Made by a program: the position numbers and the translations under genes. A stretch of DNA of 64,000 nucleotides from Bulleidia sp. zg-1006 (GTDB taxonomy: Bacteria > Bacillota_I > Bacilli_A > Erysipelotrichales > Erysipelotrichaceae). Location: the NCBI RefSeq assembly GCF_016812035.1, contig NZ_CP069178.1, positions 682,001 to 746,000 on the forward strand. Direction: 5' to 3'. This document shows, one piece after another, positions 1 to 64,000 of this stretch. Every line of letters begins with the position of its first letter. The stretch's first letter is position 1. The notes beneath the pieces were generated by a model. That model did not search any database and had not been told where the DNA came from. It was given only the letters and a program-made list of their open reading frames with translations.

Positions 1-176
1 GGATTGTATTAGGAATTATGTATGCAATTCCTATCTGGATTACCTATAAGCTAAGTTCAATCTTTTCAGCTTATGTTTTGTTTATGATTTTCTTTGGGAT
101 GATTGTTATTTTTACCTTGATAATGATGTATCTTTCTTCATTGTCCTTTCATCATATGGAGTATGTGGAAGAATAA
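1..176 (+). CDS. C-terminal fragment of an integral membrane protein
   Basis: This is an open frame entering from the left edge (first whole codon at 3) and ending at TAA 174-176. The visible 57 residues are strongly hydrophobic, with two probable membrane helices, and end in a short acidic tail (MEYVEE). The N-terminus is outside the window, so no family can be named. It is on the same strand as the helicase gene that follows after a 92-bp gap. Confidence 0.6.
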   Translation, partial: IVLGIMYAIPIWITYKLSSIFSAYVLFMIFFGMIVIFTLIMMYLSSLSFHHMEYVEE

Positions 177-268
177 AAAAGACGGGAAATTTTCTTTTGC
201 GAGACTTTAGAGTATCTATTTTGGCATAAATAGAGTATGCTTAACAGGTTAGAAAATTGAGGTAATAA

Positions 269-1561
269 ATGACATTTAATGAATTAAATCTAATTCAACC
301 ATTATTAGATTCACTAAAAAAGGCTAACTATGAACAACCTAGTCCCATCCAAGAAAAAGCCATTCCAGTTCTATTAGAAGGCTATGATTTAATCGCTTGT
401 GCACAAACTGGAACAGGAAAAACCGCAACCTTTGCACTACCTATTTTACAATCTTTACCAGAAGAAAAAGAACATACGATTCGAGCTTTGATTTTAACAC
501 CAACCAGAGAACTAGCTTCACAAATATTCGATAATATCAAAATGTTTGGTCGCTATAGGCGGTTCAGAGCTTGTTGTGTATATGGAGGAGCACCATCTGG
601 TCCACAATTGAAAGCACTTCGCAGTGGTTGTGATATCTTAATTGCGACACCCGGTCGTTTATTAGATTATTTAGAACATGGTAAGCTTTCTTTAAAACAA
701 GTGGAATTCTTTGTTCTCGATGAAGCAGATCGGATGTTGGATATGGGATTCATCACCGATATCAGAAAAATCGTGATGCAAATTCCAAAGGAAAGAACCA
801 CGGCTTTATTTTCAGCCACTATGCCAAAAGAAATTCAAGTTTTAGCTAAGGACATTTTAAATCATCCAAAAGAGGTTCGTATTGAAACGGAAAAATTCAC
901 TGCTGAAACCATTGACCAATATTTAATTTACACTGAAAAAGCAAGTAAGAAAAAAGTTTTGGTAGATTTGCTGGGTTCTGCTTTATCTAAGAAGGTTATT
1001 GTTTTTACAAGAACGAAAATAGGTGCTGACCGTTTAGAAAAATACTTAAAAGAAAAAGAGATTCCTTGTTTGGCTATTCATGGTAATAAAACACAAGGAC
1101 AACGATTGAATGCTTTACAAAGATTTCGTACCAATCAAGTAAAAGTTCTTTTAGCAACCGATGTGGCGGCGAGAGGAATTGATATTAAAGATATAACACA
1201 TGTGATTAACTTTGATTTACCGGAGGATATTGAAAACTATGTGCATCGCATTGGTCGAACGGGTCGTGCTAACAAAGAGGGTGTATCGATTTCTTTGGTG
1301 TGCAAAGAAGAGCTGAATTTATTGGCTAGTATTGAGGACTACATTCAATTCCAAATTCCTTTAAAACAAAGTTCTTATTCGCTACCACTGGAAAGAAAAA
1401 AGAAGAGAAGCCTAAATCTAAACAAAAAGGCAAAAAGAAATACAGAAACGAAGAAACCTTCTAGTATGAAAATGAATCATAAAAAGAAAAAAAGTTTCCA
1501 TGAAGACTTAATTCCACAAAAGGAAGTTTCTAAAAAGGCAAAAAAGATTTACCGTTTTTAA
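269..1561 (+). CDS. DEAD-box RNA helicase (RhlE/CshA-like)
   Basis: ATP-dependent RNA helicase expected to remodel structured RNA in ribosome assembly or mRNA decay. Visible motifs in order: Q motif (SPIQ, about residue 25), Walker A AQTGTGKT (about 46), PTRELA, DEAD at 151-154, SAT, and the C-terminal RecA domain with ATDVAARGID and HRIGRTGR. After about residue 375 there is a Lys/Arg-rich, low-complexity tail typical of RNA-binding extensions. The 430-residue length fits RhlE/CshA proteins. The start is supported by GAGGT a few bases upstream of ATG 269. Which subfamily (rhlE, cshA, cshB) cannot be decided by eye. Confidence 0.95.
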   Translation: MTFNELNLIQPLLDSLKKANYEQPSPIQEKAIPVLLEGYDLIACAQTGTGKTATFALPILQSLPEEKEHTIRALILTPTRELASQIFDNIKMFGRYRRFRACCVYGGAPSGPQLKALRSGCDILIATPGRLLDYLEHGKLSLKQVEFFVLDEADRMLDMGFITDIRKIVMQIPKERTTALFSATMPKEIQVLAKDILNHPKEVRIETEKFTAETIDQYLIYTEKASKKKVLVDLLGSALSKKVIVFTRTKIGADRLEKYLKEKEIPCLAIHGNKTQGQRLNALQRFRTNQVKVLLATDVAARGIDIKDITHVINFDLPEDIENYVHRIGRTGRANKEGVSISLVCKEELNLLASIEDYIQFQIPLKQSSYSLPLERKKKRSLNLNKKAKRNTETKKPSSMKMNHKKKKSFHEDLIPQKEVSKKAKKIYRF

Positions 1562-1573
1562 ATTTGAAAGTGA

Positions 1574-4087
1574 ATGATTTATAATGAACTCATGCAAAAA
1601 AAGACAGTTTTAGGAATAGTAGCCCATGTGGATGCTGGTAAGACAACTTTAGTTGAAAATTTACTTTTTCAAACGAAAACCATTCAAAAATTAGGACGTG
1701 TCGATCATAAAAATTCCTTCTTGGATTATGACCATCAAGAAAGAGAAAGGGGCATTACAATCTATAGTAAAGAAGCGTATTTTACATATCGAGACTGTAC
1801 ATTCTATTTAATGGATACCCCGGGGCATACTGATTTTGCTAGTGAAATGGAACGTTCTTTATCGGTATTGGACATGGCGATTGTTTTAATCAATGGTCAA
1901 GACGGTGTTCAACCACACAGCAAAACAATTTGGAATATCTTAAAGAAACACCATATTCCAACCATTCTTTTTGTGAATAAAATGGATATTTCTTATCTGA
2001 AAAAAGAAGAAATATACACTTCTATTCAACAAGAATTAAGTCCGTCTTGTTTGGATTGGAAATCTAGTCAAAAAGAAGAGGAACTTATCCTAGCCAGTGA
2101 CGCACTTTTAAATGCGTATGAGAAACAAGGTTCTTTAGATGAAATAATCATCCAAGAAGAATTTCAAAATCGTTCTTTTTTTCCGGTTCTGTTTGGCTCA
2201 GCTCTGAAAGGTGACGGTGTTCTTGAATTATTGGATTTATTGGCGCAGCTTTCAATTGAGAAAAACTATCCTGAGACATTGGGGGCTATTGTCTATAAGG
2301 TAACAAGTGATACTCATGGTCGTCTTTTAGCTCATGTTAAGATAACCGGTGGTGAAGTCCATGTGAAAGAAAAGTTAGAGCCTTATGGTAAGATTGACCA
2401 AATTCGTCTTTATCAAGGGACTTTGTATGACGCTATAGAGTGTGCGAAAGCTGGTATGCTTGTGACTTTAAAGGGTTTAGAAAATATCCATGTTGGTATG
2501 GGTTTAGGTTATGAAATGGAACAAAGCTTGACAAGTCTACAAGCTTGTATGACGTATCGTTTATTGTATCCAAAAGGAACGAATTTATTAGCCTTAAAAG
2601 AATCTTTAAACCGTTTGTCTTTGGAAGATCCAAGTTTAAATATCGAAATGGATGAAGAGAATAAGGACATCCAAATTCATTTAATGGGTAAGCTTCAAAA
2701 AGAAGTGTTAGCCAAGCGAATTGATGAATTATGCCAAGTGGAAGTATCCTTTGATCAAGGTAGAATTGTCTATTTAGAAACCATTTCTAAGTCCATAAAA
2801 GGGGCTTCCCATTTTGAACCCTTGCGTCATTATGCCGAAGTTCATTTGGAACTAAGCCCTTTAAAGAAAGGTTCGGGAATTGAAATTGAGAATAAAATTC
2901 CAGCCGATACTTTATCGCTTCAATTTCAAAAGTCCATTCTAAGTGTACTGGAAAAAAAGAACTTTTATGGTGTACTAACGAATTCTCTTTTAACGGATGT
3001 GAAAATCACTTTATTAGCTGGAAAAGGTTCTTTAAAGCACACAACGGGTGGTGACTTTCGTCAAGCAACGAGAAGAGCTGTTCGTCAAGCCTTAATGAAA
3101 ACAGAGAGTGTTTTATTAGAACCTTATTTGCAATTTGAAATTCGCATTCCTTCTAACTTTTTATCCAAAGTATTATTTGATTTAGAAAATCGTTTTGCAA
3201 AAGTAGAGGTCGAAAAGTTAAATGAAGAATGGATGCAAGTTTGTGGGAAAGCACCGGTTTCAACGATGGCAGACTATCAAGTGGATATTTTATCCAGCAC
3301 AAAGGGATTGGGTCGCTATGAGTTTGTCTTGGTCGGATATGATATTTGTCATAATAGTGAAGAAGTCATTCAAGAAAGAAAATACAAGCCTAATCTTGAT
3401 TTAAGAAATCCAAGTTCTTCGCTTTTCTGTGCACATGGAACAAGCTATACCGTAGAATGGAATGAAGCGGATGATAAGATGGATATTCAGCTTGAAAAGG
3501 AGAGCTCACTATCTTCTTATGTTCATAAACAAAGTTGTATTCATGAAGAGGATTTAAAGCGTATCTTGGCACGTACAAATTCCAATAACCGTAATGAACA
3601 TAAAGTGATGGCTAAAAAAATTCAAGAAAAGAAGGAAAAGTCAAAACAAATTGAACATCGACCAAAAGTATTGATGGTGGATGGATATAATATGTTGTTT
3701 GCTTGGCAAAGATTTCAAAATGAAGATGATTTCATGCTAAAAAGAGAAGAGCTCATTGAAATTCTTTCTAGTTACCAAGCTTATACAAAAGAACTTTTAT
3801 TTTTAGTTTTTGATGGTTATCGAGTTAAGAATAATCTTGGCAATCAGTACCAAAAAGGAAAAATGAGTGTTATTTATACAGCGGAATCACAAAGTGCCGA
3901 TGCTTATATCGAAAAATACGTGTATGAACATCAACATGAATTTGATTTTGAGGTTGCTAGTTCTGATGCCTTGATTCAAAATTCAGTTTTTGCAAGTGGG
4001 GCAAAACGTCTTTCAGCAAGGGAATTAGAAAATCGAATTGATTTTATCCATCATCAAATACAAGAGGAATTGGAGGTGAAACGATGA
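1574..4087 (+). CDS. TetM-like translational GTPase fused to a YacP/Rae1-type NYN nuclease domain
   Basis: An EF-G/Tet(M)-like ribosomal GTPase. The GTPase domain has AHVDAGKT (residues 17-24), RERGIT, DTPGHTDF and NKMD; domains II, III, IV and V follow. Domain IV aligns with Tet(M) around LLEPYL, but the tip reads LKHTTGGDF where Tet(M) has SPVSTPADF. From about residue 697 to the end lies a second domain with PIN/NYN-type acidic positions: VLMVDGYN (D703), FDGYRV, SADAYIEK and ASSDALIQ. This is the YacP fold, and the Bacillus YacP (Rae1) cuts mRNA in the ribosomal A site. The fusion suggests one factor that binds a stalled ribosome and cleaves its mRNA. Start is ambiguous: ATG 1574 has a poorly placed GAAAG, and ATG 1592 has no SD but gives the usual family N-terminus. 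The stop overlaps the next gene (ATGA). Confidence 0.88.
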   Translation: MIYNELMQKKTVLGIVAHVDAGKTTLVENLLFQTKTIQKLGRVDHKNSFLDYDHQERERGITIYSKEAYFTYRDCTFYLMDTPGHTDFASEMERSLSVLDMAIVLINGQDGVQPHSKTIWNILKKHHIPTILFVNKMDISYLKKEEIYTSIQQELSPSCLDWKSSQKEEELILASDALLNAYEKQGSLDEIIIQEEFQNRSFFPVLFGSALKGDGVLELLDLLAQLSIEKNYPETLGAIVYKVTSDTHGRLLAHVKITGGEVHVKEKLEPYGKIDQIRLYQGTLYDAIECAKAGMLVTLKGLENIHVGMGLGYEMEQSLTSLQACMTYRLLYPKGTNLLALKESLNRLSLEDPSLNIEMDEENKDIQIHLMGKLQKEVLAKRIDELCQVEVSFDQGRIVYLETISKSIKGASHFEPLRHYAEVHLELSPLKKGSGIEIENKIPADTLSLQFQKSILSVLEKKNFYGVLTNSLLTDVKITLLAGKGSLKHTTGGDFRQATRRAVRQALMKTESVLLEPYLQFEIRIPSNFLSKVLFDLENRFAKVEVEKLNEEWMQVCGKAPVSTMADYQVDILSSTKGLGRYEFVLVGYDICHNSEEVIQERKYKPNLDLRNPSSSLFCAHGTSYTVEWNEADDKMDIQLEKESSLSSYVHKQSCIHEEDLKRILARTNSNNRNEHKVMAKKIQEKKEKSKQIEHRPKVLMVDGYNMLFAWQRFQNEDDFMLKREELIEILSSYQAYTKELLFLVFDGYRVKNNLGNQYQKGKMSVIYTAESQSADAYIEKYVYEHQHEFDFEVASSDALIQNSVFASGAKRLSARELENRIDFIHHQIQEELEVKR

Positions 4088-4638
4088 ATGTACCTATGGA
4101 CATATCAAAGGTGGTATTAAAAACAAAACGTTTAAAATTACGAGCATGGCGAAAAGAAGATTTAGATGATTTCTATGCGTATGCTTCCGTGGATGGGGTA
4201 GGTCAAATGGCAGGATGGTTGCCTCATAAAAACAAAGAGGAAAGCCAACGTATTTTGGAAAGGTTTATTGCCCATAAAAAGACTTTTGCCTTAGAATATG
4301 AGAATAAAGTCATTGGTTCTATCGGAATTGAGGAGTATGATGAGAAACGTTTTCCTGAATTTATGGATAGAATAGGCTGTGAGCTTGGTTTTGTACTATC
4401 AAAAACCTATTGGGGACAGGGATTGATGCCGGAGGCTTTAAAGGAAGTAATTCGGTATTTATTTAAAGAATGTCAAGTGGAATTTATTCTCTGTGGTCAT
4501 TTTATTTCTAATATCCAATCTGGTCGTGTTCAAGAAAAATGTGGTTTTAAGCATTATTCTTTTGGTGAATTTAAGACCAAATTCGCAACGATTGAAAAAG
4601 ACGAAGTGAATATACTAATTAATAGAAAAGGAGGTTAA
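4084..4638 (+). CDS. GNAT family N-acetyltransferase (RimJ/RimL-like)
   Basis: A 184-residue acetyltransferase of the RimJ/RimL type. The opening (LKTKRLKLRAWRKEDLDDF), the central strand with VIGSIGIEEY, the acetyl-CoA region (LGFVLSKTYWGQGLMPEAL) and the C-terminal SGRVQEKCGFKH block are the family landmarks. The substrate is unknown; it could be a protein N-terminus, an amino acid or a drug. The start codon overlaps the stop of the GTPase-nuclease gene by four bases (ATGA), with GGAGGTGAAACG in front, so the two are probably translationally coupled. Confidence 0.88.
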   Translation: MNVPMDISKVVLKTKRLKLRAWRKEDLDDFYAYASVDGVGQMAGWLPHKNKEESQRILERFIAHKKTFALEYENKVIGSIGIEEYDEKRFPEFMDRIGCELGFVLSKTYWGQGLMPEALKEVIRYLFKECQVEFILCGHFISNIQSGRVQEKCGFKHYSFGEFKTKFATIEKDEVNILINRKGG

Positions 4639-4639
4639 A

Positions 4640-4939
4640 ATGTTAAAACATATCGTGCTGTTTAAATTTAAAGAAGAAACTAGTCAAGAAAGAATTCAAG
4701 AGGCTCGTATAAAGGCTCAGCAGTTATTGTATTTGGATTTGATTTATGAAGGAGATGTTTATTTAAATAGTCCCGAAGCCAATCCAAGTAATTATGATTT
4801 ATGTCTTAATTTTGTGTTTCAATCGATGGATGAATTAAATCAATATCAAGTTTATCCGGAACATATGGCTTTAAAGGCGTCTTTGATGGAATACATAGAT
4901 AAGCGAGCGTGTATTGACTATGAACTAAGTGCTGATTAG
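4640..4939 (+). CDS. Dabb-domain (stress-responsive A/B barrel) protein
   Basis: A 99-residue small cytosolic protein of the Dabb family, a dimeric ferredoxin-like alpha/beta barrel. Family landmarks are the opening MLKHIVLFKFKEE, the central YDLCLNFVFQSMDELNQYQV and the PEHMALK segment. Function in bacteria is mostly unknown. It begins 2 bp after the GNAT stop, with AAAGGAGG within the end of that gene as SD, and is the last gene of the run starting at 1574. Confidence 0.85.
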   Translation: MLKHIVLFKFKEETSQERIQEARIKAQQLLYLDLIYEGDVYLNSPEANPSNYDLCLNFVFQSMDELNQYQVYPEHMALKASLMEYIDKRACIDYELSAD

Positions 4940-4966
4940 CCGTTTTTAGATGGATACTGTATAATA
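4937..4966 (+). promoter_or_regulatory. Candidate promoter of the 4989 gene
   Basis: A perfect -10 box TATAAT lies at 4960-4965, preceded directly by TG. No good -35 is visible at the expected distance. It lies 23 bp before ATG 4989, which has GGGAGG as SD. Confidence 0.5.
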
Positions 4967-4988
4967 AGCTAAATGGGAGGAATCGAAC

Positions 4989-5582
4989 ATGAAAAAATCT
5001 TATATTTTCATTATCGTGATTGTGGCACTTGCGGCTATTCTAATGGCACTTTTCTACTTTAAGGAAAAGAATAAGCCGGAACAGAAGAAAGCAGAGTCTC
5101 AAGAAGTTCAAAAGCCGGCTGTACCAAAGCCGGATTATGAGGATTCTTCAAAACCAAAAGAAGAAGAGAATAAGGATAAACCTAATCAAGAAGTGCAAGA
5201 CAAGAAAGAAAATCGTATTCAAGTCCATGGCTTAAAGGAGATTGATAAGGATACTGTATTGGCAGATGGAAGTGATGCGAAGCTACCTTCAACAGCTAGA
5301 GTTTTTGTACTGGAAGTAAAAGCGAAGGAAGTGAAGGAAGCAAAATTAAAGATTGTATCTGCGACTTTGACAACCGTTGATAAGGAAAAATATATGGCTG
5401 AAGGAGCGGATGTGAACACGAAGACGATTGCTAATATTGTTGGGCAAGATTTAAGTAAAGCTCATAAAGGATCTCTATTTTTTATCACTTTAGATCCGGG
5501 ACGTACCTTGAAAAAGGGGAAGGGGCAACTTTCCTTGACTTTGAGCAATCAAGAAGTTTTGACACTAAATGTTGAGTTTTAA
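4989..5582 (+). CDS. Membrane-anchored extracellular protein of unknown function
   Basis: 197 residues. One N-terminal membrane segment (about residues 5-24) after MKKS, then a Lys/Glu/Pro-rich linker (about 25-75) of the kind that spans the wall, then a globular domain of about 120 residues rich in beta-prone sequence. There is no lipobox Cys and no LPXTG motif, so it is an N-terminally anchored (type II) surface protein. No family recognised. It is followed 15 bp later by the wall hydrolase, with which it probably shares a transcript. Confidence 0.7.
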   Translation: MKKSYIFIIVIVALAAILMALFYFKEKNKPEQKKAESQEVQKPAVPKPDYEDSSKPKEEENKDKPNQEVQDKKENRIQVHGLKEIDKDTVLADGSDAKLPSTARVFVLEVKAKEVKEAKLKIVSATLTTVDKEKYMAEGADVNTKTIANIVGQDLSKAHKGSLFFITLDPGRTLKKGKGQLSLTLSNQEVLTLNVEF

Positions 5583-5597
5583 AGAAAGGAAGTAAGA

Positions 5598-8069
5598 GTG
5601 AGATTTAAAAGAAAAATTAGTTGTATTTCTTTGGCTATTCTTTGTGCTATTGGTGTATTACCAATTCACGTGAGTCAGGTTCATGCGGCAGGGATTTCTT
5701 ATCCAATGAACTGTTCCGGTTCAGAATTTGAAGTTGCTTTAGCACAAGTCGATGCCAATAAAAAAAGTTATTTTGAAAAGCTTAGTTGTCATGTGTCCTT
5801 CGTTGTCGCAAAAAAGAAAATGAAAACTCTCGACAAGGATAAGGCGGTGATAAGGCATGCCAGTATGGATTCCGGTAATAAGATTATGGCGATGAATTCA
5901 GGACTTGTGTATACCGATGTCGATAGTAGCACTGTTGTGCCTTTATATATGGCGGAAAATGGCAGAAACATCACTTATGCTCGTACCAATCGTATGGCTT
6001 TTTATCATGATACCTTGAATTACAACAAAGGTAGAGGGGATGTTCTTTTAACCATGAGCGGTTTTAAAGGAACCACAGATATTCATTATTTAGAATTTGT
6101 ACCCATGGCATGGATGGATAATGGCTCGCTATCTTATGTGAATGGAAAAACCACTCATAAGACAACGCCTTATTTTAGTGCTCGTAGCACCAATGGACGT
6201 AAAGAAATTTATTTTACGGCTTTTGATCAAGTTGGGAAACAATATTTTTGGGCGCCTTTTGGTTTGGCTCCATCTTGGATGAAAGAGGGAATAAGATACT
6301 ATTCTGCCAATGATATTGATTATTATTACGATACGAAATTAACGAAAAAAGCGGGTACTTATTATAATTATTATCAATTTTTACCTTTACGTACAAAATC
6401 TAAAATTCCTGCTTCTAAATACAATGATTTCTTAGGGAAACAAGGCTATAATAAGTCTTCTAAATTATGGGATATGGGCAAAACTTTTGTGAGTGCTCAA
6501 GAACATTTTGGCTTGAATGCTCTGATGATCTTTGCGCAAGCTTGCGTGGAATCGGGATATGGAACTAGCTATATAGCTAGAAAGAAAAATAACCTTTTTG
6601 GTTGGAAAGCCTATGATTCTAATCCCAATAACGCCAGTGGCTATAGAAGTGTTGAACAAAGTATTAATCAGGCCTTCCGTGACAATATAAGAGATTATGT
6701 TAGTACCAATGAACCAGTGTACCATGGTGAACACTTTGGTAATAAAGGCTCCGGTATTACAATGAAGTATGCTTCAAGTACGACCTACGGTTTAACGATT
6801 GCTTCGGTCGCTTATGCTTTTGATAAGTATGCCGGTTTAGTAGATTATAATAATGGTCAATTTGCTGTGTTAAAGAATAAGAATGTGAATATGTACCATC
6901 AACCTAAAGCGAAAGCGAATGTTCTATACAAAGCAGGCTATGGTATGGATAATCGTAGTCCTTATTACAATAACCATGTCGTAACTGTATTGGGTGTCAG
7001 CGGTGATTATTATAAAATCCAATCCACTGATTACCACGATGGCTCTAAAGTTATTACTTCTCGTAACAATCATAGCGATCGTGCCTACGATTGGAATAAA
7101 ATGGTTGCTTATGTGAAAAGAACAGATTTAACTTTAATATCCAATAATCGTGGTTGGAAAAATCTTTATGGTAGCCGTTATTGGTTCAATGAAGATGGAA
7201 GAGCTGAAACAGGCTGGCGAGTGATTGATGGCTATCGCTATTGGTTCTTCCCGGATGGAAGAATGGAAACCGGCTGGGCTGTTATTGCCGGTGAAAAATA
7301 CCACTTTGCGCCAGATGGTAAGCTAGACACAGGTTGGTTTGAAAAGGATGGTAAGAAATATTACCTCGATAAGAGTGGTAATAGAGTCAAAGGTCTCCAT
7401 CGTATTGAAAATAAAATTTATTATTTTGACGAAAACGGTTTTATGAAAAAGGATGGTTGGAATACCATTCAAGGCAGTAAATATTGGTTAAATCCAGACG
7501 GACATGCCGAAACAGGATGGCGAAAGATTGGTACTCATTTATATTGGTTCTTCCCAGATGGAAGAATGGAAACCGGCTGGGCTTTAATTTCAGGTCATAA
7601 ATACCATTTCGCAAAAGACGGTAAGATGGATATAGGTTGGCTTCAATACAATGGGTATCAGTATTATTTAGATGAAAAAGGTCGTGTTGTGACTGGTTAT
7701 GTCCAAATTGATAAAAAGACGTATTATTTTGAATCAAGTGGTGTTCTTCTTAAAAATGGTTGGAATAAGGTGAATGGTGAAAACTATTGGTTGAATAAAG
7801 AAGGTAAAGTAGAACCTGGTTGGAAGACGATAGATGACAACCGTTATTGGTTCAATACTGACGGAAGAGCAGAGACGGGTTGGTTGAAGTTAGGCAATTA
7901 TTTATATTGGTTCTTCCCAGATGGAAGAATGGAAACCGGCTGGGCTGAAATCAATGGTAAAATCTATCATTTTGGTAAAGATGGTAAGATGGATACCGGT
8001 TGGTTTACGTACAACGGGAAGAAATACAATTTGGGTAAAGATGGTGTGCTACAAAAATCAAAAAACTAA
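5598..8069 (+). CDS. Secreted GH73-type N-acetylglucosaminidase with cell-wall-binding repeats
   Basis: A secreted peptidoglycan hydrolase of 823 residues. It starts at GTG 5598 with AAAGGAAG just upstream. The signal peptide covers residues 1-30, with cleavage likely at VHA/AG. The glucosaminidase domain lies at about 285-415, with catalytic Glu318 in ACVESGYGTS followed by the characteristic NNLFGWKAYD. An SH3-like segment follows (about 425-500). Residues about 516-815 carry tandem 20-residue GW/YYF repeats of the choline/teichoic-acid-binding type. The ligand (phosphorylcholine, teichoic acid or glucan) is not determined. Likely role: autolysis or daughter-cell separation. Confidence 0.9.
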   Translation: MRFKRKISCISLAILCAIGVLPIHVSQVHAAGISYPMNCSGSEFEVALAQVDANKKSYFEKLSCHVSFVVAKKKMKTLDKDKAVIRHASMDSGNKIMAMNSGLVYTDVDSSTVVPLYMAENGRNITYARTNRMAFYHDTLNYNKGRGDVLLTMSGFKGTTDIHYLEFVPMAWMDNGSLSYVNGKTTHKTTPYFSARSTNGRKEIYFTAFDQVGKQYFWAPFGLAPSWMKEGIRYYSANDIDYYYDTKLTKKAGTYYNYYQFLPLRTKSKIPASKYNDFLGKQGYNKSSKLWDMGKTFVSAQEHFGLNALMIFAQACVESGYGTSYIARKKNNLFGWKAYDSNPNNASGYRSVEQSINQAFRDNIRDYVSTNEPVYHGEHFGNKGSGITMKYASSTTYGLTIASVAYAFDKYAGLVDYNNGQFAVLKNKNVNMYHQPKAKANVLYKAGYGMDNRSPYYNNHVVTVLGVSGDYYKIQSTDYHDGSKVITSRNNHSDRAYDWNKMVAYVKRTDLTLISNNRGWKNLYGSRYWFNEDGRAETGWRVIDGYRYWFFPDGRMETGWAVIAGEKYHFAPDGKLDTGWFEKDGKKYYLDKSGNRVKGLHRIENKIYYFDENGFMKKDGWNTIQGSKYWLNPDGHAETGWRKIGTHLYWFFPDGRMETGWALISGHKYHFAKDGKMDIGWLQYNGYQYYLDEKGRVVTGYVQIDKKTYYFESSGVLLKNGWNKVNGENYWLNKEGKVEPGWKTIDDNRYWFNTDGRAETGWLKLGNYLYWFFPDGRMETGWAEINGKIYHFGKDGKMDTGWFTYNGKKYNLGKDGVLQKSKN
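7150..8050 (+). repeat. Tandem cell-wall-binding repeats within the hydrolase gene
   Basis: About fifteen 20-residue modules arranged in three higher-order units. A 42-bp block recurs at 7239-7280, 7542-7583 and 7905-7946. The last two copies are identical and the first differs at one base. The spacings are 303 and 363 bp, so the third unit carries one extra 20-residue module. Confidence 0.9.
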
Positions 8070-8102
8070 AAATGCTTAAAATCAGAAAGGTTCGATGAAA
8101 TT

Positions 8103-8570
8103 ATGTTTGAAAAAATGCGTCGAAAAGATCGAGAAATTTCAAAAGAAGAGGCTTATTCATTATTAAATGAGGGAGAATACGCTGTTCTGTCAACAATTGG
8201 TGAGGATGGCTATCCCTATGGTGTTCCGGTCAGTTATGCTTATGAAAATAATCGAATTTGGATTCATGGGGCGAGAACCGGTCATAAAATTAGTAATTTA
8301 ACTTTTCATAATTTGGTGAGTTTATGCGTTGTTGGTCATACAAAAGTCATTGGTGAAAAATTCACGACCGAATATGAATCAGTGATTGTTTCCGGCAAGG
8401 CAACGCTTTGTGAAAACAAAGAAGAAAAAATGATAGGATTGATGGCTTTGGTGCGTAAATATGCCCCTGATTTTTTAGAAAGCGGACAAGCCTATGCAAA
8501 ACGCTCTGAGATGGCAACAGTTGTCTATTCCATCGAGATTGAAAGGATTTCAGGTAAAAGAAGAAAATGA
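8103..8570 (+). CDS. Pyridoxamine 5'-phosphate oxidase-like flavin-binding protein (NimA-like)
   Basis: 155 residues. The split-barrel flavin-binding fold is suggested by ISKEEAYSLL, YAVLSTIGEDGYPYGVPVSY, IWIHGARTGHK and NLVSLCVVG, the pattern of NimA-related proteins. Nim proteins reduce nitroimidazoles, but most chromosomal members have unknown roles, so resistance should not be assumed. It overlaps the next gene by four bases (ATGA). Confidence 0.8.
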   Translation: MFEKMRRKDREISKEEAYSLLNEGEYAVLSTIGEDGYPYGVPVSYAYENNRIWIHGARTGHKISNLTFHNLVSLCVVGHTKVIGEKFTTEYESVIVSGKATLCENKEEKMIGLMALVRKYAPDFLESGQAYAKRSEMATVVYSIEIERISGKRRK

Positions 8571-9244
8571 ACATCATTGTTGATCAAAGTATGAAAGAGT
8601 TAGGCGTATCCGCTGTTGTGGTTGCTTATGCGAAGAATGTTAATCCAAATGCACCATTTTCAAGAGCCTTTCTTGAAAAACAAGAAAAAATTGAAAAATG
8701 GGCATTAGAAGTGGATATCAATGATGTTATTAATCATCCAAATGTGCAAGGCTACATTGCTTTGATGCAAAAGGCAGGTCGTAGTATTAAGAAAAATCCC
8801 CCGACTATTCCTAGCTTTGTACGCAATATTCAACACCGTGGCACAATGCCTCATGTGAATACCATCGTTGATATATATAACGTTGAAAGTCTTCATTCTT
8901 TTATTGCGATTGGCGGACATGATTTGGATAAAATTCAAGAGCCATTGGTTTTCACAGTAAGTCAAAAAGAAGATGAGTTCTATCCAATTTCATCCACTCC
9001 AAAGCATGTTGCGGAAACAGATTATGTCTACAAAGATGCAAAGGGTATTTTAGCTTGGATGGGTGTTCGAGATGGCGAAAACTATAAATTTGATGATAAC
9101 ACCAAAAATGCGCTATTCATTGTCCAAGGTAATGGTGTTCTGGATGTTGAAACTAGAGTACAAGCATTAAAGAACTTAGAAGAGGATCTTCGCTCTTGTA
9201 TGCCTGACTTAGAGTTTACCATCGACATCATTGAAGCGAAGTAA
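8567..9244 (+). CDS. B3/B4 (PheRS beta-like) domain protein, first copy
   Basis: 225 residues. The sequence shows the B3/B4 fold found in the beta subunit of phenylalanyl-tRNA synthetase, here as a stand-alone protein. Landmarks include NHPNVQGYIALMQKAGRS, PSFVRNIQHRGTMPHVNTIVDIYNV and FIVQGNGVLDVETRVQALKNL. Stand-alone members are thought to bind or edit aminoacyl-tRNA, but this is not shown for most. It is translationally coupled to the flavoprotein gene upstream. A second, divergent member lies at 10163, beyond the DegV gene. Confidence 0.75.
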   Translation: MNIIVDQSMKELGVSAVVVAYAKNVNPNAPFSRAFLEKQEKIEKWALEVDINDVINHPNVQGYIALMQKAGRSIKKNPPTIPSFVRNIQHRGTMPHVNTIVDIYNVESLHSFIAIGGHDLDKIQEPLVFTVSQKEDEFYPISSTPKHVAETDYVYKDAKGILAWMGVRDGENYKFDDNTKNALFIVQGNGVLDVETRVQALKNLEEDLRSCMPDLEFTIDIIEAK

Positions 9245-9271
9245 CGCCTTTCTTTATTTTAAAAACAAATG

Positions 9272-9294
9272 TGCGTATAATAGACATTGGAGGA
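9272..9294 (+). promoter_or_regulatory. Candidate promoter and SD of the DegV gene
   Basis: A perfect TATAAT lies at 9276-9281 and a strong SD GGAGGA at 9289-9294. The -35 is weak. Because the -10 precedes the SD, the in-frame GTG at 9271 is not the start; ATG 9301 is. Confidence 0.5.
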
Positions 9295-9300
9295 ATCATA

Positions 9301-10137
9301 ATGATGTATAGGATTGTTTCGGATTCATCTTCAAATTTATTTCATTTGGATGGTGTGGATTACCAAACTGTCCCCTTGAAGGTCATCACAGCGGAGGGGG
9401 AATTCGCTGATACAGAAAAAGCGAATTTAAATCGTTTTCGTGAAGTTATGAAAACAACGAAAGGAAAAACAAGTACTTCTTGTCCGAATACTTTTGAATG
9501 GATTTCTTGTTTTGATGGAGCAGATTGTATCTTTGCGATTACGATGACGGGGGCTTTATCAGGCAGCCATAATGCTTGCATTCAAGCCAAAGAGATGTAC
9601 CTAGAGGAACATCCGGAAGCCAATATTCTGGTCATTGATTCCTTATCGGCCGGTCCTGAATTAATATTAATTGCTGATAAATTAAAAGAGTTAATTTTAA
9701 AAAACTTATCTTTTGCGGAAATTTGTAACCATATCAATACATATATGAAGCATACGCATTTATTATTCTATATTCAAGATTTAAATAATCTTGCAAGGAA
9801 TGGTCGTGTTTCGGCAACTGTAGCGAAGTTAGCGGGATTATTGGGGGTTCGTATTGTTGGACGGGCTTCTGAAACAGGTACTTTAGAGCTATTACACAAA
9901 CTAAGAGGGGTAAAGCGTTCCATACTTAAGATAGTAGAAGAAATGGTTAACGCTGGCTTTGCGGGCGGTAAAGTGTATATTGCTCACGCAAATAATGAAG
10001 AAGCAGCTTTGGAATTAAAAGAATTGATTGAAAAGGTGAGTGATAAGGCAGAAGTGATGATTCATCCAACCGCTATACTTTGTTCCTACTATGTTTCCGA
10101 TCAGGGCTTAATGGTTGCTTACGAAGATAAAAATTAA
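9301..10137 (+). CDS. DegV family fatty-acid-binding protein (FakB-like)
   Basis: 278 residues. The family binds a fatty acid and presents it to the kinase FakA, so exogenous fatty acids can enter phospholipid synthesis. Family features: MYRIVSDSSSNL at the N-terminus, the KTSTSCPN loop, TGALSGSHNA, and the C-terminal lobe with LNNLARNGRVSATVAKLAGLLGVR. The start at ATG 9301 (or 9304) follows GGAGGA by 6-9 nt. A FakA homologue is encoded on the other arm at 37738-39348, which would be the natural partner (inference). Confidence 0.9.
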   Translation: MMYRIVSDSSSNLFHLDGVDYQTVPLKVITAEGEFADTEKANLNRFREVMKTTKGKTSTSCPNTFEWISCFDGADCIFAITMTGALSGSHNACIQAKEMYLEEHPEANILVIDSLSAGPELILIADKLKELILKNLSFAEICNHINTYMKHTHLLFYIQDLNNLARNGRVSATVAKLAGLLGVRIVGRASETGTLELLHKLRGVKRSILKIVEEMVNAGFAGGKVYIAHANNEEAALELKELIEKVSDKAEVMIHPTAILCSYYVSDQGLMVAYEDKN

Positions 10138-10162
10138 AGAATTAATAAAGGAGAATAAGATT

Positions 10163-10888
10163 ATGAAGAAGTTTATTGCGGACATGAATTTTTGGGAAGT
10201 TTTCCCAGAAGCTAAAATTGCGGTATTAGCGGTAAAAAATGTTAAAGAAAGCATTCAATTGGATGAAAAAAGTGCCACAGAAATTAAAGAATTATTGAAT
10301 CATGCCAATAGAGAGGCAAAGAAATATCTACCAAGTGATGTGATTTCTGAAAATCCAGTGGTGCATGTATGGCGTGAAGCTTATTCTAAGTTTCCAACGA
10401 AAAAAGGAGCCCGCTGTTCAATTGAGGCTTTACTGAAGCGTGTTCTTCATGATAATCCAGTTGGTACGATTGCTCCAACGGTAGATATTACGAATGCGAT
10501 TTCATTAAAATATGCGTTGCCAATCGGGGCGGAAGATTTAGATAAAGTGGTTGGTGATATTCATGTTGGAAGAATGAAAGGCGGCGAATCCTTCTTACCA
10601 ATTGGTTCCGATAAGCAAGAACCACCTTTAGAAAATGAGATTGCTTATTATGATGATGCCGGGGTGATTTGTCGCTGTTGGAATTGGCGTGATGGTCAAC
10701 GAACAGAAGTAACAGATGATACAACAACCGAATTCATTGCTATGGAATGCGTTGAACCGGAGCGTTATCACCAGTTAGAAGAAGCGGTGAATGAATTAGA
10801 AAAGTTATTACAATACTATGTTGGTGCTGAAACAATGTATAAAGCCATTATTGATAAAGAACATCCGGAAATGTTCATAAAAGACTAG
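10163..10888 (+). CDS. B3/B4 (PheRS beta-like) domain protein, second copy
   Basis: 241 residues. A second stand-alone B3/B4-type protein, with VWREAYSKFPTKKGARCSIEALLKR, IAPTVDITNAISLKYALPIGAEDLDKV and the metal- or nucleotide-site-like region VICRCWNWRDGQRT. The same pattern as the 8567 gene (a short helical N-terminus, then the fold) shows they are distant relatives. ATG 10163 is chosen because AAAGGAGA sits at 10147-10154; an upstream in-frame ATG at 10115 would overlap degV without an SD. The stop codon lies inside the stem of the downstream terminator. Confidence 0.78.
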   Translation: MKKFIADMNFWEVFPEAKIAVLAVKNVKESIQLDEKSATEIKELLNHANREAKKYLPSDVISENPVVHVWREAYSKFPTKKGARCSIEALLKRVLHDNPVGTIAPTVDITNAISLKYALPIGAEDLDKVVGDIHVGRMKGGESFLPIGSDKQEPPLENEIAYYDDAGVICRCWNWRDGQRTEVTDDTTTEFIAMECVEPERYHQLEEAVNELEKLLQYYVGAETMYKAIIDKEHPEMFIKD

Positions 10889-10904
10889 CTTTCTAGTCTT
10901 TTTT
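10881..10904 (+). terminator. Intrinsic terminator after the second B3/B4 gene
   Basis: Eight-base stem AAGACTAG / CTAGTCTT with loop CTTT, followed by a T run. The TAG stop (10886-10888) is part of the left arm. Confidence 0.85.
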
Positions 10905-10929
10905 ATAAAATTCTTCAGGAGGTTTCTAT

Positions 10930-12642
10930 ATGAAAGAATCTTATTACTACCATAAAGATACAATCATTCTTAATTATTCTAAGAAATACATTACAAATAA
11001 ACATGAAGTGGTTGAAACCGAGGCTTTTGATTGTTTCTTAGATCACTATTTATCCTATCTTCAGAAACATCACATGGATTTATACGCTTATCTTGGTAAA
11101 GCCAATCATTCTTTAATCAAGGCACATATTAAATCAACTTTAAAGCAATTATTGATTTGTGAAGTCGATGAAATACAGGATGAATACGTTCACCGGCCTA
11201 AATTATTATTAGACTTAATTGAAGAGGGCTATCACTTTTGGCGTTCTTTAGAACGTTATTCAATTTTATACACTCATCATGAAGAAGGTTTCCAAATTCA
11301 GAATTTTATTGAAGCTGATGAAAAAGAAAGTAAGCTGGTTTTAAATTTCTATCGGGAGATTCAACAAAAAGTCCAAGGAACAAAGAATAAAGTCTATCGG
11401 CAATTGCATGCTGGCACGAATGCCTCCATGTTACTAAGCTATTATCCTTGGCAAAACATAAAGGGCTATGAGGCTTTACAAGGTATTCCTTTTATCTCAC
11501 AAATCTTACTTCGTACACCTTTAATATTGCATCCAAAGCACAATAAAAGAACGAATGTATTTACAGAAACATTTGTCAATCCGATGAAAGATTTTATCAA
11601 AGGAGACGAGGAATGGTTATGTTATCCTGCAAAGATTGGAACAATTCTAGTGTATGCGTATTTTCATCGTGATTTTATAGGCTCTGCGGTGGCTTGTGCA
11701 AACTTATTTGAGCTAGCGAATGCTCAAGAAACAATGACCAAAAAGCCGGACGCTATTCTTTTATTCGGTAATCCAGATGGCAAGAAAGATACTACTTTCT
11801 ATCATGATCAAGAAAATGACATTTGGGTTGGCAAGTGTTCTAATGATTTAGTGATAGATTACTTTGGCTATACGAAGAAATCTATGTTGACACTGCATAA
11901 TTTAGTGATGATAACACGTGGTAGCTTGCCAATACATGGGGCTATGGTTAATCTTTATCTAAAAGATGGCACAAAGAAAGGGCTTATGATTATGGGTGAT
12001 TCTGGGGCCGGTAAGTCAGAAACATTGGAAGCTTTGAATACAATGGCATCGGATTTAATTGATTATCAGGAGATTGTCTTTGATGATATGGGTACTATTC
12101 ATATTGGTGAGGATGGTCATCCCTATGGACAAGGTACAGAAATTGGTGCTTTTGTCCGTTTGGATGATTTGGATAAAGGAACAGCTTATAAAGATATGGA
12201 ACGCTCGATTTTCTTTAATCCTGAAAAAGCGAATGCGAGAGTTGTTATTCCGGCATCTTCTTATGAAGTGATCGTGCAAGACCATCCAATTGATGTTTTC
12301 TTGTATGCTAATAATTATAGTGATGAAAGAGGTATGCGCTTATTTAAAACACGTGAAGAAGCGGAGCCGGTCTTTATTGAAGGCAAACGCTTTGCTCTAG
12401 GAACAACACAAGAAAAAGGCTTATCAACAACATTCTTTGCTAATCCTTTTGGACCAATGCAAAGACAAACGGAAACGAGACGATTGATTGATAAGATGTT
12501 TGATAAACTATTTGAAGAAAATATTCCAGTTGGTGAAATCTACACTTGTCTTGGTTTAGAAAACAAAGGAGACCATGGTATTGATGAAGCGGCGAAAGCT
12601 CTTGTTGCCTTTGTACAAGCGACAGTCTTAAGAAATTCTTAA
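10930..12642 (+). CDS. PEP carboxykinase / HPr-kinase superfamily protein
   Basis: 570 residues, cytosolic. The C-terminal half carries IHGAMVNLY (His336), the P-loop GDSGAGKSE (356-364) and FDD (Asp385, Asp386). In order and spacing these match HPr kinase/phosphorylase, where the motif is GDSGxGKSE. Further on, ALGTTQEKG...TTFFANPFGPM resembles the C-terminal part of ATP-dependent PEP carboxykinases. The N-terminal 250 residues are not recognised. The two families share a fold, so the protein is a kinase or carboxykinase relative, but neither substrate can be assigned: the usual PEPCK substrate motif RSPKDKF is not seen. It may be annotated as PEPCK in databases. SD AGGAGG precedes ATG 10930. 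Confidence 0.7.
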   Translation: MKESYYYHKDTIILNYSKKYITNKHEVVETEAFDCFLDHYLSYLQKHHMDLYAYLGKANHSLIKAHIKSTLKQLLICEVDEIQDEYVHRPKLLLDLIEEGYHFWRSLERYSILYTHHEEGFQIQNFIEADEKESKLVLNFYREIQQKVQGTKNKVYRQLHAGTNASMLLSYYPWQNIKGYEALQGIPFISQILLRTPLILHPKHNKRTNVFTETFVNPMKDFIKGDEEWLCYPAKIGTILVYAYFHRDFIGSAVACANLFELANAQETMTKKPDAILLFGNPDGKKDTTFYHDQENDIWVGKCSNDLVIDYFGYTKKSMLTLHNLVMITRGSLPIHGAMVNLYLKDGTKKGLMIMGDSGAGKSETLEALNTMASDLIDYQEIVFDDMGTIHIGEDGHPYGQGTEIGAFVRLDDLDKGTAYKDMERSIFFNPEKANARVVIPASSYEVIVQDHPIDVFLYANNYSDERGMRLFKTREEAEPVFIEGKRFALGTTQEKGLSTTFFANPFGPMQRQTETRRLIDKMFDKLFEENIPVGEIYTCLGLENKGDHGIDEAAKALVAFVQATVLRNS

Positions 12643-12645
12643 TTT

Positions 12646-12678
12646 CCCTAAAATCAGTCGATTTTTAGGGATTTTTTT
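12646..12678 (+). terminator. Intrinsic terminator
   Basis: CCCTAAAA pairs with TTTTAGGG around a short loop, followed by seven T residues. It ends the PEPCK-like transcript 14 bp before the carboxypeptidase start. Confidence 0.85.
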
Positions 12679-12695
12679 GTTAGATTTTATGTATG
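12678..12695 (+). promoter_or_regulatory. Possible extended -10 placing a leaderless start at 12693
   Basis: TGTTAGATT fits an extended -10 (TGn plus TAGATT at 12681-12686). The ATG follows six bases later and there is no Shine-Dalgarno. An in-frame TAG at 12681-12683 rules out a longer protein. Confidence 0.4.
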
Positions 12696-13646
12696 AAGAA
12701 GGCAAAGAAAAAGAGAAAAGTAAATAAAAAAAGAGTATTTGAATTATTATTGCTATTAATACTAATAGCAGGAAGTTTATTTTTCATTGGTGAAAAGGAC
12801 GCTATTCTTTATCATAGTCAAAGTCTATTTGAAAGACTTACAAGCACTACTGTAGAAAATAATACCATTGAAAATAATGGTAGCTTTGCGTCTTACTTAG
12901 TCATGGATTTAACCGATGGTAAGAAAATAATAAGTAAAAATAGCTATAAATCCTATGTTCCAGCTAGTCTAGCTAAGCTATTTGTAGTAGATTATGCACA
13001 AGAATTCTTTCAAATAAATGATGCTATCCAGGTTCGTAAAGAGGCTTTGAAAATGGTTAAACGAGGTTCATCCATCGCTAAATTGAAACTAAGGAACTAC
13101 CGTTTTCAAGACCTTGTGGCTGGTATGTTAGTACCATCTGGTAATGATGCTTCTTATGTACTGGCAGACGCAATAGGAGCGAAATTAAACCCTAATGCCA
13201 AGAATATTTATCAAAGAATGGAAGCTTTTCGCAAAGGATTTCAAGATTATTTAAAGAAAAAACAATTTTTAAGTACTTCTTTATCTGATCCTAGTGGTTA
13301 TGATTATAATGCTAGGACGAATATTCAAGATTTAGTAAAAGTTAGTGAGAAGCTATTAAAGAAGGATTGGATTCGTAGCATTGTATCTAGTCAATCTTAT
13401 AGTGTCACTCATAAAAACAAGTTAGAACAAGTCTGGTTTAGCACCAATCATTTCTTAAATCCAAATTCAGAATTCTATGATAAAAGAGTAAAGGGGATGA
13501 AAACAGGTTCGTTAGGTAATCATTTTAATATGATTACTCTATTGAAAAAGAAACAAAAAGAATATCTTATTATTGGTTTAGATGCTGAGAGTGATATGGA
13601 AAGATACTTAGATATAAAGCAGTTGATGAATAAAATACCAAAATAA
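12693..13646 (+). CDS. D-alanyl-D-alanine carboxypeptidase-like protein (peptidase S11)
   Basis: 317 residues, membrane-anchored by one N-terminal helix (about 15-33) after a very basic stretch, with the catalytic domain outside. All three penicillin-binding motifs are present: SLAK (92-95), SGN (149-151) and KTG (270-272). These support D,D-carboxypeptidase or a related peptidoglycan trimming activity. The C-terminal anchor helix of PBP5 types is missing. The gene has no visible SD and starts 14 bp after a terminator, so it may be translated from a leaderless message. Confidence 0.87.
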   Translation: MKKAKKKRKVNKKRVFELLLLLILIAGSLFFIGEKDAILYHSQSLFERLTSTTVENNTIENNGSFASYLVMDLTDGKKIISKNSYKSYVPASLAKLFVVDYAQEFFQINDAIQVRKEALKMVKRGSSIAKLKLRNYRFQDLVAGMLVPSGNDASYVLADAIGAKLNPNAKNIYQRMEAFRKGFQDYLKKKQFLSTSLSDPSGYDYNARTNIQDLVKVSEKLLKKDWIRSIVSSQSYSVTHKNKLEQVWFSTNHFLNPNSEFYDKRVKGMKTGSLGNHFNMITLLKKKQKEYLIIGLDAESDMERYLDIKQLMNKIPK

Positions 13647-13792
13647 AGAAAATAATGAAAATTGAATTATAATAATAATAGTTGTAATATAAATTATAAG
13701 TGTTAGACTATAATTGAAAATAGTAGTTTTTTTAAATATATAGATAAGATAAACAAAGTTGTCATTTTATCACTAGTAAGGAGGAAGGAATT
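13647..13792 (+). other. AT-rich intergenic region before the accessory cluster
   Basis: About 145 bp, very AT-rich, with no ORF of note. It probably holds the promoter of the leader ORF: TATAAT-like hexamers occur (for example in TTATAATAATAATAG near 13666), but no convincing -35/-10 pair can be chosen. It ends in a strong SD, AAGGAGGAAGG, at 13779-13789. Confidence 0.4.
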
Positions 13793-13834
13793 ATGCTTAC
13801 TTACAATCCTTCACGGTATAAGAACGGTGTTTAA
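13793..13834 (+). CDS. Putative 13-residue leader peptide
   Basis: ATG at 13793 follows a very strong SD (AAGGAGGAAGG, ending four bases upstream) and reads MLTYNPSRYKNGV then TAA. The last codons and stop lie in the 5' arm of a 10-bp hairpin (13827-13850), so ribosome position would control whether the hairpin forms. It precedes the membrane protein and secreted protein genes and could be a regulatory leader or an exported or signal peptide. No known leader peptide was recognised. Confidence 0.45.
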   Translation: MLTYNPSRYKNGV

Positions 13835-13850
13835 GTAACTACTTAAACAC
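13827..13850 (+). promoter_or_regulatory. Hairpin overlapping the leader ORF stop
   Basis: GTGTTTAAGT and ACTTAAACAC pair perfectly around the loop AACT. No T run follows, so it is not an ordinary terminator, and it does not cover the next SD (GGGAGGAG near 13867). It may be an RNA switch with the leader ORF, a processing site, or a palindromic protein-binding site. Confidence 0.6.
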
Positions 13851-13880
13851 ACTTTAATTGTTTATAGGGAGGAGATTTTT

Positions 13881-14105
13881 ATGAAGAAATCAACAATTTA
13901 TTCAATTGTTGGTATTGTATTGATTCTATTTTTACCAGTAATTTTATGGATAACTCGTTATTTTCTTAATTTATTATCTGTGATATATTTTATTGATATC
14001 AATAATTATGTATCACCCGTAATTTTATCTATTTGTATAGTCATTGTAGGAATTTTAATTTTTATTAAAGGATTATTAATTTACTTTTGGGAGGAGAAAA
14101 AATGA
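13881..14105 (+). CDS. Small two-helix membrane protein
   Basis: 74 residues with two hydrophobic helices (about 8-33 and 43-67), a short polar loop (FIDINNYV) and a charged C-terminus (WEEKK). The start has a strong SD, AGGGAGGAGA. It overlaps the start of the secreted protein gene by four bases (ATGA at 14102), so the pair is coupled. Composition is more AT-rich than the neighbours, which suggests accessory DNA. No family recognised; an immunity- or export-associated role is only a guess from the pairing. Confidence 0.7.
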   Translation: MKKSTIYSIVGIVLILFLPVILWITRYFLNLLSVIYFIDINNYVSPVILSICIVIVGILIFIKGLLIYFWEEKK

Positions 14106-14764
14106 AACGTGTTTTTTTGTACATAATTTCGACATTTATTACTGTGTCCTTTGTTATTTCAGGTTTTTTGAAAGTTAATGCATTAGAACCGAAAGAACAG
14201 AAGGCTAAAAATTTTGACGATAATAATGATATTATCATATCAATAAGTGAGCCAATGACCAAAGAAGAGGCTGCTAGGAAACTCTCTAGTGAAAAAAGAA
14301 TTAGTTATGAAAAAGCATTTATAACTTTATATCCAGAAGCCTATAAAATTAATCAGATAGTAAAAAGTAGTACTACTTCTGATACAACTAGAGAATTGAC
14401 GGTTGGTTTGACCGTTAAAAAAGGTCAATATCATCCTCACATGGCTTTTTACTGCTATACAAGCGAATGGGGAAAATATTGGGGTATTAAGTCTATGTAT
14501 TATGTCACGTTAGTAAGATCTTATAAAGGGACAGCAAAACAGTTTTCAGGCGATATAAGAGCATGGCTTAGAAGTCCTTATCAAATTGAATATATGATAA
14601 ATGGTGATTTCTATGAGTACGCCACACAAACTACCAGTGTTTCTGCTTCAGGAGAGTTTGGTTTACATAAATTAGTTAAAATAAGAGGAGGAATTAGTAA
14701 ATCCGTTTCTTCTAACCATTATTCTTATTTCTATGAACATAGAACTGTTGCATTCCAATCCTAG
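14102..14764 (+). CDS. Secreted protein of unknown function
   Basis: 220 residues. A clear signal peptide (MKR then about 20 hydrophobic residues, likely cleaved after VNA near residue 27) is followed by a propeptide-like charged region with a KKAYEKA-like helix (about 35-75). A C-terminal domain rich in Tyr, Ser and Gly follows (about 90-220; FYCYTSEWGKYWG, GEFGLHKLVKIRGG). ATG 14102 is chosen for its SD GGGAGGAG; an upstream in-frame ATG at 14087 lies in front of that SD. No domain recognised. It lies in the AT-rich accessory cluster next to the putative terminus. Confidence 0.7.
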   Translation: MKRVFLYIISTFITVSFVISGFLKVNALEPKEQKAKNFDDNNDIIISISEPMTKEEAARKLSSEKRISYEKAFITLYPEAYKINQIVKSSTTSDTTRELTVGLTVKKGQYHPHMAFYCYTSEWGKYWGIKSMYYVTLVRSYKGTAKQFSGDIRAWLRSPYQIEYMINGDFYEYATQTTSVSASGEFGLHKLVKIRGGISKSVSSNHYSYFYEHRTVAFQS

Positions 14765-14778
14765 AATTTCAAAAATAA

Positions 14779-14808
14779 AACCAGAAAGCATATGGCTTTC
14801 TGGTTTTT
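14779..14808. terminator. Bidirectional intrinsic terminator
   Basis: AACCAGAAAGC / GCTTTCTGGTT with a five-base loop. T-rich runs lie on the 3' side in both directions, so it can end the secreted-protein transcript from the left and the xer operon from the right. Confidence 0.85.
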
Positions 14809-14858
14809 AGCTTACTTTTTAAATATGCAAAGTACTATCAATTTTTCAGATTAACAGA

Positions 14859-14886
14859 ATTTCGCATAATGTATGTTATGCGATTT
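14859..14886. other. dif: Candidate dif site (chromosome dimer resolution)
   Basis: A 28-bp site made of two 11-bp arms, ATTTCGCATAA and TTATGCGATTT, around the 6-bp centre TGTATG. The arms are inverted copies matching at 9 of 11 positions. The core CGCATAATGTAT..TTATG is the same as in the E. coli dif site as I remember it, with about 20 of 28 positions matching overall. It lies 9 bp from the stop of a Xer-type recombinase gene and exactly where gene orientation switches. Confidence 0.65.
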
Positions 14887-14895
14887 TATTAGTGA

Positions 14896-15789
14896 TTACT
14901 TTTTCTTAGATAAAGGATGAAAGTTTTGATAAGCATCAAATAATTGTTTATTTTGAACATGTGTATAAATCTCTGTTGTCTTGATGTTTGAATGACCAAG
15001 AAGTTCTTGAATGATACGTAAATCAGCACCACCTTGTAGTAAGTGTGTCGCATAAGTATGCCTTAAACTATGTGGTGTAATTTCCTGTTGAAAACCGCAT
15101 TCTACTGTTTTTCTCTTTAAAAGAAGTTGCATGCTTCTTGGCGTGATTTTATTACCAAGACGATTGATAAAGAATGTATTGGTTTTATTCTTGTTCCAAA
15201 GAGGTCGAATTGTGTTTAAATAATGATCTAAATCAACCACTACTTGACTAGGAATAGGTACAATTCTTTCCTTATTCCCTTTACCAAGTACACGAAGTAC
15301 TCCGGTTTCCAATTGCACTTGCGCTATTGTTAAAGAACATAATTCTGAAATGCGTAATCCACAAGCGTAAATTAGCTCTAAGATAGTTCGATTAAGATCC
15401 TGCCTAGGATCAGATCTCATAAAACTATTTAGTAAGCGTTCTACCTCCTCAACACTTAAAAAGGATGGTAAATATTGCTCATCTTTATGAGCTTGAATTA
15501 GAGAAACCGGATTTTCTTCTCCCGTTGAAAATTCGATATCTTCATGAAAATTACGAATACTCGTTGCCATATGAACAACCGAATTTGGAGATTTTATCGC
15601 TGATTGTTTCGTTAAGAAACTTTGTACCAGTTGAAGTGTTACTTGTTTGCTATCTTGAATATGATTTTCTTTTAAATAAGCAATATATTGTCTTAAATCA
15701 TTTTCATACGATTGAATGGTCTTAGGACTTTTCCCTTGGTTAATTTCCAAGTGAAGATGAAATTGTTTGAAAGCTTGTTCTAGTTTCAT
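14896..15789 (-). CDS. xerD: XerC/XerD-type tyrosine recombinase
   Basis: 297 residues, the usual length for chromosomal Xer proteins. N-terminal SAM-like core-binding domain (1-100), then the catalytic domain with Arg146 (ACGLRISEL), Lys170 (LGKGNKER), His240 and Arg243 (HSLRHTYATHL), His266 (LLGHSNI) and Tyr275 (TTEIYTHV). All catalytic residues are present. It is likely to resolve chromosome dimers at dif, and a dif-like site lies directly downstream. The ATG overlaps the dinB stop (ATGA). Whether it acts alone (XerS/XerH style) or with a second Xer cannot be seen here. Confidence 0.92.
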   Translation of the reverse strand: MKLEQAFKQFHLHLEINQGKSPKTIQSYENDLRQYIAYLKENHIQDSKQVTLQLVQSFLTKQSAIKSPNSVVHMATSIRNFHEDIEFSTGEENPVSLIQAHKDEQYLPSFLSVEEVERLLNSFMRSDPRQDLNRTILELIYACGLRISELCSLTIAQVQLETGVLRVLGKGNKERIVPIPSQVVVDLDHYLNTIRPLWNKNKTNTFFINRLGNKITPRSMQLLLKRKTVECGFQQEITPHSLRHTYATHLLQGGADLRIIQELLGHSNIKTTEIYTHVQNKQLFDAYQNFHPLSKKK

Positions 15790-16970
15790 ACCATTTCCTT
15801 CCCCTTTTCTTTTTTCTTAGCTTGATTAGCTCTTTTTAATAAAGGAACAGATGTAAGACGATTGATTTCATCAATCATCTGTTGGGTAGTATCTTTCTTT
15901 TCCATTTCAAATAAATTCAGTTGTTTAGTGGACTGTTGTTTATCCATAAAATCAGTGATTGTAATACCTAAAAGACGAACCGGTTCTTCATATTCCCAAT
16001 ACTGATCAAACAAGCGTAAAGCATGTTCAAAAATATCTGTTTCCAAATAAATCCCCTGTTTCACCGGTAACGATCTGGAAACTGTACGGAAGTTATAATA
16101 AGTGATACGAATGGAAAGTGCTTTACCAACCTTTTTCTCTTTTTCTAAGTTATGGTGTAATTTTTTTGATAAAGAACGTAATAAACCCCTTAATTCTTCA
16201 TAATCCGTTACATCTTCCAGCAAGGTTTCCGATACACCTAGGGATTTTCTTTGCCAATCCAGTTCTAAAGCAGTGTGATCAATGCCATGACATCTATCTA
16301 ATAACGAATGTATTCCGTTCTTAAAGATTTTTTCTAAGTCTTCAATTGGCTTATAATTCGCCAAATCCCCGATAGTTTGAATACCTAATGCTGTTACCTT
16401 TGGTAAAGTCTTTCTGCCAATACCACGCATTTCCTTGACATCTAAAGGCCACAACTTTTCCTTTACATCACGAATACGCAAAACCGTTATTCCCATCGGT
16501 TTTTTCATATCACTTGCCATCTTCGCTAGAAAAAGATTTGGACCGATACCAATCGAACAACCTAGCCCGGTTTTCTGATAAATCATTTTTTGTAATAAAA
16601 TCGCTAAATCTAAAGGATGTTCATATTTTTGAATAGCTTCCGTCATGTCCACGTAACATTCATCAATTGAAGCTTTCTCTACATAAGGAGAAAAGGAATG
16701 AACAATATCCATAAACTCATTAGATAGATTACGATAATACGAATAATGCCCTTCCACAATTTCTAATTCCGGACAAAGTTTCTTCGCTAAAACAATGGGC
16801 ATTGCAGAATGAACGCCATAGACTCTTGCTTCATAAGAAGCTGTTGTTACAACCGAACGTTTTGTTTGACCCGATACAACGATTGGCTTACCCTTTAAAC
16901 TAGGATCTCGAAGAACTTCCGCACTCGCAAAGAAAGCATTTAAATCAACATGAAAATATACTCTAGACAT
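15786..16970 (-). CDS. dinB: DNA polymerase IV (Y family)
   Basis: 394 residues. A translesion polymerase without proofreading. The palm motifs FHVDLNAFFASAE (Asp9) and SIDECYVD (Asp103, Glu104) give the catalytic carboxylates. VYGVHSAMP, the thumb HhH region (DVKEMRGIGRKTLPKV) and the little-finger domain follow. The C-terminal KQLNLFE peptide is a likely beta-clamp-binding motif. It overlaps recN by eight bases and xerD by four, so it is part of one operon. Confidence 0.95.
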   Translation of the reverse strand: MSRVYFHVDLNAFFASAEVLRDPSLKGKPIVVSGQTKRSVVTTASYEARVYGVHSAMPIVLAKKLCPELEIVEGHYSYYRNLSNEFMDIVHSFSPYVEKASIDECYVDMTEAIQKYEHPLDLAILLQKMIYQKTGLGCSIGIGPNLFLAKMASDMKKPMGITVLRIRDVKEKLWPLDVKEMRGIGRKTLPKVTALGIQTIGDLANYKPIEDLEKIFKNGIHSLLDRCHGIDHTALELDWQRKSLGVSETLLEDVTDYEELRGLLRSLSKKLHHNLEKEKKVGKALSIRITYYNFRTVSRSLPVKQGIYLETDIFEHALRLFDQYWEYEEPVRLLGITITDFMDKQQSTKQLNLFEMEKKDTTQQMIDEINRLTSVPLLKRANQAKKKEKGKEMV

Positions 16971-18588
16971 GTTCTAATAGTTCCTTAGCAGCTTCAATGG
17001 CTTTTTCACTACGATTACCAGAGAATAGATAAGCTAGTTCACTCGCTCTTTCTTCTTGATTTAAAAGATGAACCTTCGTTGTGGTCTTTTCTTGATGAAC
17101 GGATTTAGAAACTAAAAATTGATGATGAGCTAAAGAAGCCACTTGAGCTAAATGAGTAACAGAAAATACCTGACAATCTTTCGACAATAAAGCCATCTTT
17201 TCGCCAATCGCTGTTGCGACATGTCCCGATACCCCTGTATCAATTTCATCAAAAACAATCGTTTGAATACCTTGTAACTTAGTAAAGATAATTTTCAATG
17301 CTAACATAAAACGCGATAATTCTCCACCACTTGCGACTTTCGTTAATGACGATAACTTTTCCCCCTTATTCATTGACACGTAAAATTCTACATCATCAAT
17401 GCCGGTTGAATTGCCTTCTATATCCTTAAATAACACTTCAAATTGAGCATAAGGTAACTCCAAATCTTTTAATTGTTGAAGCACTTCTTTCTCTAGGGAT
17501 TTCGCTATTTGGTGACGTTTTTCACTAAGATGATTCGCTTTAGAAGAATATTCTTTAAAATAAAAATTTATCTTTTCATCCAATTTCTTTAAATGGAATT
17601 CTTGCTCACCATAATTAGCTAATTTTTCAGCCAAGTCTTTTTGATAATGAAGCACATCTTCCAAGCGAGGTCCATACTTTCTCTTAAAACGCTGAATTAA
17701 GAATAAGCGTTCTTCTATTTGATTCATTTCTTCCTCATCGAAAAAGTCAGGATTTAATTGATCACGAATTTCTTCCAAACCATCCACTAGGGTTTCATAA
17801 GCTTCATGAATCTTTTCTTGACTTTCATCCACCCCTTTTAATACATCCACCAGTTTCATCGTTTGATAAAGGGAATTGGAGCTTTCTGAATCATAATATT
17901 CAAATAGAGAAAGATAATCTTGAGCAGATTTCTTCATTTCTTTAGCTTGTTTCTCAAGCTGTTTTAGTTTCTCTTCCTCCCCTTGTTGTAAATTCGCTTC
18001 TTCTAGTTCTTGAAGTTGGAATTGATAAAAGTCTAATTCTTCTTCCCCCAGTTTTGTATTTAAAAAGTCTTCTTTTTCTTTTAAGGCTTGCTTATAGTTT
18101 TCATAGGCTTCTTTAACGGCTTTTTTTTGTGCGTGAAGGCGACCATATTCATCTAATAAATAAAGATGTCTTGTTTTTTGCAAAAGATAAGCTGAATCTT
18201 TTTGCCCATGAATGTCCAGTTGGCTTTCAACAAGAGTATGCAAAAAAGACAAAGGGACAACACGATGGTTCACTCTAGCACTTGATTTCCCACTCGCCGC
18301 TATTTCGCGGGTAATGGTGAAGCTATCTTCTTCTATATCAAAACCATTTTCCTGTAAAAAAGAAGCGATAGGACTCTTTGAATCTAAGGAGAAGCTTGCT
18401 TCAATAATGGCTTTATCTTTGGAAACCATAGTGCTTGAAGCTTTTTGCCCTTGTAATAAAGACAAAGCATCCAAGAAAATAGATTTACCCGCTCCTGTTT
18501 CACCTGTGATGGCTGAAAAACCCATTGGAAAATCCAGCTCCAATCGGTCAATTAAAATAAAGTTTTGAATATAGAGATGTTCTAACAT
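16963..18588 (-). CDS. recN: DNA repair ATPase RecN
   Basis: 541 residues, SMC-like. Walker A GETGAGKS (29-36), a long coiled-coil middle (about 150-370), signature VASGGELSRFMLAL and Walker B QTIVFDEIDTGVSG. RecN acts early in double-strand break repair, gathering broken ends. It lies between dxs (3 bp upstream) and dinB (overlapping). The classical Firmicute order has argR and a TlyA-type gene just before recN; neither is here. Confidence 0.96.
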   Translation of the reverse strand: MLEHLYIQNFILIDRLELDFPMGFSAITGETGAGKSIFLDALSLLQGQKASSTMVSKDKAIIEASFSLDSKSPIASFLQENGFDIEEDSFTITREIAASGKSSARVNHRVVPLSFLHTLVESQLDIHGQKDSAYLLQKTRHLYLLDEYGRLHAQKKAVKEAYENYKQALKEKEDFLNTKLGEEELDFYQFQLQELEEANLQQGEEEKLKQLEKQAKEMKKSAQDYLSLFEYYDSESSNSLYQTMKLVDVLKGVDESQEKIHEAYETLVDGLEEIRDQLNPDFFDEEEMNQIEERLFLIQRFKRKYGPRLEDVLHYQKDLAEKLANYGEQEFHLKKLDEKINFYFKEYSSKANHLSEKRHQIAKSLEKEVLQQLKDLELPYAQFEVLFKDIEGNSTGIDDVEFYVSMNKGEKLSSLTKVASGGELSRFMLALKIIFTKLQGIQTIVFDEIDTGVSGHVATAIGEKMALLSKDCQVFSVTHLAQVASLAHHQFLVSKSVHQEKTTTKVHLLNQEERASELAYLFSGNRSEKAIEAAKELLEHV

Positions 18589-18591
18589 AGG

Positions 18592-20451
18592 CTACCTATT
18601 TCCTTTTAAAATAGTTTCAATAACACTAGGAATATCCAATCCTAATTCACGCTTGATTTGTTGGGGATCCCCCTGCTCTATATATTCACTAGGAAGACCA
18701 AATCTCCTCAATATTTGTTTGGAATTTTTTTCATTTAAATACGATAAAATTGCCGAACTAAGTCCCCCTTCTTTCACATCCGATTCATAGCTATAAATAG
18801 GTAATTGTTCTTGAATCAGTTGATCCATCTTTTTTATGTCAATTGGATTAAGAAAACGAGCATTGATTAAACGATATGGTAAAAGATTAGCGATGATGGT
18901 TTCTTTAAAGCGATAGACATCGTCACCATAAGTAATGATGGTCCCAATCACTTTTTTTGGTTCATAAATCACTTCCCAAGAACCGATTTCAATCGCTTTC
19001 ATATCTTCCACTTCATCTGACTGCAAAGATTTTGGATATCTGATTACAAACGGATGGTTCTGATGAAAAGCAGTATACAGTAAATTCCTTGTTTCAATGG
19101 CATCTTTTCCATGGGTAATCATTATATTGGGAATGGTTCTTAAGAAAGCCACATCATAAATACCTTGATGGGTTTCACCATCTCCACCAACCAAACCGGC
19201 ATGATCCACACCAATGACCACACGAGCATCCTGTCTTGCGATGTCATGATGAACTTGATCATAAGCTCTTTGTAAGAAAGAAGAATAAATACATAAGAAT
19301 GGCTTTTTACCACTCAGAGCTAAACCGGCCGCAAAAGTAGCAGCATGTTCTTCAGCAATCCCCGTATCAAACGAACGTTTTGGATACTTTGCATAAAAAG
19401 ATCCTAAGGATGAACCATGCACCATGGCGGGTGAGATACAAACAATATCCTTATCTCTTTCTGCTAGTTCAATTAAAGCATTCGTAACTACGTTAGCATT
19501 AGAAATAGTACCCTTGGTTGTTTTATTTAAAAAATCCCCTGTTTGCGCATTAAAAGGTCCTACACCATGCCAAGCCCCTGATTCATCATTTTCACATGGC
19601 TCGTATCCCTTTCCTTTTTTCGTTAGCACATGGATGACAATTGGACCATGATGATTCTTTGCCATTTCTAAGGCTGGTAATAAGTCGCGATAGCGATGAC
19701 CATTAACAGGACCTAAGTAATCAATACCAAATTCTTCAAAAATACCCCCATCTGTTAAACCGGTACGAACTTTATTTTTGATTTCTGCTAAAGAATGATA
19801 AAGTGATTTACCAATTTTATTCTTGGGAATGGAATTTTTAATAGAAGATTTTAAAACACCATAGGCTTTTGAGGTTCGCATCTTTGCTAGAGAAGAATTC
19901 ACAGCACCTACATTCTTTGAGATGGACATTTCATTATCATTTAAGATAACAATCATTTTCCGCTTCTCTTCACCAATTTCATTCAAAGCTTCTAAAGCCA
20001 TGCCCGAGGAAATCGCACCGTCGCCAATCACAGCAATAACCTGGTAATCATCATGATTCATATCTCTTGCGATTGCCATACCTAAAGCGGCGCTTAAGGA
20101 AGTAGAAGAATGACCGGATTCCCAAACATCATGAATAGACTCTTTTCTTTTTGGAAAGCCCGATAGACCTTTGTGCTTTCGGAGACTTGAAAAATCTTTG
20201 CCTCTTCCGGTTAAGATTTTGTGAACATAAGATTGATGACCGACATCAAATATAATTTTATCTTTAGGGCTATCAAAGACTTTGTGCAAAGCAACGCTTA
20301 ACTCTACTACACCTAAATTACTCGCTAAATGACCCCCTGTTTTAGAAAGAGAATCCACGAGAAAATGACGAATATCACTGGATAATTCGTTTAATTCTGA
20401 TATGGATGCATCTTTTAAGAATGACGGATCTTTAATACCCTCTAACTTCAT
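18592..20451 (-). CDS. dxs: 1-deoxy-D-xylulose-5-phosphate synthase
   Basis: 619 residues. A thiamine-diphosphate enzyme making DXP from pyruvate and glyceraldehyde 3-phosphate, the first step of the MEP isoprenoid route. Landmarks: GGHLASNLGVVELSVALH, DVGHQSYVHKILTGR, the ThDP motif GDGAISSGMALEALN...ILNDNEMSIS, the catalytic-Glu region GIAEEHAATFAAGLA, and HAGLVGGDGETHQG. An SD (AGGAGAAATGTT) precedes the start. It sits directly behind ispA, so precursor synthesis and prenyl chain elongation are made together. Confidence 0.97.
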   Translation of the reverse strand: MKLEGIKDPSFLKDASISELNELSSDIRHFLVDSLSKTGGHLASNLGVVELSVALHKVFDSPKDKIIFDVGHQSYVHKILTGRGKDFSSLRKHKGLSGFPKRKESIHDVWESGHSSTSLSAALGMAIARDMNHDDYQVIAVIGDGAISSGMALEALNEIGEEKRKMIVILNDNEMSISKNVGAVNSSLAKMRTSKAYGVLKSSIKNSIPKNKIGKSLYHSLAEIKNKVRTGLTDGGIFEEFGIDYLGPVNGHRYRDLLPALEMAKNHHGPIVIHVLTKKGKGYEPCENDESGAWHGVGPFNAQTGDFLNKTTKGTISNANVVTNALIELAERDKDIVCISPAMVHGSSLGSFYAKYPKRSFDTGIAEEHAATFAAGLALSGKKPFLCIYSSFLQRAYDQVHHDIARQDARVVIGVDHAGLVGGDGETHQGIYDVAFLRTIPNIMITHGKDAIETRNLLYTAFHQNHPFVIRYPKSLQSDEVEDMKAIEIGSWEVIYEPKKVIGTIITYGDDVYRFKETIIANLLPYRLINARFLNPIDIKKMDQLIQEQLPIYSYESDVKEGGLSSAILSYLNEKNSKQILRRFGLPSEYIEQGDPQQIKRELGLDIPSVIETILKGNR

Positions 20452-20461
20452 AACATTTCTC

Positions 20462-21295
20462 CTAGTACTGGCGCTTTTGAATGGATTGAATATATTCCAT
20501 TAAGATGGATGAATTCAAGTTAGGAATGGACTTCAAACATTCTATCCCCCGATAGTAATATGTTTTTTCTAGTTCTTTTGCTGAAGCTGGACCAATCAAT
20601 TTTAATAAAGTTTGCTTATCATTTTCTTCATCTGAATTGGATTTACCTAATTCTTCCGCTGTTTTTTCAATATCGAATAGATCATCTTGAATTTGGAAAG
20701 CTAAACCAATCCATTTACCTGCCTCTTGAAAAATCTTTAGATTTTCGAATTGGTTAGCAGCAATGGCTCCTAATTCCAAAGCAACCTCTAATAAACGACC
20801 AGTCTTTTTTTCCAACATAGTTTCAATATTGACTCGATTATTCAATTGCTCGGGTCGCATATCCATGACTTGCCCTAAAACCATACCGTTCGCTCCGGCG
20901 TGTGTGCTTAAGATTTCTAATGCTTTTAAATTTTGTTTATCCGATAAAGAATTTCTTGTTAACTGAAAGAAAGCTTCGGTTAGTAAAGCATCCCCTGCTA
21001 AAATGGCTATATCTTCGCCATAGACCACATGAACACTTGCTTTCCCTCTTCTTAAGACATCGTTATCCATAGCCGGTAAATCATCATGAATTAGAGAATA
21101 GGTATGAATGTATTCCAAAGCACAAGCATAAGCATAACCAAGCTCCTCTTTTCGATTAAAAGCTTTTAAAGTATGAAAGATAAGTTGTGGACGAATGCGT
21201 TTTCCACCTGCCAACAATGCGTATTCCATCGCTTCCTTTAATCGACTATCTTCATACAAAGTCAAACTTTCCTTAAGATAGTTTTCGAAGTTCAT
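20462..21295 (-). CDS. ispA: Polyprenyl (farnesyl/geranyl) diphosphate synthase
   Basis: 277 residues. It condenses IPP onto allylic diphosphates. Both aspartate-rich motifs are present: DDLPAMDND (first) and QIQDDLFD (second), with GGKRIRPQL near the N-terminus. The residue context before the first motif and the gene neighbourhood (xseB, dxs) fit IspA. Its start overlaps the xseB stop (ATGA). Confidence 0.93.
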   Translation of the reverse strand: MNFENYLKESLTLYEDSRLKEAMEYALLAGGKRIRPQLIFHTLKAFNRKEELGYAYACALEYIHTYSLIHDDLPAMDNDVLRRGKASVHVVYGEDIAILAGDALLTEAFFQLTRNSLSDKQNLKALEILSTHAGANGMVLGQVMDMRPEQLNNRVNIETMLEKKTGRLLEVALELGAIAANQFENLKIFQEAGKWIGLAFQIQDDLFDIEKTAEELGKSNSDEENDKQTLLKLIGPASAKELEKTYYYRGIECLKSIPNLNSSILMEYIQSIQKRQY

Positions 21296-21495
21296 TCGCT
21301 ATCCACCTTATTTTCTTTTACAATATCAGTTACTTTTTTTTCAAACTTCTTCAATTGTTGATCACATTGTTTGGCTAAACTCAATCCTTCTTCAAATAAA
21401 GAAATTGTTTCTTCCAATGGGGCTTCATTGCTCTCCAGTTGTTTTACAATTTTTTCCAAGCGCTTCATTGCGTCTTCAAATTTTAATTCTTCCAT
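21292..21495 (-). CDS. xseB: Exodeoxyribonuclease VII small subunit
   Basis: 67 residues, the usual size. It has the XseB pattern: KFEDAMKRLEKIVKQLE, then LEETISLFEEGLSLAKQC. It forms the exonuclease with XseA and overlaps the xseA end by 13 bases. Confidence 0.93.
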   Translation of the reverse strand: MEELKFEDAMKRLEKIVKQLESNEAPLEETISLFEEGLSLAKQCDQQLKKFEKKVTDIVKENKVDSE

Positions 21496-22880
21496 GTTTT
21501 CTCCTTTGTTTGTACCTGCGTTTGTACAAAACCATCACTAAAGCGTAATTTAATCTTATCACCAACTTCTATAGTATTGATGGAACGCACTACCCTTTCT
21601 TCTTTTAAGGCAACTGAATAACCGCGATCTAAAATCTTTAAGGGTGAATAAGCATCTAATAGCTGAATGAGATGACTATACTCTTTATTTTGAATTGCAG
21701 AATAGTGATTTATCGCTTTGTTAAGTTCTTCTTTTCTTTGTTTTAGATTGTGGTTATTTTCCAAACTTTGTTCTTGAATATTTTGTTTTATGCGATTTTG
21801 GTAATCTTGAATTTGATTTTGATAGAAACGAGATTGTTGCAATAAAGAGGCCTCAAAGCGATGTGTCAATTGTTTGTATTGATTTCTTATTTCCAATAAG
21901 GTTTCCTTTTGTTTCGATAAGCGCAATAGGTATTGATCCAATTGATAGCTTTTATCTCTTGTTAAAAGCTCCGGATTTTGAAAATAGGTATTCTTGTTCA
22001 AATGGTTTAAATTCTCTTGGATAAGTGATAAACACGCTAGCATTCTTTGTATCAAACGCATAGAAACGTGTCTTAAAGATTGGTGTATCTCAGCTTGATT
22101 GGGGGTAACCGCTTCCGCCGCCCCAGTCGGTGTATTGGCTCTAAGGTCGGCCACATAATCCACTAAGGTTGTATCGGTTTCATGACCAATACCTGTCACA
22201 ATCGCTGTCTTCGTTTCATAAACAGTACGCACTAGTTGTTCATCATTAAAGATAAATAAATCTTCAAAGGAACCACCTCCTCTTGCTAGAATTAGAACAT
22301 CATGCTTAGACTGATCTGCCTTTTTAATGGCTTCTACTATCAAAGGAATTGAACTTTGACTTTGTACGGGACATTCATAAAAAAACTGTTTTGCCATTGG
22401 CCAACGAAGATTTAAAGTACGAACCATATCCGCTTTTCCGGCGGTATCTTTTCCGGTGATAATACCAATTTCCAAGGGGTATTTCGGAAGTGGTTTTTTA
22501 TGTTCCGGATTGAATAAGCCTTCCCCACTTAATTTCTTTTTTAAAGCTTCTAGCTGCAGCATCAAATCACCAATGCCTTGTTTGTGCATGGCGGCAATCG
22601 TTAATGTAATAGAAGTACTTGGCACATAAACTCCAAGGCTACATTTTACTACCACTTTATCACCATTTTTAGGAACAAAGTTAATATGGCTAATCGTTGA
22701 ATTCCAAATAGCACAATTGATAGAAGCCTGTTCATCTTTTAAACTAAAGTACCAATGTTTTGAAGCCCGAAAATTGGATATTTCCCCTTCCATCAAAAAG
22801 TTATGCAAGGGGAGATCTCTTTCCAAAAGAGCTTTAATTCGTTTGGAAACCGCACTGACGGAATGAATATTCTCACTCAT
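21483..22880 (-). CDS. xseA: Exodeoxyribonuclease VII large subunit
   Basis: 465 residues. N-terminal OB-fold (residues 1-100: ISNFRASKHWYFSLKDE), a catalytic core with ILARGGGSFEDLFIFNDE and GIGHETDTTLVDYVADLRANTPTGAAE, and a long coiled coil (about 270-410) that carries the XseB subunits. The start overlaps the nusB stop by four bases. The classical folD between nusB and xseA is absent. Confidence 0.96.
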   Translation of the reverse strand: MSENIHSVSAVSKRIKALLERDLPLHNFLMEGEISNFRASKHWYFSLKDEQASINCAIWNSTISHINFVPKNGDKVVVKCSLGVYVPSTSITLTIAAMHKQGIGDLMLQLEALKKKLSGEGLFNPEHKKPLPKYPLEIGIITGKDTAGKADMVRTLNLRWPMAKQFFYECPVQSQSSIPLIVEAIKKADQSKHDVLILARGGGSFEDLFIFNDEQLVRTVYETKTAIVTGIGHETDTTLVDYVADLRANTPTGAAEAVTPNQAEIHQSLRHVSMRLIQRMLACLSLIQENLNHLNKNTYFQNPELLTRDKSYQLDQYLLRLSKQKETLLEIRNQYKQLTHRFEASLLQQSRFYQNQIQDYQNRIKQNIQEQSLENNHNLKQRKEELNKAINHYSAIQNKEYSHLIQLLDAYSPLKILDRGYSVALKEERVVRSINTIEVGDKIKLRFSDGFVQTQVQTKEKTWKN

Positions 22881-23251
22881 ATCACATCTAATACGTTATT
22901 CACCAGACGATAACTATCGGCTTCTCCATAGGTTTTCGCCAGCTCAACCGCCTCATCGATAATGATGGCTGCCGCCACTTCTTTTAAGGCAAATTCAGCA
23001 CATCCGACTAATAATATTGCTTTCTCAATGGTACCTAAACGATCATAGCTCCACTTTTTTAAAACACGATTAAGATAGATTTTATACTCCTCCATATGCG
23101 TCTGGGCATTTTCAACAACACGAATAAAATAAGGATCTACCTTATCCAAAGAACCAAACGTATCTTCCATAATGCCATGAATATCTCTTGATAAACTTAA
23201 ATACGCATACAAGGATAAAACAGCTTTTTCTCTTTGTTCACTACGGCTCAT
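22877..23251 (-). CDS. nusB: Transcription antitermination factor NusB
   Basis: 124 residues. It binds boxA RNA with NusE/S10 in rRNA antitermination. The all-helical fold shows MSRSEQREKAVLSLYAYL at the start and the conserved C-terminal run AAAIIIDEAVELAKTYGEADSYRLVNN (parts of this motif, with the conserved E-A-V-ELAK core). It is the first gene of the nusB-xseA-xseB-ispA-dxs-recN-dinB-xer run; the promoter is probably in the 77-bp gap after guaB. Confidence 0.92.
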   Translation of the reverse strand: MSRSEQREKAVLSLYAYLSLSRDIHGIMEDTFGSLDKVDPYFIRVVENAQTHMEEYKIYLNRVLKKWSYDRLGTIEKAILLVGCAEFALKEVAAAIIIDEAVELAKTYGEADSYRLVNNVLDVI

Positions 23252-23304
23252 ATTTATAAAACTCCTGTTACTATTTTATCATAAGAAACGGATTCACTCT
23301 AATT

Positions 23305-23328
23305 AAAAAGACTAGCCGGCTAGTCTTA
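23305..23328 (-). terminator. guaB terminator
   Basis: A perfect palindrome at 23309-23328 (arms AAGACTAGCC and GGCTAGTCTT), followed on the - strand by TTTTAATT. It begins directly at the guaB stop codon. Confidence 0.8.
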
Positions 23329-24834
23329 TCACTTATAAGAATTATCACTATTTTTAACCTGCACATCGTGGGCACCTCCTTCAACAATCGAAGTGGAAGA
23401 AACTAAGGTAATTTTAGCTTTTTCTTGTAATTCTGGAATGGTTAAGGCGCCACAATTACACATGGTTGATTTTATTTTCAACGTTGTCATGTTTACGTTA
23501 TCTTTTAATAAGCCGGCGTATGGTACATAAGAATCCACTCCTTCTTCAAAGGATAGCTTCTTTCCTTGTCCTAAATCATAACGCCCCCAGTTACGCGCAC
23601 GAGCAGAACCTTCTCCCCAATACTCTTTTACTGTGTTCCCATTCACAACAAGTTTTTGTCCGGGTGCTTCTTCAAAGCGGGAGAAGTAACGACCTAGCAT
23701 GACAAAGTCAGCCCCCATCGCTAGGGCTAAAGTCATATGGTAATCATAGACAATACCACCATCCGAACAAATTGGTACGTAAATTCCCTTTTCTTCAAAG
23801 TAAGCATCACGTGCTTTCGCTACCTCAATAACCGCTGTCGCTTGACCACGACCAATGCCTTTGGTTTCACGTGTGATACAAATCGATCCACCGCCAATGC
23901 CAATTTTCACAAAGTCAGCACCAGCATCAGCTAAATAACGGAAACCTTCTCCATCAACCACATTACCGGCTCCAACATAGACTTGATGACCATATTCCTT
24001 CTTAATCCATGCAATCGTTTCACTTTGCCAGATAGAATAACCTTCCGAAGAATCAATCACTAATACATCTACCCCTGCTTTTACTAAGGCAGGTACTCTT
24101 TCTTGATAATCACGAGAATTAATACCGGCTCCAACTAATAAGCGCTTTTCTTCATCCAATAATTCTTCTGGATTTTCTTTATGAGAATCATAGTCTTTCC
24201 GAAAGACTAAATAACACAAGCATTGATTTTCATCGACAATTGGTAAGGTATTTAATTTATGATCCCAAATAATATCATTAGCTTCGGACAAAGTTGTATT
24301 CTTCTTCGCTACCACCAACTTATCAAATGGTGTCATAAAGTTTTCAACGCGTGTTAATCCATCCATCCTAGATAAACGATAATCACGACTAGTCACTAAA
24401 CCAACGAGTTTACCATGGCTTGTACCATCTTCTGTAACCGGCATTGTACTATGACCTGTTTCTTCTAAAAGCACTAACAATTCCTTTAATGTGGACTTTG
24501 GTGTTAAATTCGCATCGGATACCACAAAACCGGCTTTATAATTCTTAACCCGTTCAACCATAGCCGCTTGGGAAGCGATGGATTGGGAACCAAAAATGAA
24601 GGAAATACCACCTTCTTTAGCAAGGGCAATCGCTAAACAATCATCACTGACCGACTGCATGACTGCTGAAACCATTGGAATGTTCAAATTCAATGAACAT
24701 TCTTCTCCTTTTTTATAACGAACTAAAGGTGTTTTAAGACTGACATTGTTAGGAATATTCTCCTTTCCCGTATAACCTGGAATCAATAAATATTCACTAA
24801 AGGTGTGGGATGGTTCCGTGTAATATTTAGCCAT
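23329..24834 (-). CDS. guaB: Inosine-5'-monophosphate dehydrogenase
   Basis: 501 residues. It converts IMP to XMP with NAD, the committed step to GMP. The (beta/alpha)8 barrel is interrupted by two CBS domains at about residues 110-225. The catalytic loop reads [15 protein letters not shown] with the active-site Cys, followed by the ADGG-type phosphate site [11 protein letters not shown] and the C-terminal flap ([17 protein letters not shown]). It has its own strong promoter, divergent from proS, and a dedicated terminator, so it is monocistronic. No purine riboswitch is visible: the leader is only about 15 nt. Confidence 0.95.
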
Positions 24835-24857
24835 GAGAGCCTCCTTAAATTAAAACG

Positions 24858-24886
24858 ATTATATCCCATTCTAAAGCCTTTTTCAA
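24858..24886 (-). promoter_or_regulatory. guaB promoter
   Basis: On the - strand: -35 TTGAAA (24881-24886), a 17-bp spacer and -10 TATAAT (24858-24863), followed by SD AAGGAGG before ATG 24834. Confidence 0.85.
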
Positions 24887-24898
24887 TGCTTATTTTAT

Positions 24899-24907
24899 TG
24901 TTATAAT
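24899..24907 (+). promoter_or_regulatory. proS extended -10 promoter
   Basis: TGTTATAAT is an extended -10 (TGn plus TATAAT at 24902-24907). A weak -35 (TTTTCA) lies about 16 bp upstream. SD GAGGTGAA follows before ATG 24929. The promoter lies back to back with that of guaB. Confidence 0.7.
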
Positions 24908-24928
24908 ATGGGCTATTAGAGGTGAAAT

Positions 24929-26608
24929 ATGCGCTTAAAAAATAGTTACTTTTTTACATTAAGAGAAAATGCGAAAGACGAAGATTCCCAAAGTTCCAAT
25001 TTATTAGTACGAGCCGGTATGATTAGGAAGAGCTCAACTGGAGTTTATATGATTTTACCAATGGGTTTAAAGGTCTTTAATAAAATCAAAGAGATTATTC
25101 GAGAAGAAATGGCAGCCATTGGTTGTCAAGAATTATTGATGCCGGCTTTAATTCCAGAAGAGGTTTATATTGCTTCGGGAAGAAGAGATGGCTTTGGTTC
25201 CTCGATGTTTTCTTTGAAGGATCGTAAAAAGCAAAATTATGTTTTAGGACCAACACATGAAGAATTGTTTGCGCATGCGGCGAAATTAAAAATTCGTTCA
25301 TATAAAGATATGCCCTTTTCTATTTATCAAATCCAAACAAAATTCCGTGATGAGCCTAGACCTCGATATGGTTTAATTCGTGTGCGTGAATTCCAAATGA
25401 AAGATGCTTACTCTTTTGATGTGGATGAAGCTAGTATGGACATCAGTTATAACAAGCAATTTCAAGCGTATAAGAATATCTTTAATCGTTTGGGATTGAA
25501 TTATGTGATTGTGAAAGCTAATACAGGTGTTATGGGTGGTTTATTATCAGAAGAATTCCAAGCACTTAGTCCAATTGGGGAAGATATTTTAGCTTTAAAT
25601 GAAGATGGATCTTATGCAGCCAATTTAGAAGTTGCTGCTTGTTTGCCGGAAGACTTTAATTCTTCTGAAGAAAAGAAGAGCATTGAAAAAGTAGAAACAC
25701 TTGGGCAACATAGTATTGAAGAAGTTGTTCATTTCTTAAAAATAGATGCCAAAAGAACAGTGAAAACGTTATGCTATGAAGCTGATGGTGAATTGGTGGT
25801 GGTTTTAGTTCGGGGGGATCGTGAAGTCAATGAAACAAAGGTACAAATGGCTTTAGGTTGTCTATCTTTAGAGCTTGCACCAGAAGACAAGGTCAAACAA
25901 CTATTCCACTGCCCTGTCGGTTCTTTAGGTCCTATTGGTTTAAAAGCTAAGATATTGGCAGATCAGGAAGTTGAATTATTGAGAAACTTTGTGCTTGGGG
26001 CTAACGAAGATGGGTATCATTATATCCATGTCAATCCAAGTGATTTTGAAGTCAGTAAATATGGTGATTTTCGTCAACTTCAAGAAGGTGATGCTTGTCC
26101 TATGGGTCAAGGAAACATTCACTTTGAAAAAGGAATTGAAGTCGGTAATACCTTTAAGCTTGGTACAAAGTATTCCAAGGCAATGGATTTGCAATATTTG
26201 AATGCGAATAATCAATTGGACTATGTATGGATGGGTTGTTATGGAATCGGTCCGGCAAGAGTGATGGCTGCCCTTGCTGAACAAAACCTCGATGAAAATG
26301 GAATTAATTGGCCTAAGAATTTAGCTCCATATCGTTGTTCCATCACCATTATTTCAATGAAGAGTACCCGGCAAGTCCAAGTAGCGAATGAACTATATGA
26401 AACATTGCGAAAAGCCGGCATCGATGTCTTATTAGATGATCGTGATGAAAGACCTGGAGTTAAGTTTAAGGATATGGATTTAATTGGTATCCCAACGCAA
26501 ATTACCGTTGGTAAAGCGATTGTGGATGGTCAAGTAGAAATGAAAGAACGTGGTTGTGAAAAACAACTTATCGCTATTTCTTCTGTTTTAGATTACTTCA
26601 AAGATTAA
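24929..26608 (+). CDS. proS: Prolyl-tRNA synthetase, bacterial type
   Basis: 559 residues, class II synthetase. It charges tRNA-Pro. Motif 2 region FRDEPRPRYGLIRVREFQMKDAYSFD (parts), GPTHEELF, the YbaK-like editing insertion (about 225-380), motif 3 GCYGIGPARVMAAL, and the C-terminal anticodon-binding domain with LLDDRDERPGVKFKDMDLIGIP. It is one of three genes on the + strand of an otherwise - strand arm, with its own promoter and a bidirectional terminator. No T-box precedes it (the 94-bp gap is too short). Confidence 0.97.
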   Translation: MRLKNSYFFTLRENAKDEDSQSSNLLVRAGMIRKSSTGVYMILPMGLKVFNKIKEIIREEMAAIGCQELLMPALIPEEVYIASGRRDGFGSSMFSLKDRKKQNYVLGPTHEELFAHAAKLKIRSYKDMPFSIYQIQTKFRDEPRPRYGLIRVREFQMKDAYSFDVDEASMDISYNKQFQAYKNIFNRLGLNYVIVKANTGVMGGLLSEEFQALSPIGEDILALNEDGSYAANLEVAACLPEDFNSSEEKKSIEKVETLGQHSIEEVVHFLKIDAKRTVKTLCYEADGELVVVLVRGDREVNETKVQMALGCLSLELAPEDKVKQLFHCPVGSLGPIGLKAKILADQEVELLRNFVLGANEDGYHYIHVNPSDFEVSKYGDFRQLQEGDACPMGQGNIHFEKGIEVGNTFKLGTKYSKAMDLQYLNANNQLDYVWMGCYGIGPARVMAALAEQNLDENGINWPKNLAPYRCSITIISMKSTRQVQVANELYETLRKAGIDVLLDDRDERPGVKFKDMDLIGIPTQITVGKAIVDGQVEMKERGCEKQLIAISSVLDYFKD

Positions 26609-26615
26609 AACAAAT

Positions 26616-26674
26616 AAAAAGCGGAAATTTGAACTGTCCATTTTCAATGGGGCAGTTTCATTCCCGCTTTTTTT
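26616..26674. terminator. Bidirectional terminator between proS and the lipoprotein gene
   Basis: An outer stem AAAAAGCGG / CCGCTTTTTTT encloses an inner stem around GAACTG...CAGTTTC. T runs on both outer sides make it work for both convergent genes. Confidence 0.8.
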
Positions 26675-26678
26675 AATG

Positions 26679-27155
26679 TTACTTAGCTGGTGTATAAGCC
26701 TTCGCTAATTTATCCATTGAAGTAATCACATCATTTGATACTTGAAGAATTTGTTTCTCACCTGTTTTGAAATTCTTATAAGTTGCATAGCCTTCTTTGT
26801 AGAAAGACACATTGTATGTGACATCCTTAACATCCGCTTCAAAGCTGACAACAACACTGGTTTGAGGTAATACCGGTTTTTCAGTAACAGTCTTTGTTTC
26901 TAAAGCATCCACTACCTTTGCAATGTTTTTAATGAATTCCTTGTCCTTGTTAGGATCCAACGTAACACGAACAGAATCTTTTGCGTTGACTGGCCAATAA
27001 ACCATCTTAACAGTAGCCCCTTCAGCTTGCATGTTTTTAGCAAATTCTTTCATTGCGTTTTCTGTTGCAGGGGCTTTTTTAGAATTGTTATTAGCGCAAG
27101 CAGCTACTAGTACTGACAAAGCCACAATAGCTACTAATTTCATAATTTTCTTCAT
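26679..27155 (-). CDS. Lipoprotein of unknown function
   Basis: 158 residues. The signal sequence MKKIMKLVAIVALSVLVAAC has a lipobox VAAC with Cys20, so it is anchored to the outer face of the membrane after processing by Lgt and LspA (lspA is at 57044). The remaining 138 residues form a small alpha/beta domain with no motif I can name. ATG 27155 is chosen because GGAGAAAG precedes it and because the promoter (-10 at 27185-27190) overlaps the longer frame. Confidence 0.8.
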   Translation of the reverse strand: MKKIMKLVAIVALSVLVAACANNNSKKAPATENAMKEFAKNMQAEGATVKMVYWPVNAKDSVRVTLDPNKDKEFIKNIAKVVDALETKTVTEKPVLPQTSVVVSFEADVKDVTYNVSFYKEGYATYKNFKTGEKQILQVSNDVITSMDKLAKAYTPAK

Positions 27156-27184
27156 TTTCTTTCTCCTTAATTTCAACTTCTTTA

Positions 27185-27212
27185 ATTGTAAATTATCTAG
27201 GTTATTAGTCAA
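27185..27212 (-). promoter_or_regulatory. Promoter of the lipoprotein gene
   Basis: On the - strand: -35 TTGACT (27207-27212), a 16-bp spacer and -10 TACAAT (27185-27190), just after the thrS stop. The spacing and -10 are the same as at the thrS promoter. Confidence 0.75.
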
Positions 27213-27215
27213 TAT

Positions 27216-28973
27216 TTAATTTCTGGATTTTTGCTTAATTTGTTCAATCAATTGGTTCAAATAGGCTTCCGATGGATACGTTATTTCCTCCTTGGAGCCA
27301 TAGTTGCGAACCGTAACACTCTTATTTTCAATATCACGATTACCAACAACAATTTGAACGGGTATCTTATTCATTTGTGCTTCACGAATACGATAACCTA
27401 ACTTCTCATTACGATCATCCAAATGTGAACGAATACCACGTATTTTTAAAGCTTGGTTAACACTAGCCGCATAGTCACCATGAGCTTCAGAATTCACCGG
27501 GATAACCACCACTTGCAATGGAGCAAGCCATAAAGGAAGAACTCCTTTGGTTTCTTCTAATAAGAAAGCAATAAAGCGGTCTAAAGAGCCTAAGATAGCA
27601 CGATGAATAACCACGGGTCTTAGCTTTTGGTTCTCTTTATTTACATATTCCAATTCAAAACGTTCGGGTAATTGGTAATCCAATTGAATGGTACTAAGGG
27701 TTACATCATGACCTAAAGCCGATTTTACTTGAACATCAATCTTAGGACCATAGAAAGCAGCTTCTCCTTCCGCTTCATAATAAGGAACAGCCATTTCTTT
27801 TAAAACTTCTCTTAATTCATTTTCTGAACGGGTCCATAACTCATCATTACCAAAATACTTATCCGTATTACTTGGATCACGCAAAGACAAACGGAAAGCG
27901 TAGTCTTTAAAACCAAAGTCCTTATAAACATCTAAGACTAACTTCGTGACATTTTTAATTTCATCAGCAATTTGATCCGAACGTAAGAAAATATGCGCAT
28001 CATTTTGCGTAAAAGAACGAGAACGCTCAATTCCCGTTAAAGCACCCGAGGCTTCCAAACGGAAGTCATGCGCAATCTCAGCAATACGAACAGGTAAATC
28101 ACGATAAGAATGCAAGCTAGATTTATAAATAATCATATGTTCAGGACAGTTCATTGGTCTTAACACATAATTATCACCATCTCTTTCCATAATTGGGAAC
28201 ATATCTTCTTTATAGTGAGCCAAATGACCGGATATTTCATAAAGCTTCGTACTAGCAACCGATGGTGTTAAAACATGATCATAGCCTAAAGAAATTTCTT
28301 TTTTCATGATGTAATCCGACAGTAAACGTCTTACTGTAAAACCATTTGGTAGCCACATTGGCAAACCAGATCCAACTGTTTCTGAGAATAAGAACATCTT
28401 TAAATCTTTTCCCAACTTACGATGATCTCTTTCTTTCGCTTCCTCTAAGACTTGTAAATAGGCTTCTAATTCCTCAGCGTTTGGGAAACAAACTCCATAA
28501 ATACGCTGTAAAACCTTATTATTTTTATCCCCCTTCCAATAAGCACCGGAATGCTTTAATAGCTTAAAATTCTTTAGTAGCTTTGTGCTTTCAACATGTG
28601 GACCACGACACAAATCTGTAAAATCGCCTTGACTATACATAGAAATATTGGTACCTTCCGGCATATGATTGATTAGGTCTACTTTATAGGGATCATCCTT
28701 GAATTGTTCTAAAGCTTCTTCACGACTAATTTCATGACGGACAATGCGTTTATTCTCCTTAGCACATTTCTTCATTTCCTTTTCAATCTTAGCAATATCT
28801 TCATCACGAATCACATCATCGCCCAAATCAATGTCATAGTAGAAGCCCTCTTCTACAACTGGTCCTACCCAAAATTTAGCATGAGGGTACAAGTGCTTCA
28901 CGGCTTGAGCTAATAAATGTGCACAAGAATGATTGAGTACTTCTAATTCTGGATTTTCTTTAAAATTTATCAT
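27216..28973 (-). CDS. thrS: Threonyl-tRNA synthetase lacking the TGS domain
   Basis: 585 residues, about 60 shorter than the usual 640. It begins directly at the editing domain (NHSCAHLLAQAVKHLYP, zinc/editing histidines), so the N-terminal TGS domain is absent. The catalytic core has RPMNCPEHMIIYKSS (zinc Cys), RIAEIAHDFRLEASGALTGIERSRSF (parts) and RPVVIHRAILGSLDRFIAFL. The C-terminal domain (about 475-585) binds the anticodon. The start is firm: AAAGGAGAG precedes ATG 28973 and the T-box terminator lies right before it. Expression should rise when uncharged tRNA-Thr accumulates. Confidence 0.95.
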   Translation of the reverse strand: MINFKENPELEVLNHSCAHLLAQAVKHLYPHAKFWVGPVVEEGFYYDIDLGDDVIRDEDIAKIEKEMKKCAKENKRIVRHEISREEALEQFKDDPYKVDLINHMPEGTNISMYSQGDFTDLCRGPHVESTKLLKNFKLLKHSGAYWKGDKNNKVLQRIYGVCFPNAEELEAYLQVLEEAKERDHRKLGKDLKMFLFSETVGSGLPMWLPNGFTVRRLLSDYIMKKEISLGYDHVLTPSVASTKLYEISGHLAHYKEDMFPIMERDGDNYVLRPMNCPEHMIIYKSSLHSYRDLPVRIAEIAHDFRLEASGALTGIERSRSFTQNDAHIFLRSDQIADEIKNVTKLVLDVYKDFGFKDYAFRLSLRDPSNTDKYFGNDELWTRSENELREVLKEMAVPYYEAEGEAAFYGPKIDVQVKSALGHDVTLSTIQLDYQLPERFELEYVNKENQKLRPVVIHRAILGSLDRFIAFLLEETKGVLPLWLAPLQVVVIPVNSEAHGDYAASVNQALKIRGIRSHLDDRNEKLGYRIREAQMNKIPVQIVVGNRDIENKSVTVRNYGSKEEITYPSEAYLNQLIEQIKQKSRN

Positions 28974-28980
28974 CTTCTCT

Positions 28981-29198
28981 CCTTTTCCAAATAAAAAGGC
29001 ATCCCTAAAGGACGCCTAGCGCGGTACCACCTTTATTGTTAGATGACTATCTAACACTCAAATGCTTTAACGCAGCCAACGATCTATTTTCATAGATTGC
29101 TCACAAGTAGTAATTTCATGGGATTTCTTATCCTTTTCAGCAACCAGGATACTCTCTACAAGCCTCACCATCAAATCGTGTCTTGATCATCGCAACTG
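28981..29198 (-). promoter_or_regulatory. T-box leader of thrS
   Basis: On the - strand the T-box sequence AAAGGTGGTACCGCGC lies at 29019-29034. It is followed by a terminator stem (28997-29005 with 29010-29017) and a T run. Upstream are features of Stem I, including the AGAGAG element and the distal loop region near 29140. A Thr codon (ACT, in TTACTACTT near 29110) is a candidate specifier, but I could not fix the specifier loop with certainty. Confidence 0.85.
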
Positions 29199-29203
29199 CC
29201 TAC

Positions 29204-29231
29204 ATTGTAACAACTTTCCAATCGTTGTCAA
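29204..29231 (-). promoter_or_regulatory. thrS T-box promoter
   Basis: On the - strand: consensus -35 TTGACA (29226-29231), a 16-bp spacer and -10 TACAAT (29204-29209). The -35 includes the polC stop codon (29228-29230). Confidence 0.85.
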
Positions 29232-32200
29232 TCAAACAAGGATAATTGGTTGGTATCGTTTAAATCTTGAATAATACCCATCTTTTCAAAACGTTGTAAT
29301 AAGGTCTTAGATAAATGTGTTCTTGCTAATAAATCTTCTTTAGAAAGGAATTCTCCTTCTTGTCTAGCTTGAACAATATTCTCTGCCACCGATTCACCTA
29401 AGGAATCTATGACCACAAATGGTGGAATCACTGCATTTGGATTGCTTGGTGATTGCTTGAAACGAGTGGCTAATGATTCATACAAATTGACATTTTCAAT
29501 CGAATAGCCACGAGCATACATTTCTTCACAAATTTCAAGTGTGTTAAATAAGGCCTTATCTTTATTAGATAAGCCAGGATCACGAGTATCCATTAACTTC
29601 TTAATTCGTTCCATTTCCATTCTTACTGCCGTTAAACCTTTACTCATAATGGCAATATCATAGGCATCACAGCGCAAAGTTAAATATTGAATATAAAAGT
29701 TAATTGGTTCATGCACTTTATACCAAGCAATACGAACCGCCATCATAACATAAGCAACCGCATGTGCTTTTGGAAACATATATTTAATCTTTTTACAGGA
29801 ATCAATGTACCAATCCGGCACTTGATGTTCACGCATGTTTTTTTCTTGCGCTTCGGTTAAACCCTTTCCTTTACGAACCCCTTCCATAATCTTAAAGGCA
29901 TCTAATGGTTCTAATTTCTTATCCAGTAAGTAAGTCATAATATCATCACGACAGCCAATCACATCTTTTAGAAGGAACCCTTGTTTCACTCGTTCTTCAG
30001 CATTTCCTGCCCAAACGTCTGTTCCATGGGTTAAACCGGATAGAATGGTTAAATCTGAGAAAGTATGAGGTTTTGTTTCTTGTAAAACACGTCTGGTGTT
30101 AGCTGTACCAAATTCCGGTAAACCGACAGCACCGGTTTCTTGATGATAAATTCTTGGATCGGCTTTCAAGGCTTTGTCTTCATAGAATAATGATAATGTT
30201 TCAGCATCATTCATTGGAATATCCATTGGTTTCACCGTCGCAATTTCTTGCAGTAAGCGCATGGAGGTTGGATCAACATGGCCTAAAATATCAAACTTAA
30301 GGATTTGGTCACCATAATCATGGTATTCAAAGTGGGTTGTCTTCCATGGCCCCGGTTGATTGGATGGGTATTGGATTGGTGTGAAATCTTCAACCACATG
30401 GTCTTTTGGTACAATCACAATTCCACCAGGATGTTGACCGGTGGTACGCTTAACATCTTGGCAATGCATGGCTAGATATTCTTTCATTGGAGAGCTAAAT
30501 TGCACATTCATCTCCTCTTCATAGCCCTTCACATAACCAAAGGCTGTCTTTTCGGCAACGGTACCAATCGTACCGGCACGGAAAGCATGTTCTTCACCAA
30601 AATAATCTTTGATAAAGTTATGGGCTTTGGCTTGGTATAAATCCGAAAAGTTTAAATCAATATCTGGTGTTTTATCCGCATTAAAGCCTAAGAAGGTTTG
30701 GAATGGAATATTATGACCATTACCGCGCATGATTGTATGACAATGCGGACAGACTTGATCTTCTAAATCAAAACCAGATAGTACTTTACCATCTAGGAAA
30801 AATTCAGAGTAATGACAATTGGGGCATAAATAATGTGGTGGTAAAGGATTGACTTCGGTGATATGTGACATTGTTGCCGCAAAGGAAGAGCCAACCGAAC
30901 CACGAGAGCCAACCACATAGCCATCCTCATTGGTCTTCATAACTAACAAGGAAGCGATGTAATAATGCACACCAAAACCATTGCGAATAATATTATCTAA
31001 CTCATTATCTAAGCGTTGTTGAACAAGGTCAGGAATTTTGCCTTCAAAGCCATATTGTTCCATCACTGTTTTTTGACACAATTCTCTTAATTTATCATCA
31101 GAACCTTCAATAATTGGGGGATAGGTTCCTTTCGGAACTGGCTCTATTTCTTCAATTTGTTTAAATAATTTCTTTGGTGTATCAACGACCATTTCATGAA
31201 CCAATTGTTCATCTTCCAACCAAGAGAATTCTTCTATCATTTCATTGGTTAAACGAAGATGTTGATCAGGATTTGAATGATGACGACGAATTTGTTCGTT
31301 ACGAATGTATAAAGGATGCGTACCACCACCAACACCCTTGGCAGTAATATAAATATCTCTAAAAATCTTTTCTTCTTTTTTACAATAATGGCAATCCGAT
31401 GTTGCTATTATTGGTAAATTTAATTCCTTTGCACAAGAGATAATACGTCTTTGAACGTCTTTTAAACGAGCTAAGTTAATGATCGAACCTAATTCTAAAG
31501 AAGTAGAATAATTCGCTAATGGTTGTAGTTCAATGTAATCATAGAAAGCCATCGTCTTTTTTAAACGATTATCATCACCATTACAAGCCATCTCAAAAAC
31601 TTCGCCATTTAAACAAGCTGAACCAATCAATAAATTCTCCCGATACTTTTGAAGAGTTGAACGTTTGATACGAGGTTCACCAATCGCATTTGATCCTTCA
31701 TTTTTGGTTTTAACGGCTAAAGTTTCCGTATTAGAAATACTAATTAAATCATACAAGGCTTTTAAACCGGCTTGATTTTTAGCAATCACAACCGCATGCT
31801 TAGAAAACATACGTTTGAAATCACTTTTTGTATGTACTTTTTCTTGTAAATCACAAATCGTTTCTACTTGGAATTGGCGCTTTGCGTCCACAATCAAATG
31901 TTCAAAAGCATCGGCTAAAATATTCGCATCGTAATCGGCACGGTGCGCATCGCTTCTTGAATAATTTAGCTTATAGTGATTGGAAATATATTCCAGAGCA
32001 AAACGAGAACGATCAGGCAAAATTGCACGAGCTAAGTCTAAAGTATCAATCACCGGATTATTTAATGCTTTTCTGCCCAATCGCCTTAACTCTTCATTAA
32101 AAAATGGATAGTCAAAACTAGCGTTATGGGCTACTAATACCGCATCACCAATATAAGCCAATAATTCATCCACCACTTCCGAGAAATTTTTTTCGTTTTC

Positions 32201-33556
32201 TACCATCTCATTAGAAATATTGGTTTTTCTTTCAATAAAAGATGGAATGGAAATAGGAGGCTTAATAAAAAGTTGTTTAGAATCTAAACGAAGTCCATTT
32301 TTAATACGAACTGCCCCAAATTCAATCATGTGGTCATACTTAGCACTTAATCCGGTGGTTTCTAAGTCAAAAACCACATAGGTCGCTTCATCTAGTTTTT
32401 CATCATTGGCATTTCGCACAATGCACAAATCATCTTCAACTAAATTCAATTCGCAACCAAAACCAACATTAAAAGAACGCTTTGGATCTTTTTTATGTAA
32501 ATCTTCTACACAATGCTTGGCTTTCACAAAGGATTGAACATTCGCATGATCGCTTAAAACAATTCCCTCATGACCTAAATTCCAAGCGTATTGAATCATT
32601 TCCTTAGGTGAACAAACACCATCCATTTCCGAAAAATTGGTGTGGGAATGAAATTCAATTCTTTTCTTTTCAGCTGTATCAACTATTTGTTTTGGTTGAT
32701 CAATGATTTCAATGGAATTAGCTATACAGCTATTTTCTTTCGCAAAAGTATCATAACTAATTCTTCCTTGTACACGAACATATGAGCCAACATGGATTTC
32801 TTCCATCTGTTCAAGACTTAAACGATCAGAACTAAAGCGTTTCACATGAATAGCACCATGACCATCGTAAACTGATAAGGTTTGAAGTTGTTTTCCACCC
32901 CTTAATTCTTTGATTTCACTTTGGAAGACTTCAGCTTCAAAATAGATTTGCCCTGTTTCACTTACGTCTTCATCCAAACGAATGAGTTCGGCATTACTTT
33001 TCTTAGATTTATACATTACTTTTTTCACTGGGACAAGCTTTTCTTCTTTTAGGATAGGGCGATCTAAAATAACCGTTTTTTCAGTTAGAACGGTTGGAGC
33101 TTCTTGTTGGACAATGGAAATACCATAATCTTCTAAACCAATTTGATTTAGGATGGAACGCAAGGAAGAAATCGCTTCTTCCCCTTTTTTAATCAATTGT
33201 GGATTTAAAAAGGAAAACTGAATGGATTTTTGTTGTGAGAAAATTTGTATTTCAGCTGAATTAAATACAAATAAGTCACTTTCTCTTTGAAAGAAAGGAC
33301 GAACATAGCTTTCAAACTGAAGAACATTCATTTCATTCTTTTCCCAATGGAAAAAGAAATTTGGTTGCAAGCCGACTTGTTGTAAAAATTCTGTTTCTAA
33401 TTCTTGAAAACAATCATAGTTGCAAGGTTCTTCCCCTTTTAATTCAATTTCAATCTTTTGGTCTTGTTTATAGAAACGAACAGACAAAACATCCACTTTT
33501 TCCAAAGTGGAAGTGGATGTACAGTTTAATTTATCAAGTAATTCAATTAACTTCAT
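29228..33556 (-). CDS. polC: DNA polymerase III alpha subunit, PolC type
   Basis: 1442 residues. This is the main replicative polymerase of low-GC Gram-positives. N-terminal domain (1-220), OB-fold (about 225-295), PHP domain starting EFHSHTNFSEMDG (about 299), the proofreading exonuclease inserted in it (VVFDLETTGL, about 392, with DEDD-type residues), and the polymerase core with GSRGSVGSSFAA (about 882), a zinc-binding CPNCHYSE...CPHCH, and the catalytic PDIDLNFS (about 963). The C-terminus NQLSLFD is a likely beta-clamp-binding peptide. Complete, with no sign of a frameshift. Confidence 0.98.
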   Translation of the reverse strand: MKLIELLDKLNCTSTSTLEKVDVLSVRFYKQDQKIEIELKGEEPCNYDCFQELETEFLQQVGLQPNFFFHWEKNEMNVLQFESYVRPFFQRESDLFVFNSAEIQIFSQQKSIQFSFLNPQLIKKGEEAISSLRSILNQIGLEDYGISIVQQEAPTVLTEKTVILDRPILKEEKLVPVKKVMYKSKKSNAELIRLDEDVSETGQIYFEAEVFQSEIKELRGGKQLQTLSVYDGHGAIHVKRFSSDRLSLEQMEEIHVGSYVRVQGRISYDTFAKENSCIANSIEIIDQPKQIVDTAEKKRIEFHSHTNFSEMDGVCSPKEMIQYAWNLGHEGIVLSDHANVQSFVKAKHCVEDLHKKDPKRSFNVGFGCELNLVEDDLCIVRNANDEKLDEATYVVFDLETTGLSAKYDHMIEFGAVRIKNGLRLDSKQLFIKPPISIPSFIERKTNISNEMVENEKNFSEVVDELLAYIGDAVLVAHNASFDYPFFNEELRRLGRKALNNPVIDTLDLARAILPDRSRFALEYISNHYKLNYSRSDAHRADYDANILADAFEHLIVDAKRQFQVETICDLQEKVHTKSDFKRMFSKHAVVIAKNQAGLKALYDLISISNTETLAVKTKNEGSNAIGEPRIKRSTLQKYRENLLIGSACLNGEVFEMACNGDDNRLKKTMAFYDYIELQPLANYSTSLELGSIINLARLKDVQRRIISCAKELNLPIIATSDCHYCKKEEKIFRDIYITAKGVGGGTHPLYIRNEQIRRHHSNPDQHLRLTNEMIEEFSWLEDEQLVHEMVVDTPKKLFKQIEEIEPVPKGTYPPIIEGSDDKLRELCQKTVMEQYGFEGKIPDLVQQRLDNELDNIIRNGFGVHYYIASLLVMKTNEDGYVVGSRGSVGSSFAATMSHITEVNPLPPHYLCPNCHYSEFFLDGKVLSGFDLEDQVCPHCHTIMRGNGHNIPFQTFLGFNADKTPDIDLNFSDLYQAKAHNFIKDYFGEEHAFRAGTIGTVAEKTAFGYVKGYEEEMNVQFSSPMKEYLAMHCQDVKRTTGQHPGGIVIVPKDHVVEDFTPIQYPSNQPGPWKTTHFEYHDYGDQILKFDILGHVDPTSMRLLQEIATVKPMDIPMNDAETLSLFYEDKALKADPRIYHQETGAVGLPEFGTANTRRVLQETKPHTFSDLTILSGLTHGTDVWAGNAEERVKQGFLLKDVIGCRDDIMTYLLDKKLEPLDAFKIMEGVRKGKGLTEAQEKNMREHQVPDWYIDSCKKIKYMFPKAHAVAYVMMAVRIAWYKVHEPINFYIQYLTLRCDAYDIAIMSKGLTAVRMEMERIKKLMDTRDPGLSNKDKALFNTLEICEEMYARGYSIENVNLYESLATRFKQSPSNPNAVIPPFVVIDSLGESVAENIVQARQEGEFLSKEDLLARTHLSKTLLQRFEKMGIIQDLNDTNQLSLFD

Positions 33557-33565
33557 GAAAGCCTC

Positions 33566-35014
33566 TTACTTAAAGAAGCCGGACAATAGTTTTTTAGCGG
33601 AACGAATCGCTACATTCACGAGTTCGTTTTCAGTACGATTTCTCGCTTTGCGCATCAAACGAGATTGCCAATCGGTTGGTTGTCTTCTTGCTTCTTTTTC
33701 TCTTTCTTTTTCTTCTTGTAACTGCTGTTTTTCATCTTGTTGAGCTTGTAATATCTCAGCAATCTTTTCATTAGCACTTTCGGGATCTAAATCACTACCA
33801 TATTTTTCTTGCCAAGGGGACAAATGGACTTTTTCTTGAATGCTTTCTTTAGCTATACCATCTAAAGAACTATGGATTGGATAAATTAATGTTCTTTGCA
33901 CCATAGCAGGTATGCCATCTTCTTGCAAACAAGAAACCAAAGCTTCCCCAATCGCTAATTGTTGTAAGACTTCTTCGCTATCAAAATCAGGATTGGCACG
34001 GAAAGAATCCGCAACCCCCTTTAACTTCTTAATTTCAACGGGTGTATAAGCTCTTAAAGTATGCTGAATACGATTAGAAAGTTGACCTAAGACTTCATTT
34101 GGAATATCACTTGGGGATTGTGAGCATAAATAAACTCCAATTCCCTTGGAACGAATTAACTTAATCATCTGTTCAAATTTCATCAAGAAAGAAGGACTCG
34201 CTTCTTGGAATAATAGATGAGCTTCATCGATAACAACCACTAATTTTGGTTGCTCTAAATCACCAACCTCGGACATACTTTGGAATAAACGGTCTAATAA
34301 AATCCACATTAAAGTCGCATAGGTAGTTGGTTTCAGAAATAAATTTTGACAAGAAAGAATAGAAATTAAGCCTTTTCCATCTCTTGTTTGCAACAAATTT
34401 TGTACATCAAAATCCGGTAAACCAAAAAGCTTTTGACCGCCCTGTTTCTCAAAAGCAAGCACTTTTCGCTGAATGGAGGAGATGGATTGGCTTGTGATTA
34501 AACCATATTTCATACTGAATTCTTTCGTATTATTTAAGACATATTGCAACATCGCCTTCAAATCTTCTAAATCAATTAAGTCCAATTGTTCCCCATGAGC
34601 AATCGAGTAAAGAATGGTCAAAATGCCTTCTTGAGTTTCATTTAAACCTAAAATCTTAGCCAATAATAATGGATCTACATCTTCCAAAACAAAGCGAAAA
34701 GGAATCCCTAATTCACGATTAGCATCAATGAATTCCACCGGATAGGCTTTGGCTTCAAAATTTTCTAGGTCAAGTTCTTGAATACGGCTCGCTACTTTTT
34801 CTAAATTACCAGCTTTAGCTAAACCGGAAACATCCCCTTTAATATCTGTAACAATACTTGGAATCCCTAGTTGTGAACATTCTTCTAATAAATGTTTTAC
34901 AGTAACGGTTTTACCGGAACCACTAGCTCCGGCAATCAAACCATGGCGATTCATTCGTTTGGTTTCTAAAACCACCTCTTGTCCATTCGCTTTTCCTAAA
35001 ATAATTTGTGCCAT
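33566..35014 (-). CDS. HerA/FtsK-like ATPase (DUF853 family)
   Basis: 482 residues. A P-loop ATPase of the HerA-FtsK superfamily, with Walker A GASGSGKTV (28-36) following HGLIAG, TDIKGDVSGLA, and Walker B VVVIDEAHLLFQ with an arginine region SNRIQHTLRAYTP. The C-terminal 70 residues are charged, with a possible coiled coil. The role is unknown; HerA relatives work with nucleases in DNA processing. It sits between rnc and polC on the same strand with its own SD (AGGAGGG). Confidence 0.82.
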   Translation of the reverse strand: MAQIILGKANGQEVVLETKRMNRHGLIAGASGSGKTVTVKHLLEECSQLGIPSIVTDIKGDVSGLAKAGNLEKVASRIQELDLENFEAKAYPVEFIDANRELGIPFRFVLEDVDPLLLAKILGLNETQEGILTILYSIAHGEQLDLIDLEDLKAMLQYVLNNTKEFSMKYGLITSQSISSIQRKVLAFEKQGGQKLFGLPDFDVQNLLQTRDGKGLISILSCQNLFLKPTTYATLMWILLDRLFQSMSEVGDLEQPKLVVVIDEAHLLFQEASPSFLMKFEQMIKLIRSKGIGVYLCSQSPSDIPNEVLGQLSNRIQHTLRAYTPVEIKKLKGVADSFRANPDFDSEEVLQQLAIGEALVSCLQEDGIPAMVQRTLIYPIHSSLDGIAKESIQEKVHLSPWQEKYGSDLDPESANEKIAEILQAQQDEKQQLQEEKEREKEARRQPTDWQSRLMRKARNRTENELVNVAIRSAKKLLSGFFK

Positions 35015-35022
35015 ATACCCTC

Positions 35023-35703
35023 CTATTTAGCTAATTTTTCAAACGCATTTTTAGCAGCGGCCTGTTCCGCCGCTTTTTTGGAATTACCACTACCCGTACC
35101 TAAAACCAAACCGTCGACCACCGCATTCATAACAAAAGTCGGAGCATTGCTTGGCCCTGTTTCAGAGACTAAATTATACACTAAAGAGCGTCTTGAATCA
35201 GCTTGGATAACTTCTTGTAAACGAGTTTTATAATCCAGTTGCACTGCTTGGACAATTTCTTTAGCTTGTTTTAAATGTGGTGTGATAACTTGTCTTAAAA
35301 TCACATCCACCGCCATCATTCCTTGATCTAAGAATAAAGCCCCTAAAAAAGCTTCCATGGCATCCGCAATAATAGCATCTTTTTCTCGACCTCCAGAGCG
35401 TTCTTCCCCTTTTCCTAGACGAATGTATTGGTTTAAACCAAGTTGCCGTGAATAGTTTGCTAAGGCTGGTTCACATACCAATTGTGCTCTTAGACGTGTC
35501 ATTTGACCTTCACTTAAATTCAAAGGATAAATCTGTGCCGATGACCATAGTTGTAAGACTGCATCTCCCATGAATTCTAAGCGTTCATTATCGTCTTTTA
35601 AACCGTGTTCATTGGCGTAAGAACTATGAGTTAAGGCTTGCTCAATAAGCTCGAAGCGTTCAATGTTAATCCCTTGTGATTTTAAAAAATTATGAATATC
35701 CAT
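35023..35703 (-). CDS. rnc: Ribonuclease III
   Basis: 226 residues. It cleaves double-stranded RNA in rRNA maturation. The signature NERLEFMGDAVLQL and the second acidic site DAMEAFLGALFLDQG form the catalytic centre. A dsRNA-binding domain occupies the C-terminal 70 residues, ending GSGNSKKAAEQAAAKNAF. The start overlaps the recG end by 14 bases. Confidence 0.96.
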   Translation of the reverse strand: MDIHNFLKSQGINIERFELIEQALTHSSYANEHGLKDDNERLEFMGDAVLQLWSSAQIYPLNLSEGQMTRLRAQLVCEPALANYSRQLGLNQYIRLGKGEERSGGREKDAIIADAMEAFLGALFLDQGMMAVDVILRQVITPHLKQAKEIVQAVQLDYKTRLQEVIQADSRRSLVYNLVSETGPSNAPTFVMNAVVDGLVLGTGSGNSKKAAEQAAAKNAFEKLAK

Positions 35704-37693
35704 GTTTCAACCTTTCTTTTAAAAGACTATTGATAAAAGTTTGATTCTCTTGTGTTTCAGGATGGTCTAATATTGACTTGGCATCTAATTTTGCTTGATC
35801 AATAAAAGCTGTATCTTCAATTAGATTACCTAAGATAAAACTTGGTAAACCCGATTGTCTTAATCCAAGTATATCACCGGGTCCTCTTAATCGTAAATCT
35901 TCCTCGGAGATATAAAAGCCATCGTAGCTCTTCACTAAAACTTCTAAACGCTCAATCGTTAATTCATCATGGCTATCACTCAATAGCCAACAATAACCTT
36001 GATTATTTCCTCTTTGAATACGCCCTCTTAATTGATGTAAGGTGCTTAAACCAAAACGGTCACTATCATAGATAATCATGCCTGTCGCATTGACGCAATT
36101 CATGCCCACTTCCACCACCGTTGTTGAAACTAAGATTTGCGTTTGATTATCATAAAATTCTTGCATGACTTTCTCTTTTTCTTGGGATTTCATTTGCCCA
36201 TGAATCATTCCCACTTGATAGTTTGGAAATAGCTTCGCAAGGTTTTTCTGGGTATCATAAACATTGCGTACTTTAAAACCATTCTCATTTTTATTCACGG
36301 CGGCACAAATCACATACAATTGATGTCCCTTATCTAATAAAGATTGAATATCCTTTAAAACGGAACGAAAACTGTTTTCTTCAATTCGTTTGGTAATAGG
36401 TGCTTTTCTTCCTTTAGGCATAGATTGAATAGTCGAGACATCCATTCCTCCCAATAAACTGGAAGCTAAGGTTCTAGGAATTGGAGTGGCACTCATAACT
36501 GCGAAGTCTACACCATCGGATTGAGCTTTTAAAAATTCTCTTTGTTGGACACCAAAGCGCTGTTGTTCATCCACAATCACTAAACCTAAGTTTTGAAAGT
36601 GAACTCCTGATTGTAATAAGGAATGTGTCCCGATGACAATTTGAATGTTTCCTTCTTTTAAATCATTTAGGATATTTTCTTTTTTACTCGCATTTAAACC
36701 ACTATACAAAAGCATCATTTTTTTCTTTTCTTTTGGAAATAAAGCTTGTAAGCTTTCAAAGTGTTGACGCGCTAGAATTTCGGTGGGTGCTAATAAAGCG
36801 GCTTGATAACCGGAAGAAACACAAGCGAATAAACTTATTCCAGCCACTACGGTTTTACCGGATCCAACATCTCCTTGGATTAAACGGTTCATTTTCTTAG
36901 TGGATTTCATATCTTGAATCATTTCTTTTAGAACTTTCCCTTGATCTTTTGTTAAAACAAATGGGATTTGGTGGATTAAAGATTGGATATAATCATTTTT
37001 GATATTTTTTTTCTGTTTTTCTTCGCAATATGTATCTTCATTTTTTAAATATAGATGGGCAAAAAAGCGTAAGAATTCTTCATATTTTAAGCGACGAATG
37101 GCTTGATTTAAAGCCCTCTTATTCGGTGGCGTATGAATGGATTGTAAGGCTTGTGTACGCGATAGTAAGCGATATTTATCAATGAATGTAGCCGGCATGG
37201 TATCTTCTTGTTCTAACAAGCATTCACTTAATACCTTTTCCATAAAGGCATGAATAGAGCGTTGTTGAAAATCAGCTTTATTGCGATAAATTGGTTCAAA
37301 TGGCTTATGGTCTTTCATTGCCTTTAAATCATAGTTTATAGCTGTGAATTTATTATGACCATTGTATTTACCAAAGATGGTAATGACATGTTGACCGGGC
37401 AACGTCTTAGCCCATGGACGATTAAAAATAATAACATCGATGACTTGCCCCTCAACCATGACTTCAAAATGGACAATCGTTTTTTTCCCATAGCCAAAAG
37501 AACGGGATTTTCCTAATGTTATTGCTTCAAAGCGAAGGGTTTCACCAATTTTCCATTCGCTATATGGCAAAGCTTCATAGCAATCATATCGAATGGGATA
37601 GTTTGTTAGAACATCTTCCACACTTTCAAAGTTAAAAGCTTCTTTGATTTTACGTTGTGTTGTGGTTAATTTAATCTCATTTAAATCTTTCAT
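35690..37693 (-). CDS. recG: ATP-dependent DNA helicase RecG
   Basis: 667 residues. A branch-migration helicase that rescues stalled forks. The wedge/OB domain occupies about 50-150. The helicase core has QGDVGSGKTVVAG (Walker A), VDEQQRFGVQQRE (DEQQ box), SATPIPRTLA, and the C-terminal motifs STTVVEVGMN and QLRGRIQRG. The start ATG 37693 has no SD at normal distance, and TATAAT ends seven bases upstream, so a leaderless transcript is possible. Confidence 0.95.
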   Translation of the reverse strand: MKDLNEIKLTTTQRKIKEAFNFESVEDVLTNYPIRYDCYEALPYSEWKIGETLRFEAITLGKSRSFGYGKKTIVHFEVMVEGQVIDVIIFNRPWAKTLPGQHVITIFGKYNGHNKFTAINYDLKAMKDHKPFEPIYRNKADFQQRSIHAFMEKVLSECLLEQEDTMPATFIDKYRLLSRTQALQSIHTPPNKRALNQAIRRLKYEEFLRFFAHLYLKNEDTYCEEKQKKNIKNDYIQSLIHQIPFVLTKDQGKVLKEMIQDMKSTKKMNRLIQGDVGSGKTVVAGISLFACVSSGYQAALLAPTEILARQHFESLQALFPKEKKKMMLLYSGLNASKKENILNDLKEGNIQIVIGTHSLLQSGVHFQNLGLVIVDEQQRFGVQQREFLKAQSDGVDFAVMSATPIPRTLASSLLGGMDVSTIQSMPKGRKAPITKRIEENSFRSVLKDIQSLLDKGHQLYVICAAVNKNENGFKVRNVYDTQKNLAKLFPNYQVGMIHGQMKSQEKEKVMQEFYDNQTQILVSTTVVEVGMNCVNATGMIIYDSDRFGLSTLHQLRGRIQRGNNQGYCWLLSDSHDELTIERLEVLVKSYDGFYISEEDLRLRGPGDILGLRQSGLPSFILGNLIEDTAFIDQAKLDAKSILDHPETQENQTFINSLLKERLKHGYS

Positions 37694-37706
37694 CTCTATT
37701 ATTATA
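37694..37706 (-). promoter_or_regulatory. -10 box seven bases before the recG start
   Basis: TATAAT on the - strand at 37701-37706, followed by AATAGAG and the ATG. The expected transcription start coincides with the start codon. No convincing -35 is visible because the fakA terminator lies there. Confidence 0.45.
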
Positions 37707-37710
37707 AACG

Positions 37711-37741
37711 AAAAAAGTAAGAAACCCGATGGGCTTCTTAC
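37711..37741 (-). terminator. fakA terminator
   Basis: GTAAGAAGCCC / GGGTTTCTTAC stem (one mismatch) with loop ATC, followed by six T residues on the - strand. The fakA stop codon (37738-37740) is in the stem. Confidence 0.85.
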
Positions 37742-39348
37742 TCAATACCAATTAAGTATGTATAGACAGGTTGATTACCTTGTTGAATATCCACATCTAC
37801 TTCATAGTTTTCATCTAAGAAAGATTTGATTTGGTTCGTTTCTTCTTCATTTGCGTCTTCTCCACAGATAATGGTTACGATTTCACTTTTCTCATCAATT
37901 AAGCTCTTTAATAAGCCTAAAGCACTTTCTAAACGATTTTTTGAAATAGACACAATTTCTTTATCATGGATACCCATGTAATCACCAGCATGAATTTCTT
38001 TACCATCCATACTGGTATCTTTTACCGCATAGGTAATGGAACCACTCTTGACATTCGCAATTGCCTCTTGCATCGCTTTTTGATTTTCATTTAAACTTTC
38101 ATTTGGATTAAAGATTAGACAAGCACTAATACCCTGCAAGATTGACTTACTTTCAAGCACAACCACTTTCTTATCCTTTATTACATCTGCAGCCTGCTTG
38201 GCAGCTAAGATAATATTGGAGTTATTTGGCAAGATGAAAATCTTATGGGCATTCACTTTTTTGATAGCATGGATGAAATCTTCGGTTGCCGGGTTCATCG
38301 TTTGACCACCAGAAATCACATAGTCAACTTGATAGTCTTTGAATAACTTCACTAAACCACTACCCGCCGCTACCGAGATAATACCGTATTCCTTTTCTTC
38401 TTGTGAACCTTGATTAAATTCATCCACCAAAGAAACTTTTAATCCTTCTTTCAAGGCTTCGACTTGCACCTTCTTAAATTCACCATAACGTTGTATCAAG
38501 GAAACAACTTCCCCCGGAGCAATAGTTCGTAAAGAAACACAAATTTCATCACCACCATCAAAAACCCCAATATCCGAACCAAATTGGGACAATTGTTTAC
38601 GAAGACGTACTTCATCATATTTGGCTTTACCCTCTTCATTGATTGGCAAAATCACTTCTACACGATAACCGGATAAGATTTCTTCTTGGTTGGTTAGACT
38701 TGGCTTATCTTGACGAGCGACCGGTTCACCTTTTAAAGCCGCTACGAAACCATCCAAAATAATGGTGTACCCAAAACCACCTGAATCAATACAACCGGCT
38801 TCTTTTAATACCGACAACAATTCCGGCGTCCTTTGCAAAGAGGCTTGTGCTTCTTCATCCACATAAGCGATAAGCTCTTCCACGCTTGCATTGGGATGTT
38901 CAGCCATATAAATTTGACCATATTCAGCACTTTCTCTTAAAACAGTTAAAATTGTACCTTCTGTCGGCTTCATCACTGCCTTATACGCTAAACGAGCCCC
39001 AGCCATTAAAGCTTCGGTAAAATCATTAGCGGATAAAGTGGTTAGAGCATTATCTTTTACATATTTTGATAAACCACGAAAGATTTGGGAAAGAATAACC
39101 CCTGAATTACCACGCGCGCCCATCAATAATCCACGTGAGAATACCTTTGAAATTGTGAATAAATCGGTTGATCCACTCTTATCTACTTCTTCAATCCCGT
39201 TTTGAATGGTTAAAGACATATTCGTTCCTGTATCTCCATCCGGCACAGGGAATACGTTCATAGCGTCGACTTCAGCCTTACGGTTGTAAAGGGCATTAGC
39301 CCCCGATTCAAGTAACACTCGAAATTGTTCACCATTTAAGTTCTTCAT
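37738..39348 (-). CDS. fakA: Fatty acid kinase catalytic subunit FakA (DAK2 domain, YloV)
   Basis: 536 residues. It phosphorylates FakB-bound fatty acids. The N-terminal DAK2 ATP-binding domain carries NVFPVPDGDTGTNMSLT (Asp ligands for Mg) and GARGNSGVILSQIFRG. The middle and C-terminal FakA domains follow (residues about 210-536; ILPNNSNIILAAKQAAD). It directly follows yloU, the usual pairing in Firmicutes. A DegV/FakB-type partner is encoded at 9301. Confidence 0.9.
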   Translation of the reverse strand: MKNLNGEQFRVLLESGANALYNRKAEVDAMNVFPVPDGDTGTNMSLTIQNGIEEVDKSGSTDLFTISKVFSRGLLMGARGNSGVILSQIFRGLSKYVKDNALTTLSANDFTEALMAGARLAYKAVMKPTEGTILTVLRESAEYGQIYMAEHPNASVEELIAYVDEEAQASLQRTPELLSVLKEAGCIDSGGFGYTIILDGFVAALKGEPVARQDKPSLTNQEEILSGYRVEVILPINEEGKAKYDEVRLRKQLSQFGSDIGVFDGGDEICVSLRTIAPGEVVSLIQRYGEFKKVQVEALKEGLKVSLVDEFNQGSQEEKEYGIISVAAGSGLVKLFKDYQVDYVISGGQTMNPATEDFIHAIKKVNAHKIFILPNNSNIILAAKQAADVIKDKKVVVLESKSILQGISACLIFNPNESLNENQKAMQEAIANVKSGSITYAVKDTSMDGKEIHAGDYMGIHDKEIVSISKNRLESALGLLKSLIDEKSEIVTIICGEDANEEETNQIKSFLDENYEVDVDIQQGNQPVYTYLIGIE

Positions 39349-39357
39349 AAAATCTCC

Positions 39358-39717
39358 TTAAGCAATTACGTGCACCCCTTGCACAAAGACGTTGACAGAT
39401 GCAATTTCTTCGTTAAGGGCTTTTTCTAATTCGTATTTCACTTTCTTTTGCGCTTCTTGTACAACTGAAGCGATACGAACGTTATAGCCAATAATCACAT
39501 ATAAATCAATGACTAAACCACCTTCTTCCCGTTTGACAATCACGCCTTTTGAATAATTTTCTTTTTGCAGTAATTCCGCCCAACCATCACGTAATAATTT
39601 ACGCGAAGCCATGCCGATAATACCATAGGATTCCATAATGACTGATCCGGCCAAAGAGCTAATTGCTTCAGCGGAAATGGAAATATTACCATAATTTGTG
39701 TTCTTTTCAACAGACAT
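39358..39717 (-). CDS. Asp23/Gls24 family protein YloU
   Basis: 119 residues. Small Asp23-like protein with the family pattern NISISAEAISSLAGSVIMESYGIIGMA and the C-terminal VNVFVQGVHV. Related proteins localise at the membrane or wall and respond to envelope stress; function here unproven. The ATG at 39717 is preferred to the GTG nine bases upstream because that GTG is part of the SD, AGAGGTG. Confidence 0.85.
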   Translation of the reverse strand: MSVEKNTNYGNISISAEAISSLAGSVIMESYGIIGMASRKLLRDGWAELLQKENYSKGVIVKREEGGLVIDLYVIIGYNVRIASVVQEAQKKVKYELEKALNEEIASVNVFVQGVHVIA

Positions 39718-39766
39718 CTTGTTCACCTCTTGTCCATTCTATCAAAATTTAATATGCCTTTCAAAA

Positions 39767-40783
39767 CTATTTCTTTATATTCAAGGTACCGGATTTGTAG
39801 TAACCTGCTTCATAATGACGGTCAAAACTTTTATCCGGTATCTCATAACCATGCTCATTCACCGGAATTTTAATGGCTTGTCCATTATCCGCCTTAGCTT
39901 GTTTACCACTACCGGCTTCACTGTAATAATGTTGAATAACTTTATCTCCGCTCGCATTAATTAAAGTTTCACCCTTATCATTCTTCCAATATTGCAAAGA
40001 AGGATTCTCCTTCTTCCAAGGACAAAGTGAAGAGTAAGCCGTATTTTCTTTACCAATCGCAAAAATACAGAGTGCTTTATTTTTGGTCTGATGATAAATG
40101 GCGTTAAAATCTTTCACCAAAGTGGCACTTGCATAGCCGGTAATCATATAGCCACCATTGCGCATCACAAATTTAATCCCCTCCGGATCATAGGTTAGGC
40201 TATATTGATGAATTTCTGAGATACCATCCAATTGATCGTTGCTTAATCCTTTTAAAGAACGAGCTAACAGACCTCTTTGTTCATCCGTTTCAAAGCCGGA
40301 TAAATAAGGAATCGTTTTTAAAATGGACTGATCTTCTTTCTTTAGTTTTTGACTTTTCCCACTTGCTAATAAAACATAGGTATCTTTCTTTTGCCTGTAA
40401 TACGCTATCTTTTTCTTTTCTTGAATGATTATGGAAACCGTTTGATTGGCTTGTAAAGAAACCTTGGCTTGTTCAATCCAAGGATTGGATTTCAAGCGAT
40501 ATTCCACAAGAAATGGTAAGTTGCTATAAAAGATATTACCTTGATGTACCCCTGCCTTATTTTGAATTTCTTCACGGCTATAAGCGTAATTTCCTTTCAC
40601 TTCAACTCCTTGTGTTTTTGAAAAAGGTAGAGCTAAATAAATCAATAAGAGAAATAATACTCCGAATACCATAGCCCATTTCATCAATTTTTTTTGACTA
40701 CGACGATAATTTAAACGATTATTCGCTCTACGCTTGCTGATTAGAACGCTTTCGACTACGTTTATTTTTTCTTTTCTTGCCAA
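39767..40783 (-). CDS. ftsQ: Cell division protein FtsQ/DivIB
   Basis: 338 residues. A bitopic division protein: basic cytoplasmic tail (1-34), one membrane helix (about 35-54), then POTRA (VEVKGNYAYSREEIQNKAGVHQ region, about 60-125) and the beta domain. The C-terminal 100 residues are a low-complexity, Lys/Gly-rich extracellular extension. It starts with TTG (40781-40783) after SD GGAGA and overlaps the murB end by 22 bases. The murG-murB-ftsQ order is typical of Gram-positive division and wall clusters. Confidence 0.88.
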   Translation of the reverse strand: MARKEKINVVESVLISKRRANNRLNYRRSQKKLMKWAMVFGVLFLLLIYLALPFSKTQGVEVKGNYAYSREEIQNKAGVHQGNIFYSNLPFLVEYRLKSNPWIEQAKVSLQANQTVSIIIQEKKKIAYYRQKKDTYVLLASGKSQKLKKEDQSILKTIPYLSGFETDEQRGLLARSLKGLSNDQLDGISEIHQYSLTYDPEGIKFVMRNGGYMITGYASATLVKDFNAIYHQTKNKALCIFAIGKENTAYSSLCPWKKENPSLQYWKNDKGETLINASGDKVIQHYYSEAGSGKQAKADNGQAIKIPVNEHGYEIPDKSFDRHYEAGYYKSGTLNIKK

Positions 40784-41673
40784 TTGAATATCTCCACTTC
40801 CGGAATAAAGTCAATTTGATACGACTTTTTCACCTTTTGTTGTATATCTTGAATTAACGCTAAATAATCATTTGCCTTAGCATGTCCGATATTGATAATA
40901 AAGTTAGAATGTTTCTCAGAAACCATGGCATCGCCTACACGCTTGCCTCGATAACCAATGTTATCGATAAGTTGCCAAGAATAATACCCTTCGGGATTTT
41001 TAAAAATAGATCCACAACTTGGATATTGTAGTGGTTGAGTGGATAGACGACGCTCTTTGCGTTGACTCATCAAACTGGAAATTTCTTCTACATCTTTCTT
41101 TTTAAGAACATAACGAGCAGCTAAGATAATCCAATCCCGATGATCTTTGAAAATAGAATGACGGTAAGATAAATCACATTCTTCTTTTGTTAGCCATCTA
41201 AATTCTCCATGCACATAGACAAGTACTTCTTTTAAAACATCGGCCACATTTTCTTTATAGGCTCCCGCATTCATGAATACATTACCCCCAACCGTGCCGG
41301 GAATACCACCAGAAAATTCCAAGCCACTTAAACCGGCTTTCATACAAGCATTGCTTAAAGCAATTGTTGAGCAGCCGGCCAAAGCAACCACTTCATTTCC
41401 TTCAATGTAATACTCATTAAAATAGCGGTCAAAGCGAATAACAGCCCCCTTAAATTCTTCATCAGAAGCTAATAGATTCGATCCTTTACCAACCATTTTA
41501 TAAGGTATTTCATATTGTTTAAGGATACGCAAAACACCATCTAAAGCAATTAGGTTATCTGGATAAATCACATATTGAACCGGTCCACCAATATGAAGCG
41601 TCGTTAAGTCCGAAAAACATTTTCCCACCTCTACTTTCGCGTATGTTTGTAACCGTTCTTTAATGTCTATCAT
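40762..41673 (-). CDS. murB: UDP-N-acetylenolpyruvoylglucosamine reductase
   Basis: 303 residues. An FAD enzyme reducing UDP-GlcNAc-enolpyruvate to UDP-MurNAc. FAD domain: TTLHIGGPVQYVIYP, GKGSNLLASD, ALAGCSTIALSNAC and SGLEFSGGIPGTVGGNVFMNAGAY (shown in parts). Then YRHSIFK, with the catalytic Ser in the CGSIFKNP motif and Glu in PEVEIF. ATG 41673 is chosen for its SD AAGGAGG; it overlaps murG by 14 bases. Confidence 0.95.
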   Translation of the reverse strand: MIDIKERLQTYAKVEVGKCFSDLTTLHIGGPVQYVIYPDNLIALDGVLRILKQYEIPYKMVGKGSNLLASDEEFKGAVIRFDRYFNEYYIEGNEVVALAGCSTIALSNACMKAGLSGLEFSGGIPGTVGGNVFMNAGAYKENVADVLKEVLVYVHGEFRWLTKEECDLSYRHSIFKDHRDWIILAARYVLKKKDVEEISSLMSQRKERRLSTQPLQYPSCGSIFKNPEGYYSWQLIDNIGYRGKRVGDAMVSEKHSNFIINIGHAKANDYLALIQDIQQKVKKSYQIDFIPEVEIFNWQEKKK

Positions 41674-42736
41674 GTGTAACCTCCTTAATCCAAGCAATGA
41701 TTTCTTCTGCCGAATCTTTTGTTTGTCCAAGCAATGCCTTATCTTTTAAGTTCTTTAGCAATTGCTTATCTTCCATACATTGATTGATTTGTTTCGCTAA
41801 TTTCTCAGCAGTTAATTCCGGTTCTCGTAATAAAACAGCGGCCCCTTGATGAACCAAACGCATCGCATTGATTTCTTGATGATTATTTGGCACATAAGGA
41901 CTTGGTATCAATAGACTTGGAATCGCTAAAGCTTCTAATTCTGAAAGTGTTGTAGCACCCGCTCTTGTAATGGCTAAATCTGATAAAGATAAATAAGTTT
42001 TACCATCAAAATAAGGTACAATCTTCACCCTTTCGCTACTTAAATGTTTGTATACATAATCATTAGATTGTCCAGTGCTAATTAAAACCTGGTAGCCATC
42101 GTGAAAGAAAGAAATCGCTTCATCAATAATTTTTGAAACCGAAGACGAACCCAAACTTCCTAGCATAATGGTCACAAGTGGTAAGCTTTCTTTCAAACCA
42201 AAAGCTTCAAAAGCTTTCTTTTTATTCACTTGAAAGTCTTTTAATAGACTAGCTTGAGGATTACCTAATAAACGTGTTTTTTCTTTTGGAAATTGATTTT
42301 CTTCAAAGCAAGTCGCAATCATCGTTGCTTTTTTAGCCAGGAACAAATTAGCCTTACCGGGAAAAGAGTTTTGTTCATGAAGAAAAATTGGAATACCTAA
42401 CTGATGAGCCGCCATTAGAACAGGAACGGAAATGTAGTTCCCAAATCCTAAACAAATATCCGGTTTTTCTTTTTTCAGAATTTTTTTACATTTGGGAATG
42501 GATAAAAAGACAGAAGCTAAACCTTTGATTTTATGAACGATATTCCCCGATGTGCTTGAAATATGTAAAGGTATAAAAGGAAAGTTAGCCACTGGAATCA
42601 TCTTGGCTTCCAAACGGTCTTTACTTCCCATAAAGACAATCTCCAAATCAGGATTGTTTTTCCTGGCTACTTTCGCTAAAGCTAAAGCAGGATTAATGTG
42701 ACCGGCGGTTCCACCCGCAACAATCATCCATTTCAT
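41660..42736 (-). CDS. murG: UDP-GlcNAc transferase MurG (lipid II synthesis)
   Basis: 358 residues. It adds GlcNAc to lipid I on the inner membrane face. The first glycine loop is GGTAGHINPALALA and the second is LGSLGSSSVSK. HEQNSFPGKAN (about residue 125) and the UDP site TRAGATTLSELEALAIPSLLIP (in parts) complete the GT28 signature. ATG 42736 is chosen over the GTG nine bases upstream, since that GTG is part of the SD GAGGTG, the same arrangement as in yloU. Confidence 0.96.
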   Translation of the reverse strand: MKWMIVAGGTAGHINPALALAKVARKNNPDLEIVFMGSKDRLEAKMIPVANFPFIPLHISSTSGNIVHKIKGLASVFLSIPKCKKILKKEKPDICLGFGNYISVPVLMAAHQLGIPIFLHEQNSFPGKANLFLAKKATMIATCFEENQFPKEKTRLLGNPQASLLKDFQVNKKKAFEAFGLKESLPLVTIMLGSLGSSSVSKIIDEAISFFHDGYQVLISTGQSNDYVYKHLSSERVKIVPYFDGKTYLSLSDLAITRAGATTLSELEALAIPSLLIPSPYVPNNHQEINAMRLVHQGAAVLLREPELTAEKLAKQINQCMEDKQLLKNLKDKALLGQTKDSAEEIIAWIKEVTHDRH

Positions 42737-42765
42737 AACAATCACCTCAATTATTATTCTACCAT

Positions 42766-42792
42766 AAAAAAATAGACAGCTTCCTGTCTATT
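42766..42792 (-). terminator. engB terminator
   Basis: AATAGACAG / CTGTCTATT stem with loop GAAG, followed by T7 on the - strand. The engB stop codon lies in the stem. Confidence 0.85.
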
Positions 42793-43375
42793 TCAAAGAT
42801 AATGTTTCGTTGATTTTATCCCAAACTTCATCCATACCTTGTTTTTTAAGAGAATCCACTGCTAAGAAAGAGTTGGCGTTTAATTTTAATTCTTTAGCAA
42901 TCGCAAACTGCTGGTTCTTTAATTGACCATAGGATAGCTTATCTTTCTTTGTACAAACCGCTAGGATAGCTAAATGATTAGTTTTTGCATACTCAACCAT
43001 GGAAATATCTTCTTCGCTTGGCTTCCTTCTTGCATCCAAGACCAAAACCACAGCCTTTAAATTCTCCCGTTTTGCAAAATAAGGCTCCATTAAAATCCCA
43101 AATTCAATCAAAGAATGACGACTTCCAACCGCATAGCCATACCCTGGCGCATCTGTAAAAACAAATTGATTGTTGACAACAAAGAAATTCAACAAACGTG
43201 TCTTACCGGGTGTTTTCCCTGTGTAAGCTAGCCTATTACGATTCACTAAAGCATTGATTAATGAACTTTTACCGGCATTTGACCTGCCAACAAATACAAT
43301 TTCTGGTAAATCATGCTCTGGCCATTGATCTTGGTGTGCAGCGCTCGCTAGCCACTTTGCTTCAAAATACTGCAT
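42788..43375 (-). CDS. engB: Ribosome biogenesis GTP-binding protein EngB (YsxC)
   Basis: 195 residues. A TRAFAC GTPase for 50S subunit assembly. G1 GRSNAGKSSLIN, G2 TPGKT, G3 DAPGYGYA (with the family YGYA) and G4 TKKDKLS are present. It starts 1 bp after the lon stop, with an SD-like AAAGGA inside lon, so the two are co-translated. The lon-engB pair is conserved in Firmicutes. Confidence 0.95.
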   Translation of the reverse strand: MQYFEAKWLASAAHQDQWPEHDLPEIVFVGRSNAGKSSLINALVNRNRLAYTGKTPGKTRLLNFFVVNNQFVFTDAPGYGYAVGSRHSLIEFGILMEPYFAKRENLKAVVLVLDARRKPSEEDISMVEYAKTNHLAILAVCTKKDKLSYGQLKNQQFAIAKELKLNANSFLAVDSLKKQGMDEVWDKINETLSLK

Positions 43376-43376
43376 A

Positions 43377-45686
43377 TTACACCAAAGTTTCCTTTAAGAC
43401 ATCATGCACTTGTTTCACCGGAATAAAAGTAATATCTTTCTTCACCAGTTCTGGTACTTCTTCTAAATCACGTAAATTCTTTTCCGGAATTAAAATAGTA
43501 TGAATACCAACTCGATGAGCCGCTAAAGATTTTTCTCTTAAACCGCCAATCGCTAAAACATTTCCCCGCAAAGTCACTTCCCCGGTCATCGCAATATCTT
43601 TGCGCACTGGTCGATTTGTAATGGCAGATACTAAGGCGGTTGTTAAAGTTATCCCGGCACTTGGTCCATCTTTTGGAACAGCTCCTTCTGGTACATGAAT
43701 ATGAATATCGTGTTGTTCAAAAAACTTTGGATCAATCTTAAATTCATCTGCATGAGCTTTCACATAGTCTAAAGCGATATGGGCGGACTCTTTCATAACA
43801 TCACCTAATTGCCCAGTAATGATTAAACCACCTTTACCCGCAAAAAAGTTAACTTCAATTTGTAAAACATCGCCACCAAATTGAGTATAAGCTAGACCGG
43901 TTACCACACCAACTTCATTTTTCTTTTCTTTAGAACCATAATCAAAGATTGGTTTACCAAGCCATATTTCAATTTTAGATTTCGTCATGGTTAAAGATTT
44001 CTTATTTTCATTTAAAATTTCCAAGACTGTTTTGCGACAAAGGCTACCTATCAAACGCTCTAATTGACGAACACCGGCTTCACGTGTGTAATGACGAATG
44101 AGATATAAGATTTCTTTATCTTTGAGCTTAAATTGCGATGGTTTTAAACCATTCGTTTTAACCTGTAAAGGAATTAAATGTTGACGAGCAATCTCCACCT
44201 TATCCACCTCGGTATACGATGGCAATTCAATGATTTCCAAACGATCTCTTAAAGGAGCCGGAATGTTTTCCAAATAATTAGCGGTCGCAATGAACATAAC
44301 TTTGGATAAATCATAAGCTTCTTCCAGATAATGATCAGAGAATTGAGCATTTTGTTCAGGATCTAAGACTTCCAGTAAAGCATCACTTGGATCACCTTTG
44401 TAATCAGCGCCTAGCTTATCAATTTCATCAATTAGGAAAAGTGGATTGATGAATTCCGCTTTACGCATACCTTGAATAATACGACCTGGCATGGCACCTA
44501 AATAAGTACGACGATGACCGCGAATTTCCGCTTCATCTTTCACCCCACCCACCGACATTTTAACAAACTTGCGATGCATGGCGTCCGCAATACTTTTGGC
44601 TAAAGAGGTCTTACCAACTCCCGGTGGTCCAACCAAACAAAGAATTGGTGCTTTCAAAGAGTTCGTCATCTTCTTGACAGCTAAATATTCCATCACTCGA
44701 TCTTTAACTTTTTCCAGACCATAATGACGGGCATCCAAGGAAGCACGAACTTCTTTCAAATCTTCTAAATCCTCTGTTTCTTGCCACCAAGGTACATTCA
44801 AAAGCCATTCAATATAGTTTCGCGATACAGAGGTTTCCCCACTACCCGCCGGCATCATTTCATAACGTCGCAATTCTTCCAAGGCTTTCTTCTTAATCGA
44901 AGAGGGATATGGTCTTGAATTAATCATTTCTCTAAAGTTATCCGAATCATCTTCCGAACTGGGAACATCGCCCAATTCCTCACGAATGGCTTTAAGTTTT
45001 TCTCGCAAATAAAATTCACGTTGATTATCATCAATGCGATCTTTCACCTTCTCATTAACAAATTGTTCGACTTCACCATATTTTAAAGCCTTATTTACTT
45101 CTTCTAATAAATAGTATAGACGATCGTTAATATGACCTAATTCCAATAAATATTGACGAGATTCTGGTTTAAACAAAAAGAATTGTCCACATAAATCCGT
45201 AAATTCATCTGCCGCAATGCCGGTGTTGACTTGTTCAATCGCAGATACAGGAAATAAATCACTCAATTGTGGTAATTGACCAATTGTATCCATAAGTTTA
45301 TGGACAAGAACTTCTTCTTCATCATCACTACTCGCAGCGAGAGGTTGAATTTCAATGGCTGCCATTTGGTAACCATCCATCATCTTTACCTCTGTTAAGC
45401 CGGCTCGATCCAGACCTTGGAAAGTCACTCTTAAAAAGCCCTCTTTTTGACGAACAGATGTCACTTTAGCTAAAGTTCCCATTGTATAAACATCTTCTTG
45501 GCTTGGTTCATCAATCATAATGTCTTTTTGACACACCAAAAAGATTAATCCTTCAAATTTCTCATTAGCTATTTCAACGGATTTTATGGATAAGGCACGA
45601 CCTACTTCAATATCCACTTTATTGTGGGGAAATAAGACAATACCACGAGTAAAAACCGCTGGAACATGAATCAAAGATTTTTTCAT
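43377..45686 (-). CDS. lon: ATP-dependent protease Lon
   Basis: 769 residues. LON N-terminal domain (1-200), helical linker, AAA+ module with GPPGVGKTSLAKS (Walker A) and FLIDEIDK (Walker B), and the protease domain with KDGPSAGITLTTAL (catalytic Ser) and a Lys in the following GEVTLRGNVLAIGGLREK. All motifs intact. Upstream SD AAGGAGG. A terminator separates it from tig. Confidence 0.97.
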   Translation of the reverse strand: MKKSLIHVPAVFTRGIVLFPHNKVDIEVGRALSIKSVEIANEKFEGLIFLVCQKDIMIDEPSQEDVYTMGTLAKVTSVRQKEGFLRVTFQGLDRAGLTEVKMMDGYQMAAIEIQPLAASSDDEEEVLVHKLMDTIGQLPQLSDLFPVSAIEQVNTGIAADEFTDLCGQFFLFKPESRQYLLELGHINDRLYYLLEEVNKALKYGEVEQFVNEKVKDRIDDNQREFYLREKLKAIREELGDVPSSEDDSDNFREMINSRPYPSSIKKKALEELRRYEMMPAGSGETSVSRNYIEWLLNVPWWQETEDLEDLKEVRASLDARHYGLEKVKDRVMEYLAVKKMTNSLKAPILCLVGPPGVGKTSLAKSIADAMHRKFVKMSVGGVKDEAEIRGHRRTYLGAMPGRIIQGMRKAEFINPLFLIDEIDKLGADYKGDPSDALLEVLDPEQNAQFSDHYLEEAYDLSKVMFIATANYLENIPAPLRDRLEIIELPSYTEVDKVEIARQHLIPLQVKTNGLKPSQFKLKDKEILYLIRHYTREAGVRQLERLIGSLCRKTVLEILNENKKSLTMTKSKIEIWLGKPIFDYGSKEKKNEVGVVTGLAYTQFGGDVLQIEVNFFAGKGGLIITGQLGDVMKESAHIALDYVKAHADEFKIDPKFFEQHDIHIHVPEGAVPKDGPSAGITLTTALVSAITNRPVRKDIAMTGEVTLRGNVLAIGGLREKSLAAHRVGIHTILIPEKNLRDLEEVPELVKKDITFIPVKQVHDVLKETLV

Positions 45687-45704
45687 AAAACCTCCTTCTT
45701 CTTA

Positions 45705-45734
45705 GAAAAATAAGGCGCTTAGTTGCACCTTATT
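45705..45734 (-). terminator. tig terminator
   Basis: AATAAGGTGC / GCGCCTTATT stem with a six-base loop, then TTTTTC on the - strand. It lies between tig and lon and includes the tig stop region. Confidence 0.8.
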
Positions 45735-47067
45735 CCTTCTCTACGCTCTTCTTTGTGCTTTTTACTTTTGAACTTGCTTTTTTAGTTTTAGGAGCAACTT
45801 TCTTAGCATTTTCTTTCACAAAATCATACGCTTTCTTATTCACAACATCACGACTCAACATTTCCTTTGAAATCATAGCTTTAACTTGGTCAACTTCCAT
45901 GTTGTATTGACTAGCGATGCTTGCATATTCTTTTTCAATTTCTTCATCACTTGGAGTCAAGTTTTCCGCTTTAGCGACGGCTTCTAAAGCCAAACGTAAA
46001 GTAACCGTCTTTGTTGCATTTGCACGATAACCTTCTTTTAATGACTCTGATGTTTGACCCATCATTTGTAAATAAGAAGTCAAAGACATACCATATTGTT
46101 GAATTTGTTGAGTAAGCTGGTTTACTTGATTCTGAACCTCATCATCCACCATGATATCCGGTAGTTCAACTTCTGTATTTGAAATTAAAGCGTCCATCAA
46201 AGCCGTTTCAGCCTTTTCATCTGTCGCACTCTTCTTTGAGCTTGTTAGACGATCTTCAATCATTTTATGCAATTGTTCAACATTTTCAACTCCGGGGGCG
46301 TTGATATCTTGTGCAAAATCATCATTTACTTCGGGTAGCTTCTTGACTTTCACTTCATTAACTTTTACTTTGAAGACAACTGGAGCACCGGCTAAATCCG
46401 CTACATGATAATCTTCAGGGAAGCTTAGTTCAACATCCTTTTCTTCACCGGCTTTCATGCCAATCAATTGATCTTCAAAGCCGGGAATGAAAGAACCTGA
46501 ACCTAAAATCAAATCATAGCTATCAGCCTTACCACCTTCAAAAGCAAGCCCATCCTTGAATCCTTCATAATCAATGTTTACAGTATTACCTTTCGTGGCC
46601 TTACCTTTTTTAATCTCCAGTTCAGCGTATTGTTCACGCATACGATCTAATTCAGCTTTGATTTCCTTTTCCGAAACACTAACTTCCTCTAATGGATAAT
46701 CTAACCCTTTGTAAGACTTAACTTTTGCTTCCGGTTGAACAGCGAATGTATAAACCACTTCAGCCTTTTCACTATCCATTGACTTAATATCCAATTGTGG
46801 TTGACTAATTGGTGCTAATTTTGTTTCTTCCAAAGCTTTTTTTAACCATTCATTCGCATTGGATTGAACGGCTTCTAAATAGCGTTCATTTTCAGAAATT
46901 TTCTTTTCCAACATGACCTTAGGCGCTTGGCCTTTACGGAAGCCGGGTAAGGTAATATTGCTGACTAATTTGTTGAAAGCTTTCTTAATAGCTTTCTGCC
47001 AAACTTCTCCTTCAACCACAACGCTTAAATCCCCTGTGGATTTTTCTTTTAATATCCAGTTTGCCAT
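45730..47067 (-). CDS. tig: Trigger factor (peptidyl-prolyl isomerase chaperone)
   Basis: 445 residues. It receives nascent chains at the ribosome exit. Ribosome-binding domain with the signature LPGFRKGQAPKVM (about 40-52), PPIase domain (about 155-240, with GNTVNIDYEGFKDG), and helical C-terminal arms. The last 25 residues are a Lys/Ser-rich tail. SD AAGGAGA before ATG 47067. A CIRCE-like element and a TTGACA promoter lie upstream, so heat-shock control by HrcA is likely. Confidence 0.96.
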   Translation of the reverse strand: MANWILKEKSTGDLSVVVEGEVWQKAIKKAFNKLVSNITLPGFRKGQAPKVMLEKKISENERYLEAVQSNANEWLKKALEETKLAPISQPQLDIKSMDSEKAEVVYTFAVQPEAKVKSYKGLDYPLEEVSVSEKEIKAELDRMREQYAELEIKKGKATKGNTVNIDYEGFKDGLAFEGGKADSYDLILGSGSFIPGFEDQLIGMKAGEEKDVELSFPEDYHVADLAGAPVVFKVKVNEVKVKKLPEVNDDFAQDINAPGVENVEQLHKMIEDRLTSSKKSATDEKAETALMDALISNTEVELPDIMVDDEVQNQVNQLTQQIQQYGMSLTSYLQMMGQTSESLKEGYRANATKTVTLRLALEAVAKAENLTPSDEEIEKEYASIASQYNMEVDQVKAMISKEMLSRDVVNKKAYDFVKENAKKVAPKTKKASSKVKSTKKSVEKE

Positions 47068-47097
47068 AATTTCTCCTTATTTCATTTTCGCTAGTCC

Positions 47098-47103
47098 AGT
47101 ATA
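47098..47103 (-). promoter_or_regulatory. Second -10 candidate upstream of tig
   Basis: TGTTATACT on the - strand forms an extended -10 (TATACT at 47098-47103), about 30 bases before the tig start codon. A convincing -35 is not visible. Confidence 0.45.
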
Positions 47104-47129
47104 ACAAATTTTTAAGCACTTGAGTAGAT

Positions 47130-47156
47130 TTAGCACTCTTTTATGAAATCTGCTAA
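47130..47156 (-). promoter_or_regulatory. CIRCE-like HrcA operator upstream of tig
   Basis: TTAGCACTC, nine bases, then ATCTGCTAA. The CIRCE consensus is TTAGCACTC-N9-GAGTGCTAA, so 15 of 18 positions match with the exact N9 spacing. It lies directly after the -10 box of the promoter at 47158-47186, the usual repressing position. Confidence 0.7.
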
Positions 47157-47157
47157 T

Positions 47158-47186
47158 AGATTATTAAAAAGTGCAGTATCTGTCAA
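47158..47186 (-). promoter_or_regulatory. tig promoter with CIRCE
   Basis: On the - strand: -35 TTGACA (47181-47186), a 17-bp spacer and a weak -10 TAATCT (47158-47163). The promoter sits in the last codons of the DUF3196 gene. Confidence 0.55.
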
Positions 47187-47871
47187 GACATGAGCCTATT
47201 TTTTCTTCCAAAATGAGAACTTCTTGATAAAGCTTTCCATCATCCATGTAAGAGGAAATTGTTTCTAAAGTATTTAGGGCTAAAATCTTTCCTTCTTCTT
47301 GGTCATAATGCAATGGTAAAAACACGTAACAATCGTGAATTAATTGATGCATACATAGCTCTAAGAAATCAGGATGATTATTTTCTAGCCATATTTTTAG
47401 ATATTTTCTTGCTTCCAGAAAACCCGCACTCAAAGAAACAGGAATGATTTCTTCTGGCCAAAATACATATTCAACTCCTTCTTTAACATAATGAAATTCT
47501 TCTCGAATACCTTGCTTGGCTAATCCTTCGATTAATAATGAAGCCGCTTCTACATTGGGACTATTTTCTAAAAAGCTTTTTAATTCCGGTATTAAATCAC
47601 GTAGATTACGACTTAATAATTGATTGACTGCTTGCATCTGAAAATCAGCCTTCCCTTTTAACATAGTTAATAAGCGCTCTAAACTTATTTCAATATCTTC
47701 TTGATGAAGATGGGATTTTACCTCTTTTTCTAAGACTACTAATTTTTTTTCGACATCCATTGGAATATAAGGCATATTCAATTCTTTTCTGATTAAGAAT
47801 TGGGCTTCTTCGTATTCCTGTTTATGAATTGCCTCTTGGATTTGTTCTAAAACTTCATCGTAATAGTTCAT
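47164..47871 (-). CDS. DUF3196-like helical (TPR-type) protein
   Basis: 235 residues. All-helical protein beginning MNYYDEVLEQIQEAIHKQEYEEAQFLIRKEL (in parts), which resembles the DUF3196 family of Mollicutes and Erysipelotrichia; function unknown. ATG 47871 follows GGAGG closely. The longer open frame runs back through the tRNA gene and is not coding. The SD abuts the T run of the tRNA terminator, so its translation may depend on readthrough of that terminator. Confidence 0.75.
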   Translation of the reverse strand: MNYYDEVLEQIQEAIHKQEYEEAQFLIRKELNMPYIPMDVEKKLVVLEKEVKSHLHQEDIEISLERLLTMLKGKADFQMQAVNQLLSRNLRDLIPELKSFLENSPNVEAASLLIEGLAKQGIREEFHYVKEGVEYVFWPEEIIPVSLSAGFLEARKYLKIWLENNHPDFLELCMHQLIHDCYVFLPLHYDQEEGKILALNTLETISSYMDDGKLYQEVLILEEKIGSCLDRYCTF

Positions 47872-47880
47872 TTTTCCTCC

Positions 47881-47914
47881 AAAAAAGAAACCGTCGATTA
47901 ACATATCGGCGGTT
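47881..47914 (-). terminator. tRNA-Arg terminator
   Basis: AACCGCCGAT / ATCGACGGTT (one mismatch) with a short loop, then TCTTTTTT on the - strand. It ends immediately before the SD of the DUF3196 gene. Confidence 0.75.
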
Positions 47915-47919
47915 AAGTA

Positions 47920-47993
47920 CGTCCTCGAAGAGATTCGAACTCTTGACCACACGCTTAGAAGGCGTGAGCTCTATCCAGCTGAGCTACGAGGAC
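47920..47993 (-). tRNA. tRNA-Arg (anticodon UCU)
   Basis: Acceptor arms GTCCTCG and CGAGGAC pair fully. The D arm is AGCTCAGCTGGATAGAGCT. The anticodon stem CACGC/GCGTG encloses CTTCTAA, giving anticodon TCT. The T loop is GTTCGAATC. The discriminator is G and CCA is not encoded. It reads AGA and AGG codons. Confidence 0.95.
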
Positions 47994-48002
47994 AGCATAA
48001 TA

Positions 48003-48031
48003 ATTATACTAAAGGATAAAACTCTTTTCAA
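48003..48031 (-). promoter_or_regulatory. tRNA-Arg promoter
   Basis: On the - strand: -35 TTGAAA (48026-48031), a 17-bp spacer and -10 TATAAT (48003-48008), ten bases before the tRNA 5' end. Confidence 0.88.
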
Positions 48032-48160
48032 TAACTATTTTTATAAAAGTAGGATTGTTTTTTAAAACTCAAGTTTTTTAAAATTAAAAAGAAAACAATT
48101 CCATCTGACAATTTCATTTTACAATCTATCTATTAAAAATTCTTTCTGTTCCCTATCATA

Positions 48161-48550
48161 CTATTTCTTATGATGTTTGAAATAATCCCGTTTTATCACA
48201 AAATAATACAGAGTCAACAATCCTATTAATGGAGGAATAAACCGAAAATCTATATACTCTGTAATGGCTTTCGGCCTGGTAAAAATTCCCTGAAGTTTGT
48301 CCCCTTTCAAATAAGAATAATATAGCAATGCACCGATAAAGGCGAACATTCCATTAACAAAAATCGACAACATCATTACCCTGACTTTCTTCCAGTCTCT
48401 ATCCTTTTCAAAATATCCTACAAGGAATATGGAATATAACGCAGGAATTACAATCGGAATTATTCCGACATCCGTAAACCGCCAAAATTTCGCATCTTGA
48501 AAAGCTATTGGAATAAATTCATACTTCATACTCAAATACAATAAACACAT
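48161..48550 (-). CDS. Small membrane protein, third gene of a three-gene cluster
   Basis: 129 residues with about three hydrophobic helices (near 25-45, 58-78 and 105-120) and a basic C-terminus (HHKK). No family recognised. ATG 48550 overlaps the preceding stop by one base (TAATG), so the two are coupled. Codon choice and base composition differ from the surrounding housekeeping genes, which suggests acquired DNA. Confidence 0.65.
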   Translation of the reverse strand: MCLLYLSMKYEFIPIAFQDAKFWRFTDVGIIPIVIPALYSIFLVGYFEKDRDWKKVRVMMLSIFVNGMFAFIGALLYYSYLKGDKLQGIFTRPKAITEYIDFRFIPPLIGLLTLYYFVIKRDYFKHHKK

Positions 48551-48711
48551 TAGTACCCCGTAAGCAAATTCATACCTAAGACATACCTAATTAGCCGACT
48601 TTTAAGCCTCTCTAAAATAACTTTTGTAAACGCAAACAATATAACAGCATTTGCGACTAAAATACCAAGTGAAATACCAAGTGAAATGATATTTGCAGTA
48701 AAAATATTCAT
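48550..48711 (-). CDS. Very small membrane protein, second gene of the cluster
   Basis: 53 residues, one long hydrophobic helix (about 8-30) and a basic C-terminal part. ATG 48711 is preferred because GAGGA lies seven bases upstream; an in-frame ATG at 48732 with a weaker AGGA is possible and would give 60 residues. No family recognised. Confidence 0.55.
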   Translation of the reverse strand: MNIFTANIISLGISLGILVANAVILFAFTKVILERLKSRLIRYVLGMNLLTGY

Positions 48712-48747
48712 ACAAGTTTCCTCAATCTGCATTAATCTATCCTATCT

Positions 48748-49041
48748 CTAATAAAGGACTTCCTTACACATCATAATAATCAGCGGGAGAACTATGATTC
48801 CAATAAAAAGTATAACATACTCCAATCTCATCCCGTATACCGTATGTTTTACTTCTTTTCGGTTCAAATATTTTGAGAGAAAGAAATTAATTCCCGTGAT
48901 GGCAATATGAAACAACAATAGAGCAGTATATTGTTGCTTTTCCATTTTAAAAAGATAGGGACTAAGTTTGCTTAAAAGCAACAAACCTCCAAAATAATCC
49001 ACGACTACAATAATAAGTCCATATCCACTAAAGTTTATCAT
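48748..49041 (-). CDS. Small membrane protein, first gene of the cluster
   Basis: 97 residues with three hydrophobic segments (about 7-25, 37-56 and 72-92). SD GGGAGGA precedes ATG 49041. No family recognised. The three genes are short, hydrophobic, closely spaced and probably encode a membrane complex or an immunity- or transport-type module. That role is inferred from layout only. Confidence 0.65.
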   Translation of the reverse strand: MINFSGYGLIIVVVDYFGGLLLLSKLSPYLFKMEKQQYTALLLFHIAITGINFFLSKYLNRKEVKHTVYGMRLEYVILFIGIIVLPLIIMMCKEVLY

Positions 49042-49109
49042 TTTCTATTCCTCCCAATCTTTGTAATTCCGATTCCTTCCCTATTTTTATTGTAATAAGT
49101 AAAACAATA

Positions 49110-49580
49110 TTATTTATCAAATCTACGAATTTCTTTTTGCATAATCTTTCCTTGATCAATCACAATATAAGCATAACTGGCTTCTGACATGTCACGATTA
49201 CCATAAGGATGCGAACTACCTGGATTAACACAATCCACACCTTGATAATGACTAATCAAAGGAATGTGTGTATGCCCATAACAAGCCAAGGCACAAGCAA
49301 GCTGTTTCGCTTCTTTCGCTACAAATTCATCAATTGGATAAGGCTTCTTATCCCCATGGCATACCAATATTTTCAAACCCTCAATTTTAACAATTCTTTG
49401 TTTAGGAAGGTCTAATGAGTCATCATTATTCCCTTTTACCTGGATAAAGTTAGGTGTTTCCTCTAAACTTAACTGTGTATCACCACAATGAATGTATATT
49501 GCATTAGGATACATGGTTTGAACTGAAAGACAATTTTTTATTTCTCCGTGATTATCGCTGACGACAATAATTTCTTGCAT
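49110..49580 (-). CDS. YfcE/MJ0936-type metallophosphoesterase
   Basis: 156 residues. A calcineurin-like phosphodiesterase. The metal motifs are IIVVSDNHG, IHCGDTQ, VKGNNDD, VCHGDK and CYGHTHIP, with the final metal region VNPGSSHPYG, all in the family order. The substrate is unknown; small relatives hydrolyse phosphodiesters. ATG 49580 follows AAGGA; the upstream in-frame TTG is too close to that SD. Confidence 0.88.
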   Translation of the reverse strand: MQEIIVVSDNHGEIKNCLSVQTMYPNAIYIHCGDTQLSLEETPNFIQVKGNNDDSLDLPKQRIVKIEGLKILVCHGDKKPYPIDEFVAKEAKQLACALACYGHTHIPLISHYQGVDCVNPGSSHPYGNRDMSEASYAYIVIDQGKIMQKEIRRFDK

Positions 49581-49714
49581 AAATATCAATTCCTTTTTAT
49601 CATAATACTATATTAAAGTTTGGAAGGTAAATTTATACAGGAGATACCAAAGTGGATTTTGTATATCTTTGTATTTTTATCATTTCTAATTTTATTGTAT
49701 AAAAGGAGGTAATG

Positions 49715-50083
49715 ATGGCACAAAAACTACTATGGATTGCCTATGGTATTGCCCTACTTGTTCTCTTTTACTTGCTTATTCAAATTCTTTTACGGCTCGT
49801 TAAGATTGCGAAAAGTGCCATGAAACTTCAACCAAGCCTCAATCATTTACAAGCTTTCCAACAACGCTATCAACAATTTCAATCAGAACGAGAAGAAAAA
49901 GAAAAAGTGAAGCTAGAAAAAAGAAAAAACTTCGCTCGGATAGCATTACCAATTCTATTTGCGATTCAAGCACGTAAAAAAGCGGATGACTTACACGGCT
50001 TTAAGGGTTATAAAGAAGCTTATAAACGCTATACAAAAGAAAATCCAAATAAAGCTTTACTTGCTGCCATAAGAAAGCGATAA
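49715..50083 (+). CDS. Small membrane-anchored protein of unknown function
   Basis: 122 residues. One N-terminal membrane helix (about 5-28), a coiled-coil-like Gln/Glu/Lys region (about 45-75), then a basic C-terminal part (RKKADDLHGFKGYKEAYKRY). ATG 49715 is five bases after AGGAGG; the adjacent ATG 49712 is too close. It is one of three + strand genes on this arm, convergent with uvrC. Confidence 0.65.
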   Translation: MAQKLLWIAYGIALLVLFYLLIQILLRLVKIAKSAMKLQPSLNHLQAFQQRYQQFQSEREEKEKVKLEKRKNFARIALPILFAIQARKKADDLHGFKGYKEAYKRYTKENPNKALLAAIRKR

Positions 50084-50107
50084 GAGGATGACATCAATCA
50101 TCCTCTT
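50082..50107. terminator. Convergent terminator between the 49715 gene and uvrC
   Basis: AAGAGGATGA / TCATCCTCTT with a six-base loop. T5 follows on the + strand. The uvrC stop codon (50094-50096) lies in the loop. The - strand T run is weaker. Confidence 0.8.
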
Positions 50108-51869
50108 TTTCATGTAAATTTTCATACAGAAGGCGTGCCGGTTCACTTGGAATAACTTGTTCAATGTCTTCCAATGTGGATTGCTTTAAATTTGTAAAAT
50201 TACCAAAGGACTTTAATAGTAATTTCTTACGCTTTGGTCCAATTCCCTCTATCTCATCTAAGATTGATTTTGTTTGGGCTTTCAAACGAAGCTGGCGATG
50301 ATAAGAAATTGCTGCTCGATGTACTTCATCTTGCATTCTCGTTAGAAGGAAGAATAAAGCGGAATCCTTCGCTACATCTAATTCTTTACCATTACTGTCC
50401 ATTATCGCTCTTGTATTATGATGATCATCTTTAACCAAACCCATAATGTTAATTTTATCTAATAAATCCAATTGACCTAAAATTTCTTTTGCGGCTTCGA
50501 TTTGACCCCAACCACCATCCACTAAAATACCATCTGGAAGTCGACTTCCTTCTTTTAATAAACGGAAATAGCGACGATATAAGACTTCTTTCATGGAATC
50601 CACGTCAGAATTTTTGGTGTGTAATTTAAATTTACGATACGATTTACGATCTTCTTTTCCATCTTCATAGACCACACATGCAGCGACTGTAAAAGCACCT
50701 GAAGTATGTGAATTATCAAATAATTCAACTCGATTCATTTCCTTACCAGCCAGTTTACTTAAATCATTGACAGCTTGCTCACGCATTGAATCTTGGCGAT
50801 TGACAGCATTAAACTTTAAATCCAATTGCTGTTTAGCGTTATGCAAACACATATCTACCAAGCGAACTTTATAACCCCGCCGGGGTTGAAAGATAGGGAT
50901 ATCCAAAACTTCTTTTAAAGCTTGCACATCCATATCCTTACTTAAAACCAATTCCCTAGCCGCCGGATGCTCTTGGTAATACCGGATTAAGAAAGATTCA
51001 AAGGCTTCTTGTGCATCTCCATACAATGGTCTCAAACGAAATTCTTTATTTAAAATAGTACCTCGGCGAACTAAGAAACCCGCTATCGCAATATACCCAC
51101 GATCCACTACATACGCAAACACATCTCGATCACCACGATTATCTTTTTCAATGTTTTGTTGATTACGGACAATGGAATGGATGGATTCTAGCATTACTTT
51201 ATACTCTTGTGCTTGTTCATAACGCATATTTTGAGCCGCTTCCAACATTTTAACTTGTAAATTTTCTTCCACTTCTTTCGTATCCCCATTTAAAAAGCGT
51301 TGAACCCCTTCTGACATTTCTTCATAAACTTTAGGCTTAATATCAAATTCACAAGGTCCTAAACATTGCCCTAAATGATAATACAAACATACTTTCTTGG
51401 GCATAATCGTACAACGTCGAAAGGGATAAAGATTTTGTAAAACCCTTAAGGTATTCTTAGCCGCTGTTACATCAGGAAAAGGTCCAAAATAACGAGCCTT
51501 TTTATCTTTCTTTGTGTCTCTAGCCATCAATAAACGAGGGTATTTCTCTTTCGTTAATTTAATATATGGATAGCTGGAATCATCAATAAATTGAATGTTA
51601 TATTTCGGACGATATTTCTTAATTAAATTGATTTCTAACACTAAGGCTTCTTTTTCACTAGCTGTCACTATGAAATCAAAATCATCAATGTTAGAAACCA
51701 TTTTCGTCGTTTTAAAATCATGTGCTCCAACAAAGTATTGATTCACACGATTATGCAAATCCTTAGCCTTACCGACATAAATGATTTCACCAAATTTATC
51801 TTTCATTTGGTAAGAACCGGGTTCATGAGGTAATTCTGCCAACTTAGCTTTGATGTATTCTTTGTTCAT
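50094..51869 (-). CDS. uvrC: Excinuclease ABC subunit C
   Basis: 591 residues. It makes both incisions in nucleotide excision repair. N-terminal GIY-YIG domain (PGSYQMKDKFGEIIYVGKAK, about 16-35), a Cys cluster CxxxC...CLYYHLGQCLGPC, UvrB-binding UVR motif (about 195-230), RNase H-like C-terminal nuclease (ELFDNSHTSGAFTVAACVV, VDGGWGQIEAA) and tandem HhH (EIEGIGPKRKKLLLKSFG). Complete. The start overlaps mutS2 by four bases. Confidence 0.97.
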   Translation of the reverse strand: MNKEYIKAKLAELPHEPGSYQMKDKFGEIIYVGKAKDLHNRVNQYFVGAHDFKTTKMVSNIDDFDFIVTASEKEALVLEINLIKKYRPKYNIQFIDDSSYPYIKLTKEKYPRLLMARDTKKDKKARYFGPFPDVTAAKNTLRVLQNLYPFRRCTIMPKKVCLYYHLGQCLGPCEFDIKPKVYEEMSEGVQRFLNGDTKEVEENLQVKMLEAAQNMRYEQAQEYKVMLESIHSIVRNQQNIEKDNRGDRDVFAYVVDRGYIAIAGFLVRRGTILNKEFRLRPLYGDAQEAFESFLIRYYQEHPAARELVLSKDMDVQALKEVLDIPIFQPRRGYKVRLVDMCLHNAKQQLDLKFNAVNRQDSMREQAVNDLSKLAGKEMNRVELFDNSHTSGAFTVAACVVYEDGKEDRKSYRKFKLHTKNSDVDSMKEVLYRRYFRLLKEGSRLPDGILVDGGWGQIEAAKEILGQLDLLDKINIMGLVKDDHHNTRAIMDSNGKELDVAKDSALFFLLTRMQDEVHRAAISYHRQLRLKAQTKSILDEIEGIGPKRKKLLLKSFGNFTNLKQSTLEDIEQVIPSEPARLLYENLHEKEDD

Positions 51870-54172
51870 TTCAGTATCACCACCGTCGCTCCTGTTCCAC
51901 CTTCATTTGGCATACCGAGACGGAAGGAATCCACCATTTTCATCTTTGATAAACGTTGATGAACGGCTTGCCTAAGCTTGCCCGAACCATCCCCGTGGAT
52001 AATACGAACTTGATGAAAATGACTTATTTTAACTTTATCTAGGAAATCATCCAAACGATGTACACCCTCTTCTACCGTTAAACCTATTAAATTCACTTCA
52101 CTAGGAATAGAAGCTTGAAATAAACCTGCGCTTTGCACAAAGACTCTTTCCGTCTTCTTTTTTGGAATTTGTTTAAAAGAATGACGTAATTGATTTTCTT
52201 TGACTTGGTATTCCCGACCATTTAATTCCACTGTAAGGCGTTTCTTTTCTATCTTAATGATTTGTCCAACCTGTTTGGAAGATAAAAGTTCCACTGCATC
52301 CCCCACTTGAAAAGAACGTTTTTCAAGCCCTTCTAATGGCTCAGTAAATTTTGGTGTATCCATTTTCTTTTTAAGAGTTAAAGCCTCATGGTATTTTAAA
52401 TCCTTTTCTTTTAATTGTTCAAGAATGGATTGAGCTTTCTTTTCGTATTGTTGATAAACCTGTTGTAAAGCTTCCTGTTTTTCTTTTTCAAAACGTTGCT
52501 TCGCTTCTAGCAAGGCATTTTCTTTTGCATGGAGTTCTTTATACCGAGATAGGAAAAGCTGTTTTTCCACTTGAAATTGTTCACGTTCTTGTTCCAAGGC
52601 ACTTTTTTGTGCATCTAGCGTTTCAATCAAACGATCTTCTTCCGTCTTTGCCTGTTCTTTCAGTGATTTAGCGTAGTTCACAATTGACTTTGGCAGACCA
52701 TAGCGCTCAGCCACCGCAAAAGCGTTACTACTTCCCGTTAAGCCTTGTTTGTATTGATAGGTTGGAAGTAACGTTTCCATATTGAAAAGAACGGAAGCTA
52801 AGATAATGTCTTTATGCCGTTTACCATAAGCTTTTAAACGATCATAATGAGTTGTCGCAAAGGTTATACAACCTACTTGTCTTAAATGATTTAAGATGGC
52901 TATCGCTATCGCTTCCCCCTCTTTCGGATCGGTTCCATTACCAATTTCATCCAATAACACCAATGACTTTTCTTGAATGTGTTCAATGATATATGCCTGT
53001 TTGGACATATGAGCCGAAAAAGAGGAAAGTGAAGACACAACTGATTGGTCATCCCCAATATCCACATAGACCTCATCTACCATTGGAATAACAGCCTCTT
53101 CAGCTAAAACACCAATTCCACAAGCCGACAATAAAATGGATAAACCAATCACTTTTAAAGAAACTGTTTTACCCCCTGTATTCGAACCTGTGATTAAAAC
53201 CATGTGATTTGGTTCCTTTAATACATAGGTATTCGCAATGACCTTCTTAGCATCAATCAAAGGATGACGTACTTTCTTTAAGTAGAGTTCTTTTTGATGA
53301 CTTAATTTTGGAACACAGGCATCCTTTTGAATCGACCAATAAGCTTTCGCAAATATTTCATCTAATAGCTGTAAAGTTGAAAGATTGGCTAAACTTTGAT
53401 GAGCAACACTTTTCACTAAATCAGAGCCTTCCTTTAAAATACGATTCATTTCTTCTTCTTGGGCATCCAGTAAAGCTATGCGCTGGTTATTCAAAGCAAC
53501 TAAAGCATTTGGTTCGACATAAGAGGTCAAACCGGAAGAAGAATCCCCATAAACATAACCACCAAAGCTATTCTTATAGCCTGCTTTAACTAGAATAAGG
53601 GTACGATTAGCACGAACCGTAATTACCCCATCCACCACCTGTTCACTATGTTTTGCAATAAAGTCTTGGGCAACATTGGTAATAGCTTGTTCATTACGAG
53701 TCATGGAAAAACGAATGTTTTTTAAAGTAGCACTGGCACTGTCTAATATCTCTCCCTCCGGACTAACCATATTTCTTAATTGTCGTTCAATCACTTCTTC
53801 TTTAACTAAGCTTTCATATAAATCTTTTAATTCTGTAGACTTTGTTTCAGACTTTTTAAAATAATTTAAAACCGAAGCAACTAAAGCGAAGAATTGAGCT
53901 ACATCATATAACTCCTGTGCATGAAGAAGGCTTCCTTTTGAAGCCTTCCGGAAAGTAGTCGCCATTTCCTTACGAAAGAAGAAGAATAAGGGTCCACTTT
54001 CTTGAATATACGTCATGGCTTCTTTTAGATATTTTAAATTGCGCTTCCAAATTAATTCCGAAAAGTTAGGCTCACTTTCTTCGATTCGTTGAACCGTGGA
54101 TGAAAAGTTTGCCCGCAAAGCCACTTCACTTAAAATTTCCGGTAACTCTAAATTGCGGTAGCTTCCTTTCAT
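51866..54172 (-). CDS. mutS2: MutS2 / RqcU-type ribosome or DNA-junction ATPase
   Basis: 768 residues. Lacks the mismatch-recognition domain of MutS. MutS-core helices (about 1-300), ATPase with ITGSNTGGKTVSLK (Walker A) and LVLLDEIGNGTDPKEG (Walker B), a long coiled coil (about 510-615), and a C-terminal Smr domain with GLTVEEGVHRLDDFLD and RIIHGDGSGKLRQAV. Homologues inhibit recombination and rescue collided ribosomes. SD GAGGTTG before ATG 54172; overlaps cvpA by four bases. Confidence 0.96.
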   Translation of the reverse strand: MKGSYRNLELPEILSEVALRANFSSTVQRIEESEPNFSELIWKRNLKYLKEAMTYIQESGPLFFFFRKEMATTFRKASKGSLLHAQELYDVAQFFALVASVLNYFKKSETKSTELKDLYESLVKEEVIERQLRNMVSPEGEILDSASATLKNIRFSMTRNEQAITNVAQDFIAKHSEQVVDGVITVRANRTLILVKAGYKNSFGGYVYGDSSSGLTSYVEPNALVALNNQRIALLDAQEEEMNRILKEGSDLVKSVAHQSLANLSTLQLLDEIFAKAYWSIQKDACVPKLSHQKELYLKKVRHPLIDAKKVIANTYVLKEPNHMVLITGSNTGGKTVSLKVIGLSILLSACGIGVLAEEAVIPMVDEVYVDIGDDQSVVSSLSSFSAHMSKQAYIIEHIQEKSLVLLDEIGNGTDPKEGEAIAIAILNHLRQVGCITFATTHYDRLKAYGKRHKDIILASVLFNMETLLPTYQYKQGLTGSSNAFAVAERYGLPKSIVNYAKSLKEQAKTEEDRLIETLDAQKSALEQEREQFQVEKQLFLSRYKELHAKENALLEAKQRFEKEKQEALQQVYQQYEKKAQSILEQLKEKDLKYHEALTLKKKMDTPKFTEPLEGLEKRSFQVGDAVELLSSKQVGQIIKIEKKRLTVELNGREYQVKENQLRHSFKQIPKKKTERVFVQSAGLFQASIPSEVNLIGLTVEEGVHRLDDFLDKVKISHFHQVRIIHGDGSGKLRQAVHQRLSKMKMVDSFRLGMPNEGGTGATVVILK

Positions 54173-54768
54173 TTCAACCTCATCTCTCTAAATTTCTGTT
54201 GGTAGGTATGCCAATCAATCTTTAAATCATCAAACCACTTCTGTTCCATAGTCGTTCGATACGCCAACTCACTCGTGGATTGAATTGGTTTTAAAATCGT
54301 CTGGCGACTAATGTCTTTTCCATTTTTAAATAAACCGGACTGCAACACAAATAATAATATAAAACAAAGTGCCAAGCCTTCAAAAAAACCAACAATAGCC
54401 CCAAATAAAGCAGAAAAAGCATGATAAACAGGTATTTCATGTACCCTTTTGAAAATATGGTATAAAATATTCGACAGCACTTTTAAAAAAACCAAGCTAA
54501 TAATAAACCATAGAACCTGATCGATATAGGTATCAATTTTTAAAGTTCTTAGGTATAGCTGAATTTCTTTTGGAAAGAAAGGATGAATAGGACATATTTT
54601 GGTCAAACCAGGCGATAATAGATAGGCTACTACATAGACAATCACAAAACTGACAATACTATAAACGGTTGCCAATAAGCCATTTTTATATCCGAAAAAT
54701 GTATTTCCAAATAGAATTAGCACAGCCATCACATTAATCCATAGAACCCAATCTTGACTAATAATCAT
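54169..54768 (-). CDS. CvpA family membrane protein
   Basis: 199 residues, with four probable membrane helices (about 8-25, 30-50, 82-102 and 118-142) and a soluble C-terminus. The layout is that of CvpA/colicin V production proteins, often found before mutS2 in Firmicutes. SD AAGGAGG. It is divergent from rnhC, with 43 bp between start codons. Confidence 0.8.
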   Translation of the reverse strand: MIISQDWVLWINVMAVLILFGNTFFGYKNGLLATVYSIVSFVIVYVVAYLLSPGLTKICPIHPFFPKEIQLYLRTLKIDTYIDQVLWFIISLVFLKVLSNILYHIFKRVHEIPVYHAFSALFGAIVGFFEGLALCFILLFVLQSGLFKNGKDISRQTILKPIQSTSELAYRTTMEQKWFDDLKIDWHTYQQKFREMRLK

Positions 54769-54796
54769 TGAACAACCTCCTTCTTATTTAGTTTAA

Positions 54797-54805
54797 TGGT
54801 ATAAT
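54797..54805 (+). promoter_or_regulatory. rnhC extended -10 with leaderless geometry
   Basis: TGGTATAAT is a consensus extended -10 (TATAAT at 54800-54805). It ends six bases before GTG 54812, so the transcript should begin at or next to the start codon. Confidence 0.65.
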
Positions 54806-54811
54806 TCAAAA

Positions 54812-55678
54812 GTGAAAAATTCAATTACCGTTATTTTAAATTCCGAACAAGCCAAGCATCTTTATCAAACATTTCATGAAAATGAAGTGAAAAAACCACC
54901 CTATTCTCATTGGCAATTAAAGCTTGAAAACTGTGTGATTACTTACTATCAATCAGGAAAATGCTTATTTCAAGGAAGTGAAGCGGAAATCTATGCGTCA
55001 GCTTTTATTCCAATTCAAAAAGAAGAGAAAAAGAATTCTTTTCCGCAAGCCGGCAGCGATGAAGTAGGAACTGGAGATTATTTTGGACCGGTCGTCGTTT
55101 GTGCTTGTTATGTGGAAGAAGAACAGTTGGACTTGTTGAAAAGTTATCGGATTACCGATTCAAAAGCTATGAGTGATCGTGATATTCGCAAAGCCAGTTC
55201 TGCTTTAGAAGTGCACTTTCCTCACGCAATCCTTTCCTTAAGTCCTGCTTCATACAATGAACTTCATCGTCGTTATAACATGAATGCGACCAAGGCCTTA
55301 TTGCATAACCAAGCTTATTTAACTCTTGCTAAGAAAGTGACTTTGCCAGACTTTTGTATCATTGATCAATTTACCCCTAAGAAAAACTATTATTCTTATC
55401 TTACATATGAACCGGAAGTTTTTTCTCACTTACATTTTGAAATCAGGGCTGAAAACCATTATGCTAGTGTTGCTTTAGCTTCCGTTTTTGCCCGAAATCG
55501 CTTTTTAGAAGAGTGGGATGCGATGAATCAAAAATATAATTTTCAATTTCAAAAAGGAGCCGGTTCTTTAGTGGATGCTTGTGCGAAAGACTTTGTGCAA
55601 CAATTTGGGTATCAAGCCTTAAGACAAGTAGCGAAACTTCATTTTAAAAATACTGATAAACTTAAAGAAGGAGAGTAA
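54812..55678 (+). CDS. rnhC: Ribonuclease HIII
   Basis: 288 residues. It removes RNA from RNA-DNA hybrids. N-terminal TBP-like domain (1-85), then the catalytic domain with AGSDEVGTGDYFGPVVV (first Asp and Glu), TDSKAMSD and the C-terminal acidic residues in IIDQFTP and GAGSLVDACAK. The start is GTG 54812, with no Shine-Dalgarno; an extended -10 sits six bases upstream. The stop codon is inside a bidirectional terminator. Confidence 0.93.
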   Translation: MKNSITVILNSEQAKHLYQTFHENEVKKPPYSHWQLKLENCVITYYQSGKCLFQGSEAEIYASAFIPIQKEEKKNSFPQAGSDEVGTGDYFGPVVVCACYVEEEQLDLLKSYRITDSKAMSDRDIRKASSALEVHFPHAILSLSPASYNELHRRYNMNATKALLHNQAYLTLAKKVTLPDFCIIDQFTPKKNYYSYLTYEPEVFSHLHFEIRAENHYASVALASVFARNRFLEEWDAMNQKYNFQFQKGAGSLVDACAKDFVQQFGYQALRQVAKLHFKNTDKLKEGE

Positions 55679-55693
55679 TCACTCTCCTTCTTT
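55664..55693. terminator. Bidirectional terminator containing both stop codons
   Basis: A perfect 13-bp stem (AAAGAAGGAGAGT and its complement) with loop AATC. The rnhC TAA (55676-55678) and the comEB TGA (55679-55681) are both inside it. Confidence 0.88.
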
Positions 55694-56152
55694 CATTTCG
55701 ACTTGCAAACGAATGGAATATGGTAATTTAATCAATTCGATTCCGGCGGATTCCAACATTCTCTTAGAAGCTATGTTCATTTCGGTTCCGGCGTATTTAT
55801 CACTTTCATAAACAACCCGACGAATACCGGATTGAATGATAGCTTTTGCACATTCATTGCAAGGAAATAGTGATACATAAATCGTACAATCTTTCACCGG
55901 CCATTTGGAATTTAAAATTGCATTTAACTCTGCATGAACAACATAGGGATATTTGGTTTCAAGGGTTTTACCTTGTCTTGACCAAGGATATTCATTATCT
56001 TCACAACCTCTTGGTAAGCCATTATAACCAACTGAAACAACACGATGATTTTCATCAACAATGGCAGCTCCAACTTGTGTGTTTGGATCTTTTGAACGCA
56101 AAGCCGACAAGTGAGCTAAGCCCATAAAATAAGAATCCCAAGGTAATATCAT
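55679..56152 (-). CDS. comEB: dCMP deaminase (ComEB-like)
   Basis: 157 residues. It converts dCMP to dUMP for thymidylate synthesis. Zinc-binding and catalytic motifs HAELNAI and PCNECAKAI, preceded by the nucleotide-binding SKDPNTQVGAAIVDEN and GYNGLPRGCED. The C-terminus is the usual YAGTEMN. SD AAAGGAGAC; it overlaps the rluD end by four bases. Confidence 0.92.
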   Translation of the reverse strand: MILPWDSYFMGLAHLSALRSKDPNTQVGAAIVDENHRVVSVGYNGLPRGCEDNEYPWSRQGKTLETKYPYVVHAELNAILNSKWPVKDCTIYVSLFPCNECAKAIIQSGIRRVVYESDKYAGTEMNIASKRMLESAGIELIKLPYSIRLQVEMKEGE

Positions 56153-57069
56153 TTCATTTGTCTCCTTTGCTTATCTAAATAATTTAAAACAGCTTGAAAA
56201 TAAGTTGGTAATGGAGCAGAGAATTCCATTTCTTTCTCTGTCCTCGGATGTCTAAATTTCAATACATGAGCATGAAGCACTTGTCCTTTTGTATCATAAA
56301 AGGAACATGCACTACCATATTTTTCATCCCCTAAAACAGGATGCTGAATGTATTTCATGTGCACACGAATTTGGTGCGTTCTTCCTGTTTTTAGCAAGCA
56401 GGATAAATAAGTATATTGACCAAAACGCTCTAAAACACGAAAATGTGTTTTCGCTGGTTTAGAATTTTCTTCCACAACTGCCATACGTTGACGTTCTTTA
56501 GGATCACGACCAATTGGAGCATCAATCAAACCACTTTCGTGTTGGATATTACCATGCACAATCAAATGGTATTCACGATAGGCTTCCTTGGTTTCCATCT
56601 GTTTCGCTAAGGCAACATGCGCAAAATCATTTTTAGCAACAACCAGACAGCCACTGGTGTCTTTATCAATGCGATGCACAATACCAGGACGTATTTTACC
56701 ATTAATCCCGCTTAAATCATGGCAATGAAATAGTAAAGCATTCACTAAAGTGCCATCTTTATGACCGGCAGATGGATGAACCACCATTCCCTTTTCTTTA
56801 TTAATCACAATGACATCTTCATCCTCATATAAGATATCCAATGGAATATCTTGAGGAATGACTTCAATTTCTTCTAAATCAGGAACTCTAAATTCAATCA
56901 CATCATCCACATTCACTTTATAAGAATTTTTCATTGCCTTGCCATTGATAAAAACTTTCTTATCTTTGATTAAATCTTGTAAAAAGCTACGAGATAAATC
57001 ACAATGACTACTTAAATATTTGTCTAAACGAATCCCTGTTTCCTTAACAATGAGCTTTATTTTTTCCAT
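56149..57069 (-). CDS. rluD: Ribosomal large-subunit pseudouridine synthase, RluD type
   Basis: 306 residues. N-terminal S4 RNA-binding domain (IRLDKYLSSHCDLSRSFLQ), then the RluA-family catalytic domain with PGIVHRIDKDTSGCLVVAK, where the Asp is the catalytic residue, and KTGRTHQIRVHM. It is likely to modify 23S rRNA; the exact site is not readable from sequence. ATG 57069 is chosen for SD GAGGGG. It overlaps the lspA end by 26 bases. Confidence 0.9.
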   Translation of the reverse strand: MEKIKLIVKETGIRLDKYLSSHCDLSRSFLQDLIKDKKVFINGKAMKNSYKVNVDDVIEFRVPDLEEIEVIPQDIPLDILYEDEDVIVINKEKGMVVHPSAGHKDGTLVNALLFHCHDLSGINGKIRPGIVHRIDKDTSGCLVVAKNDFAHVALAKQMETKEAYREYHLIVHGNIQHESGLIDAPIGRDPKERQRMAVVEENSKPAKTHFRVLERFGQYTYLSCLLKTGRTHQIRVHMKYIQHPVLGDEKYGSACSFYDTKGQVLHAHVLKFRHPRTEKEMEFSAPLPTYFQAVLNYLDKQRRQMK

Positions 57070-57493
57070 GTTGCCCCTCTTTGTATTCCACATACATCAA
57101 TAAAATAACCCCAATGGTTAAAGCCATATCCGCTACATTAAAAATAGGAAAATCATAACCAAAAATAAAAGTATCCACAAAATCACGAACATAGCCTAAG
57201 AATAAGCGATCCACTAAATTACCTACCGCTCCCGCCAGCATCAATTCAACTGCTATTTTTCTTAAACCCATTGGTTTCTTTTGAATTAGATAATACATCA
57301 TCACCATAACCGCAACGCCGGCTACCAGGCTTAAGAAAGCCACTTGACCACTTAGGAAAGACCAAGCCATACCAAAGTTTTTAACAAAGTTTAAGTATAG
57401 AAAACCAGGAATAATAGCAATTGAACTCGCTATCCTAGACGCCAAATGCTTGCTAATTAGGTCGAGTGCAACAATGGATATTACAAGCCACAT
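57044..57493 (-). CDS. lspA: Lipoprotein signal peptidase II
   Basis: 149 residues with four membrane helices. It cleaves lipoprotein signal peptides next to the lipid-modified Cys. The motifs NFGMAWSFL, AGAVGNLVDR and FNVADMALT hold the catalytic Asp pair. It would process the lipoprotein at 26679. SD AAGGAGG. It overlaps the 57481 gene by 13 bases, and lspA-rluD is the usual Firmicute order. Confidence 0.95.
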   Translation of the reverse strand: MWLVISIVALDLISKHLASRIASSIAIIPGFLYLNFVKNFGMAWSFLSGQVAFLSLVAGVAVMVMMYYLIQKKPMGLRKIAVELMLAGAVGNLVDRLFLGYVRDFVDTFIFGYDFPIFNVADMALTIGVILLMYVEYKEGQHGKNKAHC

Positions 57494-57975
57494 AACACAT
57501 CCTCCTTTTCATCTATTTGTTCAAAAAGTGCTTCTTCTTCCCATTCGTATGGTTCTTTTTCTTGCCTTAAAAGAAGGTAGCGTTTCTCAAATTCTTCTTC
57601 CCTTAAAGAAAAGTTAGGCAAAATAGCATTAAAAGAAGAATTGAATTGACCACTACGGATGGCAATCACTTTCTTATTACCATCAATAAACACAAAATGA
57701 TAAAAGAAAGTTTTTTTAGGATTGTAATGAAAGTCACTTAAATAAGCTGGAATATCAGAACATTCCAAAACATCTTCAATTTGAACTAAAAATAAAGGAA
57801 CTTCTTTTTTCACTAGAAAATGGATTTTAGAAGCACGATTTTTAATCGCTTTCATCTCTTCGGGACACCATGTTTCATCTTGAATCATGAAATACCAGTG
57901 ATTTTCTCTTTCTTCTAACCAAATGCCTTCTTGGCTGGGTATGTCTAATACTTGGTTCAGTTCATATATACTCAT
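57481..57975 (-). CDS. Conserved-looking protein of unknown function ahead of lspA
   Basis: 164 residues, acidic, cytosolic, no membrane segments. Composition is rich in aromatic and acidic residues (ENHWYFMIQDETWCPEEMK); the last 20 residues are mostly Glu/Asp. No family recognised. It opens the lspA-rluD-comEB run, 35 bp after the ABC permease stop. The start ATG 57975 has no SD; TGCTAAACT ends six bases upstream, as at rnhC and the carboxypeptidase gene. Confidence 0.65.
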   Translation of the reverse strand: MSIYELNQVLDIPSQEGIWLEERENHWYFMIQDETWCPEEMKAIKNRASKIHFLVKKEVPLFLVQIEDVLECSDIPAYLSDFHYNPKKTFFYHFVFIDGNKKVIAIRSGQFNSSFNAILPNFSLREEEFEKRYLLLRQEKEPYEWEEEALFEQIDEKEDVLCGL

Positions 57976-57981
57976 GGTTCA

Positions 57982-57990
57982 AGTTTAGCA
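57982..57990 (-). promoter_or_regulatory. Possible extended -10 with leaderless geometry
   Basis: TGCTAAACT on the - strand (TAAACT at 57982-57987) ends six bases before ATG 57975. There is no SD between them. A terminator for the upstream gene lies just beyond. Confidence 0.45.
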
Positions 57991-58002
57991 GTATTTTGAC
58001 AA

Positions 58003-58028
58003 AGAAAAAAGGGATAAATACTTATCCC
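58003..58028 (-). terminator. Terminator of the ABC exporter operon
   Basis: GGGATAA / TTATCCC with a short loop, followed by TTTTTTC on the - strand. The stop codon of the permease is in the stem. Confidence 0.82.
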
Positions 58029-59632
58029 AATCCTCTAATTCTTTTGGGTCCATAGATCCATAAGATTGTCTCAATAACGATAGCAATAACCGTAATAATC
58101 GCTATCAATATCCATAATGACCATGTTATATCTATTTGTTTACTAAATCCATCTGAGGCAGTCACAACAAAAACACCAAATAAAGCTATCAAACCGAAGT
58201 GTGGAATCATGCTACCAAGAATTGATCCAATGCCACCCTTTTTTATCGCCAAATCAGGTGTATCGTAAATCATCTTTGGCAGTAATAAATTCATCAATAA
58301 TGCAAAACCATTTGACAGGATAACAATACTAACAACCGTAGCTAATCCTATCAAAAACATGGAAAGATTAAATTCAAAACGAAGGGCACATAAAATCAGG
58401 AAAATCAATGGTCCAATGCCGGTCATTAAAATGCCAACGCTGTGTTTTACCAGTAAGAACTTCTTTTCCGATACCGGTAAAGAACGAATAATCCAGAAAC
58501 GTGTTCCCTCCACATTGATGCAAGCAGAACAATAAGCCGGCAGACTAGTAAATACTGTCACAAAATAAATGGCATAAGGAAGTACTTCTTTTCCTTCCTT
58601 TGAAACCAATTGGATTAAATAGCTTGGTGCCTTGAAATAAACATAAAGACCACCAAAGATAGCTATTGCCGGCAAAAGAAATACATTTAACGCAGCAACG
58701 AAGTTTGTAATTAAGATTTTAAATTCACGCTTCATCAAAACAGTGAAAACACTACCACCCTTAGCTTTGGTAAGCTTAAAGTTTTTCACATGATAGGTCA
58801 TTGCTGAACGATGGTGAATACCATCAAATAGCTTTAAATAAAGAATGGTTATAATACCAATGGAAATCACGGCAGAAATGAATAAATAAAGCAAATACTT
58901 TGGTTCTTCAAGATAAGAACCAAAAGAAAACCATTTCGCCGGAGCTAAATACCAACTATTAGAATTTTCTTGACCAAATGTTTGAGCGGCTTTAGCGGTT
59001 GCCGGACCGCCTCCACTTGTCATGTATCCATTTGTAAAGCTATATACGAGCCAGAAGAGTATTAACGCAAGATTTAAAAGATTCTTTAATAAGTTTTCAT
59101 ACCTTGTTCCAGCGGTAATCCAGCGAAAAAACAAAGCATTTAAAACACCGATAGATACCGGAATAGCCGGTAACAGTAACATTCCAATAAAGTAATAAAG
59201 GCTAAAGACAAGTGTTGGTGAAGAATTGATAGCATAAATACAATAAATAGGAATTAATAACAACAATGCGAATGCCCATTGATTCAACATGGCCGCCAAG
59301 AACTTCGATAAAGAAATCCACTTCTTTTCCACCGGCAAACTAGCCAACATATCATAATCCTTAAATTCAAAGAATGTTGATTGTGCTATCGATGATGTTG
59401 AAATAAAAGACATAAAAATAACAATTGTAGCAACCACAAAAAATAAAATCGGATAGGTAGATGCGGACGCATTTTTAAAGAACATTGCCGCATAAAAGGA
59501 GACAATCGCTAAAGCAATTACACTCGCTCCTATGGTTTTTAATAATTGTGAACGAATAGTCTTTGCATTTCCTTGTAACCAATAATTCAACATTTGAACC
59601 TTCATCAATTTAAAGAATTTACTCATGAGCAT
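58022..59632 (-). CDS. ABC-2 type transporter permease
   Basis: 536 residues with about twelve membrane helices. It has the long two-half layout of Firmicute ABC-2 permeases, with soluble loops in the middle (about 215-265). It overlaps the ATPase gene by 14 bases, forming an exporter pair. The substrate is unknown; similar pairs export antibiotics, lipids or bacteriocins. The gene ends in its own terminator. Confidence 0.85.
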   Translation of the reverse strand: MLMSKFFKLMKVQMLNYWLQGNAKTIRSQLLKTIGASVIALAIVSFYAAMFFKNASASTYPILFFVVATIVIFMSFISTSSIAQSTFFEFKDYDMLASLPVEKKWISLSKFLAAMLNQWAFALLLLIPIYCIYAINSSPTLVFSLYYFIGMLLLPAIPVSIGVLNALFFRWITAGTRYENLLKNLLNLALILFWLVYSFTNGYMTSGGGPATAKAAQTFGQENSNSWYLAPAKWFSFGSYLEEPKYLLYLFISAVISIGIITILYLKLFDGIHHRSAMTYHVKNFKLTKAKGGSVFTVLMKREFKILITNFVAALNVFLLPAIAIFGGLYVYFKAPSYLIQLVSKEGKEVLPYAIYFVTVFTSLPAYCSACINVEGTRFWIIRSLPVSEKKFLLVKHSVGILMTGIGPLIFLILCALRFEFNLSMFLIGLATVVSIVILSNGFALLMNLLLPKMIYDTPDLAIKKGGIGSILGSMIPHFGLIALFGVFVVTASDGFSKQIDITWSLWILIAIITVIAIVIETILWIYGPKRIRGLG

Positions 59633-60335
59633 GCTCCAAAGATAAGAATAAATCTTCTAAAGATTCACCCGATTCCAATAATTCCTTCGTTGTTCCCATC
59701 TTAACAATTTGACCACCTGATAAGATAGCAATATCATCACACAGGTTTTGAACTGTCTCTAAAACATGAGAGGAGAAGAAAATAGAAGAACCCTTAGCAG
59801 TTAATTCTTTCATCTTATTTTTAAGAATAAAGGTAGCTTTTGGATCCAAACCAACGAACGGCTCATCAAGCACTAATAACTTAGGTTCACGCATAAAAGC
59901 AGAAATAATAGCGACTTTTTGTTTCATACCATGGGATAAAGATTTAATTTTATCCCCTAAGACATCCGCAATTTCCAATTCCTTCGCTAAAGTTTCAATT
60001 CTTTGTAAACGAAGAGATGGTTCTAAGCCAACCATATCCCCAATAAAATTGAGATATTGATAAGCGGATAGATTATCATATAAATCCGGATTATCTGGCA
60101 AGAAAGCCGTTCTTTGTTTAACTTCGAGTGGATATTTTTGAATATCCAAACCATCAATTTCAATCAAACCGGACTGGTACTTTAAAATACCAACCACCGA
60201 ACGAATGGTCGTACTTTTACCGGATCCATTGTGACCAATGAAACCAAAAATATGCCCATCTTCTACCTCAAGTGAAATACCATGAAGAACTTCTTTGTTA
60301 CCATAGCTCTTATGTAGATTTGTGATTTTTAGCAT
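59619..60335 (-). CDS. ABC transporter ATP-binding protein
   Basis: 238 residues. Walker A GHNGSGKST, Q-loop region, signature LSHGMKQK (a variant of LSGGQ), Walker B LLVLDEPFVGLDP and the H-loop SSHVLE. It drives the permease encoded downstream. SD GGGAGGG upstream. The -10-like TATAGT after TG near 60353 may be its promoter. Confidence 0.92.
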   Translation of the reverse strand: MLKITNLHKSYGNKEVLHGISLEVEDGHIFGFIGHNGSGKSTTIRSVVGILKYQSGLIEIDGLDIQKYPLEVKQRTAFLPDNPDLYDNLSAYQYLNFIGDMVGLEPSLRLQRIETLAKELEIADVLGDKIKSLSHGMKQKVAIISAFMREPKLLVLDEPFVGLDPKATFILKNKMKELTAKGSSIFFSSHVLETVQNLCDDIAILSGGQIVKMGTTKELLESGESLEDLFLSLEHAHE

Positions 60336-60402
60336 GAGTTTAAACCCTCCCTAACTATACAGTACCCATTTAATCATATTTTTTTCAAAATGACAAAATG
60401 CA

Positions 60403-60436
60403 GTAAAAAAGAAGTGAAACCAAGAGCTCACTTCTT
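60403..60436 (-). terminator. Phosphohexomutase terminator
   Basis: AAGAAGTGA / TCACTTCTT stem, then TTTTTTAC on the - strand, in the gap after the mutase gene. Confidence 0.82.
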
Positions 60437-60442
60437 AAAGAA

Positions 60443-62137
60443 TTATTGCACCGCTTGAATTTGTTCTAAAATAGCTTCTTTGATAGCCCGATTTACTTCC
60501 AAGGCTTTTTGACGAGAATCTTGTTTTGTGTAGAAGTAGAACTTAATCTTAGGTTCTGTTCCACTTGGACGAATTGCAAACCAAGAATCATTCTTCAAAT
60601 AGAATCGCAACATATTTTGAGCAGGAATATCTTCATAACCATCTATGTAATCAATCACCTTTTCCACATCAAAACCAGCCACTTGTTTTGGTTGATTGCT
60701 ACGAATCCAAACCATCATTCTTTGAATTCTTTCCGCCCCTGCTTTTCCGTCTAGGATAATATTTGGTTCATCTTCAGCATAAAAGCCATAAGTTTCATAA
60801 AGACCTTGTAACACATCCCAAAGTGTTTTCCCTTGTTTGCGATAATAAGCCGCCGCCTCCGCAACTAACATACCAGCCGAAATTCCATCTTTATCACGAA
60901 TTTGTTCACTAGCAGCATAACCAACTGATTCTTCATAACCAAATAAATATGTATAACCATGTTCATGCAGGTAAGGCACCTTACCGGAAATATTCTTAAA
61001 TCCGGTTAAAGTTTCAAACATTTCCACCCCATAGGCCTTCGCCATTTCCGTTGACATGGTCGAAGTAACAATAGATTTTACCATTGCTCCTTTTTCCGGA
61101 AGTGTACCAGCGTCCTTATGTCCTTCTAAAATATAGTTAACCAAAATGTAGCCTGTTTGATTACCATTTAAAGGCACATAGTTTCCTTCACTATCACGAA
61201 TTTCAATCGCAAAACGATCACCATCCGGATCCGTCGCCATCAATAATTCCGCATTCATAGTACGACCTAAGTCTTCCGCCATCTTAAAGGCGGCCGGTGC
61301 TTCTGGGTTTGGATAACCCACGGTTGTAAAATCAGGATCAGGATCTTTTTGTTCAGGAACAATTGCCCAATTTGTAAAACCACGATCTTTCATCATCGTT
61401 TGGAAAGGAATAGAACCTGCCCCGTTTAATGGTGTGTAAACTAAAGGAATTGATAAATCCAAATCATCTCCTTTATGAATAGCTAAGGATTCCACCAAAT
61501 CCAAATAATCACGATCAATCTTCTTATCTAAGATTGTAATAAGTCCTTCTTGTACTGATTTTTCAAAATCATAAACTGGAATATCTTTAAAAATATCTAC
61601 CGCCTGAATCTTTGCTAGCATACCATCCGCTACTGTTGAAGAAACTTGACAACCATCCGTCCAATACGCTTTATAACCATTGTATTCTTTTGGATTATGA
61701 GAAGCAGTGATGTTAATACCGGCAACACAACCCAAATGACGAACCGAATAAGCTAATTGCGGTGTTGGTCTTAAATCATCAAAAACGTAGGCTTTAATAC
61801 CATTAGCCGCCAAAATAGCAGCGGTTAATTTTGAGAATTCATCACTCTTATGGCGAGGATCATGAGCAATGACGACCCCCTTGTCCTTTTGGTCCGGGGC
61901 AACTTCAAGGATGTATTGAGCAATTCCCTGTGTTGCTTTCGCTACCATAAAGTGATTCATTCGATTGGTTCCAGCCCCTAGTTTACCTCTAAGACCAGCT
62001 GTTCCAAAGCTAAGTTCTTGATAGAAACGTTCCTCAATTTCAGCATCATTTCCCTTAATAGACATTAAATCTCCATAAAGTTCATCACTTTCGGAAACAT
62101 TTTCTAACCATAGCTGGTATCTTTCTTGCGCATTCAT
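60443..62137 (-). CDS. pgcA: Phosphoglucomutase / phosphomannomutase (PgcA-like)
   Basis: 564 residues, alpha-D-phosphohexomutase family. Active-site phosphoserine in TASHNPKEYNGYKAY, metal loop ATDPDGDRF, sugar loop GYEESVGY and phosphate-binding RPSGTEPKIKFY. It interconverts glucose 1- and 6-phosphate for UDP-glucose, teichoic acid and glycolipid synthesis. SD GGAGG. Promoter -10 TATAAT at 62171-62176 on the - strand. Confidence 0.93.
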   Translation of the reverse strand: MNAQERYQLWLENVSESDELYGDLMSIKGNDAEIEERFYQELSFGTAGLRGKLGAGTNRMNHFMVAKATQGIAQYILEVAPDQKDKGVVIAHDPRHKSDEFSKLTAAILAANGIKAYVFDDLRPTPQLAYSVRHLGCVAGINITASHNPKEYNGYKAYWTDGCQVSSTVADGMLAKIQAVDIFKDIPVYDFEKSVQEGLITILDKKIDRDYLDLVESLAIHKGDDLDLSIPLVYTPLNGAGSIPFQTMMKDRGFTNWAIVPEQKDPDPDFTTVGYPNPEAPAAFKMAEDLGRTMNAELLMATDPDGDRFAIEIRDSEGNYVPLNGNQTGYILVNYILEGHKDAGTLPEKGAMVKSIVTSTMSTEMAKAYGVEMFETLTGFKNISGKVPYLHEHGYTYLFGYEESVGYAASEQIRDKDGISAGMLVAEAAAYYRKQGKTLWDVLQGLYETYGFYAEDEPNIILDGKAGAERIQRMMVWIRSNQPKQVAGFDVEKVIDYIDGYEDIPAQNMLRFYLKNDSWFAIRPSGTEPKIKFYFYTKQDSRQKALEVNRAIKEAILEQIQAVQ

Positions 62138-62170
62138 TTAAAAAACCTCCATAATTTTTTTACTACTTCT

Positions 62171-62176
62171 ATTATA
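62171..62176 (-). promoter_or_regulatory. -10 box of the phosphohexomutase gene
   Basis: TATAAT on the - strand, preceded by TG. No clear -35 is visible. It lies about 33 bases before ATG 62137, and SD GGAGG follows. Confidence 0.5.
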
Positions 62177-62197
62177 CAAAAATTTCACTAAGAAATT

Positions 62198-63583
62198 CTA
62201 TAAATCAATCCAAAAAGTACTTCCTTCTCCTATTTTAGAAATAACACCATAACGTAGCTTTAATAAATCCAAATTTTGTTTCGCAATCGATAATCCAATT
62301 CCTGACCCATACGCAGAACGACGGTGCTCTTGTTTAATCTTGTAATAACGATCAAAGATATTTTTTAAATCCTTTTCTTCAATTCCAATTCCACTATCAC
62401 GAACTTGTAAACGATAGCCCCGGTCTTTTTCGATTAGCTCCAAATAAATTGCATCACCACTTTCAGTATAATGAAAAGCATTGGATAAGAAATTCTGTAT
62501 CACTTGTATTAAAAGCTTGTAATCTGTTTCATATTCATAGTGTTCTAACAAAGAGGTTTCAAAACGGCGATTCTCTTTTTTAGCATAAACTTCGTATTGA
62601 TGCACCAAGGGTTTTAATTCTTGAATTAAATCACGCTTTTCCGCTTGCACTAAAACTTGTTGATCGTTTAAGCGGGATAAATCCAGTAAGTCATTCACAA
62701 ATAAATTCAAATGATTGGCTTCGTCAATAATAATTTGAAGATTTTCAGCGGTTTTTTCTGTGGGGATATCCTGCATCAATTCTCCATAGCCCGAAATCAT
62801 CGTCAAAGGCGTCTTTAAATCATGAGAAACATTCGCCAATAAATCTCTCTTAGCCCGATCCGCTTTTTGAATATCCAAAGCCGCTTGACTGAGTGTTTGA
62901 TTTAATTCTTGTACCTCTCGATAATTTGGTTTTACTTTTTCACTAGGATAAACACCTTTGCCTAATTCTTTCGCCGCTTGGTTCATTTCAATCAATGGCT
63001 TCGCCACTCTTTGTCGAATTAAAATAGTAATGGCTAAAATCATTAAGAATAAGAAAAAGCCAATAATCCAAATTTGTGTAATTAAAGTTTGCCTTGTTGC
63101 TGAAATTGGTGTGATAACATCATAAACCATTGCCATGACAACATCCTTTCCATCTACTAAGACGCGAACGTCAATTACCCCTTGGAATGTTTGTGAAGAA
63201 CCACTGATTTGAAAAAGGTGATGGTACGCATAATGACCATGATTCAATAAAGCATTCTTTTGTAAAGCCATGGTTTCCGAATTGCTCAAATCAGATAATA
63301 AACAAGCCTTTGAACCATACATTTGATCACTAGTTGCACTAACGACACGAATACAAGTTCCTCCTTGTTTACCTAGGTCTTGAATGGTCTTCTCTAAATT
63401 TCCTGATAAATAAGCATTCGCTACCATTTTTGATTGATTAGCCAATAAATTTAAGCGATAGCCTTCATACATCGGTTTTAATAAGATAAATTGAAATAAT
63501 ACCAAAATCAATAATAAAGAGCCAATAAAGAACAACATAATTTTAAGAATTAAAGCATTTAAACTATTATTCTTCTTCATCAT
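62198..63583 (-). CDS. Sensor histidine kinase
   Basis: 461 residues from ATG 63583. Two membrane helices (about 15-35 and 160-182) flank an extracellular sensor domain of about 125 residues. A HAMP-like segment follows, then HisKA with NVSHDLKTPLTMISGYGE (phosphorylated His), N box SNAFHYTE, G1 DSGIGIEEKDLKNIFDRYYK and G2 GSGIGLSIAK. It overlaps the regulator gene end by 17 bases. Other starts upstream in frame (GTG 63601) are possible; no clear SD is visible for any. The signal is unknown. Confidence 0.9.
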   Translation of the reverse strand: MMKKNNSLNALILKIMLFFIGSLLLILVLFQFILLKPMYEGYRLNLLANQSKMVANAYLSGNLEKTIQDLGKQGGTCIRVVSATSDQMYGSKACLLSDLSNSETMALQKNALLNHGHYAYHHLFQISGSSQTFQGVIDVRVLVDGKDVVMAMVYDVITPISATRQTLITQIWIIGFFLFLMILAITILIRQRVAKPLIEMNQAAKELGKGVYPSEKVKPNYREVQELNQTLSQAALDIQKADRAKRDLLANVSHDLKTPLTMISGYGELMQDIPTEKTAENLQIIIDEANHLNLFVNDLLDLSRLNDQQVLVQAEKRDLIQELKPLVHQYEVYAKKENRRFETSLLEHYEYETDYKLLIQVIQNFLSNAFHYTESGDAIYLELIEKDRGYRLQVRDSGIGIEEKDLKNIFDRYYKIKQEHRRSAYGSGIGLSIAKQNLDLLKLRYGVISKIGEGSTFWIDL

Positions 63584-64000
63584 AGCGGTAACCAACACCA
63601 CGAATTGTCACAATGTGTTTTGCAAAACCATTTAGATTTTTTCGTAGTAATTTCATATGCGTGTCTAAAGTACGATCATCACCAAAAAAATCTATACCCC
63701 AAACTTGGCGTAACAATTGTTCACGATTTAAAGCAATGCCTTTATTTTTGATTAAATACACCAATAAATCATATTCTTTAGGAGACAAAGAAAGAATTTG
63801 ATTGTTTAAAAGCACTTTATGGGCTTGATAGTCAATTTTTAAACCATCGTTTTCATAACTATCCAATTGCTTTCCATATACCCTTTGTAAAATAGCCTTC
63901 ATTCTTAGTAATAAAATCCTAGGACTAAATGGTTTTTCAACATAATCATCTACCCCTAATTCAAAACCACGGACTTTATCGTATTCTTGTCCTAAAGCCG
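63567..64000 (-). CDS. OmpR/PhoB-type response regulator (5' end cut by the window)
   Basis: The frame runs out of the window. The visible 144 residues begin inside the receiver domain (FELGVDDYVEKPFSPR, the conserved Lys-Pro near its end) and continue into the winged-helix DNA-binding domain (LSPKEYDLLVYLIKN, RTLDTHMKLLRKNL, IRGVGYRYD). The phosphoacceptor Asp is outside the window. It is co-translated with the kinase downstream. Confidence 0.9.
   Translation of the reverse strand, partial: ALGQEYDKVRGFELGVDDYVEKPFSPRILLLRMKAILQRVYGKQLDSYENDGLKIDYQAHKVLLNNQILSLSPKEYDLLVYLIKNKGIALNREQLLRQVWGIDFFGDDRTLDTHMKLLRKNLNGFAKHIVTIRGVGYRYDEEE

Follow-up and report, generated by a model that had tools for sequence, protein, structure and literature searches.

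The window, the whole stretch of 64,000 nucleotides analyzed here, contains an apparent DNA-repair operon, recN-dinB-xerD (positions 14896–18588), that ends at a 28-bp site with the layout of a chromosomal dif. The 28-mer ATTTCGCATAA-TGTATG-TTATGCGATTT lies on the plus strand and is separated by only 9 bp (14887–14895) from the stop codon of a minus-strand xer open reading frame. The locus comprises the following features:

14859–14886, plus strand: dif site, 28 bp, single copy (sequence, genome search, survey of the order and skew switch)
14859–14869, plus strand: left half-site ATTTCGCATAA, the XerC arm (near-invariant in the order; invariant Arg/Gln in the XerC helix; homology to the E. coli dif)
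14870–14875, plus strand: centre TGTATG, bounded by the expected cleavage points (sequence; cleavage positions inferred from the E. coli and B. subtilis dif)
14876–14886, plus strand: right half-site TTATGCGATTT, the XerD arm, with a derived CG at dif positions 23–24 (covariation with XerD residues 221 and 218)
14896–15789, minus strand: xerD, a complete tyrosine recombinase of 297 amino acids (orthology from the xerD-deoB synteny of relatives and from trees)
15786–16970, minus strand: dinB (DNA polymerase IV), which overlaps the start of xerD and is probably part of the same operon
16963–18588, minus strand: recN, upstream in the same apparent operon

Uniqueness and chromosomal position of the site

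The initial annotation, which had proposed a dif site here beside a Xer gene, described the geometry correctly: two 11-bp arms, complementary at 9 of 11 positions, surround the 6-bp centre TGTATG, 9 bp from the stop of a complete xer gene. It had also taken the core to be the same as in the E. coli dif, whose centre is TGTATA; the two match at five of six bases. Palindrome geometry was dropped as a proof of dif, as the window holds 29 inverted repeats of the 11-6-11 type with at least 9/11 pairing versus ~17 expected at the same composition. The significance of the site rests instead on its uniqueness in the genome, its coincidence with the skew switch, and its conservation in the order.

The genome is a single contig of 1,545,033 bp (1.545 Mb), in which the 28-mer occurs once at up to three mismatches, and the reversed control sequence not at all. 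The site lies at 697 kb, and dnaA (C-terminal domain) at 1.4 kb. We followed the GC skew in the window and in 20 stretches of 8 kb each sampled from the genome, rather than at every base; it is positive in all sampled stretches between dnaA and 697 kb and negative in all those beyond. Within the window, the cumulative G–C maximum falls at 15,225, 340 bp from the site. The 28-mer thus combines a dif-like 11-6-11 layout with a single copy at the terminus, and the genome encodes XerC, XerD, and an FtsK-γ translocase. The proposed dif is confirmed by its uniqueness, by the skew switch, and by matching sites in 165 of the 196 genomes surveyed in the order; the three checks named at the outset (equally good copies elsewhere, a skew switch near 14.9 kb, and conservation beside xer in relatives) all came out in its favor. 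As for FtsK guidance, the sampled sequence has hardly any copies of the B. subtilis SRS octamer GAGAAGGG (1 vs 0), and the octamers with the greatest strand skew in it are simply rich in A and G.

Two recombinases and an FtsK-γ translocase

The protein encoded next to the site retains the catalytic residues R146, K170, H240, R243, H266, and Y275, and carries R218 and Q221 in its putative DNA-reading helix. Protein-family models were unusable for telling XerC from XerD: the NCBIfam XerD model (TIGR02225) gives the neighboring protein 281.7 bits, below the cut-off of 329.6, and the XerC model a nearly equal 281.5 bits, also below its cut-off, as are the scores of these models on the XerC of this genome. 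Because these scores do not separate the two families, we relied on synteny and trees. In relatives, deoB follows this xer gene, an order shared with the named Bacillales genomes, and the trmFO-linked Xer proteins form a separate clade (support 0.95). The neighboring recombinase groups with the deoB-linked XerD proteins, apart from the trmFO-linked XerC, and on this basis it is assigned as XerD. The genome of the window has no deoB, which fits the 9-bp gap between xerD and dif.

An intact XerC is encoded behind trmFO at 420 kb, 277 kb from dif, and an FtsK-γ domain at 405.7 kb; both XerC and XerD keep their catalytic motifs. An intact XerC together with FtsK-γ points to a two-recombinase system and not to XerS or XerH. 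The 28-mer is very probably the chromosomal dif of a XerC/XerD system, with a right arm that covaries with the recognition helix of XerD, and it would almost certainly be the sole site at which joined sister chromosomes are separated in this Bulleidia-like bacterium. By analogy with established Xer biology, XerC from the trmFO-linked gene would bind the left arm and XerD (14896–15789) the right arm. A septal translocase with the FtsK-γ domain would bring the two copies of dif on a dimeric chromosome together and activate XerD, and strand exchange across TGTATG would split the dimer into monomers.

The system resembles XerCD/dif of Bacillus subtilis (CodV/RipX) and Escherichia coli in its 28-bp 11-6-11 site, its two tyrosine recombinases, its FtsK-γ domain, the location of the site at the skew switch, and the xerC gene behind trmFO. 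It differs in that xerD is linked to dif, and in that the XerD arm of the window carries CG instead of T(A/T), which leaves the arms nearly palindromic. A recombinase gene beside its site at the terminus is a trait shared with XerS/difSL of streptococci and lactococci and XerH/difH of Campylobacterota, and the initial annotation noted that the arrangement is known for such systems; in a module of this kind, the adjacent Xer alone would act on both arms. The near-palindromic arms, both with the CG that goes with Arg/Gln helices, would fit this reading. However, these systems use one recombinase, whereas a second one is present here, an intact XerC that keeps the catalytic motifs and is encoded at the customary place behind trmFO. 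The 6-bp centre is canonical, compared with 11 bp in difSL (PMC5357621), and the XerS model scores only 116 bits on the neighboring protein, far under its cut-off of 267. The same linkage also occurs in relatives with asymmetric arms, so it is not tied to one enzyme. We consider a single-recombinase module very unlikely.

Linkage of xerD and dif across the order

In Bulleidia extructa W1219, the 28-mer is identical, and XerD is 84% identical to that of the window. In that genome, a 265-amino-acid gene absent from the window stands between xerD and dif (L009, 10931–11728). Across the order, a degenerate pattern recovers dif-like sites in the 165 genomes mentioned above, nearly always once per genome and with very few matches to the reversed-pattern control. 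The linkage of xer and dif was scored in the 66 genomes that carry the site and the best Xer match on one contig, with G117 and G084 counted once each. The two lie within 20 kb in 65 of these genomes; xer points at dif, with the site on its 3′ side, in all 66, and dif is on the strand opposite to the xer gene in 61. A common layout is xerD-deoB-dif, in which the gap measures about 1.2 kb. The window is the extreme case of this linkage, with deoB lost; a similar arrangement is found in G035, where the ORF coordinates place the end of dif 2 bp ahead of the stop codon of xerD. In four members of the genus of the window (G142, G117, G084, and G146), dif is inverted relative to xerD, the right arms are of the CG type, and the sites are near-palindromic; arm orientation may be less constrained in these genomes.

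As a rule, xerD and dif are linked in the order, and the linkage extends into further families of the class, where 44 of 56 scorable genomes have xer and dif within 20 kb and xer points toward dif in all 56. Families f14 and f22 have xer and dif 51–90 kb apart and in the other relative strand orientation. No Xer occurs within 11 kb of dif in three f2-family neighborhoods (L249, L259, and L265), and the sequence of a fourth (L248) stops before any Xer. As a control, 41 xerD-deoB loci of named genomes were searched with flanks of up to 10 kb: a dif-like site is present in two, L040 (Acholeplasmataceae MAG) and L063 (RUG594), and missing in the other 39, mainly from Bacillales. In two class families with small genomes (f5 and f16), no sampled genome has a dif-like site at up to three mismatches, possibly owing to loss or strong divergence of the Xer/dif system.

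In general, xerD has been reported to lie mostly near the origin (PMC3025954), and published surveys describe two-recombinase systems with scattered xer genes and linked gene–site modules in single-recombinase systems (PMC2731167, PMC5357621). The order-wide and partly class-wide linkage in XerCD genomes breaks this rule and makes dif easy to locate in these genomes. A search of openly accessible papers turned up none that deals with dif in Erysipelotrichia; the site is probably an ordinary dif in function, with an organization not found in that literature.

The survey also bears on whether the 28-mer is a transcription terminator, serving the 3′ end of xerD or of the convergent plus-strand gene. 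On the plus strand, a terminator scan picks out TCGCATAATGTATGTTATGCGA with TTTTATT after it, but the convergent gene is followed first by a strong hairpin at 14777–14807, and the tail on the xerD side lacks a T run. Across the order, the left arm is fixed while the right arm changes, so that pairing is broken and not compensated, and the site is often a gene or more away from xerD. A terminator is therefore highly improbable, even more so than a single-recombinase module.

Second dif-like copies are present on other contigs in a few relatives (G145:C45, G158:C118, G113:C45, G130:C61, G222:C17, and G315:C39) and are possibly plasmids, or elements making use of the Xer system of the host. Elements that exploit Xer recombination are known to use dif, and such second copies could suggest that the 28-mer is the attachment site of an integrating mobile element rather than the chromosomal dif, but the chance of this is negligible for a single-copy site with no second copy flanking an insert and with the housekeeping genes recN-dinB-xerD on one side.

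Covariation of the right arm with the XerD recognition helix

The chromosomal dif of the window stands out by its right arm. The initial annotation had singled out the core as unusually proteobacteria-like; a centre of TGTATA or TGTATG is ordinary for the order, being found in 82 of 120 sites. There is little variation in the XerC arm within the order (ACTTCGCATAA or ATTTCGCATAA in 99 of 120 sites), but the XerD arm is variable, most visibly at positions 22–24. In its XerD arm, the window has TTATGCGA in place of TTATGTAA or TTATGTTA.

We analyzed 119 XerD/dif pairs (105 effective at 80% identity), leaving out G126, whose Xer falls in the XerC clade. Among all 28 × 297 site–residue pairs, dif position 23 with XerD residue 221 gives the strongest covariation. 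Specifically, C23 occurs with Glu or Gln221 in 56 of 56 cases, and T23 with His, Tyr, Trp, Phe, or Asp221 in 60 of 62, the rule being broken by G123 and G162, which combine T23 with Glu/Gln221. One genome from the genus of the window (G102) has returned to T23, with Asp221 replacing Glu. At position 24, A or T goes with Gln218 (or Glu/Val), and G with Arg, Lys, Glu, or Asp218. Position 24 changed ~20 times on the tree, ten times on branches where residue 218 also changes; eight of the other ten changes are A–T exchanges that keep Gln218. This co-change (Fisher P = 2.5e-6) ranks first among the 297 residues and survives Bonferroni correction (~0.007) for the ~2,700 tests made over nine dif positions. 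Position 23 changed only ~4 times, which makes its link to residue 221 less independent than that between position 24 and residue 218.

In a predicted model of XerD (mean pLDDT 85), residues 217–231 form one helix that holds both residues 218 and 221 and is expected to enter the DNA groove. Residues 218, 221, and 222 align with Q221, W224, and H225 of E. coli XerD and with R218, Q221, and K222 of E. coli XerC. XerD H225 and XerC K222 have been proposed as arm-specific base contacts (PMC5241119), and residues 218 and 221 sit next to this position in the alignment. The covariation suggests that XerD residues 218 and 221 read dif bases 24 and 23, respectively. Arg and Gln occupy the two positions in E. 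coli XerC and in each of the 25 XerC entries examined, which comprise 22 distinct sequences; where the XerC arm of those genomes is known, and in E. coli as well, the mirror positions are CG. XerD of the window has the same XerC-type pair, Arg218/Gln221, and its arm also has CG. We infer that this XerD, along with its arm, has evolved convergently to the XerC pair, so that the half-sites differ only at outer positions; the XerC-type CG in the XerD arm renders the arms nearly palindromic.

A broader interpretation, to which we assign even chances, is that the XerD of this lineage evolved a XerC-type DNA-reading helix together with a XerC-type half-site. The two recombinases would then share a nearly palindromic dif, in which the inner half-sites have stopped distinguishing between them, and residues 218/221 would form a general code for dif positions 24/23 and their mirror positions 5/6. 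Candidates for keeping XerC on the left arm are the N-terminal domains, protein–protein contacts, and the centre. In Proteobacteria, the XerD arm is the better conserved, positions 5, 6, 23, and 24 are rarely palindromic, and it has been asked whether conservation of dif position 5 is matched by that of a residue in XerC (PMC2731167). Our data suggest an answer, with Arg at E. coli XerC position 218 as the predicted residue. The covariation yields residue-to-base predictions for arm choice that are directly testable, and lineages in which the XerD arm has drifted closer to that of XerC are natural experiments on how a pair of similar recombinases keeps its order on one site.

Separately, dif position 2, an outer base of the XerC arm, co-changes with the N-terminal XerD residue 30 (P = 4.8e-7), an association that survives Bonferroni correction and is mechanistically unexpected.
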